A stretch of DNA of 64,000 nt from Novipirellula aureliae (GTDB lineage Bacteria > Planctomycetota > Planctomycetia > Pirellulales > Pirellulaceae). Where the stretch lies: positions 88,316 through 152,315 of the forward strand of contig NZ_SJPY01000009.1 of assembly GCF_007860185.1 (NCBI RefSeq), read 5' to 3'. Both the position numbers and the translations under genes were made by a program. Below the pieces are notes generated by a model. It ran no database searches. It saw only the letters and a list, made by a program, of their open reading frames with translations, and was not told the origin of the DNA. This document shows positions 1 to 64,000 of the stretch, piece by piece. Positions within the stretch are counted from its first letter, which is position 1. Each line of letters opens with the position of its first letter.

Positions 1-247
1 CACGTTGGCATTATGACGTTAAGCAAGCGTTTCGCGAAGTCGACGAAGCCCAATCGACGCCGAAAAGATCAAATTAGTGCAAAAACCCATGCGAAACCCA
101 GAGTGGATGGTCGATTCCAAGCTCCCGACTGGAAACCAGCGTGGTCGCTGCAGGCTGGGGCAATTCGCTTGCTTTCGAAACGACGCAGACCCGGTAGCCA
201 CAGCTTACGCGGATTTTGAAAAAGAGAATCTCTCGGTTTCGAAAAAC

Positions 248-718
248 CTACGTTGCACTCACTCTTTCGAGGCGTAGAGATTGATTTTCAAGGCGGAGTC
301 GCTCATTTTCCGCTTGCAACGTGTTGTATTCCTCAAGCATTGTCGTGAAGTCCGCCGCCACTTGAGGCCAAAAATCGCGTTTTCGAAACTGAATCGCAGT
401 CACTTTTTCACCCTGAATGACCGATTTTATCGCCGATCGCAGTCGATACATTGGCCCGACAAAGCGGATACTCAAGGAAAGCGTGTCGCGGATAAAAACA
501 GGCAGCAAGACGAACATGATGAGCATGATCGGGGCTTGGGCCTTGACCGCCGACATTACCGCTTCCTCAAAGGGTTGCTCGACGACGTTTACAAAAACTC
601 GCACCGAAATGCTGACACCGATCAAACAGACAGCAAACAGAGCCCAATGGGCCATGACCCGACCAATAATCGTCCATTGAACTTGAGGGTCAACGAGTAT
701 TCGAGTTCTTTTGTTCAT
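248..718 (-). CDS. Small membrane protein with HAMP-like region and C-terminal coiled coil
   Basis: A 156-aa protein starting at ATG 718. Two hydrophobic segments are visible at about residues 22-43 and 62-78. They are followed by a HAMP-like stretch (about 84-134: an Arg, then a Pro, LxxxI spacing, a Gly and an FN-like/EYN end) and a heptad-rich, Glu/Leu/Arg-rich tail (128-152) that should form a coiled coil. This resembles the membrane-HAMP part of a chemoreceptor or sensor kinase without any signalling output domain. Small proteins of this build are, to my knowledge, frequent in planctomycetes, but no function is established. It stands alone; no strong Shine-Dalgarno is seen. It could be a scaffold or a stand-alone HAMP protein. 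Coding is well supported by composition; function is unknown. Confidence 0.7.
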   Translation of the reverse strand: MNKRTRILVDPQVQWTIIGRVMAHWALFAVCLIGVSISVRVFVNVVEQPFEEAVMSAVKAQAPIMLIMFVLLPVFIRDTLSLSIRFVGPMYRLRSAIKSVIQGEKVTAIQFRKRDFWPQVAADFTTMLEEYNTLQAENERLRLENQSLRLERVSAT

Positions 719-1024
719 CGGTTTATTGTTTCATGGGATAAGTGTTTTTGGCCAAGCCTGTTTGATTTGTATTTCACGCCAAGTGAACACTAGGTCATCA
801 ACTCTCAACTTTCTGATCTCTACGCTGCAAACTGCCAATGAAAGTGTGATTTTTCTAATCTATCGGTTGGAAGAGCCGCCGTAATCGTTAAGACCAACAC
901 CAGATAGAGCAAAACCGGGGCTCGAAAACGATCGATGGACGATCGTTCCTAGCGAAAGAACCGATTGAATCAATCAGGTCGATGATCATCCGGTCGTTTC
1001 GTATTCACCCAAATATTGCTTCTC
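719..1024. other. Intergenic region, no gene seen
   Basis: This 306-bp divergent gap between the membrane protein and the secreted protein holds no convincing reading frame, repeat or terminator. It should contain the promoters of both flanking genes, but no good -35/-10 pair stood out. Confidence 0.5.
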
Positions 1025-1780
1025 ATGAATCGAAAAGTTCAATCATTCGCTATCGTGGCTACGGCGATCGTTTGTTGCGGCGGACAGGTCGGTGCCCAAC
1101 AAGTCGGTGCCCAAGGAGTCGATACCCAACAAACGGTACGGTTCGCGGCCTACTCAAAGATCCAGCAATGGGGTCGGTGGTGTGGTTGGGGATGGGGCGA
1201 TGGGTATCATGCGTGCCAGGACTCGTCCTGTCGCCCGCTTGCCGATTTGCCACCAAAATCGTTCTCTGAGAAATTTCGGCCGTCGCAAGCTTACGCTCCT
1301 CAACCGATGTATCATCCAGCGGCATCGACCAGGTTCCAACCGACAATGCCGGCTGGCCATCCAATACCGCCATTGATGATGTCGAGCCAGTCGAACAGCG
1401 ATATCGGTGTGTTCGGACCACCTTTAGTGCCACCTCAGCGTGACTTCGAGAGCAGGCCCTCGGAGCAAAATACGAAGACAGATTCCTACGAATCGAAGGA
1501 AGAAGAGGCTTCAAAGAACCGAAAATCCACCGGTGCTGAGTCCGACGCGGATGATTTGTCTGAACCTCTTAGAAATCTCGATCGGTTGGACGCTCGCACA
1601 AACCGATCGGTGGAGCAAAGTTTGGCGGCAGCCCGACTGCCGCAGCCCAGCAAGCCATCCAACAAGCAGCCAGATAGTGAGCTGCAAAGTTCTCGCCCGA
1701 TGCCCAAGCGACTCCCTGCTGCAACGCCAAAATCGCTTCGTTCGGCTCGACTGCCACGACCTCAGATACCCGCGTTTTAG
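1025..1780 (+). CDS. Secreted hypothetical protein, Pro/Ser/Gln-rich
   Basis: A 251-aa product from ATG 1025; a TTG nine bases upstream is in frame but less likely because the ATG gives a standard signal peptide (basic MNRK, hydrophobic core, AQQ cleavage region near residue 25). Just after it a short tandem repeat (QVGAQQVGAQ) is visible at protein and DNA level. A Trp/Gly-rich Cys motif (RWCGWGWGDGYHAC, then CRP) lies at about 50-70; the remainder is low-complexity, rich in Pro, Ser, Lys and Arg, and probably disordered. The compact Cys/Trp motif suggests a small folded head on a disordered tail. I do not recognise a family. It is not obviously in an operon; a weak hairpin (AACCT-AGA-AGGTT) follows the stop near 1791. 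Confidence 0.6.
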   Translation: MNRKVQSFAIVATAIVCCGGQVGAQQVGAQGVDTQQTVRFAAYSKIQQWGRWCGWGWGDGYHACQDSSCRPLADLPPKSFSEKFRPSQAYAPQPMYHPAASTRFQPTMPAGHPIPPLMMSSQSNSDIGVFGPPLVPPQRDFESRPSEQNTKTDSYESKEEEASKNRKSTGAESDADDLSEPLRNLDRLDARTNRSVEQSLAAARLPQPSKPSNKQPDSELQSSRPMPKRLPAATPKSLRSARLPRPQIPAF

Positions 1781-1889
1781 CAGCTAACCTAGAAGGTTTT
1801 AGCAGCTGGCCTGATGACTGGCCTGATGAATCGAGCAGGCTATTTGGGATCCGTTGCTGATACCGTGTTGCTGATTACGCGAGCGAACC

Positions 1890-2450
1890 CTACTCACCCA
1901 TTTCCCGTTGCAGCCAGGCTCTGGCATAGGCCCAGTTTCGCTTGGTCGTTCGTGGGGAAACGTCGAGCACCTTCGCCGTTTCTTCGATCGTGAGACCGGT
2001 AAAGTAGCGTAGCTCAACCAGCTTTGCTAATGGTGGGTCTTCGGCCGCGAGTTTGTTGAGTGCGTCGTCAAGGCAAAGCAGTTCATCGACATTATCGGGA
2101 TCCACGACCGCTGCGTCGTCATGCAAATCGTGGCGATTTAGTTCTCCACCGCGTTTCGCTCTCCCTTTACGACGTGCGTTTTCAATAAGGATTCTTCGCA
2201 TCGCTTCGGCAGCAGCGGCAAAAAAATGGCCTCGGCCATCCCACTGTTGAGAGCCGTCACCGCCGACAAGCCGCATGAAAACTTCATGAACGAGAGCCGT
2301 AGGCTGCAACGTCTGCCCTGACTTTTCCTGTTTCATACGGCTGGCCGCCAGCCGCCGGAGCTCTTCGTAGACAAGTGGCAACAGGTCATGCGTCGCACGG
2401 GGGTCACCCGCTTCGATCGCCGATAAGATTTGCGTGATATCTCGGTTCAT
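1890..2450 (-). CDS. ECF-type RNA polymerase sigma factor (TIGR02999-like)
   Basis: A 186-aa sigma-70-family factor that would direct RNA polymerase core to a special promoter set. Region 2 spans about 15-95, including the LVYEELRRLAASRM helix and the HFFAAAAEAMRRILIENARR segment typical of the TIGR02999 group common in planctomycetes and acidobacteria. Region 4 spans about 125-180 with the helix-turn-helix TIEETAKVLDVSPRTTKR. Its length matches the family. The ATG at 2450 overlaps the TGA of the upstream gene (ATGA), so translation is probably coupled. No anti-sigma factor with a zinc-binding motif is nearby. Factors of this group often sit next to Ser/Thr kinases; here the nearest kinase is 13.7 kb away. 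Confidence 0.92.
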   Translation of the reverse strand: MNRDITQILSAIEAGDPRATHDLLPLVYEELRRLAASRMKQEKSGQTLQPTALVHEVFMRLVGGDGSQQWDGRGHFFAAAAEAMRRILIENARRKGRAKRGGELNRHDLHDDAAVVDPDNVDELLCLDDALNKLAAEDPPLAKLVELRYFTGLTIEETAKVLDVSPRTTKRNWAYARAWLQREMGE

Positions 2451-3010
2451 TGCTCGTTACCACTACCATCGCGATCGAATCCGGTCCCGAAACCAGATCT
2501 GTCTCTACCGATCAGACCCATTGGATGGGGACCCGCAAGCCATCGGTCTTTTCGAATCGTCCGCTTGGTAGACAATCCTTGTGACCGACCGTAGACGACA
2601 TTGATCGCAGCCTCGCTGCGGCCAGTTGGTTCGTATGTCGTACGGGGCCAACAATACGGATGCTTCACTTCGATAAGTGCATCACGAATCGGTGTCACTT
2701 TAAAAAGGGGGACGCTTGCCGTTGAGTTGGTTGTATCGGGCGAACGTGTGAAATCAACGTCTCGACACACAAAGTCAAAATAGCTCGTTTCATTGATCGG
2801 TTTCCGATCCGAGTTAATGGCGTTATCAATGTCGATATCTTCGCCACGAAACAGGATGAGAGGGGGGATTCCTTTGATGGCAGGTAGACGCCAATTGTCA
2901 GAATGTCGCTGTTGGTCAACGACAACGGCTGAGTCGCTCTCGGCGATACACGGCAAATGGAAAGAGCTGAACATGAATGCCATTCCTAGTAAACACTTTG
3001 CAACACTCAT
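2447..3010 (-). CDS. Exported hypothetical protein coupled to the sigma factor
   Basis: A 187-aa product if started at ATG 3010, which is preceded by a GAGAGG Shine-Dalgarno and gives a clean signal peptide (MSVAKCLLG, hydrophobic stretch, cleavage near IAES). A longer start at 3034 would put charged residues in front of the signal. The mature part has no recognised domain; two Cys residues (VCRD and PYCWPR contexts) and an Arg/Gly/Asp-rich C-terminus are visible. The gene precedes the sigma factor with a 4-bp ATGA overlap, so the two are very likely one transcript. An extracytoplasmic protein coupled to an ECF sigma factor could act in signal input, but that is inference only. Confidence 0.6.
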   Translation of the reverse strand: MSVAKCLLGMAFMFSSFHLPCIAESDSAVVVDQQRHSDNWRLPAIKGIPPLILFRGEDIDIDNAINSDRKPINETSYFDFVCRDVDFTRSPDTTNSTASVPLFKVTPIRDALIEVKHPYCWPRTTYEPTGRSEAAINVVYGRSQGLSTKRTIRKDRWLAGPHPMGLIGRDRSGFGTGFDRDGSGNEQ

Positions 3011-3118
3011 CAATTCGGATCCTCTCTCATCCATTGGGCCAATGTCTAGGAAATGGCCCAGTCTCGATAAGAACGGCAGCAGTTTCTAAGGCACCACTCG
3101 GACGATCGGAGATCGCTG

Positions 3119-3207
3119 CCGCCCCTATCCGGGGCCTCCTGGATCATTTTACCCTAAGCCGGGGGCTTTGCGTCCCCGGCTTTGAGCGATCGTCCCCATC
3201 GGGGACG
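3119..3207. terminator. Cluster of three GC-rich hairpins between genes
   Basis: Within the 309-bp gap between two minus-strand genes are three perfect inverted repeats: GCCCC/GGGGC at about 3121-3135, AAGCCGGGG/CCCCGGCTT at 3156-3182 and CGTCCCC/GGGGACG at 3191-3207. They lie downstream of the EF-hand gene and could end its transcript or protect its 3' end. No U-tract follows, so a classical intrinsic terminator is not proven. Nothing else is seen in the gap. Confidence 0.4.
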
Positions 3208-3319
3208 AAACGAAACTTAGCAGACGCCTTAGGTGTGCTTTTCAGGCCCAAATGCCAGGCTTGTAAAATCTTGCTGGGAATTTGGCCCATGCTACACCCT
3301 ACTCAGACGCAGGACGCCT

Positions 3320-4723
3320 TCAGCGGGATGGACGACTCTGATCAGGGCGGCCGTCTTCAGGACGATCTGCTAGTTCTCGACGTTTTGCAACCTCTGTCGA
3401 AAATTTCAGCAATTCATCTTTGCTCAGCTTGCCATCTTGATCGGCATCAAATTGCATGACAAGTGCAACGAATCTCGCGGGATCGGGTGGACCAACAAGC
3501 CCAGCTCCGCCGAGTGGCGAGCCAACTCGCTCACCGCCGCGTGCCTGTTCCGCGCGATCACCGTCGCGTGGCGAGCCAACTCGCTCAACGCCGCGTGCCT
3601 GTTCCGTGCGATCTCCGTCGCGTGGCGAACCAACTCGCTCACCGCCGCGTGCTCGTTCCGTGCGATCTCCGTCGCGTGGCGAACCAACGCGCTCACCGCC
3701 ACGTGCTGGTCCGGTGCGATCTCCGTCGCGTGGCGAGCCAACTCGCTCACCGCCGCGTGCTCGTTCGGCACGATCTCCGTCGCGTGGCGAGCCAACTCGC
3801 TCACCGCCGCGTGCTCGTTCCGCGCGATCTCCGTCGCGTGGCGAGCCAACTCGCTCACCGCCGCGTGCTCGTTCCGCGCGATCTCCGTCGCGTGGCGAAC
3901 CAACTCGCTCACCGCCACGTGCTGGTCCGGTGCGATCTCCGTCGCGTGGCGAGCCAACTCGGTCACCGCCACGTGCTCGTTCCGTGCGATCTCCGTCGCG
4001 TGGCGAGCCAACTCGCTCACCGCCGCGTGCTCGTTCCGTGCGATCTCCGTCGCGTGGCGAGCCAACACGCTCACCGCCGCGTGCTCGTTCGGCACGATCT
4101 CCGTCGCGTGGCGAGCCAACTCGCTCACCGCCGCGTGCCCGTTCGGCACGATCTCCGTCGCGTGGCGAGCCAACTCGCTCACCGCCGCGTGCCCGTTCCG
4201 TGCGATCTCCGTCGCGTGGCGAACCAACTCGCTCACCGCCACGTGCTCGTTCAGGCCGATCGCCATCGCCTGCCCGTCCAGGTCGATCAGCGTCGCGTGG
4301 TGTGTCAATCCGGTCAGCATTACGCAGCAGTCCAGGGCGACCGGCGGCTAGCATGGGAAACATTTCCTCGCGAGTCAGCTTGCCATCGCCATTCTTATCT
4401 AGCTTCTTCAGCGCCTCCGCAGCGGAAACCATTTCTTCTGCAGAGATTTCAAAATCTCCGTCTGCATCTAATGCTTGCATCATTGAATTCGCTGGCAAGC
4501 CCATCTCTGGACCAGTACCTCCTGGGGCACGGCTGCTATCAGCCATCGGCCCACCACGTCCAGGACCGCCGCCAAGTCCTCGACCGCTAAGTCCACGACC
4601 GCCTTGTCCACGGCCGCCAAGCCCTTGACCGCCTTGTCCACGGCCCGCGGGCGGTTGCGCAAGGGCGACGAGAGATGTCGCACTCACTAACCATAGGGTT
4701 GCTAAAAACAAGGTTCGTTTCAT
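3320..4723 (-). CDS. Exported EF-hand protein with 14 perfect-length 18-residue repeats
   Basis: A 467-aa product from ATG 4723, chosen because a strong GGAGGAG lies just upstream and a signal peptide (MKRTLF ... ALAQ) follows; an upstream in-frame start adds 44 implausible residues. Order of parts: signal peptide, Gly/Arg-rich GRGQGG-type segment, two EF-hand calcium loops (DADGDFEISAEE and DKNGDGKLTREE, about 88-125), 14 tandem copies of an 18-residue unit of the GDRAERARGGERVGSPRD type, and a third EF-hand (DADQDGKLSKDE) near the C-terminus. The repeat is highly charged and probably disordered. Likely an extracellular calcium-binding matrix or surface protein, comparable with the EF-hand protein at 15.4 kb. 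Stands alone. EF-hands are certain; the biological role is inferred. Confidence 0.85.
   Translation of the reverse strand: MKRTLFLATLWLVSATSLVALAQPPAGRGQGGQGLGGRGQGGRGLSGRGLGGGPGRGGPMADSSRAPGGTGPEMGLPANSMMQALDADGDFEISAEEMVSAAEALKKLDKNGDGKLTREEMFPMLAAGRPGLLRNADRIDTPRDADRPGRAGDGDRPERARGGERVGSPRDGDRTERARGGERVGSPRDGDRAERARGGERVGSPRDGDRAERARGGERVGSPRDGDRTERARGGERVGSPRDGDRTERARGGDRVGSPRDGDRTGPARGGERVGSPRDGDRAERARGGERVGSPRDGDRAERARGGERVGSPRDGDRAERARGGERVGSPRDGDRTGPARGGERVGSPRDGDRTERARGGERVGSPRDGDRTEQARGVERVGSPRDGDRAEQARGGERVGSPLGGAGLVGPPDPARFVALVMQFDADQDGKLSKDELLKFSTEVAKRRELADRPEDGRPDQSRPSR
3509..4264 (-). repeat. 54-bp in-frame tandem repeat, 14 copies
   Basis: Fourteen contiguous units of exactly 54 bp (756 bp) inside the EF-hand gene, each encoding 18 residues. 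Units differ at a few positions (A or T before E, ERAR/GPAR/EQAR variants, one GVE and one GGD unit), and identical variants recur at several places, which suggests expansion by unequal exchange. Because the unit is a multiple of three and free of stops in several frames, long spurious reading frames appear on both strands. Confidence 0.95.
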
Positions 4724-4810
4724 GTTGAACTCCTCCGAGAAAAGACGATTTGCATGCACCGAACTGCTCGATGCATTCTTTTTTCGTAGGGCAGCGATGC
4801 TGCGACGAAA

Positions 4811-4866
4811 GGTAGTGGATCTTGAAAAAAATCCAGTTCGATGGGATTTTAACAAGATCCGCTACC
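4811..4866. repeat. Dispersed hairpin element (GGATCTTG/CAAGATCC family), copy 1
   Basis: Inverted arms GGTAGTGGATCTT (4811-4823) and AAGATCCGCTACC (4854-4866) match with one mismatch around a 30-base centre. The element lies in the 212-bp region upstream of the EF-hand gene. A second, diverged copy is found in opposite orientation at 55021-55079. It may be a miniature repeat or a transcript-end hairpin. Confidence 0.6.
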
Positions 4867-4935
4867 AACGTATTTCCGAGATCGCCGTAAACAACCCTAC
4901 AATAGACTAGTTGCGACAGCGATCAAGAACCGCCG

Positions 4936-6231
4936 CTACATTTCTGAAATGCAATAGAGATAGCGTCCAGATCGGAGCACCATCCGATCTCCAGCGATCG
5001 CAGGGGTGCCGCTGCTGTCACTCTCGTCCGATTCAAATCGATTGGTGGACAGAATTTCAAAAGTCGGTTTTGCTGGCAAGACGAATGTCCCCTGGTAGCG
5101 GCTGAGCACATACAATCGATCGCCCACCCGCACGGGCGATGCGTAGACAGGCTTGCCACTGCCGCTCAAGTCAGGAACACGCTCGCGGTAGACCGACTCG
5201 CCCGTTTTCGCATCAAGGCAGTGAGCTTGCCCGCGGTCATCGATCCAATAGAGGTGCCCCTCGTGCAAGAGCGGCGTGGCGACATACGAACTCTCGCGAC
5301 TGGACCATACCATATGCGTGTCGGTAACGTCGTCTTTTCCTCCCGCACGAATTGCGTGGCTGCCCGCTGAGCGATAGCCGCCGAACGTATAAACAATTCC
5401 ATCGTGTGCGATCACAGACGGGCAAATGTTGCCAGTCAAGTTTGTTTCGGCGTACCATTTCAACTTGCCTGTGTCTGGATTCAGTCCCCATACTTCACCT
5501 GGCACCGAGATTACCAATTCCGCTGTCGCATCCGACAACTCAACAATCAGAGGCGTTCCGTAGGCAAGCTCTAGCGAATTGGCTTCCGACTTCCAAACTT
5601 CACGGCCCGTTTTCTTGTCCAGTGCAAGGATCGCGCGGCTCTCTTCCGATGCGTTCACGATCACCATATCCTTGTACAACACGGGACTGGCGGCGGATCC
5701 CCAACGACGATTGCTCGATTCCTTCCCCACGCCGACTCGCCATTGCTCATTTCCGTCCATGTCAAACGCTAATACCCCGCTCTTGCCGAAAAAAACAAAC
5801 ACTTGATTGCCGTCGGTTACTGGCGTGTTGCTTGCATAACCATGCTCCGTGATGTAACCATGGCTGTCATCCTCCGGCATTTCGGCAGCAACCGTTTTTG
5901 TCCAAAGTGACTTGCCATCGGATAAATTCACGCAAACCAGGTGTCGCTTTAGATTTTCTTTCGAGCCTGTCGTTTCGCTTGCGACTCCATAACCCGAATA
6001 GCAGGTGACAAAAACTCGGTCTCCCCAAACCACCGGCGATGAGGATCCTGGGCCAGGCAAAGCGGTTCGCCAAGCCAGGTTTTCGGTTTCACTCCAAGAA
6101 AGCGGGATCTTCGAGTCTGCTCCATCGCCATCGCCATCGTTTCCGCGAAATCGAGGCCAATCGGCGGCGGTGGAAACTTTGGGTAGAAAAAGGCTGAGTA
6201 TCAATAAGAGGAATGTCAGTGATCGGTTCAT
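4936..6231 (-). CDS. Exported PQQ-type beta-propeller protein
   Basis: A 431-aa protein starting at ATG 6231 with a signal peptide of about 22 residues ([17 protein letters not shown] ... TAA). The mature protein begins with the [11 protein letters not shown] motif seen at the start of many planctomycete PQQ-like propellers, then repeats blades with [34 protein letters not shown] and [13 protein letters not shown]-type strands. The family (PF13360/BamB-like fold) includes PQQ dehydrogenase domains and many non-enzymatic scaffolds; no PQQ-ligand or cytochrome motif is visible, so enzymatic activity is doubtful. Length is normal for the group. It lies 35 bp from the start of a tandem repeat array that would contain or displace its promoter. 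Confidence 0.88.
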
Positions 6232-6265
6232 CTCAATTCTCTTTTTGGTTGTCGCTTGGGACCAA

Positions 6266-7299
6266 GTGGCACAGGCTTCTAGCCTGTGTTTTTCAGATCA
6301 CAGGCTGGAAGCCTGTGCCACGAATCGGTTGCTGTCTTATAAATCACAGGCTGGAAGCCTGTGCCACGAATCGGTTGCTGTTTTATAAATCACAGGCTGG
6401 AAGCCTGTGCCACGAATCGGTTGCTGTTTTATAAATCACAGGCTGGAAGCCTGTGCCACGAATCGGTTGCTGTCTTATAAATCACAGGCTGGAAGCCTGT
6501 GCCACGAATCGGTTGCTGTCTTATAAATCACAGGCTGGAAGCCTGTGCCACGAATCTGCTGCTGTCTTATAAATCACAGGCTGGAAGCCTGTGCCACGAA
6601 TCGGTTGCTGTCTTATAAATCACAGGCTGGAAGCCTGTGCCACGAATCGGTTGCTGTCTTATAAATCACAGGCTGGAAGCCTGTGCCACGAATCTGCTGC
6701 TGTCTTATAAATCACAGGCTGGAAGCCTGTGCCACGAATCGGTTGCTGTCTTATAAATCACAGGCTGGAAGCCTGTGCCACGAATCGGTTGCTGTCTTAT
6801 AAATCACAGGCTGGAAGCCTGTGCCACGAATCTGCTGCTGTCTTATAAATCACAGGCTGGAAGCCTGTGCCACGAATCGGTTGCTGTCTTATAAATCACA
6901 GGCTGGAAGCCTGTGCCACGAATCGGTTGCTGTCTTATAAATCACAGGCTGGAAGCCTGTGCCACGAATCGGTTGCTGTCTTATAAATCACAGGCTGGAA
7001 GCCTGTGCCACGAATCGGTTGCTGTCTTATAAATCACAGGCTGGAAGCCTGTGCCACGAATCGGTTGCTGTCTTATAAATCACAGGCTGGAAGCCTGTGC
7101 CACGAATCTGCTGCTGTCTTATAAATCACAGGCTGGAAGCCTGTGCCACGAATCTGCTGCTGTCTTATAAATCACAGGCTGGAAGCCTGTGCCACGAATC
7201 TGCTGCTGTCTTATAAATCACAGGCTGGAAGCCTGTGCCACGAATCGGTTGCTGTCCTATAAATCACAGGCTGGAAGCCTGTGCCACGAATCGGTTGCG
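6266..7299. repeat. Tandem array: 22 units of 46 bp plus one inverted unit
   Basis: From 6299 the core CACAGGCTGGAAGCCTGTG followed by CCACGAATCGGTTGC (or CTGCTGC variant) and TGTCTTATAAAT repeats with a strict 46-bp period to 7299; I counted 22 units by position. Each core is an inverted repeat (CACAGGCT-GGA-AGCCTGTG) able to form a hairpin. One unit at the left end (6266-6288, GTGGCACAGGCTTCTAGCCTGTG) is inverted. There are no spacers, so it is not CRISPR. The last unit runs into the 3' end of the CotH gene, whose stop (7257-7259) lies within the array. Confidence 0.95.
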
Positions 7300-10200
7300 A
7301 GCAGATCGATGTCGTTTTCGGAAATCGGACTGTCCGCATAGTCATCGCCGATCACCTCATCAAGCAGCTGCACTTGGGCAAGATTGGCATTCGGCATTGG
7401 CTCCGCTACCAGTCTATCCGATTCTGACGCGAGTATTGTAGGCAGTTCGTCAAAAATTCTCGTCTCAGCGAGTTCTTCGACTTGGTTGCTGACGGCAATC
7501 ACCGACTGCGGAATCATGGAACCGCCGGATTCACCTTCGCCAGCACTCGATAATGGTTCAACTCCGCTGTTGAGTCGGTTGATGACGATGAGCGCGTCCA
7601 ATGCTGAAATCCGATCATCCCCATTCACGTCCAGCAAAGCAGCAGCTTCGGATGCCGTTTCGCCTTCTGTCGCGAGGGTGTCCGCATCGCGACTGAGGTA
7701 GTTGATCACCGACAAAGCATCCATTGCTGTGGTGAATCCGTCCCCAGTCGTATCCGTCGGTTGCAGAATGTTTGTTGGAGAGGTCGGTGAGAACGCATCC
7801 GTTCCCGAGGTCGAGCGAATCGTGAAGATGCGTTGTTCCGTTTGTGCCTCAAAGAGAATAGCGTAGATTCGACCCGCCACGACCGTCACACTCGTGCTAC
7901 CACCTTCGTAAACATCGATGCGTTCTGAACTCGCGTCAACAACTCGAACAATTTCGCTAATCGAAGCGGTTCCAACCGGGAACACGGATAGGGTCGTGTC
8001 AGCGAACGCCTCAAAGATTATCGCTGATCGCATACTGCTCGCGGGAATCACATGCACCCTAACGACAACGTCAGGCCTGAAGATCTGAGTAGGAATCGTT
8101 GGTGTCTCAATATTTTCATTTGTAACATTTACAGCCACGCTATCGAGTGCAGCGTAGGCCGCATCGTCACTGGTCATCGCAAATGTCAAGGCGACCACTT
8201 GGCTGCCATCCGAAACACCATCTTCTACTCCCGTAACAGTAACGGTTTGAGCCACATTCCAATTCTCGGATGTGAACGTCAATGTTGAAGGGCTAGCGGT
8301 TACTTCACCGACGTTTGCACTGGTTACCGTGACGACAACATCAGCCGTTGGTTGGCTGGTAAGCATCACGCTAACTGTGTCACTCGATCCGTTCTCATCG
8401 ACCGTTGTTGTGCCACCGCTTTGTGTCACAACCAACCCGGGGGTAGGTGCAGCGTCGGAAACAGTGATCGTCTCCGTATCGGTGCTGGTTGCCCCATCAT
8501 CGTCGGTGACTTGCAGACCAACCGTGAAGGTCCCGGCGGTCGTCGCATCGAACGTTGTCGTGACTCCGGTGGCGTCGTCGTATTGGCCATCGTTATCCAA
8601 GTCCCATGCATACGTCGTGATCGTGCCATCGGTATCCGATGAAGTCGCCGCGCTGAGCGTGATCATATCTCCAACGCTTCCCATGTATGGGCCACCAGCG
8701 TCGGCGGTTGGAGCGACGTTCTCAATCACGTCGTTGGTGTTTGCAGCACCGGGGGTGGCGGCCGACAACACGGTCAATGTCGAGGAACCATCGGGGAAAC
8801 GACCATAAGAGACGTCCGTTGTCTGCTCACCAAAGGTGATCGAATCGACCAGTGTGGCTCCATCGACATTGTAGAGTAAGACAGACTCGCCACTGGCGGA
8901 CAGTTTGAATGCCGCGTGAGTGTCCCCTTGATCGGTATCGCCATCGGCCCAGATAACTAGATAACCGCCTGCATCGATCGTTGATCCGTCGGGGAATTGC
9001 CACTGCGTCGGATCGGCAGCATCGTCGGTCAGGTAGAAACCACTGAGGTCAATCGAAGTCGTTCCTGGATTGTACAGTTCGACCCAATCCTCGAACGCCC
9101 CCGCTTCGTCGGGATCTTCGATGACCGAGTCATTGTCGGCCATGATCTCGTTGACGTAGACCACTGGTGTTTCGAGAGTCACACCAACCGTCGCTGTGTC
9201 GGTGCTGGTTGCCCCACCATCGTCGGTGACTTGCAGACCAACCGTTAGGGTCCCGGCGGTCGTCGCATCGAACGTTGTCGTGACTCCGGTGGCGTCGTCG
9301 TATTGGCCATCGTTATCCAAGTCCCATGCATACGTCGTGATCGTGCCATCGGTATCCGATGAAGTCGCCGCGCTGAGCGTGATCATGTCGCCAACGCTTC
9401 CCGTGTATGGTCCACCAGCGTCGGCGGTTGGAGCGACGTTCTCAATCACGTCGTTGGTGTTTGCAGCACCGGGGGTGGCGGCCGACAACACGGTCAATGT
9501 CGAAGAACCATCGGGGAAACGACCATAAGAGACGTCCGTTGTCTGCTCACCAAAGGTGATCGAATCGACCAGTGTGGCTCCATCGACATTGTAGAGTAAG
9601 ACAGACTCGCCACTGGCGGACAGTTTGAATGCCGCGTGAGTGTCCCCTTGATCGGTATCGCCATCGGCCCAGATAACTAGATAACCGCCTGCATCGATCG
9701 TTGATCCGTCGGGGAATTGCCACTGCGTCGGATCGGCAGCATCGTCGGTCAGGTAGAAACCACTGAGGTCAATCGAAGTCGTCCCTGGATTGTACAGTTC
9801 GACCCAATCCTCGAATGCCCCCGCTTCGTCGGGATCTTCGATGACCGAGTCATTGTCGGCCATGATCTCGTTGATAGAGACCTCCACCGATTCCGGTTCC
9901 AGATCGTAGGTTGCCAAGACCGAAGATAGGTACGTTGATCGTTCTGAAATAAAGCTGGTCAATCCGTAGATCGTTCTGCCGCCCGAGGTCCCGGTGGTCG
10001 TCAAGTTCATTTCGAATGCTTCGGTCGTGAACTGCTTGTTCGGGTCCGCATCAACATCCTCGCGAATCAAATCGGCCAGTTCGTTGATTCGAGCGGTGGC
10101 CGTCGTGGCATCGAAGCCCTCTTGCAACATTTCGTTGAGATCGCGGAGATAGGCGAGGCTATAGTCATCGACCGCCCATAGGTTTTCCATCAGCGGTCGT

Positions 10201-12056
10201 TCTTCGTCCTCAATCGGTGTGCCGGGTGGCCCCATCGTCGTTGCTGTGGGCAGCCAGAACGGATCGATCTCGACCGGGTTTTGGAAGCGGTCGACGAACT
10301 GCGTGAACGTGCCGAACGATTCGTTCGCATCCCAGAGGATGTGAGTGAATTGCCCGGTGTCGTCGCGATCATAGAGGTAGTAATTATGAGCCGCACCTGA
10401 GTAGGAATCCAAGTTCACAAAGAGATTGTTGATCGCCAGCGCGGCCAGAGTGTCATCCACATCCAGCAATGGTTCGATCGCATCGGTCAATTGGGCGGTC
10501 GGAGTGTTGTTGAGCACATCGATGAATTCAATCAACTGTGAGTAATCGTTCTCTGTTTCGTTGGTCTTCAGTTCGTAGAAGGCTTCATATTCGGTTTGGT
10601 CGGTACCCAAGTAAGTCAAATCCGAGCCAAAGTCGGCTTGTGGATCACTGAGCACGGCATCATCCGACGCGGTACCTTTGTACAAATTGCCGTCTTCGTC
10701 CTCGCCAAATCGAGTTTCCACGTAAGTCGAGTCGACTTGTTCGACCGCCGTGTACAGGCCGTAGTACTCACCGTTGATATAGACCTTGGTGAAAACCGCG
10801 CGACCGGCACCTTCGACAAAATTGGAAGCGAAATCATAGACCAACTTCTCTCGCAGCATCGTCGGGTCGTTGTAGTTGTTGTTCAGATTCAGCTTCTTCA
10901 AGCCCATGAACGTCAGATCTTCAAATTCGTTGAAGTCAATTTTGATCGACTTCTTGACGCCGGCGCCGTCAAACGACGAGTTTCCTTTAAAACGAACCCC
11001 CACCGAGTCCAACGCGACCCCATCTGCAACAAAATCGGCTACAAAATAGGGGTCGTCTGCATCGGTAGAGTGCGATGTGTAGAGTGTGTTGTACCAATCG
11101 TCATCATCAAACGTGATCGAGACCTCATGGACATAGGTGTCATCGAAGAATGCGGCCGCCTCATCATCGATTGTGACGGGATCCCAGGCTGACGGCACGT
11201 CTCCCACCTGCGTCACCTTAATCGTCCCCGTGTCCACGCTGATCGCACCATCATCGTCTGTCACTTGCAAACCGACGACGAACGTCCCCACCGTTGCCGA
11301 CGAAAAGCTGACCGTCTCCCCCGTTGCGTCGTCATAAACGCCGTCGTAATCCAAATCCCAAGCGTAATTCGAGATCGTTCCGTCAGCGTCGGAAGAAGCT
11401 GATCCGCTCAGCGAAATCGTATCCGCGGTCGTGCCGAAATAAGGGCCGCCTGCATTGGCGGTCGGAGCGAGGTTTGCATCGCCAACGATGGAGTTGGCCG
11501 CACCAGGTGTCGGCGTCGTTAGTATACTGAGCGTCTCGCTGCCATCGGGAGAACGCCCGTAAGAAACATCGGTCACCTGAGCACCGAACTCGAGTGAGTC
11601 GACCTGGGTCGTGCCGTCGGTGTCGTAGAGAGCAACCGTTTCGCCGCCTGCCGACAATTTGAACGAAGCGTGATTGTCACCCTGTTCGGGTTCACCATCA
11701 GCCCAAATCAACAGGAAGCCACCGGCGGCGACGGACGATCCGGCCGGAATTTGCCACTGCGTGGGATCGCTAACGTCGTCGGTCAGATACATGCCCCCGA
11801 GGTCGACTGCCGCTGTACCCGCATTGTAGATTTCAAACCAATCCTCGAACGCCCCCGCCTCATCGGGATCTTCGATGATGGCATCGTTGTCAGCCATGAT
11901 CTCGTTGATAAAGAGGTCTCCGGCGAGCAATTGACGTGCCTCTAGGGCCTCCGCCCGCAGGCGACGCGAGGGCCGACGGCGGCGAGAACGCTTGCGATCC
12001 TGCGAGCGGCCTAATCTTGATAATGTGCGGCTGAAAAAACTCTGTGATTTTGGCAT
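7257..12056 (-). CDS. Giant exported CotH / lamin-tail / dockerin protein
   Basis: A 1599-aa protein. Parts in order: basic leader with the LEARQLLAG form of the planctomycete LEPR-XLL export motif (about 36-46); lamin-tail domain 1 (about 47-190); PKD-like domain (195-285); CotH kinase-like domain (about 290-720; GVRFKGNSSF, KKLNLNN, YINGEYYGLY and WDANESFG motifs); two nearly identical lamin-tail plus PKD modules (725-960 and 965-1197); a Calx-beta-like domain (about 1200-1315); an unassigned beta-rich region; and a dockerin type I pair (DTTGDGFTTAMDALSVINYL and DVNGDDRISALDALIVINRL, about 1430-1500). CotH proteins are atypical kinases known to phosphorylate spore-coat proteins. A surface or matrix role is inferred. 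The last nine residues (WHRLPACDL) come from the adjoining repeat array. Confidence 0.93.
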   Translation of the reverse strand: MPKSQSFFSRTLSRLGRSQDRKRSRRRRPSRRLRAEALEARQLLAGDLFINEIMADNDAIIEDPDEAGAFEDWFEIYNAGTAAVDLGGMYLTDDVSDPTQWQIPAGSSVAAGGFLLIWADGEPEQGDNHASFKLSAGGETVALYDTDGTTQVDSLEFGAQVTDVSYGRSPDGSETLSILTTPTPGAANSIVGDANLAPTANAGGPYFGTTADTISLSGSASSDADGTISNYAWDLDYDGVYDDATGETVSFSSATVGTFVVGLQVTDDDGAISVDTGTIKVTQVGDVPSAWDPVTIDDEAAAFFDDTYVHEVSITFDDDDWYNTLYTSHSTDADDPYFVADFVADGVALDSVGVRFKGNSSFDGAGVKKSIKIDFNEFEDLTFMGLKKLNLNNNYNDPTMLREKLVYDFASNFVEGAGRAVFTKVYINGEYYGLYTAVEQVDSTYVETRFGEDEDGNLYKGTASDDAVLSDPQADFGSDLTYLGTDQTEYEAFYELKTNETENDYSQLIEFIDVLNNTPTAQLTDAIEPLLDVDDTLAALAINNLFVNLDSYSGAAHNYYLYDRDDTGQFTHILWDANESFGTFTQFVDRFQNPVEIDPFWLPTATTMGPPGTPIEDEERPLMENLWAVDDYSLAYLRDLNEMLQEGFDATTATARINELADLIREDVDADPNKQFTTEAFEMNLTTTGTSGGRTIYGLTSFISERSTYLSSVLATYDLEPESVEVSINEIMADNDSVIEDPDEAGAFEDWVELYNPGTTSIDLSGFYLTDDAADPTQWQFPDGSTIDAGGYLVIWADGDTDQGDTHAAFKLSASGESVLLYNVDGATLVDSITFGEQTTDVSYGRFPDGSSTLTVLSAATPGAANTNDVIENVAPTADAGGPYTGSVGDMITLSAATSSDTDGTITTYAWDLDNDGQYDDATGVTTTFDATTAGTLTVGLQVTDDGGATSTDTATVGVTLETPVVYVNEIMADNDSVIEDPDEAGAFEDWVELYNPGTTSIDLSGFYLTDDAADPTQWQFPDGSTIDAGGYLVIWADGDTDQGDTHAAFKLSASGESVLLYNVDGATLVDSITFGEQTTDVSYGRFPDGSSTLTVLSAATPGAANTNDVIENVAPTADAGGPYMGSVGDMITLSAATSSDTDGTITTYAWDLDNDGQYDDATGVTTTFDATTAGTFTVGLQVTDDDGATSTDTETITVSDAAPTPGLVVTQSGGTTTVDENGSSDTVSVMLTSQPTADVVVTVTSANVGEVTASPSTLTFTSENWNVAQTVTVTGVEDGVSDGSQVVALTFAMTSDDAAYAALDSVAVNVTNENIETPTIPTQIFRPDVVVRVHVIPASSMRSAIIFEAFADTTLSVFPVGTASISEIVRVVDASSERIDVYEGGSTSVTVVAGRIYAILFEAQTEQRIFTIRSTSGTDAFSPTSPTNILQPTDTTGDGFTTAMDALSVINYLSRDADTLATEGETASEAAALLDVNGDDRISALDALIVINRLNSGVEPLSSAGEGESGGSMIPQSVIAVSNQVEELAETRIFDELPTILASESDRLVAEPMPNANLAQVQLLDEVIGDDYADSPISENDIDLLATDSWHRLPACDL
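8478..9874 (-). repeat. Near-identical intragenic duplication, 720-bp period
   Basis: Positions 8478-9154 and 9198-9874 match almost base for base with an offset of exactly 720 bp (240 codons). Each copy encodes one PKD-like and one lamin-tail module. Only scattered substitutions separate them, so the duplication is recent or maintained by gene conversion; the first lamin-tail module of the same protein (near 11460-11910) is much more diverged. Confidence 0.93.
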
Positions 12057-12476
12057 CGTGGCTATGGCTTCAATTCAATCGTTGATTAGACCACCCCGAG
12101 TTAGGGGGGTTCAGCAGACCGTTTGCTGAACGACGGAGTGGGGGCGGATTTTCTTCGCTGGTTGACAATGCGTCATCCACTTCAGGAAAGGGCCATTTTT
12201 TGAACTCGCCGCCACGATTATTTTTTTTCGGAGGGCGAAAAATACCAGACGGTAAAAAAATGAACGATCAAAGCCAACTTCCATGTTGCATGCCTATTTT
12301 AAAACCCCGATGATTCATGTGCCGAGCTGACGGCACAACGTCGTGGACGACAAGGCAAAACTTACGTTTTTGTTAAAAAAATTGGCCCTCTCCAAGCACG
12401 TTTAACGCATAACAGGTTCTGAGCTGACAGCCGCCAGAAACCTTGTGCCCAGATATTCGTACCCAGAATTTGATAA
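12057..12476. other. Divergent intergenic region between two CotH genes
   Basis: A 420-bp AT-richer gap with no gene. It holds an inverted repeat GTTCAGCA-N7-TGCTGAAC (about 12109-12131) and must carry promoters for both flanking genes. No convincing promoter pair could be fixed by eye. Confidence 0.5.
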
Positions 12477-14192
12477 ATGAAAAAAAAACTTCTTTCGCTA
12501 CTGATTGTTGGTGTGGCCGTTGCAGGGATCGTCTATGCGAAACGAGCCGAACGGTTTGGTTTGGGCGGACCGGGTGGGCCAGATCGCACGGAACGAAAAA
12601 TCGTCGAGGAGTATGATGCCGACGAGAGCGGCTGGCTCGATGCGAACGAACGACAGCTGGCCCGCAAAGCAATCGCGTCCAATCAGGGCCGAAGAGCCGG
12701 CCTTGGCGGTGGACCCAAAGGACCGGGCCATGGCGAAGCGACGCTGCCGGGAACGCCCGGACCGAAGGTGGCAGTGAGCGATGTGGATACCTATCCGGAC
12801 CATTCGCTGTACGACACCAGCATCTTGCGAACGGTGTTCTTGCAATTCGGCAATCCTGACTGGGAATCCGAGTTGGAAGATTTTTATTCCACCGATGTGG
12901 ATGTCCCGGCTACCATGATCCTAGATGGAAAGACCTACGAGAACGTCGGAGTTCACTTTCGCGGTGCTTCGTCATTTGACCACGTCCCGCGTGGTGGCAA
13001 GCGGTCGGTCAATATATCGCTGGACATGATTCATGGCGACCAAAACATTGACGGATACAAAACGTTGAACCTACTGAACTGCCATTGTGATCCGTCCATG
13101 ATGAGCAGTGTCGTTTATTCGTACATCGCTCGCCAATACATCCCGGCTCCCAAAGCCAACTTCGTTCATCTCGTCATCAATGGTGAAAGTTGGGGGTTGT
13201 ACAACAATGTTCAGCAATTCGACAAAAAGTTTTTGGAAGAAAACTATAACGGATCAAAAGGGACACGTTGGAAGGTCAGCGGCAACCCGCAAGCGGATGG
13301 TGGCCTGCGTTATCTAGGCGATGATCTGGAACCGTACAAGGAGCGGTTTGAGATGAAGTCGAACGATGGCAAGAAAGCTTGGACGGCCCTGGTGCAGCTA
13401 TGCAAGACCTTGAACCAAACCCCGACTGAACAGCTCGTGCCCGCACTCGAGCCAATCCTTGATATTGACGAAACCCTTAAATTCCTCGCGTTAGACGTCA
13501 CGCTAGCCAATAACGACGGCTATTGGACACGGGCGAGTGACTACAATCTTTTCCGAGATAGCGAAGGAAGATTCCACGTCCTCCCGCACGACATGAATGA
13601 AGCCTTTGCGTTGTCAGGCCCCGGACCAGGTGGTCCCGGACCAGGTGGCCCCAGACCAGGTGGCCCTGGGCCAGGTGGCCCTGGACCAGGCGGCCCCGGA
13701 CCAGGTGGCCCTGGGCCAGGAGACGTTGGTGGTAGAAGGGGGCCCGGCGATGGACCAAGCGGACCGGGCGGTCCCGATCACAAGCCAGGCCTGATCGGTG
13801 ACCTCTTCGGAAGCCTGATTGGCGGATTGGGTGATAGACCACTTCGCGCCCAGGTGGACACGGACCCTCTGGTCAACATCAAGAATGATCGCATGCCGCT
13901 GCGAAGCCGCCTGTTGGCGGTGCCCGAATTGCAGAAGCGTTATCTTCAATACGTTCAGCAAATCGCGAGCGAATCGGTTGCCTGGGAGAAATTGGGCCCG
14001 GTCGTCGAGGGTTACCGACAACTCGTCGATCCGCTCGTCAAAGCCGATACCCGAAAGTTGTCATCCTATGAGGACTTTCAAGCGGCAATCGATCCTGAAA
14101 AGCCGTCAGCGGATCAACCAATGTCTTTACGGAAGTTCGCGGAGGAGCGACCCGCGTTTCTCATCTCTGCTATTGACAAAGCCGAACACTGA
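12477..14192 (+). CDS. Exported CotH-family atypical kinase with EF-hand-like loop
   Basis: A 571-aa protein from ATG 12477 with a signal peptide (MKKKLLSLLIVGVAVAGIVYA). Next comes an EF-hand-like loop (DADESGWLDANE, about 43-54), then the CotH domain (about 95-530): GVHFRGASSF, KTLNLLNCHCDPSMM, LVINGESWGLYNNVQQFDK, KGTRWKVSGNPQ, and the probable metal-binding LPHDMNEAF. A collagen-like GPGPGGP low-complexity insert (about 380-430) lies between the catalytic motif and the C-terminal part. Compared with the CotH domain of the divergent neighbour, it is shorter and has an insert. CotH enzymes use ATP to phosphorylate Ser residues in coat proteins; the substrate here is unknown, though the EF-hand and low-complexity neighbours are candidates. 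No clear Shine-Dalgarno. Confidence 0.9.
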   Translation: MKKKLLSLLIVGVAVAGIVYAKRAERFGLGGPGGPDRTERKIVEEYDADESGWLDANERQLARKAIASNQGRRAGLGGGPKGPGHGEATLPGTPGPKVAVSDVDTYPDHSLYDTSILRTVFLQFGNPDWESELEDFYSTDVDVPATMILDGKTYENVGVHFRGASSFDHVPRGGKRSVNISLDMIHGDQNIDGYKTLNLLNCHCDPSMMSSVVYSYIARQYIPAPKANFVHLVINGESWGLYNNVQQFDKKFLEENYNGSKGTRWKVSGNPQADGGLRYLGDDLEPYKERFEMKSNDGKKAWTALVQLCKTLNQTPTEQLVPALEPILDIDETLKFLALDVTLANNDGYWTRASDYNLFRDSEGRFHVLPHDMNEAFALSGPGPGGPGPGGPRPGGPGPGGPGPGGPGPGGPGPGDVGGRRGPGDGPSGPGGPDHKPGLIGDLFGSLIGGLGDRPLRAQVDTDPLVNIKNDRMPLRSRLLAVPELQKRYLQYVQQIASESVAWEKLGPVVEGYRQLVDPLVKADTRKLSSYEDFQAAIDPEKPSADQPMSLRKFAEERPAFLISAIDKAEH

Positions 14193-14383
14193 TTCATTGG
14201 ATAAATGAGAGGCTCTTCTGAAGAAATTGTGGGTTAGAAGGAAGTTGCGGAAGGTTTCCTTATGCCCACGCCGTGCGAGGAAAGCTCGGCTGAGGAGCAA
14301 CTGACTTAGGGACAACGGGCACTTGCGTTTGCTATGTCGGGCACGCGGCCCGATGGGCTCGCGGATGAACAGGAAAGGAAGGG

Positions 14384-15061
14384 TTACACCAGACGGTCTA
14401 GGAACGATCCCGTAGCACCGAGTTGCTCACCGAGTGATTGTTCGAACTCACTAAAGCTAACGCCATTCTCCTCGAACAGGCTGGTCAAGGCGGAGCGAAG
14501 TTTGTCTTGGGAGACTTCGCTGCCTGCATCCGCCGTTAACTCTTGGATGGTTTCGAGCATTTGGCTGATCAGCTCATCGGTTGAGGACTCTTCCAAACCA
14601 CTGGAGAGCAGAGCGGATTCCACAGCGCTGGTATCGCTTTCGTCTTCTCTGCGTGGTGGCGGTGGTCCATTTGGGCGTCCCCCGCCTGATGGTCCGCCGG
14701 GACCTGCCGGCCCATCCACACCTGACACGCCGCCCGCGACCGACACACCGCTCGAGTTCGCGGCACTGCCCGCTTGAATCGCTTCCTCGACTTCTCCCGA
14801 ATCGATGCCGTTGGCTTCGAGCACATCATTGACCGCCGTCTTCAGCGCTGGGCGGCTTGCCATCCCCGAGGAAGACTCGGATTTGAGTGCTGAGATCGCT
14901 TCGTCCACTTGCTCAAGTACATTGGCCGCTGTCGAATCATCGACGCCAATCGACTTGAGTGCCGATGCAAGATGCTCTTCGTTTTTTGGTGGACCTTGAG
15001 GACGTGAAGAGAACGCCGAAGCTTGGCTGGAAGAGGATGCGATCGAGTTGGAAATGTTCAT
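14384..15061 (-). CDS. Hypothetical protein made of two related halves
   Basis: A 225-aa Ser/Gly/Ala-rich protein from ATG 15061 without a signal peptide. Residues about 29-95 (LASALKSIGVDDSTAANVLE ... AVNDVLEANGIDSGEVEEAI) and about 150-215 (VESALLSSGLEESSTDELIS ... ALTSLFEENGVSFSEFEQSL) align as an internal duplication, joined by a Gly/Pro-rich linker. Each half looks like a helical pair with an EF-hand-like spacing but lacking the Asp ligands. No known family is recognised. It lies between the CotH protein and an EF-hand protein, and a short conserved low-complexity style (GPGGP) is shared with them, so a common matrix-related role is possible. Confidence 0.7.
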   Translation of the reverse strand: MNISNSIASSSSQASAFSSRPQGPPKNEEHLASALKSIGVDDSTAANVLEQVDEAISALKSESSSGMASRPALKTAVNDVLEANGIDSGEVEEAIQAGSAANSSGVSVAGGVSGVDGPAGPGGPSGGGRPNGPPPPRREDESDTSAVESALLSSGLEESSTDELISQMLETIQELTADAGSEVSQDKLRSALTSLFEENGVSFSEFEQSLGEQLGATGSFLDRLV

Positions 15062-15397
15062 TTTAGTACTTTGCTAATTGTTGTGTTGGCCGAAACACTT
15101 GACGCTTTTCCGCTACCGGAAAACGGAGTCGTGGCTGACTACTTTTCGGGTCCTGTTGCCCAAACTCTTGCACATAAAACATAGGAAAACGAGGGATTTC
15201 CGATAGTTTCTTGGCTTTTCAACTATTTGCGGAAATAGCCTGTAAAGCTTGGCCCCTTCCATCCTCGGGTGACGCATTAACACCGTGGCGGAACGTATCA
15301 AGACTTTCGGCAAGCTGAAAAAACAAACGTTTTGACGACTTTCGTTGGATCGAAAACCACTGGTTGCCAATCTTATCTCTCTCTTAGGAACCGAGCC
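15062..15397. other. Divergent intergenic region, nothing further seen
   Basis: A 336-bp gap between divergent genes without a plausible gene, repeat or strong hairpin. It should carry both promoters; none could be fixed by eye. Confidence 0.45.
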
Positions 15398-15955
15398 ATG
15401 AATCGCGTCTTTCAATTCTCCATCTTCGCTAGCATTGCACTGAGCACGAGTCTATTGTTTGCCCAGCCGCCGGGACGCGGTGGAGCCTCTGGGATGGGGC
15501 GTGGGGGACCGCCGCTGGAAATGATCATTCAATTGTTTACGCAAGCGGATTCAGACCACAACGGTAGCGTGACCAAGGCGGAACTGATGGCGGTTCTGCA
15601 AAACCAAGGTCAAGGCAATCAATTGGGTCGCGGTGGTCCGCCTCTGCAAAATAACAACTTCGGACAAGCCAACCAGCAAGCTGCCAATCAACCACGGCCC
15701 GAGGGGGCACCGGAAGGTCCGCCGCCAACACCCGGTCAAGTCTTGCCGGAACGCCTGACGCAGTCGCTCAACCTGAGTGTCCGGCAAGAGCGTCAACTTG
15801 CCGCCCTGCAAGCCGACGTTGACAAACGGCTCGCCGCAATCCTGACGGACGAGCAAGAAGAACAGCTTCAAAACTTTCAGCCATCGCATGGCCCCGACCA
15901 TGCCGAAGGCGGTGATGCCGACGTCGAAAATGGTAGGCCTCAACGCCCTGAGTGA
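15398..15955 (+). CDS. Exported EF-hand protein with Spy/CpxP-like tail
   Basis: A 185-aa product from ATG 15398 (a TTAGGAACC sequence lies upstream; the signal peptide MNRVFQFSIFASIALSTSLL ends at FAQ). After a Gly/Arg-rich segment, one EF-hand loop (DSDHNGSVTKAE) is visible at about 47-58. A Gln/Asn/Pro-rich linker follows, then a C-terminal helical part (SLNLSVRQERQLAALQADVDK and LTDEQEEQLQNF) resembling the LTxxQ pattern of Spy/CpxP periplasmic chaperones, which is common in planctomycetes in this combination. Probably a periplasmic or matrix calcium-binding protein. Same strand as, and 1.2 kb downstream of, the CotH gene, with the opposite-strand two-repeat gene between them. Confidence 0.82.
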   Translation: MNRVFQFSIFASIALSTSLLFAQPPGRGGASGMGRGGPPLEMIIQLFTQADSDHNGSVTKAELMAVLQNQGQGNQLGRGGPPLQNNNFGQANQQAANQPRPEGAPEGPPPTPGQVLPERLTQSLNLSVRQERQLAALQADVDKRLAAILTDEQEEQLQNFQPSHGPDHAEGGDADVENGRPQRPE

Positions 15956-16031
15956 AGCGCCTTTCCCGTTGTCGATCGCTGTGGATGACTTGCGTGACAT
16001 CTGTCATCGCGACCGCCGCGGCGAAGACACC

Positions 16032-16060
16032 TTAAGATGATTTCAGACTCTTGCTATAAT
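16032..16060 (+). promoter_or_regulatory. Sigma-70-type promoter of the Ser/Thr kinase gene
   Basis: A perfect TATAAT (16055-16060) stands 17 bp downstream of TTAAGA (16032-16037, four of six consensus bases). Transcription would begin near 16067, which makes the in-frame ATG at 16072 too close to be the usual start and supports ATG 16123. Confidence 0.6.
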
Positions 16061-16122
16061 CGTTCTGTAGAATGGAAAGAACGTATGCATCCATTTTTAA
16101 TCGTACAGGTCGAGACAACTTG

Positions 16123-18420
16123 ATGCCGAATCCGACGGAACGAGCGATCTTTCTACAAGCCATCGACGAGGAAAACCTCGACGATCGTTTGGCCTATCTC
16201 GATTCCGCTTGTGGTGACGATGCAACGCTCCGTGCGTCGGTCGAGGCTTTGTTAGCAGCTCATGAACGACCGGCCGTGCTGTTGGATCATCCTATCGGCA
16301 GCGATCGGACTCGATTCTCAATTCCCAGCGAGCTTGCTGAGCAGCCGCTCGAGCACATCGGGATGCAGATCGGTCCTTACAAGTTGATGGAACAGATCGG
16401 TGAGGGAGGTTTTGGTCTTGTCTTTGTTGCTGAGCAAGAGCAACCGGTTCGGCGACGAGTCGCATTAAAGATTGTCAAGCCTGGTGCGGCATCCAAAGAG
16501 ATCATTGCTCGTTTCGAGGGCGAACGCCAAGCCGTTGCGATGATGAACCATCCCAACATTGCGCAGGTGTTCGATGCCGGAGTGACAACGGACCATCGAC
16601 CGTACTTCGTGATGGAACTGGTGCGGGGGCTTCCGATCACGGAATTCTGCGACAAAAAACAAATGAATGTCCGCGAACGTTTGAAGCTAATGATCGACGT
16701 TTGCTCGGCCGTCCACCATGCGCATCAAAAAGGTGTCATCCATCGCGACATTAAGCCATCCAACGTGATGGTCACGCTACACGACAGCAAACCGGTTGCG
16801 AAAGTGATCGACTTCGGCGTCGCCAAGGCAATTGGACAAAGGCTGACCGACAAAACGGTCTACACTCGTTTTCACTCGATGATCGGCACACCGCTTTACA
16901 TGAGCCCCGAACAGGCGGAGATGAGTGGGCTAGACGTCGACACGCGGAGCGATATTTATTCGCTCGGTGTACTGTTGTACGAATTACTCGCTGGCACAAC
17001 GCCTTTTGACCGAGGACGGATGGACTCGGCAGGCCTGGATGAAATGCGCCGGATCATTCGTGAAGAAGAACCACCACGGCCAAGCACACGACTTTCGACG
17101 CAAGACAAGGCGCTGTCCACGATCGCGGATCGGCGTCGGGTCGATTTGCATCGCTTGGCATCCACCTTGCGTGGCGATCTCGATTGGATCGTCATGAAGT
17201 CGCTCGAAAAAGACCGCTCGCGGCGATACGACTCCGCAGCATCGTTAGCGGATGACGTTCGCCATTACCTGAGTGGAGAACCGATCGTCGCGCGACCGCC
17301 AAGCGCTGTCTACCAATTTCAAAAATTTGCACGCCGTCATCGTGTCGCCATCATTACGGCTGTTCTGGTTGGTTGTACGATGATCGCAGGGACGGCGGCG
17401 AGTTTGTGGCAAATGTCCAAGGCAATCAAGGCCCAACAGGAACTTGAGACATTCGCGGCGAATTTGACGCAGGCGAGTGTTTTGGTCGCTAGCGGCCAGA
17501 CACACGCCGACGCGGGTCGGTGGAGCGAAGCAGCGCGAGACTACGACGACGCCATTTCGATCCAACCGACCTTCTTCCTGCCACGCGTTCAACGGGCCCA
17601 CCTTTATGCTCGGATTTACCTCTGGCCGGAAGCCGCGAAAGACTACTTGATTGCCTTGGATACCGGGGCTTCGACATCTCATCCTCAGTGGTGGGGAGTG
17701 CCTGCTCTGTTTCTTTATACCGGACACAATGAGGGATTCGCACGACTGACGGAACAGTATCGGCACGACATACTCCAGAATACCGACGAACCCAAGTGGT
17801 CGATGCTGCGTGGATTGGTTGTCAGCGATCAAGCCGATCCGTCGAAGCACGGGCAAGCCCTCGCTGAATTGGCGCAAAGTTGGCTGGAAATGCCTCCGCC
17901 GGGGCCGCCACCCGGCTTTGATGATCCGCTTGGCTTTGATGATCCAATGAGCCAGTACGAAGGTCCGCCCCCGGGCCCACCGGGTGACGGGCGACCACGC
18001 GAAATCCTGCCACCGTTGATGTGTCAATACATTACTGCGTTGGCAGAGCTGCGCGTCAATCATTTCGATTTAGCGATCAATTTGCTCCTCGATGCAGAGG
18101 CCGCCCCGCATTGGCCCGACCGATACCTGGTACATGCACCATTAGCATTGGCCTATCACTACAACGGCAAGAGTGAACTGGCCAAACGGTCGCTTGATCT
18201 CTCAAGTGAATCGATCCGTGATGTGCTAAGCGAACTTCAAGAGCATCCACAGGAAAGCGGATCGACACAGTGGAACGACGTTGTCGAATCGCTGCTAATT
18301 CACGACGAAGCATCGAGGGCCATTCTTGGCACCCCCTCTTCATTGGGGGCAAACGTCTATCAAGTTCGAAATGCGTCGCTGGATGAAATCATGCGGCCGA
18401 ATACCCTACAATCCGAATAG
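16123..18420 (+). CDS. Membrane Ser/Thr protein kinase with TPR-like C-terminus
   Basis: A 765-aa Hanks-type kinase if started at ATG 16123 (MPNPTERAIFLQAI, the usual N-terminus of planctomycete kinases). The kinase domain spans about 80-375: GEGGFG glycine loop, VALKIV lysine, HRDIKPSN catalytic loop, DFGVAK metal motif, GTPLYMSPEQ activation end. All key residues are present. A single membrane segment at about 408-430 (VAIITAVLVGCTMIAGTAAS) places the C-terminal half outside, where TPR-like helices (DAGRWSEAARDYDDAI) and a Pro/Gly-rich insert (PPPGPPPGFDDPLG) are seen. Signals sensed outside would drive phosphorylation inside. In planctomycetes such kinases often pair with ECF sigma factors; none adjoins this one. 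A promoter just upstream suggests its own transcript. Confidence 0.93.
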   Translation: MPNPTERAIFLQAIDEENLDDRLAYLDSACGDDATLRASVEALLAAHERPAVLLDHPIGSDRTRFSIPSELAEQPLEHIGMQIGPYKLMEQIGEGGFGLVFVAEQEQPVRRRVALKIVKPGAASKEIIARFEGERQAVAMMNHPNIAQVFDAGVTTDHRPYFVMELVRGLPITEFCDKKQMNVRERLKLMIDVCSAVHHAHQKGVIHRDIKPSNVMVTLHDSKPVAKVIDFGVAKAIGQRLTDKTVYTRFHSMIGTPLYMSPEQAEMSGLDVDTRSDIYSLGVLLYELLAGTTPFDRGRMDSAGLDEMRRIIREEEPPRPSTRLSTQDKALSTIADRRRVDLHRLASTLRGDLDWIVMKSLEKDRSRRYDSAASLADDVRHYLSGEPIVARPPSAVYQFQKFARRHRVAIITAVLVGCTMIAGTAASLWQMSKAIKAQQELETFAANLTQASVLVASGQTHADAGRWSEAARDYDDAISIQPTFFLPRVQRAHLYARIYLWPEAAKDYLIALDTGASTSHPQWWGVPALFLYTGHNEGFARLTEQYRHDILQNTDEPKWSMLRGLVVSDQADPSKHGQALAELAQSWLEMPPPGPPPGFDDPLGFDDPMSQYEGPPPGPPGDGRPREILPPLMCQYITALAELRVNHFDLAINLLLDAEAAPHWPDRYLVHAPLALAYHYNGKSELAKRSLDLSSESIRDVLSELQEHPQESGSTQWNDVVESLLIHDEASRAILGTPSSLGANVYQVRNASLDEIMRPNTLQSE

Positions 18421-18460
18421 GTACCGTCCAAGCGGGGACAGCCAACGTGCGTGATGTTCG

Positions 18461-18510
18461 AAAGGACCGCGAATTCAGTAACCTTCCTCATTCGCGGAGC
18501 GTTCCTTTTT
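18461..18510. terminator. Hairpin plus T-run between convergent genes
   Basis: CCGCGAAT (18467-18474) and ATTCGCGG (18490-18497) form a perfect 8-bp stem, with outer AAAGGA/TCCTTT arms and a T5 run on the plus strand. It sits between the kinase stop (18420) and the convergent aldolase stop (18488), overlapping the latter's 3' end, and may stop transcription from both sides. Confidence 0.5.
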
Positions 18511-19471
18511 CGTGAATGTCGCACAGATCCGATAGGCTTTGCGATCGAGATTCGGTTTCGGTTAGCACGTTCATACTTCGCAAAATCTTCGCGACGCTTT
18601 CGCGTTGAGGATCTAGGAATCGATGAAACGGATCTGCAGGCAGGTCGCTACAAATACCAAGTAGTGACAATGCGGACTTGGTCGCCTTGATGTGACGCGA
18701 TGCGTATTTCCCGATGTCATATATCTTTTGGAAGACAAGGATCTGAGCTTGCTTCTCTGCAACGGTCTGGTCGTCGCCACTGCATAGTGCTCGATGGCAC
18801 TCGACGAACAGTTGGGGCAACACGTTGGCACCGCCGCAAACGCCGCCGTCACCGCCAAGCCGATGAGCTTCGACCAATTTAGCTTCGGGACCGATCAGGA
18901 TTGACCAATCGGGACGCTTCAGCTTCAACTTGCAGAGCTGAGCAAAGTAGCCAAGGTCACCACTACTGTCTTTTACGCCGACAATCGATTCGATACGTGA
19001 CAGTTTGCCGAGCGTGTCGATCTCAAACCAGACTTTTGTCAGATCAGGCATGTTGTAGAGCATCAACGGCAGCGGAATCCGTGGAGCGATCTCCTGAACA
19101 TAGGCGGTCAGCTCGGTCTGTCCGGCAGGGAAATAGTAGGGTGTCGTCAGAACGGCGGCCGATGCACCGCAATCCGCTGCGTCTTTCGCTAGTTCGACCG
19201 ATTCGACAAACGCGGTGTCCGTCACTCCGACTAGCACTGGTACACGGCCGTTCACGATTCCCAAGGTTTTCCGAATCATCTCACGCCGTAGTCGGTAACT
19301 CAGACTCGGTGCCTCGCCAGTGGTTCCGAGAATGAAGATTCCAGCCACGCCGGCATCGATGACACGATCAAGAAGTCTTTCCAATCCTTCTAGGTCGAGT
19401 TCATCTCGCTGCGCAAGCGGCGTGATCAATGGCGGCACGATGCCTCGCAGTTGGCGTCGATCTTGGTTCAT
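18488..19471 (-). CDS. DapA/N-acetylneuraminate lyase family aldolase
   Basis: A 327-aa class I aldolase of the dihydrodipicolinate synthase superfamily, from ATG 19471 ([19 protein letters not shown]); an upstream in-frame start adds 22 residues of non-family sequence. Visible motifs: [10 protein letters not shown] (pyruvate carboxylate binding), PYYFP, YNMP, and the Schiff-base lysine in [10 protein letters not shown] (about residue 165). Members condense or cleave pyruvate with an aldehyde: dapA, nanA, kdgD and others. The longer C-terminus and the lack of lysine-pathway neighbours argue against dapA itself; a sugar-acid or sialic-acid-type substrate is more likely. It is divergent from a YidR-like propeller gene, with 176 bp between the start codons. 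Substrate not determined. Confidence 0.88.
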
Positions 19472-19647
19472 GTGTAAACTGTCTCGGGTTGGTTTCGCGT
19501 GGAGGATGTCGCACCCAAATAATTCGCGTCTATCCACCGCGTCTATCTACTCCGAACGGTGCGAGCGTCGTATCCGATGTTTACCTTACATGGACGCACC
19601 ATGGAATTCCAGGTGTGATAAAAATGAATATCGATGAGGTGGCTTGA

Positions 19648-21012
19648 TTGAATTCGTCTGTCGAGCGACAACTGACGCACGCCCCCTATGGACATCTATT
19701 GACAAACGCCGGGACATGGTCGGCGGATGGGCAATGGATTGTGTACGATATTCGAAGCACTGCGGACGGCAGTGACTTTAACGGTACCCGCATTGAACGA
19801 GTCAACACGAAAAGCGGTAGAGTAGAGATTCTTTATCAATCGCAAGCGGATGCTTGTTGTGGTGTGGTTACCGCTTCACCTACCGACGATCGTATCGTCT
19901 TCATCCACGGTCCCGAGAATCCAACGTCCGATTGGACCTACAACGCTTGTCATCGCCGAGGGGTCATCGTCCGAATGGACGATCCGGAAACAGCAATCAC
20001 TTTGGATGCCCGCGATCTGACGCCTCCGTTCACCGCCGGAGCGCTGCGTGGCGGATCCCATGTGCATACCTTTTCACCTGACGGCAAATGGATAGCCTTC
20101 ACCTACGAGGACCATCTACTTTGGACATTGGGAGATTCTGGCACGCATGACGTGAACCAGCGTGGTATCGGCATTAGCGTGCCGGCAGGTCCAGTCGTTG
20201 TCGGGCGTGGGCATGCTCGCAACCACGACGGGTCGCATTTCACCGTCCTAGTCACACGTACCGCGAATCATCCGATACCAGGGTCCGATGAAATCAGCCG
20301 TGCTTTTGAGGACGGATGGGTGGGCCTCGACGGCTATCTTCGCCTCGATGGCAAACGCCAACATCGAGCGATCGCTTTTCAAGGACAAGTCGTTACGGCG
20401 GAGGGTGAGTCGGTCAGCGAAGCCTTTATCGTTGACCTGCCAGAGGATCTAACTCGTGAACAGGGTGCCCCCTTGGAAGGAACAGCTACCACTCGCCCGG
20501 CTCCGCCCGATGGCGTTGTACAAAGACGGCTAACCTTTACTTCGGACCGCAAGCATCCAGGCATTCAAGGAGTTCGGCATTGGTTGCGAAGTTCACCCGA
20601 CGGCACTCAGATCGCTTTCTTAATGAAGGATGACCAGGGCATCGTCCAACTTTGGACCGTTTCACCAAACGGCGGTTCGCCAAAGCAACTCACCGATAAC
20701 CCAAATGACATCGCTTCGGCATTCACTTGGAGCTGCGACGGCCAGTGGATCGCTCACGCCATGGATCAAGACGTGTGCGTTACCAATGCAAGTACCGGAG
20801 AAACCGTTCGGCTAACGCAGCAATCCAACGCGGGGCAAGCACCCAGCGTACCGTCACCAAAGGACTCCCGGGCTGGCAGCCTACGCCACCCGCCGCGTCC
20901 TGAAGCATTCGTGTTTTCACCCGATGGAAAACGGATTGCTTATGTCCGGCCGGTAACCGCGAACGGGCAAACCTGGAACCAAATCTTTGTTTGTGAGGTT
21001 AGTGATCAATGA
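19648..21012 (+). CDS. YidR-like DUF3748 beta-propeller protein
   Basis: A 454-aa protein starting at TTG 19648, supported by GAGGTGG five bases upstream. It begins RQLTHAPYGHLLTNAGTW, then SADGQWIVYDIR, RIERVNTKSG, VFIHGPENP and CHRRGVIVRMDD, which match E. coli YidR (DUF3748) as I remember it. Several TolB/WD-like blade motifs (FSPDGKWIAF, SSPDGTQIAF, FSPDGKRIAY) show a propeller fold. No signal peptide is visible, so it is probably cytoplasmic. YidR's function is unknown; in enterobacteria it lies near sugar-acid genes. Here it is divergent from an aldolase of the DapA/NanA family, which again suggests a link to sugar-acid metabolism. Confidence 0.85.
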   Translation: MNSSVERQLTHAPYGHLLTNAGTWSADGQWIVYDIRSTADGSDFNGTRIERVNTKSGRVEILYQSQADACCGVVTASPTDDRIVFIHGPENPTSDWTYNACHRRGVIVRMDDPETAITLDARDLTPPFTAGALRGGSHVHTFSPDGKWIAFTYEDHLLWTLGDSGTHDVNQRGIGISVPAGPVVVGRGHARNHDGSHFTVLVTRTANHPIPGSDEISRAFEDGWVGLDGYLRLDGKRQHRAIAFQGQVVTAEGESVSEAFIVDLPEDLTREQGAPLEGTATTRPAPPDGVVQRRLTFTSDRKHPGIQGVRHWLRSSPDGTQIAFLMKDDQGIVQLWTVSPNGGSPKQLTDNPNDIASAFTWSCDGQWIAHAMDQDVCVTNASTGETVRLTQQSNAGQAPSVPSPKDSRAGSLRHPPRPEAFVFSPDGKRIAYVRPVTANGQTWNQIFVCEVSDQ

Positions 21013-21232
21013 ACCTATGGCCTCAGATAACGATACCGTCGCGAAATAGCATCCATTGGGACGATAGCGGATGCAAAGCGGTGGCGCACAAAAAGAGTGG
21101 GTTGAAGCAATGTGAGTAGGAGACGGATTGCAGAAACCCGAATAGGATCGTTTTTCGTCATTGCAGCACCTTGTCAACGGAATGAATTCCGTTTTACGTC
21201 GGCTCATGGTTTTAAGAAAGAAAGATATTTTG

Positions 21233-22558
21233 ATGAAATTGAACATGAAGCAAATGATCGGATTGGAACTCTTGATTCTCCTGCTTGCCATGTTACTTCA
21301 ACCATCCGCATTCGCTGAGGACATGGTTGCCAAGAGTCCGTTTCGTTCGATTTTCCTCGGCAATGATCTGACCCATTGGCATGGCGAAGCGACGATGGAC
21401 CCGCGAGTGCTCTCGGCGATGCCGGACGCGGAGCGGGCGATCAAGATGGATGAGTGGCAAAAGGATGCTGTCGCACATTGGACCGCGAAAGACGGTGAGT
21501 TAATCAACGATGGCCACGGCGTCTTTCTGACATCCGATGAAGTTTATGGTGACTTCGAATTGTTGATCCAGTACAAGACGATCCCTTCCGCCGATAGCGG
21601 GATCTATCTCAAGTCGAATCCTCAAGTGCAGATTTGGAACCACAAGGCCGAAAAACTCTCCGCTGGACAGGACAAGGGATCGGGTGGACTCTGGAATAAC
21701 TCACCCGGTGCTGCGGGCAAAGATCCAAGTCAGATCGCTGATCGCCCCTTTGGCGAGTGGAACGAGTTTAGGATCCAGCAGGTTGGAGCGCGTACGAGCG
21801 TTTGGCTCAATGGCAAACACGTTGTCGATCACGCAACCATGGAAAACTACTGGGACCGAAAAATGCCATTGGTTCCCAAAGGCCCGATCCAACTGCAGAC
21901 GCACGGTGGTGAGATTCGCTGGCGCGAGATTAAAATCCGCGAGATTGATAGCGAGGAAGCCAATCAGATACTGCGTTCCCATCGCAGCGAGGGTTTCCAA
22001 TCGCTGTTCAATGGGAAGGATTTAAGCGATTGGGAGGGAGACGTTGAAAACTACGAGGTGGTCGGCGGCGCGATCCGCTGTAGACCTGGTACCGGTGGCG
22101 TCTTGCATACCGAGGAAGAATATGCTGACTTCATCGCCAGGGTCGAGTTCAAGTTGCCGCCCGCTGGGAATAATGGGTTGGCAATCCGCTATCCCGGATC
22201 AGGCGATCCAGCCTATACGGGGATGTGTGAATTGCAAGTTCTCGATACCGAGCATCCCAACTATGCGAAAATTGATCCTCGTCAAGCTCACGGTTCCGCC
22301 TATGGAATGATCCCAGCACATCGCGGGTATTTGCGTCCTACCGGGGAGTGGAATTTCCAAGAGGTGACGGTCCAGGGAACCAAGATCAAAGTCGAACTGA
22401 ACGGCTCCGTGATTCTTGACGGTGATCTTGCCGATGTGACTGAGTTCATGGCAAACACACCCCACCCAGGCAAGGATCGCAAAAGTGGATTCTTTGGTTT
22501 TGCCGGCCACGGGGATGCCGTTGAATTCCGAAATGTGGAAATCAAGCGATTGCCGTAA
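21233..22558 (+). CDS. Exported protein with two DUF1080 domains
   Basis: A 441-aa product if started at ATG 21233 (MKLNMKQM, hydrophobic core, AFAED cleavage); three upstream in-frame starts give an unlikely N-terminus. Two concanavalin-like DUF1080 domains are visible: about 35-245 (FRSIFLGNDLTHWHGE ... DSGIYLKSNPQVQIW ... EWNEFRIQQVG ... GPIQLQTHGGEIRWREIKI) and about 250-441 (FQSLFNGKDLSDWEGD ... NGLAIRYPG ... GFFGFAGHGDAVEFRNVEIK). Some relatives act as 3-keto-glycoside hydrolases (PF06439). The DSGIYLK and DNGLAIR motifs are at the expected places. Periplasmic sugar processing is likely. The strand is shared with the YidR-like gene, 220 bp upstream. Confidence 0.9.
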   Translation: MKLNMKQMIGLELLILLLAMLLQPSAFAEDMVAKSPFRSIFLGNDLTHWHGEATMDPRVLSAMPDAERAIKMDEWQKDAVAHWTAKDGELINDGHGVFLTSDEVYGDFELLIQYKTIPSADSGIYLKSNPQVQIWNHKAEKLSAGQDKGSGGLWNNSPGAAGKDPSQIADRPFGEWNEFRIQQVGARTSVWLNGKHVVDHATMENYWDRKMPLVPKGPIQLQTHGGEIRWREIKIREIDSEEANQILRSHRSEGFQSLFNGKDLSDWEGDVENYEVVGGAIRCRPGTGGVLHTEEEYADFIARVEFKLPPAGNNGLAIRYPGSGDPAYTGMCELQVLDTEHPNYAKIDPRQAHGSAYGMIPAHRGYLRPTGEWNFQEVTVQGTKIKVELNGSVILDGDLADVTEFMANTPHPGKDRKSGFFGFAGHGDAVEFRNVEIKRLP

Positions 22559-22616
22559 AGCGGCTATCGCTGCTCGATCTTCCCGAGCATGACCGTGTTT
22601 TCGTTCCCGATTCGAC

Positions 22617-24191
22617 TCAGGAATTGGCTGCGGTCGCAGACGCCGGGCCGGCACCGTAGTAGTGCACATCCTGTTGTGGGTATGGGAATGAAATCCCGGC
22701 TTCGTCAAACTTGCGTTTGATCGCTCGGGTGACTTCGGTTTTGACCTGCCACCAGTCACTGGTGTTGACCCACGGACGACAGACAATGTTGACCGAGGAG
22801 TCGGCCAGTTCATGGGTCACAACAACCGGTTCAGGATCACGAAGGACCAGCTTGTTGTTGGCCAAGACCTCTTTCATTAGGTTTTCGGCTTGTTCGAAGT
22901 CATCATCGTATCCGATGCCAAACTCCATATCGACGCGGCGAGTGGGGTTGGCGGTAATGTTGGTGATCACGTTGTTCCAAATTTCATTGTTAGGAACATG
23001 AATGGTTTGATTGTCGAATGTGCGAAAGGTGGTGGAGACCAGATTCATCTGTGCAATCGTTCCTGTAATGCCACCGGCGTTGACCACATTGCCGACATCA
23101 AATGGTCGATTGATCAGAATCATCAGCCCGCTAGCAAAATTACTGAGCGTGCCCTGCAAGGCCAAGCCGACCACCAATCCCGTGGCACCGATGGCCGCTA
23201 AGACTGGCGTGATATCGACTTCTAAAGCCGTCAGGGCGATTGCAAACCCGATCAACATGACGAGGTTCTTGATCGTGCTGGAGATCAAATTCTCCGCCAG
23301 CTGGCTGAGTTTCAGTTTCCGTTCGAGCAGCCAATTGACGATTCTCGCGATAATTTTCGCCAACAGGTAGGTAATGAGCAGAATGAAGGCGAAGCGTCCG
23401 AGATTCCAAGCCTGTCGCTGGCCCCCTTCCTTGGACGTCATCCAGCCGACAATCCCGGCCCAAGCGGAAGCGGCATCGGAGGTGTCAAGGTCGATGCCCG
23501 AAACCTCCTTTGCATAGGTGCGGTATTCTTCGACCTCGCCACCCTTGGCCTCGAGCGAATCGAGCACGACTTCCAACCGATCGCTGAGGGCGGTTTTCTG
23601 GTCTTGTAGTACGGGGACACTGGTGAGCATCTTGTCTTTGAGTTCGCTTGCCGAATCCGTGATTTCAGACGGTATGTCGGACTCATCGGCAGCAACTTGG
23701 TCAACCGTATCGGCATTCTCTGGATCCGAATCACCTTGGTCCTCGACGGCATCCTTGTCGACTCCAAGTTCTTCTTGGGCGGCAGTGGTGACAGCCTTCT
23801 CCTCGAGTGCGGCTGCCTCCGTTACCGTTTTCGTAATCACTTTGGCGACCTTCAGCGATTTCTTGGCGGCCTGATCATCGTCGGCCCCCAAGGCTTCATT
23901 GGCCTTCTTCACACCCATTTGGACCGAGGAGACCTCGCGAGCCTTCGCGCGCAATAGCTTGAACCAGGCATCCGACTCGACCTGTAATTCGGGCTTTGTC
24001 AGCGGCTTCACCATCACCTTTAATTGGTCGAGTGGGATTTCTGGATCGATCGTGGTGTGGGCTGTGTACTCGGAATTCTCCGGGGACGCGTCTTCTGCTG
24101 CCTGGGATGTAGGGCTTGATAATGCAAGGCAGGCCAGGATTGTTATTGTCGTCGTCCAGGGCCAGAGCGTGGTTGGGATGGCATTTTTCAT
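22617..24191 (-). CDS. Mechanosensitive ion channel, MscS family, with long periplasmic coil
   Basis: A 524-aa channel protein from ATG 24191 with a signal peptide (about 1-31) and an unusually long, acidic, coiled N-terminal region (32-250). The MscS core follows: membrane segments at about 265-290 and 300-325, the pore helix ATGLVVGLALQGTLSNFASG (about 345-365), the beta domain (NRPFDVGNVVNAGGITGTI ... STTFRTFDNQTIHVPNNEIW) and the C-terminal alpha/beta domain ending near 505. It releases solutes upon hypo-osmotic shock. The N-terminal extension resembles periplasmic domains of MscK/MscM-type channels, though shorter. Convergent with the DUF1080 gene, 58 bp away. Confidence 0.93.
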   Translation of the reverse strand: MKNAIPTTLWPWTTTITILACLALSSPTSQAAEDASPENSEYTAHTTIDPEIPLDQLKVMVKPLTKPELQVESDAWFKLLRAKAREVSSVQMGVKKANEALGADDDQAAKKSLKVAKVITKTVTEAAALEEKAVTTAAQEELGVDKDAVEDQGDSDPENADTVDQVAADESDIPSEITDSASELKDKMLTSVPVLQDQKTALSDRLEVVLDSLEAKGGEVEEYRTYAKEVSGIDLDTSDAASAWAGIVGWMTSKEGGQRQAWNLGRFAFILLITYLLAKIIARIVNWLLERKLKLSQLAENLISSTIKNLVMLIGFAIALTALEVDITPVLAAIGATGLVVGLALQGTLSNFASGLMILINRPFDVGNVVNAGGITGTIAQMNLVSTTFRTFDNQTIHVPNNEIWNNVITNITANPTRRVDMEFGIGYDDDFEQAENLMKEVLANNKLVLRDPEPVVVTHELADSSVNIVCRPWVNTSDWWQVKTEVTRAIKRKFDEAGISFPYPQQDVHYYGAGPASATAANS

Positions 24192-24421
24192 ATCGTCGTG
24201 TCCATTAACGGGCGTTATATGCTGGTTGATTAACGTGCCCCAACAGGCTAAATCAATTTTGGATCAGTCACAATTACCGACACGGAGCGGGGTGTGTAGG
24301 GGCGCCGATGGGAACAGAATATTTCCTTGAAGTTTCGAATCATCACCTACAACTTGAGGGGAAGAATCGTTGTCACCCGTCGTCGGACCGCTTTTCTTTG
24401 CCCATTGCCTTGCCACCGCTT

Positions 24422-24537
24422 GATTCTAGGCTTGGCAAAAGAGTGGCTTGGGCATCTTGCCCCAGAATAGGCTGCGGCTGGAAGCCACAGCCACGACAGA
24501 TTCTTACTCTCATTCTCCGTTGTGACAAAGCACTAGC
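24422..24537 (-). repeat. Dispersed composite repeat, copy 1
   Basis: Read on the minus strand this segment contains, in order, GCTAGTGCTTTGTCACAACG, a GAGAATGAGAGTA motif, GTGGCTGTGGCTTCCAGCCG, a GGGGCAAGATGCCC stretch and CACTCTTTTGCCAAGCC. The same modules in the same order occur at 36951-37094 on the plus strand, and partly at 47.3-47.5, 59.1-59.3 and 61.2 kb. Confidence 0.7.
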
Positions 24538-24550
24538 CTACTTGAGCGAG

Positions 24551-24567
24551 CTAGGCAACGCGCCTAG
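24551..24567 (+). other. Short hairpin upstream of the riboswitch
   Basis: CTAGGC-AACGC-GCCTAG is a perfect 6-bp stem 22 bases upstream of the guanidine-III motif, in the probable leader of the exporter transcript. It may end upstream transcription or be part of the leader fold; no U-tract follows it. Confidence 0.4.
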
Positions 24568-24589
24568 ACTGAAAGGAGTATATGACGTT

Positions 24590-24630
24590 CCGGACGAGAC
24601 GCGCCGTACCCGGTTAAGACAAGACGACGC
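24590..24630 (+). ncRNA. Guanidine-III (ykkC-III) riboswitch
   Basis: A 41-nt segment that matches the guanidine-III aptamer as I remember it from the Thermobispora structure at all but about five positions, with identical length and no gaps. Seen directly: CCGGACGAG (24590-24598), CGCCGTACCCGG (24602-24613) and GACAAGACG (24618-24626). The pairing CCGG/CCGG forms P1; GCGCCGT (24601-24607) and ACGACGC (24624-24630) form P2 of the pseudoknot with one A-C mismatch. The aptamer is followed at once by T7, and the exporter ribosome-binding site GGAG comes 20 nt later. Position in front of a Gdx-type guanidinium exporter is exactly the expected context. Whether it acts on translation or termination cannot be read off. 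Confidence 0.9.
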
Positions 24631-24661
24631 TTTTTTTCTAACTTTCCTCGGGAGCGTTGTC

Positions 24662-24985
24662 ATGAACGTTTGGTTCATTCTTTTGCTGGCCGGACTACTG
24701 GAAATCGCCTGGGCAATTGGCTTGAAATACAGTGATGCCTTCACCAGGTTTTGGCCAAGTGTTTGGACGGTGTTGGCCTACATTGCCAGTATCTTGTTGC
24801 TATCGCTCGCTGTTCGCCAGATCCCGATTGGGACCGCCTACCCGGTGTGGATGGGGATCGGAGCACTCGGAACAGCGGTCTTCGGAATTGTATTCTTAGG
24901 TGAATCGACATCGCTTTGGCGATTGTTGTTCTTAATGCTGCTAGTCATCTCGCTAGCCGGATTGAAATTATCGTCCGAGGTTTAG
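24662..24985 (+). CDS. gdx: Small multidrug resistance family guanidinium exporter (Gdx/SugE type)
   Basis: A 107-aa protein with four membrane helices, started at ATG 24662 with GGAG seven bases upstream. The conserved glutamate lies in the first helix (LLEIAWAIGLKYSDAF), and the LPIGTAYPVW-like segment reads QIPIGTAYPVWMGIGALG, followed by GIVFLGES and GLKLSSEV, which is the SugE/Gdx pattern and not the EmrE one. Gdx proteins exchange guanidinium for two protons. The guanidine-III riboswitch in its leader independently supports this. A DoxX-family gene follows after 47 bp and may share the transcript. Possible alternative: a quaternary ammonium exporter of the same fold. Confidence 0.93.
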   Translation: MNVWFILLLAGLLEIAWAIGLKYSDAFTRFWPSVWTVLAYIASILLLSLAVRQIPIGTAYPVWMGIGALGTAVFGIVFLGESTSLWRLLFLMLLVISLAGLKLSSEV

Positions 24986-25032
24986 CATGGTTTTCTATCA
25001 GCCCCGGCACCCCCTCGAATCTCGAGAATCAA

Positions 25033-25470
25033 ATGAATTTTATTAAGAAAGCAAGCCAAACGACTGCTCAACGATCGGTGATTCTGATTCGCTTCATGGT
25101 TGGATTCGTATTCTTATCGGAAGGTCTTCAGAAGTTTCTATTTCCTGACGCTCGGGGAGCTGGTCGATTTGAGAAGATTGGGCTGCCTGAGCCAGAATCT
25201 CTGAGTTATTTCGTTGGTAGCTTTGAGATCGTTTGTGGCATTGCCATTGTGCTTGGTTTGTTAACGCGTTTCGCAGTGCTGCCGACGATCACGATTATGC
25301 TCGTCGCGATTGCGACGACCAAGTTACCAATGCTTGCCGAAGAAGGTTTCTGGGAGGCCGCTCACGCGGCCAGGACCGATTTTTCGATGCTGCTCGGTTC
25401 GCTCTACCTGCTGATTGTGGGTGCTGGAAAATGGTCCGTCGATGCACAGTTGAAACCGAATTCAGAATAG
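25033..25470 (+). CDS. DoxX family membrane protein
   Basis: A 145-aa, four-helix membrane protein from ATG 25033. Motifs typical of DoxX (PF07681) are visible: LIRFMVGFVFLSEGLQKFLFP near the N-terminus, a GLPEPESLSYFVGSFEIVCG middle part with a helix-breaking Gly/Glu pair, and LLGSLYLLIVGAGKWSVDA at the end. Family roles are poorly known (quinone-related, thiosulfate oxidation and redox membrane complexes have been suggested). It lies 47 bp downstream of the guanidinium exporter, same strand, without a visible terminator, so it may fall under the riboswitch. Confidence 0.88.
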   Translation: MNFIKKASQTTAQRSVILIRFMVGFVFLSEGLQKFLFPDARGAGRFEKIGLPEPESLSYFVGSFEIVCGIAIVLGLLTRFAVLPTITIMLVAIATTKLPMLAEEGFWEAAHAARTDFSMLLGSLYLLIVGAGKWSVDAQLKPNSE

Positions 25471-25556
25471 TCGCTTGGGCGCTAGCCCCGTATTTTTCAG
25501 CGGTCGCGTGGCAAACGCCAAACCGGCAAATCCTAAAACCAAATCGAGTTGAAGGA

Positions 25557-28500
25557 TTAGTGCTTGGTTAGCAATGCCTCTTCGGTCTTGACGGGTTGGT
25601 TTTCTGCAGAGCGATGATTCGGCAAAATGTCCATCAGCAAGCTGAACACCAACGGGATCACTAACAAGGTGAAGATGGTGGCAAACGCTAGACCACCGAC
25701 GACGACGGATCCGAGGCCGCGATAGAGTTCGCTGCCGGAGCCAGGGGCGATCACCAACGGCAGCATCCCGAAAATACTGGTGAAAGTCGTCATGAAGATT
25801 GGGCGCATACGTGTTCGAACTGATTCGCAGATAGCGTCGCGAGCTGACATTGGTGCGATCTCACCCTCCGCAGCACTGTGGTGACCTCGCATGAAATTCA
25901 GCGCCTGATGCACAATCAAGATAGCATTGTTGACCACCACGCCGATCAAAATCACGAAGCCGAGCATCGTTAAGACGTCGAGTTGCTGTGTCGGGTCCTC
26001 GCGGTGTACCATCCACAATCCGACGAAGCCGCCGACGGTCGCAAGCGGCACTGTGAACATGATTACCAGTGGATAGAGGAAATTCTCGAAGAGCGCCGCC
26101 ATCAAGAGGTAAGTGATAACCAACGCCAGGAAAAATCGACTTAATGCAACGCTGCCGAGCGACTCGCGATTCCAACCGTTCCAATGTCCCATCAGTGCTG
26201 CGCGAACATCCGTTAAACGATCGGCATTGCCTGACAACGAGACAAAAATATCGTTCCCCATCTTGCCTTCGGCTCGTGCCTGTTCCACGACATCGAGGAT
26301 CGTCTCTTGAGCTTCTTCGAGAGCCACATGGTTGGGCGGCGTCACGGTCAAAGCGATCGCTCGTTGCTGCTCCACCCGCCGTATTTCTTGCGAGGCTTCG
26401 GTTGGTATGAAATCAGCGATCTGACCTAGCGGCACCATGACAACCGAGCCGTCGGATTCTCGTACCGAAACAGGCAAGTCCGCAATCTGCTCGGGGAAAA
26501 TTTCCGATGCGGGATCACGGATCAATACCAAATCGATGTTATCGCCTTCGAAGTCAAAGTCACCGACGAACGACCCGTCAATCATCGACCGAGCTGACAT
26601 CGCCAAGTCACTGACGTTGATGTTTAGTCGTTTTGCGACCTCCTGTTTAATCTGCAACTGCCGCTCGGGTCCCGCTTCGTCGAAATTCTCAGGCGACGTG
26701 CGGACGGAGAACTTCGAGAAAGCTTCTTGTAGCCGCTGTTCCAGGTAGGTGCAGGCAGCTTTTAAGCGGACCATGTCATTGCTACTGACTTCGATATCGA
26801 CGGCGTTCGAGCTGCCCGCGCCCCGTCCGAATATCGAGGCTTGTGATGTCACTCCCTTGCTGGCGGGGATCACGTTAAACGCTTTGTTAAAGATAGCCGC
26901 AACCGGTTCAACGTTTGCCGGGTCATCGCTGATACCGATCATGAACACGCTTCCTCGCGCGACGACAAAGAAAAACTCCTTCAGCGCTGGGATATCGTGA
27001 TACTCCGTTCCGGTTCGTTGATCAATCACCGGTCCATACTGAGACGCTTCTTCCGAGTTCTTTGCGTTCCAAAACGGTTTGAGTTCTTGTTCGATCCGCT
27101 GTCCAACATAGTAGTTCTCCATTACGGAATAACCCGCTGGAGTCGACATGCGACAGAACGTAAAGTTCTTGTTCCCATTCGGAAGGTAGCTGGCGGGAGG
27201 CATCAGTGCGATACTAAGTCCGATGGATCCTAGCGTCACGATTGCAATCAGCATCAGCCTTAGCCATGCACTAGAAAGACTGCGGAAGGTCAACAGATGG
27301 ATCATCGAGGTCCACCTATTTCCAAACCAAGTGAAGATCTTGACCAGACCGAAGAGGCCAACAAACGACGCGGTGATCGAATCATGCCATGTAGGTGATT
27401 CTCTCCGAGAATTGTTGTGGTCCGCGTCGCCGAGACTAGTGGCGATGTGTTTCGGAGCACGCAGAAATAGAGCTGCGGCGGTCGGGATCACGGCGACCGA
27501 AACCACCAACGACAATGTGACGGCGGCACAGATCGCCAAGACGATATCGTAGAACAGTTGGCCTGCTTCGTCTTGAATCGTTAGCACCGGTGCGAAAACG
27601 GCGATCGTTGTTAGCGTCGATGCCAGAATGGCTCCCCAAACTTCTTTCGTTCCATTGTAGGCGGCTTGCCGAGGACTTGCTCCCAGTTGCAAATGCCGAT
27701 CGATGTTTTCGAGGACCACGATGGCGTTGTCGACCACCATCCCGACGGCGAAGCTGAGTCCTGCCAATGAGATGACATTCAAGTTTCGATCCGCGAACCA
27801 CATGACCACGAAGGTCCCAATGACAGAAATCGGGATCGATACAGCGACAATCATCGTCGATCGGATACTCCGCAAAAACAGCAGCAGTACAAGCACTGCT
27901 AGCCCACCGCCGATCCACAGGTTCTGTTCGACCAAGCCGATGGCGCTATAAATGTAGTGCGAATCGTCGAACGCCATCCGCAAACGCAATCCATACCGAT
28001 CATTTTTGAAACTTCGCAGGACACCGCCTTCGGCGTTCATCTGTTCCACGACTCGGTTGACATTTTCGATGATGTCCAACACGTTACTGCCGGTCTTTCG
28101 TTTGACGAAGATCGTCAACGACGTTCGCCCTTTGCACTGGTCAAAGTGGATCGTTTTCTCCAGGGCAAGCTCCACGCGGGCGACATCCGATACACGCACC
28201 GGGCTGCCCAGTTCGTCATACTTGATGATCGTATCGCGAAGTGGCTCCAGCGAGTTGTATTGACCAAGTACACGAAAGCGAACATCTTGACGACTGTCAG
28301 CCAAGTCGCCGGCTGTCGCGTTGACATTGTCCAACCGCAGTGCAGCATTCAATTCCGAAATCGTGATGCTGCGACGTGCCAACGCTTCGGGATCAAATCG
28401 GATTTGAACTTGATGTTGTCGTCCCCCTTTAATTTCGATCTCCGCCACACCCTCGATCCGCTCGAGACTTGGGATGAGGAAGCGATCGGCATGATCGTAG

Positions 28501-28964
28501 AAGGTCGCGACCTCGAAATCGGGGTCTTCGGCTTGTAACAGCAGGTAGGCAATTGCGTTGTCACCGGCGGTATCGGCCAAATCGATGATTGGGCGATCGA
28601 CATCCTCGGGGTACTCTGGAACTTCGTCGATCTTATTAGAGACTTCTTGAAGGATTCGGTCCGGCGAAGCACCGACGTTGAACTCAAGCGTGATTCGTGC
28701 GCTACCGAGGCTGGCGAGTGACGTCATCTTCCACAAGCCTTGAACCGACTTCAGCTTTTCCTCTTGTTCAAGGATGATCGACTTCTCAATCTCCTCAGGA
28801 CTACGACCATCCCAGTTGGTCCTAACCGTGATCACGGGCCGATCAACATCGGGGGTCAACTGCACGGGGATGCGTGAGAGTGCGATGACGCCGAACAAGA
28901 GAACCAAGATCACACCAACGGTGGTCTTGACCGGATTCTCAATACAAAATTTGATTGGGTCCAT
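25557..28964 (-). CDS. RND efflux transporter, HAE-1/AcrB type
   Basis: A 1135-aa inner-membrane pump starting at ATG 28964 (MDPIKFCIENPVKTTVGVIL). The standard architecture of two 6-helix halves with periplasmic loops is visible; the fourth-helix motif reads GMVVDNAIVVLENIDRH, with Asn at the second acidic position found in AcrB, as in many other HAE-1-like relatives. The second half shows GFVILIGVVVNNAILIVHQ and RMRPIFMTTFTSIFGMLPL. Length is slightly above the usual 1030-1050 because of loops near 500-540 and 640-690. Together with the membrane fusion protein gene 15 bp upstream it forms a drug or metabolite efflux operon. No outer-membrane TolC is next to it; the TolC at 45.5 kb is in another operon. 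Confidence 0.95.
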   Translation of the reverse strand: MDPIKFCIENPVKTTVGVILVLLFGVIALSRIPVQLTPDVDRPVITVRTNWDGRSPEEIEKSIILEQEEKLKSVQGLWKMTSLASLGSARITLEFNVGASPDRILQEVSNKIDEVPEYPEDVDRPIIDLADTAGDNAIAYLLLQAEDPDFEVATFYDHADRFLIPSLERIEGVAEIEIKGGRQHQVQIRFDPEALARRSITISELNAALRLDNVNATAGDLADSRQDVRFRVLGQYNSLEPLRDTIIKYDELGSPVRVSDVARVELALEKTIHFDQCKGRTSLTIFVKRKTGSNVLDIIENVNRVVEQMNAEGGVLRSFKNDRYGLRLRMAFDDSHYIYSAIGLVEQNLWIGGGLAVLVLLLFLRSIRSTMIVAVSIPISVIGTFVVMWFADRNLNVISLAGLSFAVGMVVDNAIVVLENIDRHLQLGASPRQAAYNGTKEVWGAILASTLTTIAVFAPVLTIQDEAGQLFYDIVLAICAAVTLSLVVSVAVIPTAAALFLRAPKHIATSLGDADHNNSRRESPTWHDSITASFVGLFGLVKIFTWFGNRWTSMIHLLTFRSLSSAWLRLMLIAIVTLGSIGLSIALMPPASYLPNGNKNFTFCRMSTPAGYSVMENYYVGQRIEQELKPFWNAKNSEEASQYGPVIDQRTGTEYHDIPALKEFFFVVARGSVFMIGISDDPANVEPVAAIFNKAFNVIPASKGVTSQASIFGRGAGSSNAVDIEVSSNDMVRLKAACTYLEQRLQEAFSKFSVRTSPENFDEAGPERQLQIKQEVAKRLNINVSDLAMSARSMIDGSFVGDFDFEGDNIDLVLIRDPASEIFPEQIADLPVSVRESDGSVVMVPLGQIADFIPTEASQEIRRVEQQRAIALTVTPPNHVALEEAQETILDVVEQARAEGKMGNDIFVSLSGNADRLTDVRAALMGHWNGWNRESLGSVALSRFFLALVITYLLMAALFENFLYPLVIMFTVPLATVGGFVGLWMVHREDPTQQLDVLTMLGFVILIGVVVNNAILIVHQALNFMRGHHSAAEGEIAPMSARDAICESVRTRMRPIFMTTFTSIFGMLPLVIAPGSGSELYRGLGSVVVGGLAFATIFTLLVIPLVFSLLMDILPNHRSAENQPVKTEEALLTKH

Positions 28965-28979
28965 GATCGGTAGGTTTCG

Positions 28980-30275
28980 CTATTTGTCGACGATTTGTTG
29001 GCCAGTACGGTACGTTCCTGGCACGGGACTCAACGGGGAACGATCTTCATCAACTCGAACGATTGCGCCGGGGGTTAATCGCTCTAGCCCCTCCGTGACC
29101 ACTTGGACTCCTGGTACAACCCGCTCAACATCCGTTTCGCGTTGGCAAGCGATAGCGTAGGACTCGCGGGTTTGCGACAAGACTCGGACCGGCACCGGCT
29201 GCGCCAACCACACGGGCTGCGGTTCTCCATGCGGTCCGTTTTTATCTTGTGGCTGCAGTATCCAAAGGGTCGCCTCATCTGGTTTGATCAACACCGCATC
29301 GCGGGGCACGATTAGCTCGGTCGATTCACGCATCACCGGTACGAACACACTGACTCCCATTCCTGGCAACAGTTTTCCGTCTTGATCATCGAGTGCGATG
29401 CGAACAGGAAAGGTGCGGCTGCCTAGCGAGCCTTTTGCATTGATCGAGAAAACCTTCCCTTCAAGTTCCATCCCCAAGCTATCGACAATCAGAGTGACCG
29501 AATCGCCAACGCTTAGCAGTGGCAGCGATTCTTCGGGGACCATAATCCGAGCATCGATTCGCCCCGATGAAACGATCTCAACAATCTGGCTGCCGACCGA
29601 GACGTATTCCCCTAGTTCGGAATGTTTGGCGACAACGCTACCGTCGAACGGTGCGATTAACTCGAGACGCATATTGCGTTCTTGGGCTTCTTTGAGCAAC
29701 ACCTGCAGCTGCGACAAGGACGCTTCGAGCTCTTCGATTAGCGAACGTTTCTGTTCCACTTCGCTGGAAGAAACCGCATTTTGACGGAACATATCTTCGA
29801 AGCGGCGGAGTTCACCTTTTTCGAAGGCTTGGGTGGCCTTTTTTTCGGCAATCTGTGATTCAATCTTGGCCTCGTCTAATTTTGTCCAAGTGTCATCGAT
29901 ACGCGCCAGCACTGTTTTGCCGCCGACAACCTTTGTCCCTTCATCCACCGGCAAGGCAACCACTTTCCCAGCCACCTCGGTCGCAATCGTTGCGGTGCGC
30001 AACGCGACCAGGTCACCGATCAAAGTCCGCACAGGCATGATCGATGCTCGTTGGATCTCACCGACTCGAACCAATTGGGCCTGCGGACTACGTGGTGGTC
30101 CCTTACCAGCAGGGGAGCTGGCTGAAACCTCGCCACCTGCCGAGTTAACTTTTTTGACTGCGAGATAGCCAACGAGTCCACCGAGCAGAAAGGTCGTCAT
30201 GGCAACGGACAAAACAGAAACAGAGAACCGTTGAGAGAGATGCTTTTGACGTTGGTTTTGGCGAAGCATGAGCAT
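28980..30275 (-). CDS. RND periplasmic adaptor (membrane fusion protein)
   Basis: A 431-aa HlyD/AcrA-type adaptor starting at ATG 30275 or at a second ATG six bases later. One membrane anchor at about 20-40 (SVLSVAMTTFLLGGLVGYLAV), a lipoyl half-motif (GKVVALPVDEGTKVVGG), a coiled-coil hairpin (about 125-195: ATQAFEKGELRRFEDMF ... LEASLSQLQVLLKEAQ), the second lipoyl half (APFDGSVVAKHSELGEYV) and a beta-barrel domain (SIPEES-like MVPEESLPLLSVGD) are visible. It bridges the RND pump to an outer-membrane channel. First gene of the operon with the pump; its upstream region is occupied by a tandem repeat array beginning 74 bp away. Confidence 0.93.
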   Translation of the reverse strand: MLMLRQNQRQKHLSQRFSVSVLSVAMTTFLLGGLVGYLAVKKVNSAGGEVSASSPAGKGPPRSPQAQLVRVGEIQRASIMPVRTLIGDLVALRTATIATEVAGKVVALPVDEGTKVVGGKTVLARIDDTWTKLDEAKIESQIAEKKATQAFEKGELRRFEDMFRQNAVSSSEVEQKRSLIEELEASLSQLQVLLKEAQERNMRLELIAPFDGSVVAKHSELGEYVSVGSQIVEIVSSGRIDARIMVPEESLPLLSVGDSVTLIVDSLGMELEGKVFSINAKGSLGSRTFPVRIALDDQDGKLLPGMGVSVFVPVMRESTELIVPRDAVLIKPDEATLWILQPQDKNGPHGEPQPVWLAQPVPVRVLSQTRESYAIACQRETDVERVVPGVQVVTEGLERLTPGAIVRVDEDRSPLSPVPGTYRTGQQIVDK

Positions 30276-30348
30276 CGGAGGTGGGTGAGGGGTGGGCAGG
30301 GTACAGCTTTATGCCGACTGGGCGTAAGGTGACGAAGCCGCAGGGTAG

Positions 30349-30737
30349 GTGGCCTAAGCTTCTAGCCTGGGGATCATCAAAACCTGTGGCCAAGCTTCTA
30401 GCCCGGGGCCATCAAAACCTTGTGGCCTAGGCTTCTAGCCTAGGGACCATCAAAACCTGTGGCCTAGGCTTCTAGCCTGGGGACCAACAAAACCTGTGGC
30501 CAAGCTTCTAGCCTGGGGACCATCAAAACCTGTGGCCTAGCCTTCTAGCCTAGGGACCAACAAAACCTTGTGGCCTAGGCTTCTAGCCTGGGACCATCAA
30601 AACCTGTGGCCAAGCTTCTAGCCAGGGACCATCAAAACCTTGTGGCCTAGGCTTCTAGCCTGGGAACCAACAAAACCTTGTGGCCTAGGCTTCTAGCCTG
30701 GTGACCAACAAAACCCAGGCTGAAAGCCTGGGCCACG
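30349..30737. repeat. Tandem array: 10 units of ~36-38 bp plus one inverted unit
   Basis: Ten direct units of the form GTGGCCTAGGCTTCTAGCCT followed by GGGGACCATCAAAACC(T)(T), less regular than the 46-bp array (36 to 38 bp; CATCA/CAACA and CTAGG/CAAG variants). Each has the AGGCT-NNN-AGCCT type core. The last unit (about 30716-30737, CCCAGGCTGAAAGCCTGGGC then CACG) is inverted. The core and the single inverted terminal unit match the array at 6.3-7.3 kb, while the linker sequence is different. It fills most of the 579-bp gap between two minus-strand genes. Confidence 0.92.
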
Positions 30738-30854
30738 TAAACGCCTACCGTTTCTAAAATGGTAGTTTTCCGGACTTGGTTCAATGCGGCCTCCCCTGCT
30801 ATGGATCGGCTCACCCGCCATCATAGTCATGCGATCGCAGAAAAGACAGTCCTT

Positions 30855-31556
30855 CTATTTTTTCTTTAACGTGATTGACATACCGCCGCGGACCACGGTA
30901 TCCAAATTCGGGTCGGTGGTGATCGCCTCCATGAACGGCGGATGAGCCATCCGAGGATTGATATTATGAGCCAATATCAATCCACCCGGTCGTAACATTG
31001 GCATCAACGTATTCAAGTAATCGATGTAGCCTTCCTTGTCCGCGTCCAAGAACACCATGTCGACGGTACCGGTGAAGTCCTTCAGTTTCTCGTGCGCGTC
31101 CCCTTCGACGACGGTGATCACGTCCGACAATCCCGCTCGCTTGAAGTTTTCACGCGCCTTCGCTGCACGGTCCGAATCAATCTCGTAGGTCGTCAGGTGT
31201 CCGCCTGTCTCTTTCAATCCCAAGCCGAGCCATATTCCTGAGATGCCGGTGGACGTTCCCAGTTCGACGACGTTCTTTGCGCCCATCGATTGGGCCATGA
31301 TCCGCAGCAACCGCCCGTCATTTTCCGGTACGTTGCGAAATGCTTGATTTGCCTGGATATCGCCGAGGACTTTCAAAGCCGTCTGCTCAAATTCATCCAA
31401 TGGCACGGGAGGTTTCTCAAGTTCGATGTCTCCAGTTGATCGGTCACCGCTCGGGGCGCGTCCGGTCCCCCTTTGTTGGGCGTGAACCATCGCTGTCATG
31501 GAGAGAAAGACGACAGCGGCAAATAAACAGGAGGCAAATTGGATGGATGTCTTCAT
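30855..31556 (-). CDS. Exported SAM-dependent O-methyltransferase (family 3 type)
   Basis: A 233-aa protein starting at ATG 31556 with a convincing signal peptide (MKTSIQFASCLFAAVVFLSM ... MVHAQ, about 26 residues). The mature part is a class I methyltransferase like catechol/caffeoyl-CoA O-methyltransferases (PF01596): motif I VVELGTSTGISG (about 93-105), acidic end of strand 2 (TYEIDSD), GDAHEKL, metal-site motif FLDADKEGY (about 166-174) and GGLILAHN. The Asp and Asn metal ligands are present, so a divalent-metal-dependent enzyme is likely. Export of a SAM-using enzyme is unusual, since SAM is cytosolic; the signal peptide could instead act as an anchor. No neighbour indicates its substrate. 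Confidence 0.87.
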   Translation of the reverse strand: MKTSIQFASCLFAAVVFLSMTAMVHAQQRGTGRAPSGDRSTGDIELEKPPVPLDEFEQTALKVLGDIQANQAFRNVPENDGRLLRIMAQSMGAKNVVELGTSTGISGIWLGLGLKETGGHLTTYEIDSDRAAKARENFKRAGLSDVITVVEGDAHEKLKDFTGTVDMVFLDADKEGYIDYLNTLMPMLRPGGLILAHNINPRMAHPPFMEAITTDPNLDTVVRGGMSITLKKK

Positions 31557-31748
31557 TGGTCTCGCGATTCCTAAAAAAAGGGTGAGAGTCTACTGCGTCC
31601 GTTGAGGCGGGCGAACACACCCGCCGCTGGAAGTTATGGGGGTTCCGTAGACCGTTATGGGACCTCATTATAGCAAAGGACGCAAGCTAGCGGTCAAGTT
31701 AGTGAGTCTCGTTTCGCCGATCTCATGGGAATCGACATCGTCGACGCA

Positions 31749-32522
31749 CTAGGGATGACCGCCTTCAAACGGATGGCAGCTTCCGCAGCTCATTTTTACC
31801 ATGGTCTTGCCCATACCCTCTTTACCGTGGCATTTGATACATGATTGAACCTGCGGCGTTAACTCGCCCAATATCGGGACTCCATCAAGGTCGCGATTGA
31901 GCAATTGGACAACTTTGTTTGCTCCATCGGCAGCAAGTCGTCGGCAGCGTTCCTTCTTTTCCATGCTGAACGCTTCCCTTCCGCTGGCCTCAAACCATCG
32001 GTTTGTCGAAATGTGGCACAAGATGGAACCCGCAACACTGGACGGCGCGTCGTCTGCCCATCGCGGATTTTCTGGTTCGTATTTTGGCAGCGGTGTTGAC
32101 TCGTACCAGACCACCAGTTCAGCAATCATGGCTTCTCGCTGTTCCTTTGGCTTCTCATGGTGAAACATTCCAATCACCGCTGATCCACCATTGATTACAC
32201 CGCATAGCGAACCACATCCTCCCATACCGCCATCGCCATATCGCATCATCTCGATCGGGAAGGATCGGAAGGGTTCATCAACCTTATCCGCCAATGCTCC
32301 AAGGACTCCTCCGACAACGCTGTACATACACCCGCCATCTGGGTAAATGCGATACGCGCGATCGGCTACATCGTCTGGATTGAGTTTTTTGTAGTTCCAA
32401 AGCGAAGCTGCTGAGGATTGTGTTGTCGCGGCGCCGAAACCGGCATCGCTGCGGCCCGCGAACATGGAGCCGCCGATCATTCCGAATGACATGAAAGCTT
32501 TGCGTCGATTGATCTGTATCAT
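31749..32522 (-). CDS. C_GCAxxG_C_C / split-Soret-like cytochrome c, Tat-exported
   Basis: A 257-aa protein from ATG 32522 with a twin-arginine leader (NRRKAFMSFGMIGGSMFAG). The central part has the C_GCAxxG_C_C pattern (GGCMYSVVGG near 65, GGCGSLCG near 103-109) and CHISTNRWFEAS (near 170) as in split-Soret cytochromes. The C-terminus carries two CxxCH haem-binding motifs, CIKCH (about 230) and CGSCH (about 247). Split-Soret cytochromes of sulfate reducers bind two c-type haems in a dimer with unusual split Soret bands; their role is unclear. A Tat leader on a c-type cytochrome is notable, because haem c is attached after Sec export; a further cofactor folded in the cytoplasm is possible. 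Confidence 0.85.
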   Translation of the reverse strand: MIQINRRKAFMSFGMIGGSMFAGRSDAGFGAATTQSSAASLWNYKKLNPDDVADRAYRIYPDGGCMYSVVGGVLGALADKVDEPFRSFPIEMMRYGDGGMGGCGSLCGVINGGSAVIGMFHHEKPKEQREAMIAELVVWYESTPLPKYEPENPRWADDAPSSVAGSILCHISTNRWFEASGREAFSMEKKERCRRLAADGANKVVQLLNRDLDGVPILGELTPQVQSCIKCHGKEGMGKTMVKMSCGSCHPFEGGHP

Positions 32523-32611
32523 CGCGGATGATTCCTATGCAAATGTGAAGTGTATGTCGAAGACATTCGAGAGTGAAAAATAGATACCGAGAACGATAAG
32601 CACCCATCCTG

Positions 32612-33175
32612 TTGCACACGGTTCAAGAGATGTCCAACCAAGAGGCGGTCGTCAGTTGCATCGAGATTGTCGGATGTTGCAAGGAGATCGCTACGGGGTT
32701 GGTTGAAAATGTGAACAAGTTGTTGCCTGATGCAAAGGTTGTCACGGTAACTCAGGTCGTTGCGACTCAAGCAAAAGTGAACGGGATGATGGAGAAGTTG
32801 TCGTTGATCTTCGTTCTGATCATCGTCTTTGTTGGCGGAGCGGGGATCGCAAACGACATGCTGGCAAATGTTCATGAGCGTCGCCGCGAGATTGGCACCC
32901 TGATGTCGCTGGGGGCTGAGTCAACGTTGATCCTGCGAGTCTTTTTGCTCAAGGCCCTGCTGCTGGGGATGGCTGGCGGAGTGGGTGGATTCGTGATTGG
33001 AACGGTGTTGGCCATCACCTTGGGCCCCCGACTTGCCGGGGTTCCTGTTTTTCCGATGCCGGTGCTGGCTTTATCGGCAGTTGGCATTTCCGTCGGTATC
33101 ACTTTGGCTGCTAGTTTTTTTCCCGCTCGGCGCGCCGCCAAGCTCGACCCGGTCACGTCATTTCAGGAGATTTGA
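32612..33175 (+). pseudogene. 5'-truncated FtsX/MacB-type ABC transporter permease
   Basis: An open frame of 187 codons from a TTG at 32612, with an in-frame stop 15 bases upstream. It covers only the C-terminal half of a MacB/FtsX-type permease: the end of the periplasmic domain (AVVSCIEIVGCCKE ... AKVVTVTQVVATQ), then three membrane segments with MEKLSLIFVLIIVFVGGAGI, the NVHERRREIGTLMSLGA coupling segment and SFFPARRAAKLDPVTSFQEI at the C-terminus. Intact relatives are about 400 residues with an additional N-terminal membrane helix and periplasmic domain, which are missing here. The following ATPase gene is also broken, so this is a dead transporter operon. A short active variant cannot be excluded but is unlikely. 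Confidence 0.8.
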
Positions 33176-33178
33176 ATC

Positions 33179-33565
33179 ATGTTGTGTATGGAAAATGTGA
33201 CGAAGACTTATCAACTGCGTCGCCAGACGGTCGTCGCATTGGACAATGCGACCTTGAATATTCCCGAGGGGGATTTTGTTTCCTTGATCGGGCCAAGCGG
33301 CAGTGGCAAGAGTACTTTGTTGGTGATGCTCGGCGGCATGCTCTCGCCAACCTCGGGAAAAGTCAACTTAAAGGGCGAGTCGATGTGTGACTTGACTCCG
33401 AATGGCCGGGCACGGCTTCGTCGATGAGTTTAATCAAGAAGGAAAGACGATTGTGATGGTCACTCATGATCCCGGTACTGCGGAGCGTGCAAAACGTATT
33501 TTGAAAATACGAGATGGCACGGTGGTCGATGACCGTGCCTCGGTTCGGACGTTCGACGCCGCGTA
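33179..33565 (+). pseudogene. ABC transporter ATP-binding protein with internal deletion and frameshift
   Basis: The first 82 codons (33179-33427) encode a normal LolD/MacB-type start with Walker A (GPSGSGKST) and stop at LTPNGRARLRR. In another frame, 33423-33565 encode the normal C-terminal end: DEFNQEGKTIVMVTHDP with the switch histidine, then ERAKRILKIRDGTVV and a TAG. The Q-loop, signature and Walker B that should lie between, about 100 residues, are absent. The junction therefore reflects a deletion that also changed frame. Starts four bases after the permease remnant stop, as in an intact MacB-like operon. Certainly non-functional as an ATPase. Confidence 0.88.
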
Positions 33566-33761
33566 GATGGCCGGCATTGCTTTGGTATCGGCGGCATCCT
33601 GCCGCCGGAGATGGCATGTTCCATTTGCACCCCCAAGCAAGAAACGAGAATCGATCGACCTTGAACAATGGGCCGACTTGCTGGTAGGCTATCGAAGTGC
33701 CACGAATTTAGCCAAAGCGTCAAGACGCAATGGGTCAAGCTCTCATCGATAAAATGGCAAA

Positions 33762-34142
33762 ATGCCAAAAGACGACATCGCCACCGACATCAATGTCATG
33801 TTTCGAGCATTCGCGGATACGACTCGGCTTCGTATCCTGCATCTCCTTGTCCAAGGGGAAACCTGCGTGGGGAATCTCGTGGAGGTGCTTCAACTTCCGC
33901 AATCCGCTGTTTCGAGGCACTTGGCCTATTTGCGAAAGGCCAATTTGGTTGATGTGCGGAAGGCAGGGCTTTGGGCTTATTACTCTTTAACCCCCGCTAA
34001 ATCATCTTTTCAAAGCAAACTGTATGAGTGCTTGAATGAGTGCTTCTGCGAGGTGCCGGAGTTAGAGGCAGACGCCCAGCGAGCCCGAAATCTGAAAAAG
34101 TCTGGGGGATGCTGCCCTGAATGGAAAGTTGATGAGCCCTAG
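33762..34142 (+). CDS. ArsR/SmtB-family metalloregulator with C-terminal CC motif
   Basis: A 126-aa winged-helix repressor from ATG 33762. Helix-turn-helix: LVEVLQLPQSAVSRHLAYLRKANLV (about 40-65), with ADTTRLRILHLL before it. A Cys at about 33 (GETCVGNL) and a C-terminal tail (CLNECFC near 92-98 and GGCCPEW near 117) supply thiols for a soft metal or metalloid. It would release DNA upon binding arsenite, antimonite or a similar ion. It lies 196 bp after the broken ABC remnants and 250 bp before a second ArsR gene. The two regulators are clearly different in sequence, so this is not a tandem duplication. Target operator unknown. Confidence 0.87.
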   Translation: MPKDDIATDINVMFRAFADTTRLRILHLLVQGETCVGNLVEVLQLPQSAVSRHLAYLRKANLVDVRKAGLWAYYSLTPAKSSFQSKLYECLNECFCEVPELEADAQRARNLKKSGGCCPEWKVDEP

Positions 34143-34315
34143 GTCGGGTTCCCGCTCCATTTTCGGATTTGATGGTCATGGGCAATGTGCTCTAACGTTT
34201 TGCATGCTCGGCGGAAGCGTCGTTAGGCGGTGCGATTCACGACATCCTTGAATCCGACAGGGATCCGACAATCGGAGCGTCCACCGAATTTTGGCGTTCA
34301 TTCAATTTTCGGTGA

Positions 34316-34364
34316 TTGACAGCCTCCAACGATTCCGGTATCGTCTATCGTAGATGAACGATAG
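34316..34364 (+). promoter_or_regulatory. Promoter with overlapping ArsR-type operator
   Basis: A perfect TTGACA (34316-34321), 17-bp spacer, then TATCGT (34339-34344) as -10. Immediately downstream lies a perfect inverted repeat CTATCGT-N6-ACGATAG (34345-34364), placed over the likely start of transcription, which is the expected location for an ArsR operator. It precedes the second arsR gene by 27 bp. Confidence 0.7.
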
Positions 34365-34391
34365 GTTTGGTCGACGGGAAAGCAAGTAATC

Positions 34392-34700
34392 ATGAAACGA
34401 TGCGATTCAACACCGGTGAAGCTAAAGCCGGATCCGACGGCAGAGGATTTTGCCAGCTTGGCCTGGGCGCTCGCGCATCCGGCTCGAGTCCAGATCGTGC
34501 GGCTATTGATCGGTCGCGAAGCTTGTGTTTGTGGAGAGATCGTGGATCAGTTGCCGCTCGCCCAATCAACGGTTTCGCAGCATCTGAAAATCTTGAAAGA
34601 GTCTGGATTGATCCACGGCGAAGTGGACGGGCCAAAGGTCTGTTATGGCATCAATCCAAAACGGCTCGAACAATTGAAGGCATTCGTCGCCAAACTATGA
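34392..34700 (+). CDS. arsR: ArsR-family arsenic-type repressor
   Basis: A 102-aa winged-helix repressor from ATG 34392. It shows [23 protein letters not shown], including the CVC metalloid-binding pair (about 44-46) in the position of the ELCVCDL motif of E. coli-type ArsR, and the recognition helix [19 protein letters not shown] palindromic operator overlaps its promoter, so it should repress itself and the ACR3 gene that follows 54 bp later. The downstream pump is broken, which leaves a regulator without an obvious functional target here. Arsenite or antimonite as ligand is inferred from the CVC motif. Confidence 0.88.
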
Positions 34701-34730
34701 TTTTTTTTTAGCCGTTTCATCGTGTACCGG

Positions 34731-34741
34731 CGATAGACGAT
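34731..34741 (+). promoter_or_regulatory. Second ArsR operator-like half element before the ACR3 remnant
   Basis: CGATAGACGAT is the exact reverse complement of ATCGTCTATCG at 34340-34350 in the arsR promoter. It sits 14 bp before the ACR3 start codon, just upstream of the AAAGGAGAG ribosome-binding site. It could be an additional repressor contact. Confidence 0.5.
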
Positions 34742-34754
34742 AAAGGAGAGAGTG

Positions 34755-35254
34755 ATGGAAAATACAAAAATGAACCAAGCTGACACATGCCCGAGGAACG
34801 AAAAGGGAATCGGATTCTTTGAACGCTACCTGACCGTTTGGGTCGGCTTGTGCATTGTTGCTGGTATCTCACTTACGCACCGGTGATTTCGATTCCGATC
34901 GCGGTCTGCCGGTTCTTTATGATGTGCCCAATCATGGTCAAAATCGACTTTAACGAGGTGGTAAAAGCTGGTAAAGCGGTTCGGCCTGTTGGTCTAACGC
35001 TGTTTATCAACTGGGCCATCAAGCCATTCACGATGTATGCAATTGCCAGTTTTTTTCTCGGTACCCTTTTCCTCGGATTCATAGGTCCCGAAGCCGTCGA
35101 TTATGTCAAGGCTCCGCTTCGTCCATCCAAGCTCCGAATACGATCTTGGCTACTTGAAAAACAAATCGGGGGCCGGTTTGGCATTGTCGAGTCAGTGAAC
35201 GAGATGCAAACGACTCCGTTTTCGACGCCTATCGCGTCGATGGCCCCTGAGTAA
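34755..35254 (+). pseudogene. acr3: Truncated, frameshifted ACR3-type arsenite efflux pump
   Basis: Start ATG 34755 with AAAGGAGAG upstream. The first 43 codons give a normal ACR3 N-terminus ([20 protein letters not shown]) and stop at 34884-34886. The homology resumes in another frame from about 34874: [45 protein letters not shown] and [14 protein letters not shown]. Around 15 residues are missing at the junction, and after VDYVK the sequence leaves the family. Intact ACR3 proteins have about 350-400 residues and ten helices; here only the first three or four remain. Two lesions make this clearly a pseudogene. It is the last element of a regulator-pump arsenic operon. Confidence 0.87.
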
Positions 35255-35602
35255 GTTGCTCCTCAGCAGGGGATAGCCGACGATGGTAGAGGTTGGGGCG
35301 GGTTGCGACAGGCAAAATTTTGCCGTTGGGTGATGTGGCATTCGCTTTGCGTTGTTGAAGTCCGCAGCCGCCGTGCTCAGGCGATTTTCGTCTCAAACCG
35401 GGCGAATCACAAACATTCAGTGCGCGTCGGTAGACGCCAATTGTCCAAATCCGCACAATAAGTGCGCACATACGGGCAATTGGACGTAGTATAGAAGTAG
35501 TGGACGAGGTCGCGGTTCTCTCTCGAAACATCGACTGCGAGGATTTGTAGCCTTATCCACTACGATAGCCCATAGAAACAATACCAGGGAAGCAACGGTG
35601 AC
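35255..35602. other. Intergenic region before the NtrC-type gene
   Basis: A 348-bp gap with no gene. CCAATTG near 35432 and CAATTGG near 35476 form a widely spaced inverted repeat, a possible binding site; no -24/-12 or -35/-10 pair was convincing. The first 100 bases are probably debris of the ACR3 gene end. Confidence 0.4.
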
Positions 35603-36955
35603 ATGACAGAGCCAATGGAGATTTTGTTTGTCGACGATGAGGTGGACTTTAGCGAAGGTTGTGTTCGCTGGTTCGAGAAGAAGGGGCACCGGGTTTCGCA
35701 AACGAGCAGCGGTCAGGATGGCATTGACCGATGTTCCGTACACGACTTTGATATTGTGATTCTCGATTGGAATTTGCCTGGATTATGCGGCATCGAGTTG
35801 GTCCAGCGGATGCGAGAATCCAATCCCGACACGGAGATCATCGTGTTGACCGGCGAAGGGACGATCAATAACGCGGTCGAGTCGATGCGTCTTGGCGTGT
35901 TTGATTTCCAAACCAAGCCATTCCCGATGGGGGATTTGGAGCGTCGCTGCCTGGCCGCCGTCGAACGACGAAAACTCAAAAAGGAGAACACACAACTCCG
36001 TGAAGTCATCACGCGAACGAAGAAACCGGCGACCACCATCATCGGCACGTCGCAGCCGATGCGGGTTTTGGGGCGTTTGATTGATCGAGTGGCACCGAGG
36101 GACAATGCGGTTTTGATTCAAGGCGAAAGTGGCACGGGGAAAGAGTTGGTTGCTCAAGCGATTCACAGCGGAAGTTCTCGCAGTGGTAGGCCATTGGTCA
36201 CGATCAACTGCGCAGCGCTACCGGAAACCTTGGTGGAGAGTGAGCTGTTCGGTCACGAAAAAGGATCGTTCACGGGCGCAACGCAGATGCAGCCAGGCCT
36301 GTTCGAGGTCGCGGACGGCAGCACATTGTTCATTGATGAGATTGGGGAACTGCCACTCGCCTTGCAGCCGAAGCTGCTACGGGTTCTCGAGGACGGATCA
36401 CTCCGCCGCATCGGCTCGCACAAAGAACGCCGCGTCGACGTCCGCATCGTTGCTGCGACCAACCGGGACTTGAAAACGGAGGTTGCCGAAGGTCGTTTTC
36501 GGGAAGACTTGTATTATCGCATCAACGTGATGCCCATCGACTTGCCGCCACTGCGAGAGCGTGATGGCGACGTGGAGCTGCTCGTCAACCATTTCTTAGG
36601 CAAAGACCACGAAATGGACGAAGAGGCTCGGCAAGCGATGGTCGCCTATTCGTGGCCTGGCAACATTCGCCAGCTCATTAACACCTTGGAGCGGGCTCAG
36701 GTTCTCGCGGACGACGGAGTCATCACGATCAGTGATTTACCCGAGGAGCTACGTCACGAGCACACGCAAACGGTCGCCAGCCATCCAACGGGCGTGGAAT
36801 TACCGAAAGTCGGTTCCCTCATCGCACTGGAACGCGAGCACATTGCCGAAGTCCTGCGACGCGAAAACGGCAACAAGTCCAAGGCCGCCCGAGTCCTTGG
36901 CATTGAACGCCGCAAGCTGTATCGAATGATGAAGCAACATGGAATCGAGGGCTAG
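35603..36955 (+). CDS. Sigma-54-dependent response regulator, NtrC family
   Basis: A 450-aa regulator from ATG 35603 (GGGAAGC upstream; a second ATG at 35615 is possible). Receiver domain about 1-125 with the acidic pair in FVDDE and the phosphorylation Asp in VILDWNLPG (about 52-53). The AAA+ domain spans about 145-375: Walker A GESGTGKE, the sigma-54 contact loop GSFTGA, Walker [10 protein letters not shown], and arginine finger region [11 protein letters not shown] Fis-type helix-turn-helix is at about 412-448 ([20 protein letters not shown]). It would activate sigma-54 promoters after phosphorylation. No histidine kinase adjoins it, so the partner is elsewhere. Its stop codon lies at the first bases of a dispersed repeat. 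Confidence 0.95.
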
Positions 36956-37094
36956 TGCATTGTCACAACGAAGAATGAAGAATGAGGGTACGCCTCTTTC
37001 GTGGCGGTGGCTTCCAGCCGCAGCTGGTTGGGGGAAGAGGCCCCAGCCACTCTTTTGCCAAGCCTGCCAAGCCTACTCTTTTGCCAAGCCTAAA
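36951..37094 (+). repeat. Dispersed composite repeat, copy 2
   Basis: Starts GCTAGTGCATTGTCACAACG, shares 19 of 20 bases with copy 1, and continues with GAAGAATGA..GGGTA, GTGGCGGTGGCTTCCAGCCG, GGGGGAAGAGGCCCC and two CTCTTTTGCCAAGCC modules, the second a local duplication. It begins exactly at the NtrC-type gene's stop codon and fills most of the gap to the next gene. Confidence 0.7.
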
Positions 37095-37183
37095 GTCAAG
37101 CAATGACAAAGCACAATGTTAATCGTCCACTGTATGGGATTCGATGTGCGATTGAAACGGAACTCCGATTAGGACTCAAGTAA

Positions 37184-37780
37184 ATGTCGACCCCGATTTG
37201 CGAAGAAGAAACAGAAAAATTTGCCCGGCATCTAAAGCTACTGATCTTTCTTTTTTTGATTGTACCGATGGTATTGTTAGCGGGGTTCGTGGAGTTTCGA
37301 TTCCGCTCGCTCCAGTCGAGTATTCCACACCTGGTCCCTGGGCTTCGTGACGAGGCTCGTATGGAGATAGACGTGATGCCGTGGCATCCTGTCGAAGGCC
37401 AACGGCTGTACGTGCCAGCGTACTCACATGTCTATCACGAAAAGGGTGAACCGTATTTCTTGACCGTCACTCTCAACATCCGCAATACAGACATTGATAA
37501 CGAAATCGTGGTAACGTCGGTTCGCTACTTTGACACCAGCGGCAACGAACTGCGATCGATGTTGAAAAAAACGATCAAGCTCGGTCCTTTGGCGGCAACG
37601 GAGTTTGTGGTTGATCGAGACGACAAGTCAGGTGGTAGTGGTGCGAGTTTTATTGTCGAATGGCAAGCGGGTACAAAAGTCAATCAGCCGCTTGTCGAAA
37701 CCGTGATGATCGACACGCAAGGCCAGCAAGGGGTATCGTTCATTGCCCCGTCCGTCGTGTTAAGTGAGCGGGCCGAATAG
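37184..37780 (+). CDS. DUF3124 domain protein, membrane-anchored
   Basis: A 198-aa protein from ATG 37184. One N-terminal membrane anchor at about 18-38 (LKLLIFLFLIVPMVLLAGFV) is followed by a DUF3124 domain: GQRLYVPAYSHVYHEKGEP, LTVTLNIRNTD, TSVRYFDTSGN, LGPLAATEFVV and GGSGASFIVEWQ. The domain is of unknown function, probably extracytoplasmic and beta-rich. The gene stops 46 bp before the start of a CPA1-type antiporter on the same strand, so the two may form an operon; an accessory role for the antiporter is conceivable but unsupported. Confidence 0.85.
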   Translation: MSTPICEEETEKFARHLKLLIFLFLIVPMVLLAGFVEFRFRSLQSSIPHLVPGLRDEARMEIDVMPWHPVEGQRLYVPAYSHVYHEKGEPYFLTVTLNIRNTDIDNEIVVTSVRYFDTSGNELRSMLKKTIKLGPLAATEFVVDRDDKSGGSGASFIVEWQAGTKVNQPLVETVMIDTQGQQGVSFIAPSVVLSERAE

Positions 37781-37826
37781 AGTCGCACCAGCTTGTAATC
37801 GCCATCTGCAACCAATCAACCATATT

Positions 37827-39569
37827 ATGCTAAGTATCGACACTCTCATTCTGATCACCGGTATCCTGCTGCTGCTTGGCATCGTGTCCAACAAGTTTTC
37901 GGCGCGATTGGGAATGCCCGTTTTGGTTTTGTTCATTCTGGTGGGGATGTTGGCGGGGTCGGAGGGGATTGGTGGGATTGAGTTCGAGGACTATTCGCTT
38001 GCTAATAGTATTGGAACAATCGCGCTCTGTTTGATCTTGTTTGATGGCGGTCTTCGTACACCCATCCAAACGATTCGGTCCGCCTGGAAACCGGCTGGAA
38101 TCCTGGCGTCGGTGGGGGTGTTAATCACGGCCGTGATCACTGGCTTGGCGGCGTCGTGGATATTAAACTTGTCGTGGCTCGAGGGCCTGTTGCTAGGCAG
38201 TATCGTTGGTTCGACCGATGCTTCGGTCGTCTTTTCCGTATTGCGCAGCGGCGGCGTGAATATCCGCCGAAGGTTGGCCGATACGCTCGAAGTTGAAAGC
38301 GGATCAAATGATCCCATGGCGATTTTTTTAACGGTAGGGTTAATTCAAGTCCTGACGGGATTGGTGCCGGTTGGCCTTGGGGTGGTCACTTTGTTTTTGA
38401 ACCAGATGATCGTGGGTGCCGTCATCGGAGTCACGGTTGGTTGGAGCGGCGTGTGGTTGCTAAAGCAAATCCGACTTGACGCCGCGGGGTTGTACCCGGT
38501 CATCGCGACGGCGATGGGATTGTTGTCGTTTGGTTCGGCCGTCGCGTTGGGAGGCAGCGGTTTTCTAGCGGTTTACTTAACGGGAATTGTGATTGGGAAC
38601 CGGCGTCCCGTCTTCCACCGAGGCATCTTGTTGTTTCATGACGCGGTGGCATGGATTTGTCAGATACTGATGTTTGTCGCGTTGGGGATTTTGTCATTTC
38701 CTAGTCGCTTGCTCGAAGCGGCGCCTTCGGCATTGCTTATTTCCGTCGTGCTGATATTTGTCGCTCGCCCGATAGCTGTGTTTTTGTGTGCGTGGCCCTT
38801 TAAATTTGCGGTTCGCGAAAAGATCTTTTTGTCCTGGGTCGGATTAAAAGGAGCCGTTCCCATTACACTTGCGACGTTCCCAATGCTGGCGGGACTTCCA
38901 GGAGCCTCGCTGATGTTCGACATCGTTTTTTTCGTGGTCCTGGTTTCCGCGGTCGTTCAAGGTTGGAGTTTGCCACCGGTTGCTCGGTACTTGAAATTGG
39001 AAATACCGACAAGGCAGCCGCCGCCGGTGACCTTGGAAATCAGCTCCTTGCGAGACTTTGAAGGCGATATTGTCGATTACTTTGTTGACGAAAACTGTCG
39101 GGTTGCAGGTCGTTTGATTAGGGATCTGGCGTTGCCAGAGGGAGTCGTGATCGCGTTGATCGCTCGCGCCGAGCAACTGATTCCCCCGCAAGGACGTTCC
39201 CAGATACAAGCGGGTGACCATGTTATCGTCGTTTTGCGTCCACAAGTTCGCCCGATCGTCGATCGCATCTTCGCTCATGGCCAACAGAGTCCAACGGCAT
39301 TGCCAACCGCTCTTGAATTTCCGCTACGGGGATCAATCAAGGTAAGCGAGTTAGAACAGTTTTATGATATACGACTCGACGCAAACCCAGACGCGACGCT
39401 CGATGACCTCATCCGAGAGCGACTGAGGACAAAGAATATCCAATTGGGCTCAACCGTGCGTTTTGAGAAAATCGAACTGCATGTCCGCGAGGTCTCCCAT
39501 GACGGCATCGTCGAATATGTGGGAATGACGATTTTGCCTGGGGGCGAAGAGACGAACGCTATGAGGTGA
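37827..39569 (+). CDS. CPA1-type cation/proton antiporter with TrkA-C domain
   Basis: A 580-aa protein from ATG 37827 (MLSIDTLILITGILLLLGI); an upstream in-frame start overlaps the previous gene and lacks hydrophobic character. About 12 membrane segments fill residues 1-390, with the ion-site motif GSTDASVVFSVLRSGGV and EVESGSNDPMAIFLTVG (the paired Asp is replaced by the NDP form typical of NhaP2/CvrA). A TrkA-C/RCK-type regulatory domain (about 400-490, ending in AGDHVIVVLRP) and a CorC-like C-terminal domain (about 500-575) follow. This set matches the potassium/proton antiporter NhaP2 (CvrA) family. Likely role: K+ or Na+ extrusion and pH or osmotic balance. Confidence 0.9.
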   Translation: MLSIDTLILITGILLLLGIVSNKFSARLGMPVLVLFILVGMLAGSEGIGGIEFEDYSLANSIGTIALCLILFDGGLRTPIQTIRSAWKPAGILASVGVLITAVITGLAASWILNLSWLEGLLLGSIVGSTDASVVFSVLRSGGVNIRRRLADTLEVESGSNDPMAIFLTVGLIQVLTGLVPVGLGVVTLFLNQMIVGAVIGVTVGWSGVWLLKQIRLDAAGLYPVIATAMGLLSFGSAVALGGSGFLAVYLTGIVIGNRRPVFHRGILLFHDAVAWICQILMFVALGILSFPSRLLEAAPSALLISVVLIFVARPIAVFLCAWPFKFAVREKIFLSWVGLKGAVPITLATFPMLAGLPGASLMFDIVFFVVLVSAVVQGWSLPPVARYLKLEIPTRQPPPVTLEISSLRDFEGDIVDYFVDENCRVAGRLIRDLALPEGVVIALIARAEQLIPPQGRSQIQAGDHVIVVLRPQVRPIVDRIFAHGQQSPTALPTALEFPLRGSIKVSELEQFYDIRLDANPDATLDDLIRERLRTKNIQLGSTVRFEKIELHVREVSHDGIVEYVGMTILPGGEETNAMR

Positions 39570-39586
39570 CGATAGCTGTAGCGTGG

Positions 39587-40813
39587 CTAGCCGAGTTGAC
39601 GGCGGAAATAGCTCATGCTGAGTCCGTAAATTGCAGCGCCGAACAATGCAATCGCAAGAATCGAATCCCAAAGCAGTCCGATACCGGATCCCTTGAGCAT
39701 GATGCCCAGACTGGCGTCAATGTAATGGTGCAAGGGAGCGACCGCGCTGAGGGCTCGAAGAACCGATGGCATGTTTTCTGGCGGCGTCCACGCTCCAGAT
39801 AAAAACACCATGGGGATGAAGATGAGGGCGGTTAACATACCTACCTGCGCGAGATTTCGGGCAATGGTGGCTAGCAACATGCCGATTCCAGCCGTCGTAA
39901 ACACATAGACCGCCGTTACCACCATGAACAATGTCAAGCTACCGCGAAACGGTACACCGAAGCAGGGTTGTAGGATCAAGTGGATAGTGATGAAGGTGCC
40001 GACCAAGATCACACTCGTCATCGCAAGCACTTTTGGAAACATCATCTGAAACGTGGACAACGGCGAGACCATCAGCTGTTCAATGGTTCCCCTTTCTTTC
40101 TCACGCGCCATCGCGGATGCCGGTAGCAGGATCGCAAACATGGTGATGACGTTCAGCATCTCGACGACCGACATGAACCATGCGTCGTTCTGATTGGCGT
40201 TGTACCAGACGCGGTGTTCTTCTTGAATGATTGGAGCGACCTGTTGGTTAACGCCGATTCCCTCGCGTTTCGTGGCAGCTTCCAGTCCGTATTGCCCGGC
40301 GATCTGCTCGCCGTAGCTCGTCGCCAAGAATCCGAGCACGGGATTCGATGTGTCGATTTGCAGCTGCACACTCGCCGTGTCTCCGCTTAGCAGTGATTCT
40401 TGGAATTGCGGCGGGATATCGAGCACCATCATTGCTTCGCCGCGATCGAGTAAATCGATACTTTCGCCATGATTGAGCACCTCGCCATCAATTCTAAATT
40501 GCGGCGGACGGAAGCGATGGATCAGTTCGCGTGATGCGAAACTGTGGTCCGAATCATGCACCTGCAATGCTGCGTTTTGAAGTTGCATGCTGACACCGGA
40601 TCCAGCGAGGAAGACTTCGAGCGTGAATGCATAGATCATAAATACGATCAATATGCGGTCGCGGTAGAGTTGCAGATACTCTTTGATCGTCATCACTCGC
40701 ATGCGATTCCACCAGACGACCAACCCGCGAATGCGATTCGCGCGTCTGGTTTCTTGAGATGATTGGCGATGCTCCTGCTCTTCCTCTTGGCTGCCCGATA
40801 TTGTGGTACTCAT
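39587..40813 (-). CDS. ABC-2 type exporter permease (YbhR/YbhS-like), distal
   Basis: A 408-aa permease from ATG 40813, which overlaps the stop of the upstream permease by ATGA. One N-terminal membrane helix (ILIVFMIYAFTLEVFLAG), a large extracytoplasmic domain (about 90-210), and a five-helix core with AMAREKERGTIEQLMVSPLS, characteristic of ABC-2 permeases, are visible. It pairs with the neighbouring permease as a heterodimer driven by the tandem ATPase. Last gene of the operon; convergent with the antiporter gene, 17 bp away. Confidence 0.9.
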   Translation of the reverse strand: MSTTISGSQEEEQEHRQSSQETRRANRIRGLVVWWNRMRVMTIKEYLQLYRDRILIVFMIYAFTLEVFLAGSGVSMQLQNAALQVHDSDHSFASRELIHRFRPPQFRIDGEVLNHGESIDLLDRGEAMMVLDIPPQFQESLLSGDTASVQLQIDTSNPVLGFLATSYGEQIAGQYGLEAATKREGIGVNQQVAPIIQEEHRVWYNANQNDAWFMSVVEMLNVITMFAILLPASAMAREKERGTIEQLMVSPLSTFQMMFPKVLAMTSVILVGTFITIHLILQPCFGVPFRGSLTLFMVVTAVYVFTTAGIGMLLATIARNLAQVGMLTALIFIPMVFLSGAWTPPENMPSVLRALSAVAPLHHYIDASLGIMLKGSGIGLLWDSILAIALFGAAIYGLSMSYFRRQLG

Positions 40814-41964
40814 GTGCTTGGCCTCTTGTGGAACATTCGATAACCGATCGTCATCAACCCAATCGCGTAAAGGGCAAGCACAAGAACATCGGGCCAAAGT
40901 TCGCGTAGTCCGACTCCTTTCATGAACGTGCCAACAATGATGTTGGTGTAGTACATTGCCGGTAGTGCGTGGGCCGTTGCCTGTGCCGATTCACTCAGCG
41001 AAGAGATGGGAACGATTACGCCTGAGTAAAGAATGGAGGGAATCACTGTGACGATAAACGTCACCACCATCGCCGCCACTTGGGTTTTTACCAACACGGA
41101 AACAACCAATCCCAGACCTGTCGTGCAGATGATGTACAGCAGTGTTGCCGGGACAAAAAACAACAGACTGCCTTTGAAGGGTGCTCCGAAAAGCTGGGTC
41201 GCGATCAGCCAAAGAATCGCGGCGTTTGCAGAGGAAATCCCGACATAGGGAATCAATTTTCCGAAAAGAAATTCAAGCCGCGTGACGGTCGATGAATAGA
41301 TGTTGTAGATCGAGCCGCGTTCTTTCTCGCGAACGATTCCGAGTGCTGTGTAGAACGGTGGCGTCATCATCAGGATGACCATGATCAATCGCGGGGCAAT
41401 CGCCCAGTCGCTTTTCATGCTTTGGTTGTAAAGGTATCTCGCTTCCAATTTGACTGGTCTTGCTGATCTGGCTGCTTCCGCGAGCGGAATCCCCCGCTTC
41501 TTCGAGATGAACGCGGCCAACAACTCACTGGTGAAGGCGGTGTTCATCGCTAACACATAGCCCCTGGTTGTTTGGGCGCGAAATGGAAACGTTCCGTCAA
41601 TGATTGTTTGAACAACAACCGGACGCCCGCCAAGGAGTTCTTTTTGAAAGTTTTCGGGGATGATGATGGCAGCGCGGATCTTGTTGTCCGCCAAGAGCGG
41701 TGGCAGTTCATGACGATCTAACGCGTAACCCTTGAAGTCGAAGTAACGCGAGTCGATAAAGCGATACGAATATTCGCGGCTGAGAGCCGAGCCATCACGA
41801 TCGACAATCGCGAGCGGGATGTCTTCCACATCGAGCGACAGCCCATAGCCAACGACCAACATTAGCGACAGCGGCACCAGGAACGTCAAGGCGAGAAACA
41901 TGCGGTCACGCACAATCTCTCGCCATTCCTTGGATGCTACGGCGGCGACGCGGCGGATGTTCAT
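40810..41964 (-). CDS. ABC-2 type exporter permease (YbhS/YbhR-like), proximal
   Basis: A 384-aa permease from ATG 41964, overlapping the ATPase stop by 4 bp. An N-terminal helix (MFLALTFLVPLSLMLVVGYG), an extracytoplasmic domain (SALSREYSYRFIDSRYF) and a C-terminal five-helix core with LGIVREKERGSIYNIYSSTV are visible. It is related to, but clearly different from, the next permease, as in the YbhR/YbhS pair. Substrates of such systems include drugs, cations and possibly lipids; unknown here. Confidence 0.9.
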   Translation of the reverse strand: MNIRRVAAVASKEWREIVRDRMFLALTFLVPLSLMLVVGYGLSLDVEDIPLAIVDRDGSALSREYSYRFIDSRYFDFKGYALDRHELPPLLADNKIRAAIIIPENFQKELLGGRPVVVQTIIDGTFPFRAQTTRGYVLAMNTAFTSELLAAFISKKRGIPLAEAARSARPVKLEARYLYNQSMKSDWAIAPRLIMVILMMTPPFYTALGIVREKERGSIYNIYSSTVTRLEFLFGKLIPYVGISSANAAILWLIATQLFGAPFKGSLLFFVPATLLYIICTTGLGLVVSVLVKTQVAAMVVTFIVTVIPSILYSGVIVPISSLSESAQATAHALPAMYYTNIIVGTFMKGVGLRELWPDVLVLALYAIGLMTIGYRMFHKRPST

Positions 41965-44045
41965 TGCTTCGCCTCATCGGCTTTCTCGAGTGCTAGCACA
42001 CGGTTGACGAACACATCTTCCATCGTCAAGGGCTGTTCGGACACAGACAGAACGTGAATGCCATCGTCGGTGAGAGCGTTTCTGACACGTTGTTCGGCCT
42101 CGATCGGGTCGGGAGCAAGCAGATGAATGCGTTTCCCGAATAAGGAGACGCCTGCGAATCCGCACGATTCCATGACATCGAGCGCCGCGAGCGGGTTGTC
42201 CGTTGTTACTTCTAGCAGTTGTCCCGATTCTTTGCGAAGGTCTGCCTTGAGTTCGCTCGGCGATGCATCGGCAAACACGCGTCCGGCATACATCATCGCG
42301 ATATGATCGCAGTGTTCGGCTTCGCTCATGTAGTGTGTTGTGACCAGAATTGCGACGTCTGCGTTCCGAGACAGATCGAAAATGATGTCCCACAACCGTC
42401 GTCGCCCAATCGGATCGACGCCGGACGTCGGTTCATCCAGAAACAGAACTTGTGGGCGGTGAACCAACGCACATCCAATGGCCAAACGTTGGCGAACGCC
42501 CATTGGAAGACTTCCTGATAATTCGTATTCTCGCCCTGCAAGACCGGCCATCTCGATGATCCAGTCGGTTCGCTCACGCGCCATTCGTCGAGACAGTCCG
42601 TAAATGCCCGCGTACAGATGAATGTTCTCGACGACGGTCAAGTCTTGATACAACGAGAACGCTTGGGACATGTATCCAATGCGTTCCTTGATCGCCTGGC
42701 CCGCGCGATGCATGTCGGCTGCGGCAACCCGGCCCGTCCCGGCGGTCGGCGGCAGCAAACCAGTCAACATCTTGATGACGGTTGTTTTGCCCGCACCATT
42801 TGCGCCGAGTAGTCCGAAAATCTCGCCCTGCTGAACGCGAAAGTTGACGCGATCGACGGCCTTGAAATCACCGAAAGTTCGGACCAGATCATGGGCTTCG
42901 ATGGCGAGTGGTTTCTCGGTAGCGATACCCGCCAAACGTTTTGAATCGCCCGTCGGCACGCCGAACGTCTTGGCGACTTCCACCACGTCTTGCTTCGGTT
43001 CCTCATCGGTCAATCCGCGCCGACGTAAAAGCGCGATAAAGACGTCTTCCAGATCCGGCTGCGCGACGTGCATCTCTTGCGGTTTGAATTTTTCGATCCT
43101 TGAGGAAACGGCGGTCGTTGCTTGCTCGTCGTCGGCGTCATCGACGAACACACGCAGCCACGGACCGACCGCTTCGGATTGTGGAAAGCTCTCTTTCAGT
43201 CGTGCAAAGGCTTCGGCTTGTGGCTCGGCTTTCGCTTGCACAATCCGGCCGGGCACGAGTGCTGCGATTTCGTCTGGTTCGCCGCGAGCGAGCACCTTAC
43301 CTTCAAACAATAACGCGGCATGATGGAATCGCGTCGCTTCGTCCATGTAGGCGGTCGAAACCAACGCCGTGATTTGCTCTTCACGTAAGAGTTGAGCCAA
43401 GATACTCCAGAAGTCTCGTCGTGAAACCGGGTCGACACCGGTCGTCGGTTCGTCGAGCACCACCATTTGGGGATGATGGATTAGGCAACAAACAAGACCC
43501 AGCTTTTGTTTCATTCCGCCCGACAAGTTTTTCATTGCTCGATCACGGAACTTTTCAAGCCGTGTCATTTCTAGCAAACGCTTCTTTCTCTGCTGGAGTA
43601 CATCGTTGGGAACCAGTCGAATCTGGCCGAAGAAGTCCACGTTTTCTTCCACCGACAAATCGGCATAGAGATTCAAGCCTAGACCTTGAGGCATCAATCC
43701 GATGCGATCCTTGATCGTTTCGGCCGATTGTTCCGAGTCGACTCGCGTGCCGAAAACGTCCAACCTCCCGCTGTCGTAGGTCAGAACACCAGCGACGGCT
43801 TTCATCAGACTGCTCTTGCCGGCACCGTCGGGACCGATCAATCCAAAGATTTCGCCTCGGTTGATTTCCAGGTCAATGCCATCGACGGCGACGGTACGCC
43901 CATACGTTTTCCGAAATGCGGAGACGCGGACGATCGGTTCGGAAGCGGAAGTCGTCACCACGGTCGTGTCACTTGATGGGTCGCCGTGGTGGTACCCTTG
44001 ACGCGTTCCACGACGAGAACGGTCTACCATTGCGGTTTCGCCCAT
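41961..44045 (-). CDS. Tandem ABC ATPase of a YbhF-like exporter
   Basis: A 694-aa protein with two complete nucleotide-binding domains. NBD1 (about 38-260): Walker A GPDGAGKSS, signature NLSGGMKQK, Walker B VVLDEPTTGVD. NBD2 (about 388-610): Walker A GANGAGKTT, a degenerate signature region (GSLPMGVRQRLAIG), Walker B LFLDEPTSGVD. The linker (260-380) carries a C-terminal regulatory-like segment (HVAQPDLEDVFIALLRR), repeated at the very C-terminus (EQPLTMEDVFVNRVL). The same two-in-one layout is found in E. coli YbhF. It overlaps the adaptor gene by 22 bp and the permease gene by 4 bp. The odd N-terminus (RRGTRQGYHHGDPSS) may be shorter in reality if a later start is used. Confidence 0.92.
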   Translation of the reverse strand: MGETAMVDRSRRGTRQGYHHGDPSSDTTVVTTSASEPIVRVSAFRKTYGRTVAVDGIDLEINRGEIFGLIGPDGAGKSSLMKAVAGVLTYDSGRLDVFGTRVDSEQSAETIKDRIGLMPQGLGLNLYADLSVEENVDFFGQIRLVPNDVLQQRKKRLLEMTRLEKFRDRAMKNLSGGMKQKLGLVCCLIHHPQMVVLDEPTTGVDPVSRRDFWSILAQLLREEQITALVSTAYMDEATRFHHAALLFEGKVLARGEPDEIAALVPGRIVQAKAEPQAEAFARLKESFPQSEAVGPWLRVFVDDADDEQATTAVSSRIEKFKPQEMHVAQPDLEDVFIALLRRRGLTDEEPKQDVVEVAKTFGVPTGDSKRLAGIATEKPLAIEAHDLVRTFGDFKAVDRVNFRVQQGEIFGLLGANGAGKTTVIKMLTGLLPPTAGTGRVAAADMHRAGQAIKERIGYMSQAFSLYQDLTVVENIHLYAGIYGLSRRMARERTDWIIEMAGLAGREYELSGSLPMGVRQRLAIGCALVHRPQVLFLDEPTSGVDPIGRRRLWDIIFDLSRNADVAILVTTHYMSEAEHCDHIAMMYAGRVFADASPSELKADLRKESGQLLEVTTDNPLAALDVMESCGFAGVSLFGKRIHLLAPDPIEAEQRVRNALTDDGIHVLSVSEQPLTMEDVFVNRVLALEKADEAKQ

Positions 44046-45133
44046 GGTGTGCTCTCCTTCCAGCGAATCACCGCATCAGCGGGCAAACCAGGCGTCAGCC
44101 GATGATCGGGGTTCTCGTCCAAATACAACTTGACAGCGTAGACAAGCTTGACACGCTCATCGGTCGTTTGCACTTCCTTGGGGGTGAATTCGGCGCGAGA
44201 CGACAAATAGCGAACCGTGGCAGAGAACGGTTTCTCCGGAAACGCATCCGTGTGGATACGCGCAGGCAATTGGAGCCGAACATGGCCGATTTCGATTTCT
44301 GGTACGTAGACCTTCAAATACAGTCGGTCGAGATTGACGAGATCAAATAATGGCGAACCCGCGGCGACGACTTCACCAGCGTCGACGACGCGAGTCGTGA
44401 TGACGCCGCTGGCCGGTGCGGTGATGGTCAAGTCATCGAGGACACTTTTGGCCTCGTCCCGAACGGCTTCCGCGCCTGCCAGTTGGGCGGCCAATGCCTC
44501 GATTTCCTGGGTTTTGGCGTGAATGCGGCGTTCGCCCAAATTCGCTTCGGCAAGTTGTTTTTCCGCCCGGGTCAACGCTGTCTCTGCCACGCGAACATCA
44601 TTCTTAGCGACGGTCCAGGCGAGTTGAGCTTCTTCCCCCTTGCGTTTCTCGATCGTTCCACGCGAAGCAAGGCTTTCGAATCGCGATGCATCGCGGGCAG
44701 CTTGCTGTTCCGCGGCTTTCGCCTTCGCAACAACCGCCTTCGCATGCTCCAATGATGCCGCCGCCGTGTCAATCATTAGTGGAACTTCTCGCTTGAGCAG
44801 GTCGAGACTGGATTGGGCAGCGCGGTACTGGGCCCTTGCCGCTTCGATCGCCTGCTCCGCTTGACGCAGCTTTGCTTTCACCTGCTCGCATTCCAGTCGC
44901 GCCAAGACCTGTCCCTCCTCGACACTGTCGCCTTCGCGAACGAGCAACTCCTTGATCTTGCCAGCGAACTTACTTGCGACCGTGACGTGGTCGCCCTCGA
45001 TCCGCCCATTGGCTTGAACCAGCCCATCAGGCAACGGCTCTACACGACCCCAGCGATCCCAAGCGTAGTACCCACCCACCAAGGAGCCGGCGAGCAGTAG
45101 GATCATGAACAGACGTTTGAAGAATTTCGCCAT
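44024..45133 (-). CDS. HlyD/YbhG-like membrane fusion protein
   Basis: A 369-aa adaptor from ATG 45133 (MAKFFKRLFMILLLAGSLVG, a membrane anchor). Next: lipoyl half-motif ASKFAGKIKELLVREGDSVEEG, a long alanine-rich coiled-coil hairpin (about 75-205), lipoyl half APASGVITTRVVDAGEVVAAG and a beta-barrel region (KVYVPEIEIGHV). This matches the YbhG/YhiI-type adaptors coupled to tandem-ATPase exporters. The longer in-frame start at 45220 would add 29 polar residues and is unlikely. The 3' end overlaps the ATPase start by 22 bp. Confidence 0.9.
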   Translation of the reverse strand: MAKFFKRLFMILLLAGSLVGGYYAWDRWGRVEPLPDGLVQANGRIEGDHVTVASKFAGKIKELLVREGDSVEEGQVLARLECEQVKAKLRQAEQAIEAARAQYRAAQSSLDLLKREVPLMIDTAAASLEHAKAVVAKAKAAEQQAARDASRFESLASRGTIEKRKGEEAQLAWTVAKNDVRVAETALTRAEKQLAEANLGERRIHAKTQEIEALAAQLAGAEAVRDEAKSVLDDLTITAPASGVITTRVVDAGEVVAAGSPLFDLVNLDRLYLKVYVPEIEIGHVRLQLPARIHTDAFPEKPFSATVRYLSSRAEFTPKEVQTTDERVKLVYAVKLYLDENPDHRLTPGLPADAVIRWKESTPWAKPQW

Positions 45134-45472
45134 CGCGGCAAGTCCTGAATTCCGAGAACATCGCCGTCCCACCGTTGCAACGCGACACATCCGCTTTGCA
45201 TGGTTTTCCGGCAACGACAACCGGAGGAGGCCGTAGTGCAGAAACTGTGCCGTTGGCTAATGAACGGCGATCCAATACGATCGTCTACACTGCACGGAGG
45301 AGAGGAGAGCGATAGATCGCCATAGAACGCCGCGGAAGTCATGAAGACGTACGTTAAACGATATTCACTCAAGATTCTTGACAGGTTTCGCTACGCCAGC
45401 ATTGTCCGGCCTGCATTGCCCACATATGGGCGCTGCGCCTATCTGCACAAACCGTCCATTTTCAGGATCCTT
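45134..45472. other. Gap between TolC and adaptor genes
   Basis: A 339-bp non-coding gap within the otherwise compact exporter cluster. A promoter for the downstream four genes is likely here; I found no convincing -35/-10 pair or repeat. A partial palindromic stretch (CCCACATATGGGCGCTGCGC) is near 45419. Confidence 0.4.
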
Positions 45473-47059
45473 TTATAGGCTACCTGTTGCTCGATCGAGC
45501 ATCACACGCGCGAGTACGGCATCGTAGGTGGCGGAGTAGTACGTGCTGCGACTTTGAGCCAACAAGGTTTGAGCATCCAATACCTCCGTATTGGTACCGA
45601 CCTCTTTTCGGTAGCGATCCAAAGCAACCCTGAGATTCTCCTTGGCCTGTTCGACAGACGTTTCGGCAACGTTGATTCGCTCGGTGGCGTTTTGCAGATT
45701 TAGCCAAGCTTGCCGAACTTGCAGGGCAATACGGCTTTCCAAGTCGCGTTTCAGTCGCGCAAGTGCGGACGCTTGCTGACGCAAGGAGGCTGCTTTGTTC
45801 TTGGCGACGCCACCATCGAAAACGGTCCATTCCGCCAATAGTGACGCTGACCAAAATCCCTCGTGCGTTAAGTTCTCGTTCTCAAGAAAACTGAACCCAC
45901 CTGCTGCACCGACTTGGGGACCGAGTGCCGCAAGTTCCTTTTTTGCTTGATGACGAAGCGCGTTGGATTTGTGCGCAACCGATTGAAGTTCCGATCGCTG
46001 TGCGGTGGCAAGCGCGACCAGTTCATCGGGACCAGCATGCATCGAAGTTCCCGAGCTACTGGTTTGCGATCCCACCGGAAGCGTGCTGGACAATTCGGCA
46101 AGTGCCACCGGTTGATCGAGTGGCCGGCCCACCAACCGATTGTAAGCCGCACTGGCTAGATCCACCGCGTTGGTTGCCCGCAGATACGTGTCGCGAGCGT
46201 CGGAGAGGTTTGCTTCGACCGTCAGCACGTCGCTGTTGGCAGCCACGCCTTGTTCGAACAGATCCTTCACATCGACAAGATGTTTTTCCAACGTACTGAC
46301 ACTCATGCGAGCGACCTCGACCAACTTTTCCGCTTTCAAGACATTCACATACGCCTCGGCAACCTCCATTTTCAGATCATGCATTTCCGAGCGTTGGTCG
46401 AATCGCGATGCCTGGACATTGGCACAAGTCGCGTTGATCGTGCTACGAATCCGGCCGCTGGTGTATAGAGGAACCGAAGCGAAGGTTGCGGACGAGAAAA
46501 AGTCTTTCTCACCAATGGGCAGTGAACCGAAACCGAGCGACGTCAAACCGGGAATATTGACACCGATGCCTGGCTCTCGATCAAGCGCGGTGTAAGAATT
46601 AAAAGTCCGTAGCGATGGGTTTCTCGCCGATTTGGCCGCCTCATGAGCGTACACGGCCGCTCCGGTTACATTGGCTTTGGATTGTAGTTTCTGGTCGACA
46701 GCGACAGCCATCGCCCACGCATCTTCAAGCGACTCACCGCTGGACGAAAAGGACTCGGTCGTGGCGATGACGACCGGTATCAAGTCTGAATCGTCAGCTT
46801 CCTGCTCTGTCACGACGGATGCGGCGTCTTTTAGCTCCATCTCTTCTTCTGAATCCGTCGCATCGTCGGCAAAGCTAGCGAGTTTGACGAGTGACAAGGG
46901 ATCATCTGACGCAGGGACGGCGGGTACGATTCCCGACGCAACCGATTCGTGAACTCGTCCATTTCCGATTGTACCGGACCCGGCACACCCGATGGCGTTC
47001 ACGAGCAAAAGTGCGGTGGCGATTTGGTAGCGCGAATGCAATCGGAATGCCCTGGACAT
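45473..47059 (-). CDS. TolC-family outer-membrane efflux protein
   Basis: A 528-aa protein from ATG 47059. The leader has a lipobox-like end (LLVNAIGC), so it may be a lipoprotein of the OprM/NodT kind. The mature N-terminus has an acidic extension of about 80 residues not typical of TolC. Two OEP repeats follow: (about 110-300) with SARNPSLRTFNSYTALD and LKAEKLVEVARMSVSTLEKH, and (about 320-528) with LRHQAKKELAALGPQVGAAG, AEWTVFDGG and EQAKENLRVALDRYRKEVGTNTEVLDA. It should form the outer-membrane exit duct of the YbhGFSR-like exporter encoded downstream on the same strand. Confidence 0.92.
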   Translation of the reverse strand: MSRAFRLHSRYQIATALLLVNAIGCAGSGTIGNGRVHESVASGIVPAVPASDDPLSLVKLASFADDATDSEEEMELKDAASVVTEQEADDSDLIPVVIATTESFSSSGESLEDAWAMAVAVDQKLQSKANVTGAAVYAHEAAKSARNPSLRTFNSYTALDREPGIGVNIPGLTSLGFGSLPIGEKDFFSSATFASVPLYTSGRIRSTINATCANVQASRFDQRSEMHDLKMEVAEAYVNVLKAEKLVEVARMSVSTLEKHLVDVKDLFEQGVAANSDVLTVEANLSDARDTYLRATNAVDLASAAYNRLVGRPLDQPVALAELSSTLPVGSQTSSSGTSMHAGPDELVALATAQRSELQSVAHKSNALRHQAKKELAALGPQVGAAGGFSFLENENLTHEGFWSASLLAEWTVFDGGVAKNKAASLRQQASALARLKRDLESRIALQVRQAWLNLQNATERINVAETSVEQAKENLRVALDRYRKEVGTNTEVLDAQTLLAQSRSTYYSATYDAVLARVMLDRATGSL

Positions 47060-47567
47060 TGTTTTTCCTTATGAGAAGTCGATCCGAGCATGGTAAGACC
47101 GGAATTTGACGACAGTTCGTAATAAACGTCGTTATCGTCACGCACGCTAGGAGTGTACCAGCCGAGCGATCCGACATGGTGTAATCCGCACGACCGTCAT
47201 GACGCGTATCGCCAAAGTCACAACAACCGGCAAAGTCACAACCACCAAATTTCATGACAACCGTCTGTGCTATCGCTCAGCACGCCTGACTCGTGCTTTG
47301 TCCCAACGAAGAACGAGGGTAAGATGCGTGCCGGTGGATTCCACGGGCCGTCGATTTAATCGTTTAACGCTTAGCCGAAGGCGTCAGCTTTTCTATAAGC
47401 GGTCGCCTATGGCTTGGCGTTAAACAATCCGTCGAGTCAAACCGATTAAATCGACAGCCCGTTCCATCCGCCGTTGACTGGGGTAAGATGCCCCATTCGT
47501 CCCGGCCACTCTTTTGCCAAGCCAATAATCGAGCTGTGACCAAGCACGGGTGGTAGACAGCCTACTT
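47060..47567. repeat. Split composite repeat carrying a large palindrome
   Basis: No gene in this 508-bp gap. Parts of the dispersed composite repeat occur at about 47292-47340 (GTGCTTTGTCCCAACGAAGA ..) and 47478-47523 (GGGGTAAGATGCCCC .. CACTCTTTTGCCAAGCC). Between them is a palindromic block (47333-47472) with perfect arms GTCGATTTAATCG (47350-47362) and CGATTAAATCGAC (47443-47455), and an inner GTTTAACGC/GCGTTAAAC pair (47362-47370, 47417-47425). This reads as an element lying inside a repeat copy. Confidence 0.65.
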
Positions 47568-47879
47568 TCAAATCCGGCGGTTTGCTCGGAACGGTCGAAC
47601 AGGTTTTTCGTTTTGAACCACGCGAATGCTATTGATGACGTGCGTCACACCATCGACGCGGCGAGCGTGTTCCTGAGCTAGTTGTTTCAGGTAGTAAGAA
47701 TGGACATTGCCTCGCAATTGGAGCATGCCATGTTCGTACTCGCATGTCACACCTTTCAACGCCCCTTGCTGTGTGCTAGCCAATTCGGCGCTAACCGCCT
47801 GTTTGATACGGACAGATCGCTGGTTCAACACAATAGCGGTTTCATCGACAGCACGACTAAGTTCAAGAAGAGCATTCAT
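47568..47879 (-). CDS. BON-domain protein
   Basis: A 103-aa protein if started at ATG 47879 (MNALLELSRAVDETAIVLNQ); an in-frame start at 47951 would add 24 residues. A BON domain covers about 25-90: VRIKQAVSAELA, TCEYEHGMLQLRGNVHSYYL, and ARRVDGVTHVINSIRV, including the conserved Gly before the Val-x-Asn strand. BON domains bind phospholipid or polysaccharide surfaces in osmotic and envelope stress proteins (OsmY). No signal peptide is visible here, unlike OsmY, so a cytoplasmic or peripheral place is likely. Alone in its neighbourhood. Confidence 0.78.
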   Translation of the reverse strand: MNALLELSRAVDETAIVLNQRSVRIKQAVSAELASTQQGALKGVTCEYEHGMLQLRGNVHSYYLKQLAQEHARRVDGVTHVINSIRVVQNEKPVRPFRANRRI

Positions 47880-48243
47880 TGACGATACCTGGTCACGGAA
47901 TTTTGAAATGATAGACCGAACATGACGCAACGTCCGCAATGCACGTGCCACGAAGAGTATTTTCCGCTAACTTTCCTGCAAACGTCGTCGCGGAATTGGC
48001 GTTGAACCGCTGTAAAATTATTGTCCTAGCGATCTTTGGGAAATTTGTTCGCTTGGTTACCAATTTCCAGGAAACGGTTCGTCATCCTTCCGAAGCTGCT
48101 CAAATCCGCACACACGATACAATCGCTACCAGTGGTTTCGCGATGAAGCGTGACACCCGTGTGTGCAAAACGTCCCTGTAGAACGGGGGAATGGAACAAA
48201 CCCCCTCTCACTCTCCTCTTTCACTCGCACGGGAAAATGAATC
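47880..48243. other. Divergent intergenic region
   Basis: A 364-bp gap between divergent genes. No gene, repeat or clear promoter is seen. Confidence 0.4.
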
Positions 48244-48726
48244 ATGCTTCACGTTAAGCGATTTTCAATGTTTGTGGCGATTGCTGCTGCGTTGCTGATT
48301 TCCACCGACGACGCCCAGGCCCAATGCTCGCAGGGTGGACACGGGGGCGGTGGTCCTGGTGGAGCATCCTTGGCGACGGGTTCGTTCAATCCGCTCGTCT
48401 CACTTGCCAATTCGGAAAACCTGTACGCCTATCAACGCCAAATTGCGTTGCAGCAGCAATTGCTGGCTCTGCAGCAACAGTACTTCGCGATGCGGCAACA
48501 GCAAATGCAGCAATTGTCTGAAGAACGCTACGACCAACAGCAACGTTTGAAAGCGACACGACTCGCTCGCGCCGAAGCGAAGCGGGCCAAGCGAGCGGAG
48601 CGAATCGCCGCGTTGAAAGCGAAACGGGATGCCGAACTCGACAGTGACGATAGTGAGTTGATGCTGACGACCACGTCATCCACATCGACAACCGCGTCGA
48701 CTGGCACGCCCGATCCACTTCCGTAA
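48244..48726 (+). CDS. Small exported protein with Gln-rich coiled coil
   Basis: A 160-aa product from ATG 48244 with a signal peptide ending at AQAQC (about residue 28). After a Gly/His-rich stretch (GGHGGGGPGG) comes a Gln/Leu-rich helix (about 65-100; QIALQQQLLALQQQYFAM), then an Ala/Lys/Arg-rich helical segment (AEAKRAKRAERIAALKAKRD) and a Ser/Thr-rich tail. Likely a coiled-coil periplasmic or cell-surface protein. No family recognised. The coding nature is supported by signal peptide and codon pattern. Confidence 0.65.
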   Translation: MLHVKRFSMFVAIAAALLISTDDAQAQCSQGGHGGGGPGGASLATGSFNPLVSLANSENLYAYQRQIALQQQLLALQQQYFAMRQQQMQQLSEERYDQQQRLKATRLARAEAKRAKRAERIAALKAKRDAELDSDDSELMLTTTSSTSTTASTGTPDPLP

Positions 48727-49157
48727 AGTGGGCAGGGGGCACAGCTGGCTTGAAAAGCCAAATTGCGTCAGGAGCTTCGGCTGCGAAACGATGACGGACG
48801 AGCGTCTTAAAGACTTCCGCTACAGCCTCGGCTTCAATCCCTGAGTTTGAAGCCACTCGGGGCCTGACTCTGTCCAAATAGCATGGGAACGAGAATTTCA
48901 AAGAAAGAAGTCGCCTGGCGACCATGTGCATCGAGATAGAATCGCAAACCACGATCTGCGGCGTGGGGGCTTTCATTTTTGGAGATCAATTGCCAGACCT
49001 TGCTGCATGTCCTGCTGGCGGTTGGCTGGAAAGTTGCACAAGTGCCTGGCGCGCCCGACCTATTTGATCTTCCCGAAGGATCAGGTAGCGATCACGACCA
49101 TTGGGCCGTTCCGTCAACAAGGAAAACGTATTTCGTTCAACTGTTTTACCATTGAAG
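48727..49157. other. Intergenic region with no supported gene
   Basis: A 431-bp stretch. A frame on the minus strand near 48990-49130 has a protein-like composition (RDRYLILREDQIGRARQALV) but has no start of its own and no recognised family; it may be a gene remnant. Nothing else is seen. Confidence 0.4.
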
Positions 49158-49829
49158 TTACCGCATTGGCTTAGCTGATACGGACTCAATGATCGGCAGC
49201 GTGTTGAGAGAGGTGGTGAGTTGATTGGCGTCGAAACCTTCACGCGGCTGATAGGTATAGACCAGTTCCATCGCGCTACCACGCCGAGTGGTTTCGGCAC
49301 TGATGAGTTGGTAGGACTCGGTCATACGGTCCAGTTCTGCTTCCCAACCGCCGACGCTATGCAAACCGACGGTGAGAGTTAGTCGCCACAAGTTTGATGA
49401 AGTGGTCGAAGTTTCGGCACCGGCATTCGAGTTTGCCATAAGCTGCGTTGCCAAGGCGACGGCGAACAATCCAATACCGGAAACCCAATATTGACCTGCT
49501 CCGACAGCCATGCCGACGACGACCGCCGCGAGAACGAAGGCAACATCGCGTGTCTCAGGCACTGCGGTACGAAAGCGAACGATTGAAAGTGCACCGACGA
49601 GACTGAACGCACGGGCGACATTATCGCCAATAATCTGAGTCGCCATGGCAATCAGAATACTCATTAGAACGAGCGTCAAGGAAAGCGTGTCAGGAGTTCC
49701 AGCAGGCCGATGGAGGCGAGCGATGAAAGCAACGATCAACCCACAGGCCCATGCAGTCGCCAAGCGGATCGCAAGCGTGGCGATGTCGGGATCTAAATCG
49801 GTGGAAGCGGAGGTCAGCCATTCAGGCAT
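49158..49829 (-). CDS. DUF4956 membrane protein (polyphosphate polymerase partner)
   Basis: A 223-aa membrane protein from ATG 49829. Four hydrophobic segments fill about 17-135, with the DUF4956 hallmark segment ARAFSLVGALSIVRFRTAV (about 70-90) followed by ETRDVAFVLAAVVVGMAVGAG. A cytoplasmic C-terminal domain of about 80 residues follows, with a ferredoxin-like pattern resembling MgtC-associated domains. DUF4956 proteins are usually encoded beside VTC-domain polyphosphate polymerases and often beside CotH proteins. Here the VTC gene overlaps its start by 8 bp, so the pair is translationally coupled. Its role may be to move polyphosphate or the nucleotide product; unproven. Confidence 0.9.
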   Translation of the reverse strand: MPEWLTSASTDLDPDIATLAIRLATAWACGLIVAFIARLHRPAGTPDTLSLTLVLMSILIAMATQIIGDNVARAFSLVGALSIVRFRTAVPETRDVAFVLAAVVVGMAVGAGQYWVSGIGLFAVALATQLMANSNAGAETSTTSSNLWRLTLTVGLHSVGGWEAELDRMTESYQLISAETTRRGSAMELVYTYQPREGFDANQLTTSLNTLPIIESVSAKPMR

Positions 49830-50601
49830 GGCTTGGTTCCTCGGGCATCGCGTGGGATTGATTTCCTGTCATTGAGGATGCATTGGTCACTGGATCGAAG
49901 CCCATCCCACACTTGACGGACGTACGATACTTTGAAAAGCCCGTCTCTGCGATCGCATAGGTCCGCAGCAGTTCTTTAAACAAGTGCGGCATCTGGTTTT
50001 GGAATTTCAGTTCTAGGATCTCGACGTCGGTTGCGCTGACCCGCTGGGATTGATTGGCACGGTCCGATGTCGAAGCAACGTTCCATCCATTGGCAGGACT
50101 CGTTTGCAGACGACTGTCGATCGTCAGCCGCAAATGATTGGTGGAGAGGGTGGAGGTTCTCGCAAAGCGGCGATAGTGAACTTGTATGGTAGGATGCATC
50201 CGCCGCTCGATGATGCGCGCAGCGAACCAATCGCCGCACCATGGGGATTGATCCGCCAAATTCGTTAAGCGGGACACCGTTTCCTCTTCGCTCGCCGCGG
50301 TTCGATTCTTGTTGACGACATACGATTTCTTGCGTTTTGTTTCGACCCACAACGTCGCGTTGTCCCCGTATCGGCGAATGCGATGCTTGGCCTTACCGAC
50401 TTTGCTCGTTCCGTAAAATAGATCAAGTTCCGGCGTATCGAGATACAGGGTGTTGACTTCGTAGCTATCACCCATCGCGTCGTCGCAATGCGAGTCGACG
50501 CCCAGGTGTTCGCGTGCCCAGGCACGAATTTCCTGAGAGAGATCAGCGTCGATCAGATATTTCAATTCGATCCGTTTGTTTTGTACTTGATTTTCAGTCA
50601 T
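49822..50601 (-). CDS. VTC-domain polyphosphate polymerase
   Basis: A 259-aa protein if started at ATG 50601 (MTENQVQNKRIELKYLID). The VTC tunnel domain (PF09359) covers most of it: KRIELKY at the N-terminus, YEVNTLYLDTPELDLFY, the basic strand KAKHRIRRYG, LWVETKRKKS, RRMHPTIQVHYRRFA, LRLTIDSRL, EILELKFQ and the terminal SKYRTSVKCGM. Basic residues that line the polyphosphate tunnel and the acidic metal site in ETK and ELK are present. In yeast Vtc4 this fold makes polyphosphate from ATP. The gene is upstream of and overlaps the DUF4956 gene. CotH genes, frequent partners, are found in the window but 36 kb away. Confidence 0.92.
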   Translation of the reverse strand: MTENQVQNKRIELKYLIDADLSQEIRAWAREHLGVDSHCDDAMGDSYEVNTLYLDTPELDLFYGTSKVGKAKHRIRRYGDNATLWVETKRKKSYVVNKNRTAASEEETVSRLTNLADQSPWCGDWFAARIIERRMHPTIQVHYRRFARTSTLSTNHLRLTIDSRLQTSPANGWNVASTSDRANQSQRVSATDVEILELKFQNQMPHLFKELLRTYAIAETGFSKYRTSVKCGMGFDPVTNASSMTGNQSHAMPEEPSHA

Positions 50602-50782
50602 GCTTGTCCTCGAGCCATCGCGTGGGTCCATCGCTACGCGTGTTCAGTGGAAAATTCCCTGCCCTTGTTGGGCTGATTCCGTTCGCTAGGAGCCAATGCG
50701 CCATTTGTCCAAGGCAAGGGCCGAGAATTTAAGCATTTTCCAGGCACTTCTCGCTAATCGCGACCAAGATTGGCAAAAAAAA

Positions 50783-50878
50783 TCGTACTCGTACTCGTAC
50801 TCGTACTCGTACTCCCTACTCCCTACTCCCTACTCCTTCTACTCCTTCTACTCCTTCTACTCCTTCTACTCCTTCTAC
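50783..50878 (+). repeat. Compound microsatellite (6-, 7- and 9-bp units)
   Basis: Three adjoining perfect arrays: TCGTAC x5 (50783-50812), TCCCTAC x3 (50813-50833) and TCCTTCTAC x5 (50834-50878), followed by TCCTCCCCC imperfect copies. All units end in TAC, so one may have arisen from another. It lies in the 458-bp non-coding gap between the VTC gene and the mannitol dehydrogenase gene; downstream, scattered GAGTAC/GTACTC remnants are seen until about 50955. Confidence 0.95.
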
Positions 50879-51059
50879 TCCTCCCCCTCCTCCCCCGGCA
50901 CTTCGAGTACGAATAGAAGCTCGAGTACCGCTAAAGGCTGAGTACATGTACGAAAACGCAGTCTTTTCAGATGCGGGGCAGCAATCGGCATTGGCGTTCA
51001 CGGAGACGGAGTGATGGTGTCTGGTTTGGTCGTCTAACGAAAACCGTCAGTGAGTCCCG

Positions 51060-52550
51060 CTAGAGATCGATGATTTCTCGCATCTGTTCGCTGACGTCAG
51101 GATTGCGGTATAGGCGGTCGATCATCTTGGCGTAGATCGCAGTGAACCGTTCATCCGTGGCGAGTTCACCGAAGACCGGCTTGAACTTGACAAATGACAA
51201 AACATCCTCGCTGGTTGCCTTCGCCGCCTTTTGCAAATCGTTCTTCAGGCCGTCCGTGACTTCGAGTGCATTGCCGTGACGGTCGGCGTGTTTGTCGCTG
51301 TAGTAGCACCACGCTGCGATCACCAACGCCGCATGCTCCAGGCCTGCCCCTCGCGACAAATTCTCGCGGATGGTTGGAATCAGAAACACAGGCAACTTGC
51401 TAGAGCTTTCCAAGCAAATTCTTGACAGTTGGTCCCCGATACTGGGGTTGCCAAATCGCTCGACGAGTGTCCGTTTGTACTCATTCAAGTCGATGCCAGG
51501 TACTGGATCGAGCACCGGAGTCACTTCATGATCAAAGAATTGACGCAGATAGGTAACGAATAGATCGTCCCGCATACACTCGTCAATCGTTTGGTAGCCG
51601 TGGATCGCCCCAAGGATGCCGAGGACCGAATGGCCTGCGTTCAGCAGTCGCAACTTCATCTTTTCATAAGGAGTCACGTCGGCAACGAACTGTACCCCGA
51701 CGTCTTGCCACTTGGGCCTTCCGTTCGAGAAGCGATCCTCGACGACCCATTGGCGAAACGGTTCGCACGCGACCGGCCAGTTGTCGACGAGTTTGAACTC
51801 ACTTTGCAAATACTCGATGTCGGCGTCGGTGGTGACTGGAGTGATGCGGTCGACCATCGCATTGGGAAAGCAGACTTCGCTTTCGATCCAATCGGCGAGT
51901 TCCGAGTCTTGCATTCTTGCAAAACTGAGCAGCATCTGTTTCGTCAGGTCACCGTTATGCAGAATATTGTCACATGATTGGACAGTGAAAGCTGGCAATC
52001 CAGCTTGCCGACGCTTCTTTAGTGCAGCAGTCAAGTATCCGAATACAAGTTTTGGGTTGGACGGATTTTCGACATCGTGCAGGGCATCGGGATTGGAACG
52101 GTCGAAGTCGCCTGTATCGGGGTCGACATTGTAACCGCCTTCGGTAATTGTCAGCGAGACGATTTTCGTTTTCGCATCGGCCATTCGGTCGATGACTGCA
52201 GCGGGATCGTCACAGCCCATTAGATAATCGACGATGGAACCGATCACGCGGGTTTCCCGATGCCCATCGGGATGCTTGACAATCACGCTATAAAGATAAT
52301 CTTGCTCCTTCAAAATCGATGCCATCCTACGGTCGGCCGCTCGTAGTCCGACGCCGCAGATACCCCAACGAGAAGCATCGCTCGATTGGAGCAACTCGTC
52401 GGTATAGAACGCTTCGTGAGAGCGATGGAAGCCGCCTACCCCGACGTGAACGATTCCGGCGGTCAATTGACGGCGGTCGTAAGTCGGCCGCATGATGTCG
52501 CGGGGGAGTTGGGAGAGATTCTCTTGATTGAGTTTCATTGGGGAGTTCAT
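51060..52550 (-). CDS. Mannitol dehydrogenase family polyol oxidoreductase
   Basis: A 496-aa NAD(P)-dependent long-chain polyol dehydrogenase from ATG 52550. The Rossmann part shows GVGGFHRSHEAFYTD (about 35-50) and TITEGGYNVDPDTGDF; the C-terminal helical domain has KMKLRLLNAGHSVLG (about 295-310) with the catalytic Lys and the conserved Asn and His. This fits mannitol 2-dehydrogenase (mannitol to fructose); related enzymes act on fructuronate, tagaturonate or arabitol. Length is typical for the mannitol type. Its start overlaps the stop of the upstream NCS1 permease (ATGA), so the pair is a transport-oxidation operon; the substrate may thus be a polyol or related compound. Confidence 0.92.
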   Translation of the reverse strand: MNSPMKLNQENLSQLPRDIMRPTYDRRQLTAGIVHVGVGGFHRSHEAFYTDELLQSSDASRWGICGVGLRAADRRMASILKEQDYLYSVIVKHPDGHRETRVIGSIVDYLMGCDDPAAVIDRMADAKTKIVSLTITEGGYNVDPDTGDFDRSNPDALHDVENPSNPKLVFGYLTAALKKRRQAGLPAFTVQSCDNILHNGDLTKQMLLSFARMQDSELADWIESEVCFPNAMVDRITPVTTDADIEYLQSEFKLVDNWPVACEPFRQWVVEDRFSNGRPKWQDVGVQFVADVTPYEKMKLRLLNAGHSVLGILGAIHGYQTIDECMRDDLFVTYLRQFFDHEVTPVLDPVPGIDLNEYKRTLVERFGNPSIGDQLSRICLESSSKLPVFLIPTIRENLSRGAGLEHAALVIAAWCYYSDKHADRHGNALEVTDGLKNDLQKAAKATSEDVLSFVKFKPVFGELATDERFTAIYAKMIDRLYRNPDVSEQMREIIDL

Positions 52551-54271
52551 GGATGTGCCTTATTGAGTTTTTTCGTGCGTTGCAATGCCCAGTAAGAGGT
52601 AGCGAAATAGAGGATCGTGCAGAGGAAGCTCCAAGTGTAGAAGACGCTGACATTGCGCTGGTACGAAACCATATCGCCACTGGCGAACATCACGATCAAG
52701 GCTAAGATCAAGGTTACTGACAAAGCCATCCAAGCAATGCCGTGCAACCCCTTCGACATCAGCGAATCGTCATGAATGGGATCTCCTTCCGAGAGGGCTT
52801 GTTGCGATTGGAATTCCTTGATGTCGAGGTTCCTCTCGACCTCGGCGGCTTCTTCATCCGGATAGCGTTCCGACGCGCCGAATCGGCTGGCCATAAATGA
52901 GTAGAGGACGATCGTGAATAGCCAGGTCGGAAGAAAGAGGTAGAAAAACGACATGACTTGCAAGTAGTTCAGTCCAAACCCGAAGACCAAGCCAGCGGCC
53001 CACGATGCGATTGCGGGGGTGCTTCGCCTTAAGCCACGATACTTTACCCAGTATCGAGTCAGCCCGATGCGTGGAAAGACGAAGTGTTCTGCAAAGACAA
53101 TTCCGCCGACGGGAACGACCAATAGCCCAGCATAGGTCAACAGCGGCAAGATTTGTTTATAAACGAAGGGGAAGCAGGCGATCACGACCGTCGCAACGCC
53201 GACCGCAAACGTGACTTGCCTTCGCGAATGACGATGAAAGATGGCTTGAGCGGCCAATCCGGCTCGGTACAAGTTCGCATTGGCCGTCGTCCATCCGGCA
53301 ACGATCACGATCACGTATCCCGACAATCCTAACGCTCGATAGGCGACATCGCCGGGATCGAGTTCGACGATGGTGGATTGGAGCAATACCGCCGTCCCCG
53401 CTCCCATGATGCCTGCCGCGATCCACGCGATGTAATGGCCGAACAGCATCCCCGCACTGGTGCAAAGTCCGTAGACCGTTTTCTTGGCATAGCGTAGCAG
53501 TGCCATGTCGATCAAACCAAAGTGTGTGATCGTATTGGCCGCCCAAGCGAAACCGATCACTTCGATTAGCCCGATCCCAGGTTCGCCCGCGCTGTTGACT
53601 CCGGTCCAAATGGATCGGTCGCCGATCGTAATGAAGTCGGAGAAACTTTCGAGCTGTGTCTGCCCGATGACTGCATTAGCAAGGGCAGGGAACAGAGCGA
53701 GTGCCCCACTGATAAACATGACAATCAGCCAAGGTCCACACAGCCCCGAGAACTCGGCCACGGCATTGAAGCCATACATCGCCACCAGTACGACGATCAT
53801 GCCGACGCCGAGAACGACCAATACAAACAGACTATCGGTGGGATACCACTGCAATTGAGCGGGAATGTTGAACAGCAAGCGTACGGCCGTACAAGAAACG
53901 GTAATCATTGCGGCGGAGATCACGGTAAAGATCAGCACGTTGGCCGCGTTGTAAAGATCGCTCATCGAGTCCCCCGCAATCTTGTGCAAATACGTGTAGA
54001 GACTCAGCCGCGTTTGGATGGCAATCGGCGTGGTGATCAGCGTCCAGCTCAGGATTGCCAGAATATTCCCGATCAGCAACCCCACCAAAATGTCCGTCGT
54101 CGTTGCCCCCAACGCAACAAAAGTTGCACCAATCACAAACTCTGTCGCAGCCACATGTTCGCCCGCATACAACCCGGCAAAATGCGTCCAGCCGTGCAGT
54201 TTGTGTGTGGGAATGGGCAACTGTTCCGAATCGATTTTGGCGATCGTGTTCGTGTCGATAGAATTTGACAT
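52547..54271 (-). CDS. NCS1-family permease, polyol-linked
   Basis: A 574-aa membrane protein from ATG 54271 with about 12 helices. It belongs to the purine-cytosine permease (NCS1) family: HGWTHFAGLYAGEHVAATEF, a GLCGPWLIVMFISGALAL middle segment, IEVIGFAWAANTITHFGLID and VIVAGWTTANANLYRAGL are typical. A C-terminal extension of about 70 residues with two extra helices (SVTLILALIVMFASGD and FYTWSFLCTILYFATSYW) exceeds the usual length. Known substrates are nucleobases, hydantoins and thiamine; the linked mannitol dehydrogenase argues for another substrate here. First gene of a two-gene operon. Confidence 0.9.
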   Translation of the reverse strand: MSNSIDTNTIAKIDSEQLPIPTHKLHGWTHFAGLYAGEHVAATEFVIGATFVALGATTTDILVGLLIGNILAILSWTLITTPIAIQTRLSLYTYLHKIAGDSMSDLYNAANVLIFTVISAAMITVSCTAVRLLFNIPAQLQWYPTDSLFVLVVLGVGMIVVLVAMYGFNAVAEFSGLCGPWLIVMFISGALALFPALANAVIGQTQLESFSDFITIGDRSIWTGVNSAGEPGIGLIEVIGFAWAANTITHFGLIDMALLRYAKKTVYGLCTSAGMLFGHYIAWIAAGIMGAGTAVLLQSTIVELDPGDVAYRALGLSGYVIVIVAGWTTANANLYRAGLAAQAIFHRHSRRQVTFAVGVATVVIACFPFVYKQILPLLTYAGLLVVPVGGIVFAEHFVFPRIGLTRYWVKYRGLRRSTPAIASWAAGLVFGFGLNYLQVMSFFYLFLPTWLFTIVLYSFMASRFGASERYPDEEAAEVERNLDIKEFQSQQALSEGDPIHDDSLMSKGLHGIAWMALSVTLILALIVMFASGDMVSYQRNVSVFYTWSFLCTILYFATSYWALQRTKKLNKAHP

Positions 54272-54335
54272 TTCGCTTTCGATTGTACGTTTTCCTCAAC
54301 GGCCCACTACGGCCCACTACGGCCCACAACGCTAT

Positions 54336-54399
54336 CGCGACCTCCGCATCGAGTCCGGCGTGGTTTCTTCCGGCGTGGTTTCTTAACGCGGAGGTCGCG
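54336..54399. other. Inverted repeat near the GxxExxY remnant
   Basis: CGCGACCTCCGC (54336-54347) and GCGGAGGTCGCG (54388-54399) are a perfect 12-bp inverted repeat around a direct repeat of CCGGCGTGGTTTCTT (54354 onwards, twice). A triple GGCCCACTAC run (54301-54327) precedes it. It might end transcription of the GxxExxY gene or be repeat debris. Confidence 0.5.
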
Positions 54400-54422
54400 A
54401 AGATGCCGAGAGAGCCGTCGTT

Positions 54423-54662
54423 TCATGGTGGTCCGTTCTTACTCTGCCAATCCGTTGACCATTCGCTGAACGCCACCCCCGCTTGGCTGAGTTTATAACA
54501 CATGGCGTCTTCATGCACCCACTCAAGCAACCCAGGGCCAAGGTCTCGGTAGACTTCATTCTCGGTCTCGGCAACCGAGTAGGCTCGTCCAATCAAAATG
54601 CATTTGATTTTAGTGAGATCCTTTTCAATTCTCGCAAGTCGGCCAGCAATGTCCATTTTCAT
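54423..54662 (-). pseudogene. Truncated GxxExxY-family gene
   Basis: A 79-codon frame from ATG 54662 (AAGGAC upstream). It keeps the family core (IGRAYSVAETENEVYRDLGP, then GLLEWVHEDAMCYKLSQAGV) but stops shortly after FSEW, whereas intact GxxExxY proteins have about 120-130 residues with a PD-(D/E)XK-like second half, absent here. Upstream lies CGCAGAGCACGCAAAGACGC followed by AGAGTTTCGCAGAG (54703-54739), a repeat style I associate with GxxExxY loci in many genomes. Function of intact members is unknown. Probably a broken gene; an in-frame longer start at 54761 exists but would translate the repeat. Confidence 0.7.
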
Positions 54663-54761
54663 GTCCTTAGAGAATTCGTTTTCTACGAGTGTACTCTGTA
54701 AACGCAGAGCACGCAAAGACGCAGAGTTTCGCAGAGAGGATGCTTGTAGCGCATCAGTCAT

Positions 54762-55124
54762 CTCGTCTCTCGATTCGACGTTCCCACATCAAGCCGATGC
54801 GACTTTTTGGCAGCCGAGTCATCGGTAGAGGAGTGGTTGGTTGCTCTACGAACGTCGGTTGCCTTCGGATCGGCGGGAAAAGCACCCCGTAATGGGCTAA
54901 TGCGTTGTTTTGTCAGGAAGAGGGCCAGAAAAGGCAAGGGATCGTGAAAAGCAGTTGCGAAGCAACTCGTTAAAAGGCAGGAGCGTGGCGTTTTGTCAGG
55001 GATGAGAAATTTGCAGGCGCAGCAGCGGATCTTGTTCAAGAGCTTCCATACGGCAGGATCTTTAACAAGATCCACGACCTAGCTATAAGTATTGAGGCTG
55101 ACAATACTCGGGTCACACGCGTCA
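54762..55124. repeat. Intergenic region with hairpin element, copy 2
   Basis: A 363-bp gap without a gene. At 55021-55079 lies the second copy of the GGATCTTG/CAAGATCC element (arms GGATCTTGTT 55027-55036 and AACAAGATCC 55064-55073), read on the minus strand as GGTCGTGGATCTTGTTAAAG, clearly related to 4811-4866. It is close to the 3' end of the squalene-cyclase-fold gene. Confidence 0.6.
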
Positions 55125-56771
55125 TTACGTCTCCTCGTTTGGATCGTACAATGGCATGTGACGGTAATACACCTCCAGACAGTACAACGAGAAGCAGGTT
55201 GTGTAGAGGCGGCCAGCATGACGCCCCCAAGCGTCATGCTGCGGTGACCAACTGCCTCGCTCGCGCCCACGCATCTCTTGTTTAGCCGGCAGCTCAACCT
55301 TCAACTTGTCATTCCACTTCGTCCACAATGGTCCACCGAAATGATGCAGCGACTGAGTGGCGTAGTACCAGTAGTAGACATTCGGTTCGCGATAATCGAT
55401 GGGGTGATTGTCAGCGAGTGCGCCCAAACCCTGTCTCATACCGAGCGTGTTGCGGGGCAGTCCCATGTATTGACGGCATAGCAATCCTTCGGCGGTCATC
55501 GACGGCGTAGCAACATCGCCGACTTTGTAAGAGTAGCCCACGGCAGAGTAGTAATCGTTCTCAGGCTTCGCACTGACGCTGTCGAGATACTTTGCCACTT
55601 TGGGCCAAATGTACCGATCGACTTTCAGGCCTGCTGCTTCACCACTTTTGAGTCCCATCACAAACCAGCCCGTGACCGACGTGTCACTGTCAAAACGGGG
55701 GCGATAACGCCAGCCGCCTTCAGGCGACTGGGCACGACAGGCAAAATCACAGGACGCTTGTGCGTAGGGTCGAATCCAAGAGTCGCCCGTCATCGCATAG
55801 AGCTCACAGAGTGCAATCATCGCCTGAGCCTGTGCGTACATCTTTTCGTGGTCTCCAGCTTGAGCCGCCATGAATCCTTGACGGTCCTGCTGCTTCACCA
55901 ACCAACGCACCGATTGCCATAGTTCCTTCTTGTACTGTCCACTGCGATGCGTACTACCGGCGCCCATAAACGCAAGCATCGCCATTGCCGTCGCACTGAC
56001 ATTGTTCTCACTCTGGGCACCGTCGGTATAGGGCCCCATCAAACTCCATCTTCCGTCTTGGAGTTGTTGACGCTTTAGCCATTCCAATCCAAGTGACACC
56101 GCATCTTCGGTTGCCTGCGTGCCACCAGCTGCCTTTAGCAGCCTTTGCTTCATCGCTCCTGTGCGACCACGAAACATTGAAGCGGCGTTCGTCGACGGTA
56201 ATTTCTTGGCCGAAGGTGACGCAAATGGTGCGACGACGAATTCGGAAGTCACCGATACCGAAACAAGGTCCAAGGCTTTCACAGCTTCCAGCGGTTCGAT
56301 ATCGACGTTCACTTCTGTCTCCCAAGGATCCGTCTCCCAAGAATCCGTGCCCCAAGGATCTTCGGTTGGGAGCTCGTCGAGTTCGGAGGGGGCAATCGTG
56401 AACTCTACCAATTCGCTGGTCGCTTGGTCTCCCGCTTGACGAATCGTCAGCAGGATATTTCCGATCTCACCCGACGAAGTCGAAATCAATGCAAGCGTCA
56501 ACAAAAGGAGCAAATGGAGGATCGTACTAATCAACCACGGTGGAGTTTCTTCAAGTCGTTGTTTGAGGGTGAAAAGACGCGTTGAATGCTCAATGGGCGA
56601 AATGGACGATGGAACGATTCCTTCCGTTCGGGACTTCTTACCTCGTCCACGACCGAATGCTTCGCCAACCGCTGAACGCCTTCTCGTATGCATCGGCAAC
56701 GACAACTCTCGCAGCGAGGCCAACGGGGGGGCTGACGGTGGACCGAAGTCGGCGGGTTGAGAAGAGAGCAT
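55125..56771 (-). CDS. Membrane protein with prenyltransferase/squalene-cyclase repeats
   Basis: A 548-aa protein from ATG 56771. A cytoplasmic N-terminus (1-78), one membrane helix (about 79-100; WLISTILHLLLLLTLALIST) and a periplasmic low-complexity stretch with repeated DPWGTDSWETDPWETE (about 138-152) lead to an alpha/alpha-toroid domain (about 215-540). The latter shows repeat motifs LEWLKRQQLQDGRWSLMG, VRWLVKQQDRQGFMA, CRAQSPEGGWRYRP and SLHHFGGPLWTKW like squalene cyclase or prenyltransferase beta subunits. The DxDD catalytic motif of cyclases is not seen, so enzymatic cyclisation is doubtful. The membrane topology is TonB/ExbD-like. Planctomycetes have many such non-enzymatic relatives. 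Confidence 0.87.
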   Translation of the reverse strand: MLSSQPADFGPPSAPPLASLRELSLPMHTRRRSAVGEAFGRGRGKKSRTEGIVPSSISPIEHSTRLFTLKQRLEETPPWLISTILHLLLLLTLALISTSSGEIGNILLTIRQAGDQATSELVEFTIAPSELDELPTEDPWGTDSWETDPWETEVNVDIEPLEAVKALDLVSVSVTSEFVVAPFASPSAKKLPSTNAASMFRGRTGAMKQRLLKAAGGTQATEDAVSLGLEWLKRQQLQDGRWSLMGPYTDGAQSENNVSATAMAMLAFMGAGSTHRSGQYKKELWQSVRWLVKQQDRQGFMAAQAGDHEKMYAQAQAMIALCELYAMTGDSWIRPYAQASCDFACRAQSPEGGWRYRPRFDSDTSVTGWFVMGLKSGEAAGLKVDRYIWPKVAKYLDSVSAKPENDYYSAVGYSYKVGDVATPSMTAEGLLCRQYMGLPRNTLGMRQGLGALADNHPIDYREPNVYYWYYATQSLHHFGGPLWTKWNDKLKVELPAKQEMRGRERGSWSPQHDAWGRHAGRLYTTCFSLYCLEVYYRHMPLYDPNEET

Positions 56772-57120
56772 TGCTTAAACCCAAGAGTAGACAGATTAGC
56801 TTGTTGTACCGGTAGAGCGGCGAGCGTTTCGAACGAATGAAATCGAAACGCTCACTATCTCTACAGGACGGATTCTCAGCCGAATGTCACGTAGGATTTA
56901 GAGAACGGTAGTAGGGATGATCGTTACGACTTCAGATTGTTTAAAGGAGTTTCGAATTCTTAGCATGTTCAAGGGTGGCGTCGGTTTTTCATTGAAGTCG
57001 GTTTGCCATTGATAACGGAGTTGAAACAATCTCGATTGACGAACAAGCGGGAACCGCGTAACGTAAGTATGGTTGCTTCTCTGGTCGGACCACTCTGCCT
57101 TTGAATAACATGTCCCCCTA
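56772..57120. other. Divergent intergenic region
   Basis: A 349-bp gap between the squalene-cyclase-fold gene and the Cys/His-rich gene. No gene, repeat or clear regulatory site is seen. Confidence 0.4.
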
Positions 57121-57564
57121 TTGGGCGATATCGCGGTGCCCCTGTTTCGATATCTATCGACTTTTCTATTGTGCCTCTTGCTTGCGCTCGGGCATGCCCC
57201 AGCGTGGTGGCATGTGGTGGGTGTCGGGGATGATGTTTGTGGACCTGTGTCCGCCGGCTTCGAGAGTGCGGACTCATGCTGTTGTCATTCGCATTCTTCT
57301 TGTTTCGAGCATCGTGATACTGCGGATAGTGACTCAGAAACCGAGAATCCACAACCGACTGAAAAATCGCATGATTCGGATTGCTGTCCGATCTGCCAAT
57401 CGCTAAGTGCATCGAAGGACATTCTTTTCCGGCTCGAGTGTCCGCAATTGCAACTGCCTTGTTGTGAATTGTTTGTCGCCACATTCTTCTTGGGCGACAT
57501 CGTATCGCCACTTCCTTTGCCGCCTCTGCGTGGGCCGCCTGTAACCGCCTCTCCCGTAGCCTAG
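57121..57564 (+). CDS. Exported Cys/His-rich hypothetical protein
   Basis: A 147-aa frame beginning at TTG 57121 (GTG 57136 is also possible; no good ribosome-binding site). A hydrophobic leader (YLSTFLLCLLLALGHAPAWW) is followed by a mature part rich in Cys, His and Asp: SCCCHSHSSCFEHRD (about 52-66), HDSDCCPICQSL (about 85-96) and LPCCELF. The arrangement looks metal-binding and resembles short DUF2946-like exported proteins. A C-terminal hydrophobic PLPLPPL stretch ends it. The next gene is the DUF1559 protein, 200 bp downstream on the same strand. Start and family are uncertain, coding is likely. Confidence 0.6.
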   Translation: MGDIAVPLFRYLSTFLLCLLLALGHAPAWWHVVGVGDDVCGPVSAGFESADSCCCHSHSSCFEHRDTADSDSETENPQPTEKSHDSDCCPICQSLSASKDILFRLECPQLQLPCCELFVATFFLGDIVSPLPLPPLRGPPVTASPVA

Positions 57565-57763
57565 GCTTCTAGTCTGGGAATTCCAGCACCCAAGTGGAAG
57601 CCTGCCCATTGGCTTTGTGGGTGTGCTTTGTGGGTGTGTGCGCGTTCGGATGATACATGGTCCGACCAAACGTCTTGTCGTCGACTCGTATGCACTTCGC
57701 AAAGCTCTTCATCTCGCCATCCAAATTCTCTGATACCCCACCGAACAAACCATTGCGCCTACC

Positions 57764-58717
57764 ATGAAAACACTCGAAAAGAAAAAGAATAAAAACAAGC
57801 GTCCGATCCAACTTCCATTCGGCTTTACTTTAGTTGAGCTATTGGTGGTAATCGCGATTATCGGCATCCTTGTCGGACTATTGCTGCCTGCCGTTCAGGC
57901 AGCACGCGAGGCAGCGCGTCGCATGTCGTGTTCCAATAACATGAAGCAAGTTGGCCTTGGCCTGCAAATGTATCACGACGTTTATCGGGAATTGCCTGCC
58001 GGATGGCGAGGTTTTGAAGAGGACCAAGAAACGCCCCACTGGTTCGGCGTCCCAGGCTGGTCTTGGAGTGCGGCGATTTTGCCATTCCTCGAACAAGCTG
58101 CCGTCCAAGACAACTTGATTCACTTCGAATATCCGATCTCGGACCCGATCAATGACGATGCACGAGTCGCGATGATCGCAACGTATCGTTGTCCATCGGA
58201 CATTGGCGACAAAACGTTTCCATTGAATGATGGTGGACCGTCGGTCGTGACCGGTATTTCCTTTCCGATCGAAATGGCGACCGGCAACTACATCGGCATG
58301 TTCGGCACCGAGGAGTTTCACTTGGCTTGCAATCCCAGCCTGCCGACATGCAATGGCTGCGAGGGCAACGGTACGTTCTTTCTAAATCGGCAATGTCGAT
58401 TCGCCGATCTTTTGGACGGGTTGAGTAACACGTTAGTCGTTGGCGAGCGAAACTCGTTGTACGCTCCATCCACCTGGGTGGGCGTTGTTAGTGGTGGAGA
58501 GCATGGGGTTGCCCGAGTCGCGGGAGTCAGCAGCTATCCGCCGAACTCGAAACAAACGCCAACACAGTATTTCCATAATTTCAGCAGTCTCCATCCCGGT
58601 GGAACTCATTTTCTCAGGGCCGACGGTAGCGTCCGAATGATTACGGAATTCATTGACGAAGAGGTGTTCCACGCGATCAGCACCCGAGCAGGGCATGAGG
58701 TGTTTATCGAACCGTGA
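57764..58717 (+). CDS. DUF1559 pilin-like protein (H-X9-DG type)
   Basis: A 317-aa protein from ATG 57764. Type IV pilin-like N-terminus: basic leader, then GFTLVELLVVIAIIGILVGL with the Gly-Phe prepilin peptidase site and Glu at +5. DUF1559 body: LLPAVQAAREAARRMSCSNN, MKQVGLGLQMYHDV, a mid Cys region (HLACNPSLPTCNGCEGNG), and the C-terminal HPGGTHFLRADGSV (H-X9-DG motif). Hundreds of paralogues per genome occur in planctomycetes; their role is unresolved, probably pseudopilins or surface components. In this context it is followed by a Kelch and a CobN gene on the opposite strand. Confidence 0.95.
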   Translation: MKTLEKKKNKNKRPIQLPFGFTLVELLVVIAIIGILVGLLLPAVQAAREAARRMSCSNNMKQVGLGLQMYHDVYRELPAGWRGFEEDQETPHWFGVPGWSWSAAILPFLEQAAVQDNLIHFEYPISDPINDDARVAMIATYRCPSDIGDKTFPLNDGGPSVVTGISFPIEMATGNYIGMFGTEEFHLACNPSLPTCNGCEGNGTFFLNRQCRFADLLDGLSNTLVVGERNSLYAPSTWVGVVSGGEHGVARVAGVSSYPPNSKQTPTQYFHNFSSLHPGGTHFLRADGSVRMITEFIDEEVFHAISTRAGHEVFIEP

Positions 58718-58928
58718 CTTTAGAAAAACGTGAGGTTGGAAAGTTGTAATCCGCTTCATCTTTGATGTTCTGATGATTTCTGTACGCGGGCTAGGCTTCC
58801 GCCCCGGGGGGCGAAAAATAGCTAGCCCGGAAGTCAAGTGGTTTGTCACAGCTTGATTTTAGGCATCAACCGAACACTGTATCGACGCAATCGCCAATCG
58901 TCTTCCTTTGCGTGCCACTATCTAAAAC

Positions 58929-59006
58929 ACAAGCGACAGGAAATCGAGCGTAATAGGCGTTGTGCCTATGGATTGCTTTTCTCACGCTCAATTTCCTGTC
59001 GCTTGT
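58929..59006. repeat. Nested long hairpin element
   Basis: Arms of 23 bases (58929-58951 and 58984-59006, ACAAGCGACAGGAAATCGAG type) match with a single mismatch, and an inner ATAGGC-GTTGT-GCCTAT stem (58953-58969) lies in the loop. The right arm is followed by TTTTTGTAG. It could act as a strong terminator or be a miniature palindromic element. It lies in the 615-bp gene-free gap after the DUF1559 gene. Confidence 0.7.
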
Positions 59007-59059
59007 TTTTGTAGATAGCCCGTTGCGGAAGTTGTTTTATTTTTGAAACCCTTGTCATA

Positions 59060-59290
59060 ATAGTGGCCGGGGCATCTTGCCTCAGTAAATCTTGTCCCCG
59101 TAAGCTGCGGCTAGAAGCATTTTGCAAAAAGCCGTAGGCTGCGGGTTTAGTGGCTGTGGCTTCCAGCCGCAGCGTTCTTCTCAACTGGGGCTGGAAGCCC
59201 CAGCCACGTCAAAAATCAAAATGCACTAGAAGCCACCGTCACGAAAAATGCTTGCCCTGATTCTTCGTGGTGCCAAAGCACTCGGCCACG
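59060..59290 (-). repeat. Dispersed composite repeat, copy 4 (rearranged)
   Basis: Modules of the composite repeat: GTGGCCGGGGCATCTTGCC (59062), GCTGCGGCTAGAAGC, GGCTGTGGCTTCCAGCCGC (59151-59169), GGGGCTGGAAGCCCCAGCCA (59187-59206) and GATTCTTCGTGGTGCCAAAG (59258-59277). Order and spacing are rearranged relative to copies 1 and 2, with extra palindromic cores. The rest of the 615-bp gap holds no gene. Confidence 0.6.
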
Positions 59291-59332
59291 TAAGAACCGC
59301 CGCAACGTAGAAAATCGGCTCTTCTAAGCATT

Positions 59333-60976
59333 CTACAAATCGATGCGTTCGATTACCGCGAACTTGCCGATCCCCATGTTCGCGCCTCCGACCACCAATA
59401 GTTGATCGTCCGAGATGGGAACCAAGCGATGAAAGAAGCGACCTGGATCGAGCTTTGCGATTGGATTCCACTTTGAAGCGTCATTGGAAAGCTGAAACAC
59501 ATTTCCGCTCATCGTCGTGGCGACCAAACGGCCACCGACTTGAAATGCGGCCGTTCCGAACCCGTCCATCGATTCGCCCGGCAAACTTGGCCCTTTGTTC
59601 CAGCGATCCTTTGCGGGATCATAGACGGCAACTTCGGTCGTTGTTTCATCGTTGGATTGCATGCCGCCGATGACATAGAGTTTTTCTTGGTGCGCGGCAA
59701 CGCTGACCGCACGCCTTTGAAACGGCGGTGCGGCGAGCGGTTGCCAAATTCCGTTGGGGTTGGATAGATCCAGTTTCCAAGCCGTCTTGTGCCAAACGCT
59801 TTCGTCCGAATCGCCCTTCAATTGCCATCCGCCTACGACATAGACGGTATCACCGATGACAGCGGCGTCGAAGGAGGATCGTGGCTCGGGAAGCGGCGAC
59901 AGATCGGTCCAAGTGTCCGTGGCCGGATCGTAGGCAGCGACTTTCGCTTGTGATTGTAGGTCGTGGTCTTCGTCTTCCTCATTCATTGCGGTAAAGCCGC
60001 CGAGCCGAATGATGCGTCCGTCGTGGGCAACCATGCCGAGACCTTGCAGTCGTGGGCCACCTGTTAACTGTTTCCACGTTGCGTTTTTCTCTTCCAAATC
60101 CAAGCACCAGAGCTGGTTCGATTGCTCGGCAGTCGAATAAGAATGGGCTGACCCGGTATGTCCGCCATACACGTAGACTTTTCCGTCTACAATCGCTGCT
60201 CCGAAACTGGTGAGTTCCACTGGCAGATCGGCTAGCCCGGATGAGCTGATCGTGGCGGACATCCATTCGCTTGATTTAGGTTCGTTCGATTCATTGTTGT
60301 AAAAGAAGGTTGAAGTCAGGTAGTCGGTGGTGCTGCTGTAGTCTTCATCCTCGTAAGTACCCGTTGCCTTGTCGTCTTGAATACCGACCATGACGACGTT
60401 CAAACCTGCTTGCAAAGCATTGGCAGCGAAGCGGACGCTGCCTGCGGCGTCGGTCGTCTGTTCTACACTCTCAGAGCTTTCGTCGCGAAACAGTTTTACA
60501 TCGGTGTCTGCGAGCGGCTCTTTGCCTTTGAAGACATGCACTTCGATACCCTCATCGGTCGGGCGGATCGTGGTTTGAAGAGCCGACTCGCTACGTGGCT
60601 CCGTCGGCCAAGTCTTTGGATCGGATTGCGGCAAGTGCTCGACATGATATGTCAGTTTGGTGCCGTGGTACAAACCGTAGGTGGTCGTCCCGAAGATTTC
60701 GGCGTTCAATTCGATCGGGGCTTGGCTGCGGATGCCGACGAGTGAGTCCGAATCGACCGGTGAGGTTGCAACCGGCTTTTCGATGTTTTGTGACGACAGT
60801 TCAATCGACTGGATATTTTCGGGCATCGGGTAGGTTTGGTCATCGATCGACGTTCCGAACCACATCGTTGCATGCCCGTCATCATCCGTCGTCAAAAACG
60901 GGAAATGGGCATCGCAAGGCGCGCAGCAAAACGTTGCCGCTATTATTAGCAGGAGTGTGAAGCAGTCTTTTCGCAT
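59333..60976 (-). CDS. Exported DUF4198-like / Kelch fusion protein
   Basis: A 547-aa product from ATG 60976 (MRKDCFTLLLIIAATFCCAP, signal peptide ending near DAHF). The N-terminal third (about 24-220) starts HFPFLTTDDDGHATMWFG and includes a carboxypeptidase-like beta domain (LADTDVKLFRDE, TDAAGSVRFAANAL) as in DUF4198/NikM-like metal-uptake accessory proteins. The rest is a Kelch propeller with GKVYVYGGHTG, GRIIRLGGFTA, DTVYVVGGWQL, EKLYVIGGMQS and DQLLVVGGANM blades. The upstream in-frame extension to 61159 is not supported. It lies 301 bp downstream of the CobN gene on the same strand and may belong to the same metal-related locus. Confidence 0.87.
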   Translation of the reverse strand: MRKDCFTLLLIIAATFCCAPCDAHFPFLTTDDDGHATMWFGTSIDDQTYPMPENIQSIELSSQNIEKPVATSPVDSDSLVGIRSQAPIELNAEIFGTTTYGLYHGTKLTYHVEHLPQSDPKTWPTEPRSESALQTTIRPTDEGIEVHVFKGKEPLADTDVKLFRDESSESVEQTTDAAGSVRFAANALQAGLNVVMVGIQDDKATGTYEDEDYSSTTDYLTSTFFYNNESNEPKSSEWMSATISSSGLADLPVELTSFGAAIVDGKVYVYGGHTGSAHSYSTAEQSNQLWCLDLEEKNATWKQLTGGPRLQGLGMVAHDGRIIRLGGFTAMNEEDEDHDLQSQAKVAAYDPATDTWTDLSPLPEPRSSFDAAVIGDTVYVVGGWQLKGDSDESVWHKTAWKLDLSNPNGIWQPLAAPPFQRRAVSVAAHQEKLYVIGGMQSNDETTTEVAVYDPAKDRWNKGPSLPGESMDGFGTAAFQVGGRLVATTMSGNVFQLSNDASKWNPIAKLDPGRFFHRLVPISDDQLLVVGGANMGIGKFAVIERIDL

Positions 60977-61277
60977 CTTTCGTTTCTCATTGTTTGAGGT
61001 TAAGAAGTTAGTGAAGTGGTTTCGTAGTCGCTTGGTCAATTCGATTCCTCCCGGTTGTAAGACCCGCTTGCCCATTCTTGCCAATAGCCAATAACCAAGC
61101 CTCTTCGATGCATCGAGTATTTCGCCAGGTAATAAGTTGGGTGATTCCATAGGAGTCAATTTGCTCTGTTAAAATGTTCGATCAATGAATTGCGGACTTG
61201 TCAGTGGTTGTGGCTTCCAGCGGCAGTACTGGGGCTAGGATCCCCCGACATATATTCTCTGCATGTCTCATGCCACG
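60977..61277. other. Gap with partial composite repeat (copy 5)
   Basis: A 301-bp gap between the CobN and Kelch genes. A fragment GTGGTTGTGGCTTCCAGCGG (about 61203-61222) followed by CAGTACTGGGGCTAGG belongs to the composite repeat family. No gene is supported here; the open frame to 61159 is an upstream extension of the Kelch gene. Confidence 0.5.
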
Positions 61278-64000
61278 TTAGAATGACCGTCGACGTCCAA
61301 GAAAGCCGAACGTTGTCAATGACAAAATGCCCAGTGCTAGGCCGCACGCAAGCGGTAATGCATCCGTGCGGTTGATTGGTTGTCGGTCGGTTGGTGTTTC
61401 TTCGATGCGTTCTTCCATCGTCATGCCTTCGACCTCCGGCATTGGCTCGGCTGACTGAAGGACACTGGCTAACGACGCTTGGTAGTTGGTTTCGAGTTCT
61501 GCCGGCGCTTCACTGCCAGGTGCGATCAAGGCCGCGTTGATGAAGTCTTGTAGTTTCCCGTTGCCGCAAGTCTCATACGAACATCCTGCTCCAAACTCGC
61601 TGACCAATTCCGCGTGAACCGTGGCCAAGTTTTGCAGAATATCCTCAGGCGGCTGCCAGTATCCTTTGCGTGCCGTTTCTAGCATGATCGCGGTCATGTT
61701 TTGCAAAGCATACGGGTTCTTCTGTTCAAAATACTCTCGCATCCCGAGATCGTGCTTGTCTTCGATATAGACCTTGTAGGTCTCATCCCACATGTCTTCG
61801 CTGATCGATGCGGGCTGCATCACGTTCCACCCGTGCAAGTTTCGCACCGATTCGGTCAAGCTGGCGGCCGCCGATCCGCCTTCGCGTTGCATACCGGTGA
61901 TGAATTTTGGATTCCACATCGTCGTTCTCGCTTCTTCGCGAATCGCTTCGACCGCGGTTGTGCTTTTGGCCCGGCCCCGGCGTCGCAAATCGTTGAACAC
62001 CGCCGTCGGATCGTGACCCGTTTTGTTTCGAACGGCCATCGACATACCGCCCATGAACTCATAAACATGATCCAAACTGAGAGGCCCCCACGAATTAGAG
62101 GATCGGGGATGCACGACCAACTCTGTGCCTTTCATTTGTGATGCGAAAACCCCAGGTTTGTATGTTCCCCAAGTCGCTCCGTCGCGATAGATTCCGCCCA
62201 TGTTTTGGATATAGCGATCGGCAATCTCTTTTTCGTCTTCCCATGTGTCGCCTTTCTCGACCAGCCCCATGATGTCGGTCCCATAACTTCGATTCTCGGC
62301 CGCACCAAAAATGCGAGCCGTCGCGTACAGACGAGCCTCCTTGGGCGACATGCCTTGTTCTTTTAATGCCGCTTCCGCTTCGTTTGATCCATCGCGAACA
62401 TAGTTGGCGATCGACTCGTCCGGCAAACGGCTGACCCTGTTGACCGCTTTGTCGATCAGCGAAATACGACTGGCGGCGATATCACGAAACTGGCCCGACG
62501 TTTGTACCAGGACATCGATTCGCGGTCGCCCCAATTCTTCGGCGGGAATGATTTCGACGTCGAACACCCCGGATCGCGAATTTCGCATCGGGCGAACGCC
62601 CATCAAGTACAAGATCTGTGCCAGCGTGGTCCCCTTGCCTCGAATGAACTCGCCACCCCAGAGCGAGAACGCAACGCGGCGTGGCAGATGCCCCGTGCGA
62701 GCTTGATGCGAAGCGAGCAGTTCATCGGCCAGCCGGCAACCGACGGTCCAAGCTTCGTCGCTCGGGGCCATGTCGGCGTTGATGGCATACAAGTTCCGAC
62801 CGGTTGGGACCGAGGCGGGATTGCCGATCGGGTCGCCGCCCGAAGAGGGTTCGATGTAGCCGCCACGAAGTGCGACGATGAATTGGTCGAGTTCCGCCGC
62901 CGGCGATTGTCGCAGCCCCTCCGCATCGTGGCGGATTGAATCGATCAGTTCTAAGAGTTGAATTTGAATCTTTGTATCGCTACCAGAAGCAATTCGCTGG
63001 GGTGCAATGTCGTTCCAAAACGAATCTTGCAAAATTGTATCGGTATCAAGTTCAGGTAGGTTTTCCGAAGCGTGCTTTGGTTTTTCAGCTTCAGACAACA
63101 GGGACGTTTCCGGTTTGCCGCCGTCCGCACGGGGGCGGCTATGTCCTGCTGGTGGCCCATACCCATGACTAGATGACGCCTGGGATGTGGCGGCTTTTTG
63201 CTCGATCGATTCACGAAGCTCCTTCAATCGCTGCGTACCAAACAGGGATTCCTCGTTTAGGGTATTTCGCAGCACTCCGCTGACCAATTGGGTTGTCAAC
63301 TCACTACGGAATTCGATCACGTCAGGATAAGCGTGCAAGCCCAGTGCCTCCAGCATCACGTCAACTGCATCAGGTGCAATCATCTGCATCACAGTTGTTT
63401 CGACTTGTTCTTCCTCGTAAGGGCGTCCGATCACATGCAAACCATCGCCGATACTTTGGTCTTTCAATACGTGCAAATAGTTGTGAACTCGGTCGAGTTG
63501 TTCGTCAGAGAGAAGTTGGTCCGCATCGGATGCCTCATCAAAGCCAAGGTCGGATGCTAGGTTCAGTTTTGCGACCATGTTGCCGATCGAGCGACGTGTT
63601 TCCTCTTTCAACCCCGGTTCCACAGCCGCTTCCCAATCGTGAATCTTGTCGTGCAACATCGACAGATCGCCATACAGTTCGCTAGTGGCAAACGGCGTCG
63701 TCAAGTGCGACACGATCACGGCATTGGAGCGACGTTTGGCAATCACCGCTTCACCGATATTGTTAATCACATATGGATAGATATGTGGTACATCTCCGAT
63801 CAGAATGTCGGGCCAACAATCGCGGCTTAGGGCTACCGATTTGCCATAGGTAAACTCGAGGGAGCCGTGCGTGCCGTAGTGAACGATCGCATCGGCATCG
63901 AAGCCGTAGCGTGCCCACAGGTATGCCCCCAGATAGAAATGGGGTGCGGCTTGGTCGGTTCCGTGGATCGACGCCACTTCGTCTTCATCCTTTCCGCCAC
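61278..64000 (-). CDS. cobN: CobN-type metal chelatase large subunit, membrane-anchored, 5' partial
   Basis: The frame stays open to the window edge (GGKDEDEV precedes the first internal GTG at 63977), so the N-terminal part, probably 300-500 residues, is outside. About 907 residues are visible. CobN/BchH family motifs: HYGTHGSLEFTYGKSVAL, HIYPYVINNIGEAVIAKRRS, SLWGGEFIRGKGTTLAQILY, MGVRPMRNSRSGVF, VLVQTSGQFRDIAASRISLI, ENRSYGTDIMGLVEKGDTWE and GGMSMAVRNKTGHDP. An insert of low complexity (SQASSSHGYGPPAGHSRPRA, near residue 270-290) is present. The C-terminus ends with a membrane helix (LPLACGLALGILSLTTFGFL) and GRRRSF, absent from soluble CobN. Soluble members insert cobalt or magnesium into tetrapyrroles with ATPase partners; membrane-anchored versions may serve metal or tetrapyrrole uptake. 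Confidence 0.9.
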   Translation of the reverse strand, partial: GGKDEDEVASIHGTDQAAPHFYLGAYLWARYGFDADAIVHYGTHGSLEFTYGKSVALSRDCWPDILIGDVPHIYPYVINNIGEAVIAKRRSNAVIVSHLTTPFATSELYGDLSMLHDKIHDWEAAVEPGLKEETRRSIGNMVAKLNLASDLGFDEASDADQLLSDEQLDRVHNYLHVLKDQSIGDGLHVIGRPYEEEQVETTVMQMIAPDAVDVMLEALGLHAYPDVIEFRSELTTQLVSGVLRNTLNEESLFGTQRLKELRESIEQKAATSQASSSHGYGPPAGHSRPRADGGKPETSLLSEAEKPKHASENLPELDTDTILQDSFWNDIAPQRIASGSDTKIQIQLLELIDSIRHDAEGLRQSPAAELDQFIVALRGGYIEPSSGGDPIGNPASVPTGRNLYAINADMAPSDEAWTVGCRLADELLASHQARTGHLPRRVAFSLWGGEFIRGKGTTLAQILYLMGVRPMRNSRSGVFDVEIIPAEELGRPRIDVLVQTSGQFRDIAASRISLIDKAVNRVSRLPDESIANYVRDGSNEAEAALKEQGMSPKEARLYATARIFGAAENRSYGTDIMGLVEKGDTWEDEKEIADRYIQNMGGIYRDGATWGTYKPGVFASQMKGTELVVHPRSSNSWGPLSLDHVYEFMGGMSMAVRNKTGHDPTAVFNDLRRRGRAKSTTAVEAIREEARTTMWNPKFITGMQREGGSAAASLTESVRNLHGWNVMQPASISEDMWDETYKVYIEDKHDLGMREYFEQKNPYALQNMTAIMLETARKGYWQPPEDILQNLATVHAELVSEFGAGCSYETCGNGKLQDFINAALIAPGSEAPAELETNYQASLASVLQSAEPMPEVEGMTMEERIEETPTDRQPINRTDALPLACGLALGILSLTTFGFLGRRRSF

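Follow-up and report, generated by a model that had tools for sequence, protein, structure and literature searches.

A guanidine-III riboswitch upstream of a Gdx-type exporter gene in Novipirellula aureliae, with a predicted translational ON mechanism

We have analyzed a window of 64,000 nucleotides (the whole stretch of DNA under study, to which all positions refer) from the planctomycete Novipirellula aureliae. The features of the locus are collected in Table 1. A guanidine-III aptamer is followed by a gene of the SMR family, gdx, which starts 31 nt past the aptamer core on the same strand, and then by a gene of the DoxX family. Between the aptamer and gdx there is a T7 run (24631-24637) and a Shine-Dalgarno sequence, GGGAG (24650-24654), before the ATG at 24662. 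The assignment of this locus as a guanidine-III riboswitch with a Gdx exporter is supported by the sequence comparisons described below.

Table 1. Coordinates of the features found at the riboswitch locus
Feature	Position	Strand	Basis
Guanidine-III (ykkC-III) riboswitch aptamer	24573..24633	+	Rfam RF01763, full model match
Minimal 41-nt aptamer core	24590-24630	+	Sequence
P2 5' strand GCGCCGU	24601..24607	+	Rfam consensus structure in cmscan alignment; sequence
Switching strand GACGACGCUUUU: P2 3' strand (24624-24630) and first 4 U of T7	24623..24634	+	Minimum-energy fold
Ribosome-binding-site arm GGGAGCGUUGUC, Shine-Dalgarno GGGAG inside, ends at start codon	24650..24661	+	Sequence, fold
gdx, SMR-family protein, guanidinium-exporter (Gdx/SugE) type, 107 aa	24662..24985	+	PF00893 97.6 bits
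doxX, DoxX-family membrane protein, 145 aa	25033..25470	+	PF07681 67.9 bits, cut-off 23.6

The original prediction had read the 41-nt motif as a ykkC-III aptamer and had proposed a scan with the corresponding Rfam covariance model as a check. This reading was borne out, as in the cmscan analysis RF01763 scored 56.3 bits, well over the cut-off of 36 (E = 5.7e-09 for the window). It was also the sole match at gathering threshold when the whole window was compared with Rfam; a permissive Rfam scan of 24300-25600 gave nothing beyond Guanidine-III, and no second RF01763 copy was found in the genome. The conserved core blocks CCGGACGAG, CGUACCCGG and ACAAGACG are all present in the cmscan alignment, and P2 is formed by the pairing of 24601-24607 with 24624-24630, with C24604-A24627 as the lone mismatch. 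The likeness to guanidine-III riboswitches extends over the full length of the model and to the SMR gene downstream, the difference being a hairpin 5' of the core that is weak or missing here, as indicated by gaps in the alignment. PMC2864571 describes the motif as first found ahead of emrE and speB genes, chiefly in Actinobacteria and deltaproteobacteria, and the SMR gene of the window matches the emrE-type neighbour reported there. Our literature search found no paper on guanidine riboswitches in Planctomycetes, which does not show that they are unpublished. A relative of the same genus has exactly the same 41-nt core with a different linker, which points to selection.

The product of gdx scored 121.1 bits against the NCBI SugE model NF008512, slightly under the cut-off of 126, and fell far below the cut-offs of the NCBI Qac and EmrE models. 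Because of this near miss we label it as Gdx/SugE type and not as a proven SugE equivalog. The best solved relatives were 8vxu and 6wk5 (the latter we take to be Gdx-Clo), both at E about 1e-26, whereas the best EmrE chain reached 4e-13. Residues E14, W17, S43, Y60 and W63 align with E13, W16, S42, Y59 and W62 of Gdx-Clo, which are among the substrate-site residues described in PMC7695847; according to this paper W16 is conserved in Gdx, members of the Qac subtype having Gly or Ala instead. The window protein therefore keeps the substrate site of Gdx-Clo, including the Gdx-type Trp16, and, together with the PF00893 match and the closeness to 8vxu and 6wk5, this supports the proposed reading of the gene after the aptamer as a Gdx/SugE-type exporter. 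Elsewhere in the genome another SMR-family match (contig C5:308719-308889, L195) covers only profile positions 3-59 and has no guanidine-III match.

The minimum-energy fold of 24612-24664 predicts a 12-bp hairpin of -14.4 kcal/mol between the switching strand and the ribosome-binding-site arm, in which GACGACGC (the P2 3' strand) and the first four T's pair with the bases just before the AUG. Its z value was -2.27, with 4 of 200 shuffled sequences as stable. When the linker alone was shuffled the window value was -14.6, with z -4.27 and none of 200 shuffles as stable. A longer fold (24588-24680) contains the same hairpin and was not clearly better than shuffled sequences (z -1.46, 18/200 as stable). 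P2 and the ribosome-site hairpin are predicted to be mutually exclusive, one strand being common to both, and this makes the published translational ON switch the likely mechanism. Specifically, a 2025 review (PMC12186494) states that guanidine-III frees the Shine-Dalgarno sequence on guanidine binding and protects the transcript, and the window locus fits the first of these mechanisms. Without guanidinium, GACGACGC and the U's after P2 would pair with GGGAGCGUUGUC, masking the Shine-Dalgarno sequence and what lies between it and the AUG; with guanidinium the aptamer would be stabilised, the strand kept in P2 and the ribosome-binding site left free. In the OFF hairpin the mismatch A of P2 would be paired with a U, so that a plausible role of the mismatch is to tune how the two states are balanced. 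We consider it very probable that the guanidine-III riboswitch acts here as a translational ON switch for Gdx; ligand binding, the direction of control, the transcription start and the role of the mismatch are what we infer from the sequence.

The original prediction had taken the T7 run and the A-C mismatch as deviations that might mean a different expression platform. The T run is not conserved, and its first four T's are predicted to pair with the Shine-Dalgarno region, so that it does not stand as a deviation. The use of the T's after the core as an anti-Shine-Dalgarno arm appears as a local solution of the window, not common to the sequences of the relatives. Mismatch and T run both fit the known sequestration of the Shine-Dalgarno sequence, and a different platform is unsupported.

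We have searched for the same arrangement in other genomes. Matches to RF01763 occurred in 9 of 60 near relatives, in 13 of 392 genomes across the phylum and in 30 of 241 from the family, each count including the own genome, and these overlapping sets gave 38 planctomycete loci (L001-L038), the window's included. Scanning a named collection for the core motif gave at least 118 further loci (L039-L156); as the motif pattern fixes a C opposite the A/G position and the matches listed are incomplete, this sample is partial and biased. One of the 118, L043, is on the same contig as L014, and was treated as planctomycete in the folds with its duplicate linker dropped, and L049 gave no start codon. 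Each of the 38 planctomycete loci carries gdx downstream, at a distance of 17 to 81 nt from the core. Among the matches listed, 121 of 156 loci have gdx by profile (38/38 planctomycete and 83/118 others), and some of the 35 listed loci without it, e.g. L101, are surely chance matches. We also observed 31 of the 118 listed named-genome loci with an A-form motif (A at the 3'-side position of the P2 mismatch) and no nearby gdx frame by profile, which may be chance or precede other genes. In L014/L043 the linker between aptamer and gdx is 81 nt, longer than other planctomycete linkers, and contains repeated GGGCCCCTGGAGCCCG-like units.

As criterion we required that 5 or more bases of the P2 3' strand pair with the ribosome-binding region, and shuffled linkers served as control. 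The pairing was predicted for 30 of the 38 distinct leaders from planctomycetes, with a shuffled mean of 10.7 (10.8 in a repeat run) and a maximum of 19. Beyond the phylum, among the matches listed, 46 of 81 leaders had it (shuffled mean 28.8, maximum 41), above all 200 shuffles; the outside-phylum part of an 80-locus subset gave 24/52 (shuffled mean 18.1, maximum 27), no clear excess. In the same-genus relative there is no T run, TATTCC following the core and GGGTACGTTGTC preceding a GTG start. Its short fold has 13 pairs with the ribosome region, 7 of them from the P2 strand (z -1.67, 14/200 shuffles as stable); in its longer fold the pairing is different and the pre-start bases are still mostly paired. 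Eight of the 38 planctomycete leaders had no ribosome-site hairpin in the short fold. In genus g59 (L011, L012, L015, L016, L021, L022, L023 and L026) this hairpin was absent from the short fold and the P2 strand was found instead in a hairpin upstream of the Shine-Dalgarno sequence, while the locus of a ninth g59 genome, L034, has the usual hairpin. The longer folds of L012 and L016 show CUUAUC, directly ahead of the AUG, paired with the aptamer segment GAUAAG.

Swap tests, which ask if the two arms of one leader fit each other, had a mixed outcome overall. They included 35 of the 38 planctomycete leaders, the three with linkers longer than 45 nt being omitted. Swapping the ribosome-binding half gave p = 0.077 (n=35), and swapping the anti-Shine-Dalgarno arm a one-sided p = 0.0135 (n=35), which became 0.0008 (n=28) after post-hoc exclusion of seven hairpin-less g59 loci. 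The window's own anti-Shine-Dalgarno arm was not better than those of the others (-14.6 vs a mean of -15.7), perhaps because a U run pairs with most purine-rich sites.

The position of the mismatch was compared over the same loci. On the 3' side of P2 it is A in 38/38 planctomycete loci; the base facing it is C in 33 of these and A in the other five. In the parsed named-genome matches listed it is A in 82 of 117 and G in 35, with one unparsed. The 80-locus subset of the named-genome matches had the A form in 56 of 75 parsed loci, and four of the five unparsed ones were G by eye. Named-genome matches listed with gdx comprise 51 of the A form and 32 of the G form. As the A form predominates in the sample, the A-C mismatch is the common form and not a defect, and it cannot be counted as a deviation as had been thought. 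In 31 of 35 short folds the A of the mismatch is paired to a U, cases of other hairpins included. Besides, among the matches listed from outside the phylum, leader hairpins were stabler with the A-form P2 than with the G form: the median z was -1.99 (n=49) for A and -0.36 (n=32) for G (Mann-Whitney p = 0.0011), a statistic that ignores shared ancestry and is thus a lead, not a result. The comparison on the 80-locus subset was much alike (p = 0.0009, n=34 and 18). We propose tentatively, with rather less than even confidence, that in planctomycetes and beyond the aptamer strand may double as the anti-ribosome-site strand, the pre-start bases imitating the P2 5' strand and the A of P2 being kept as the balance-setter. 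If true, an A-form P2 would predict this platform and a G-form P2 its absence.

Other explanations of the leader have to be weighed against the translational ON switch. A helix directly followed by seven T's resembles an intrinsic terminator, and in a transcriptional platform of this kind the P2 stabilised by guanidinium would stop transcription. This would turn the exporter OFF with its own substrate, contrary to the ON direction published in PMC12186494. P2 is mismatched and reaches only -4.8 kcal/mol as a bare helix, and none of the other 37 planctomycete loci has a directly adjoining T run (L023 has a T7 six bases further on). The terminator pattern scan found no such site at the T7 run, although it allowed loops of 3-8 only, which leaves P2, with its loop of 16 bases, outside its reach; its 2 matches were both inside gdx, at chance level (1.7 expected). 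We have rejected the terminator of P2 and T7 on the lack of a scan match, the unconserved T run and the weak P2, and regard it as highly unlikely. Equally improbable to us is that the riboswitch is locked, the aptamer being kept and the OFF hairpin too stable for the ligand to reverse. In favour of a lock, the fold of 24590-24664 with P2 forced is about 9 kcal/mol weaker than the free fold (-12.3 vs -21.3), ligand and tertiary energy being uncounted in these values. Against this, as the RNA is being transcribed the aptamer can fold ahead of the hairpin, and the same-genus relative shares the 41-nt core unchanged despite its different linker.

A further alternative concerns doxX, which had been put forward as a new member of a guanidine regulon. 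Its product is like the DoxX family by its PF07681 score, with no NCBIfam model over its cut-off. The gene is on the same strand as gdx after a gap of 47 bp, in which the pattern scan found no terminator-like site, in agreement with the original prediction, and such an arrangement would suit a gdx-doxX operon under the riboswitch with a real guanidine-related role for DoxX. We find this very improbable from the synteny, which can be tested only in guanidine-III gdx loci where 600 nt or more follow gdx and was searched with a one-sequence query and then with a profile of 28 DoxX sequences. DoxX adjoins gdx only in the window, that is in 1 of 111 testable loci among the matches listed (1/86 in the 80-locus subset), and the only other match of the profile among the loci listed was in L096 (E = 0.0016 in the 80-locus subset, 0.0023 with all loci listed), about 3 kb away. 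Membership of the guanidine regulon was rejected on these numbers. No DoxX match with an E value of 0.001 or less was obtained in the two genomes of the same genus, one of which shares the riboswitch. At this threshold the family-wide search found matches in 32 of 240 genomes, with few close orthologues. Those of 67-79% identity (in G478, G384, G575 and G031) had no gdx match in the surroundings searched; their neighbours, named by reading translations, were metal-ATPase-like and methyltransferase-like genes, a glycogen-debranching-like gene or a permease-like gene. G478 and G384 have both riboswitch and DoxX orthologue, far apart or on separate contigs. The literature search found no paper linking DoxX with guanidine. 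We conclude that doxX is probably a chance neighbour of gdx, with read-through from gdx being possible. In G390 the DoxX orthologue (L191, G390:C15, about 5017-5357) is in two pieces, one with an internal stop, as if being lost. Beyond doxX, the minus strand of the window at 25557-30275 codes for an RND pump and a membrane-fusion protein (PF00873, PF16576), convergent towards doxX.

As a whole, the earlier reading of this DNA had read the element well and over-read its details, and its extension to DoxX is unsupported; one genome's neighbouring gene does not make a regulon member. The two seeming oddities are reduced to one testable reading, in which mismatch and T run would both belong to the OFF hairpin, and what we describe is apparently an ordinary guanidine detoxification switch in the Planctomycetota.
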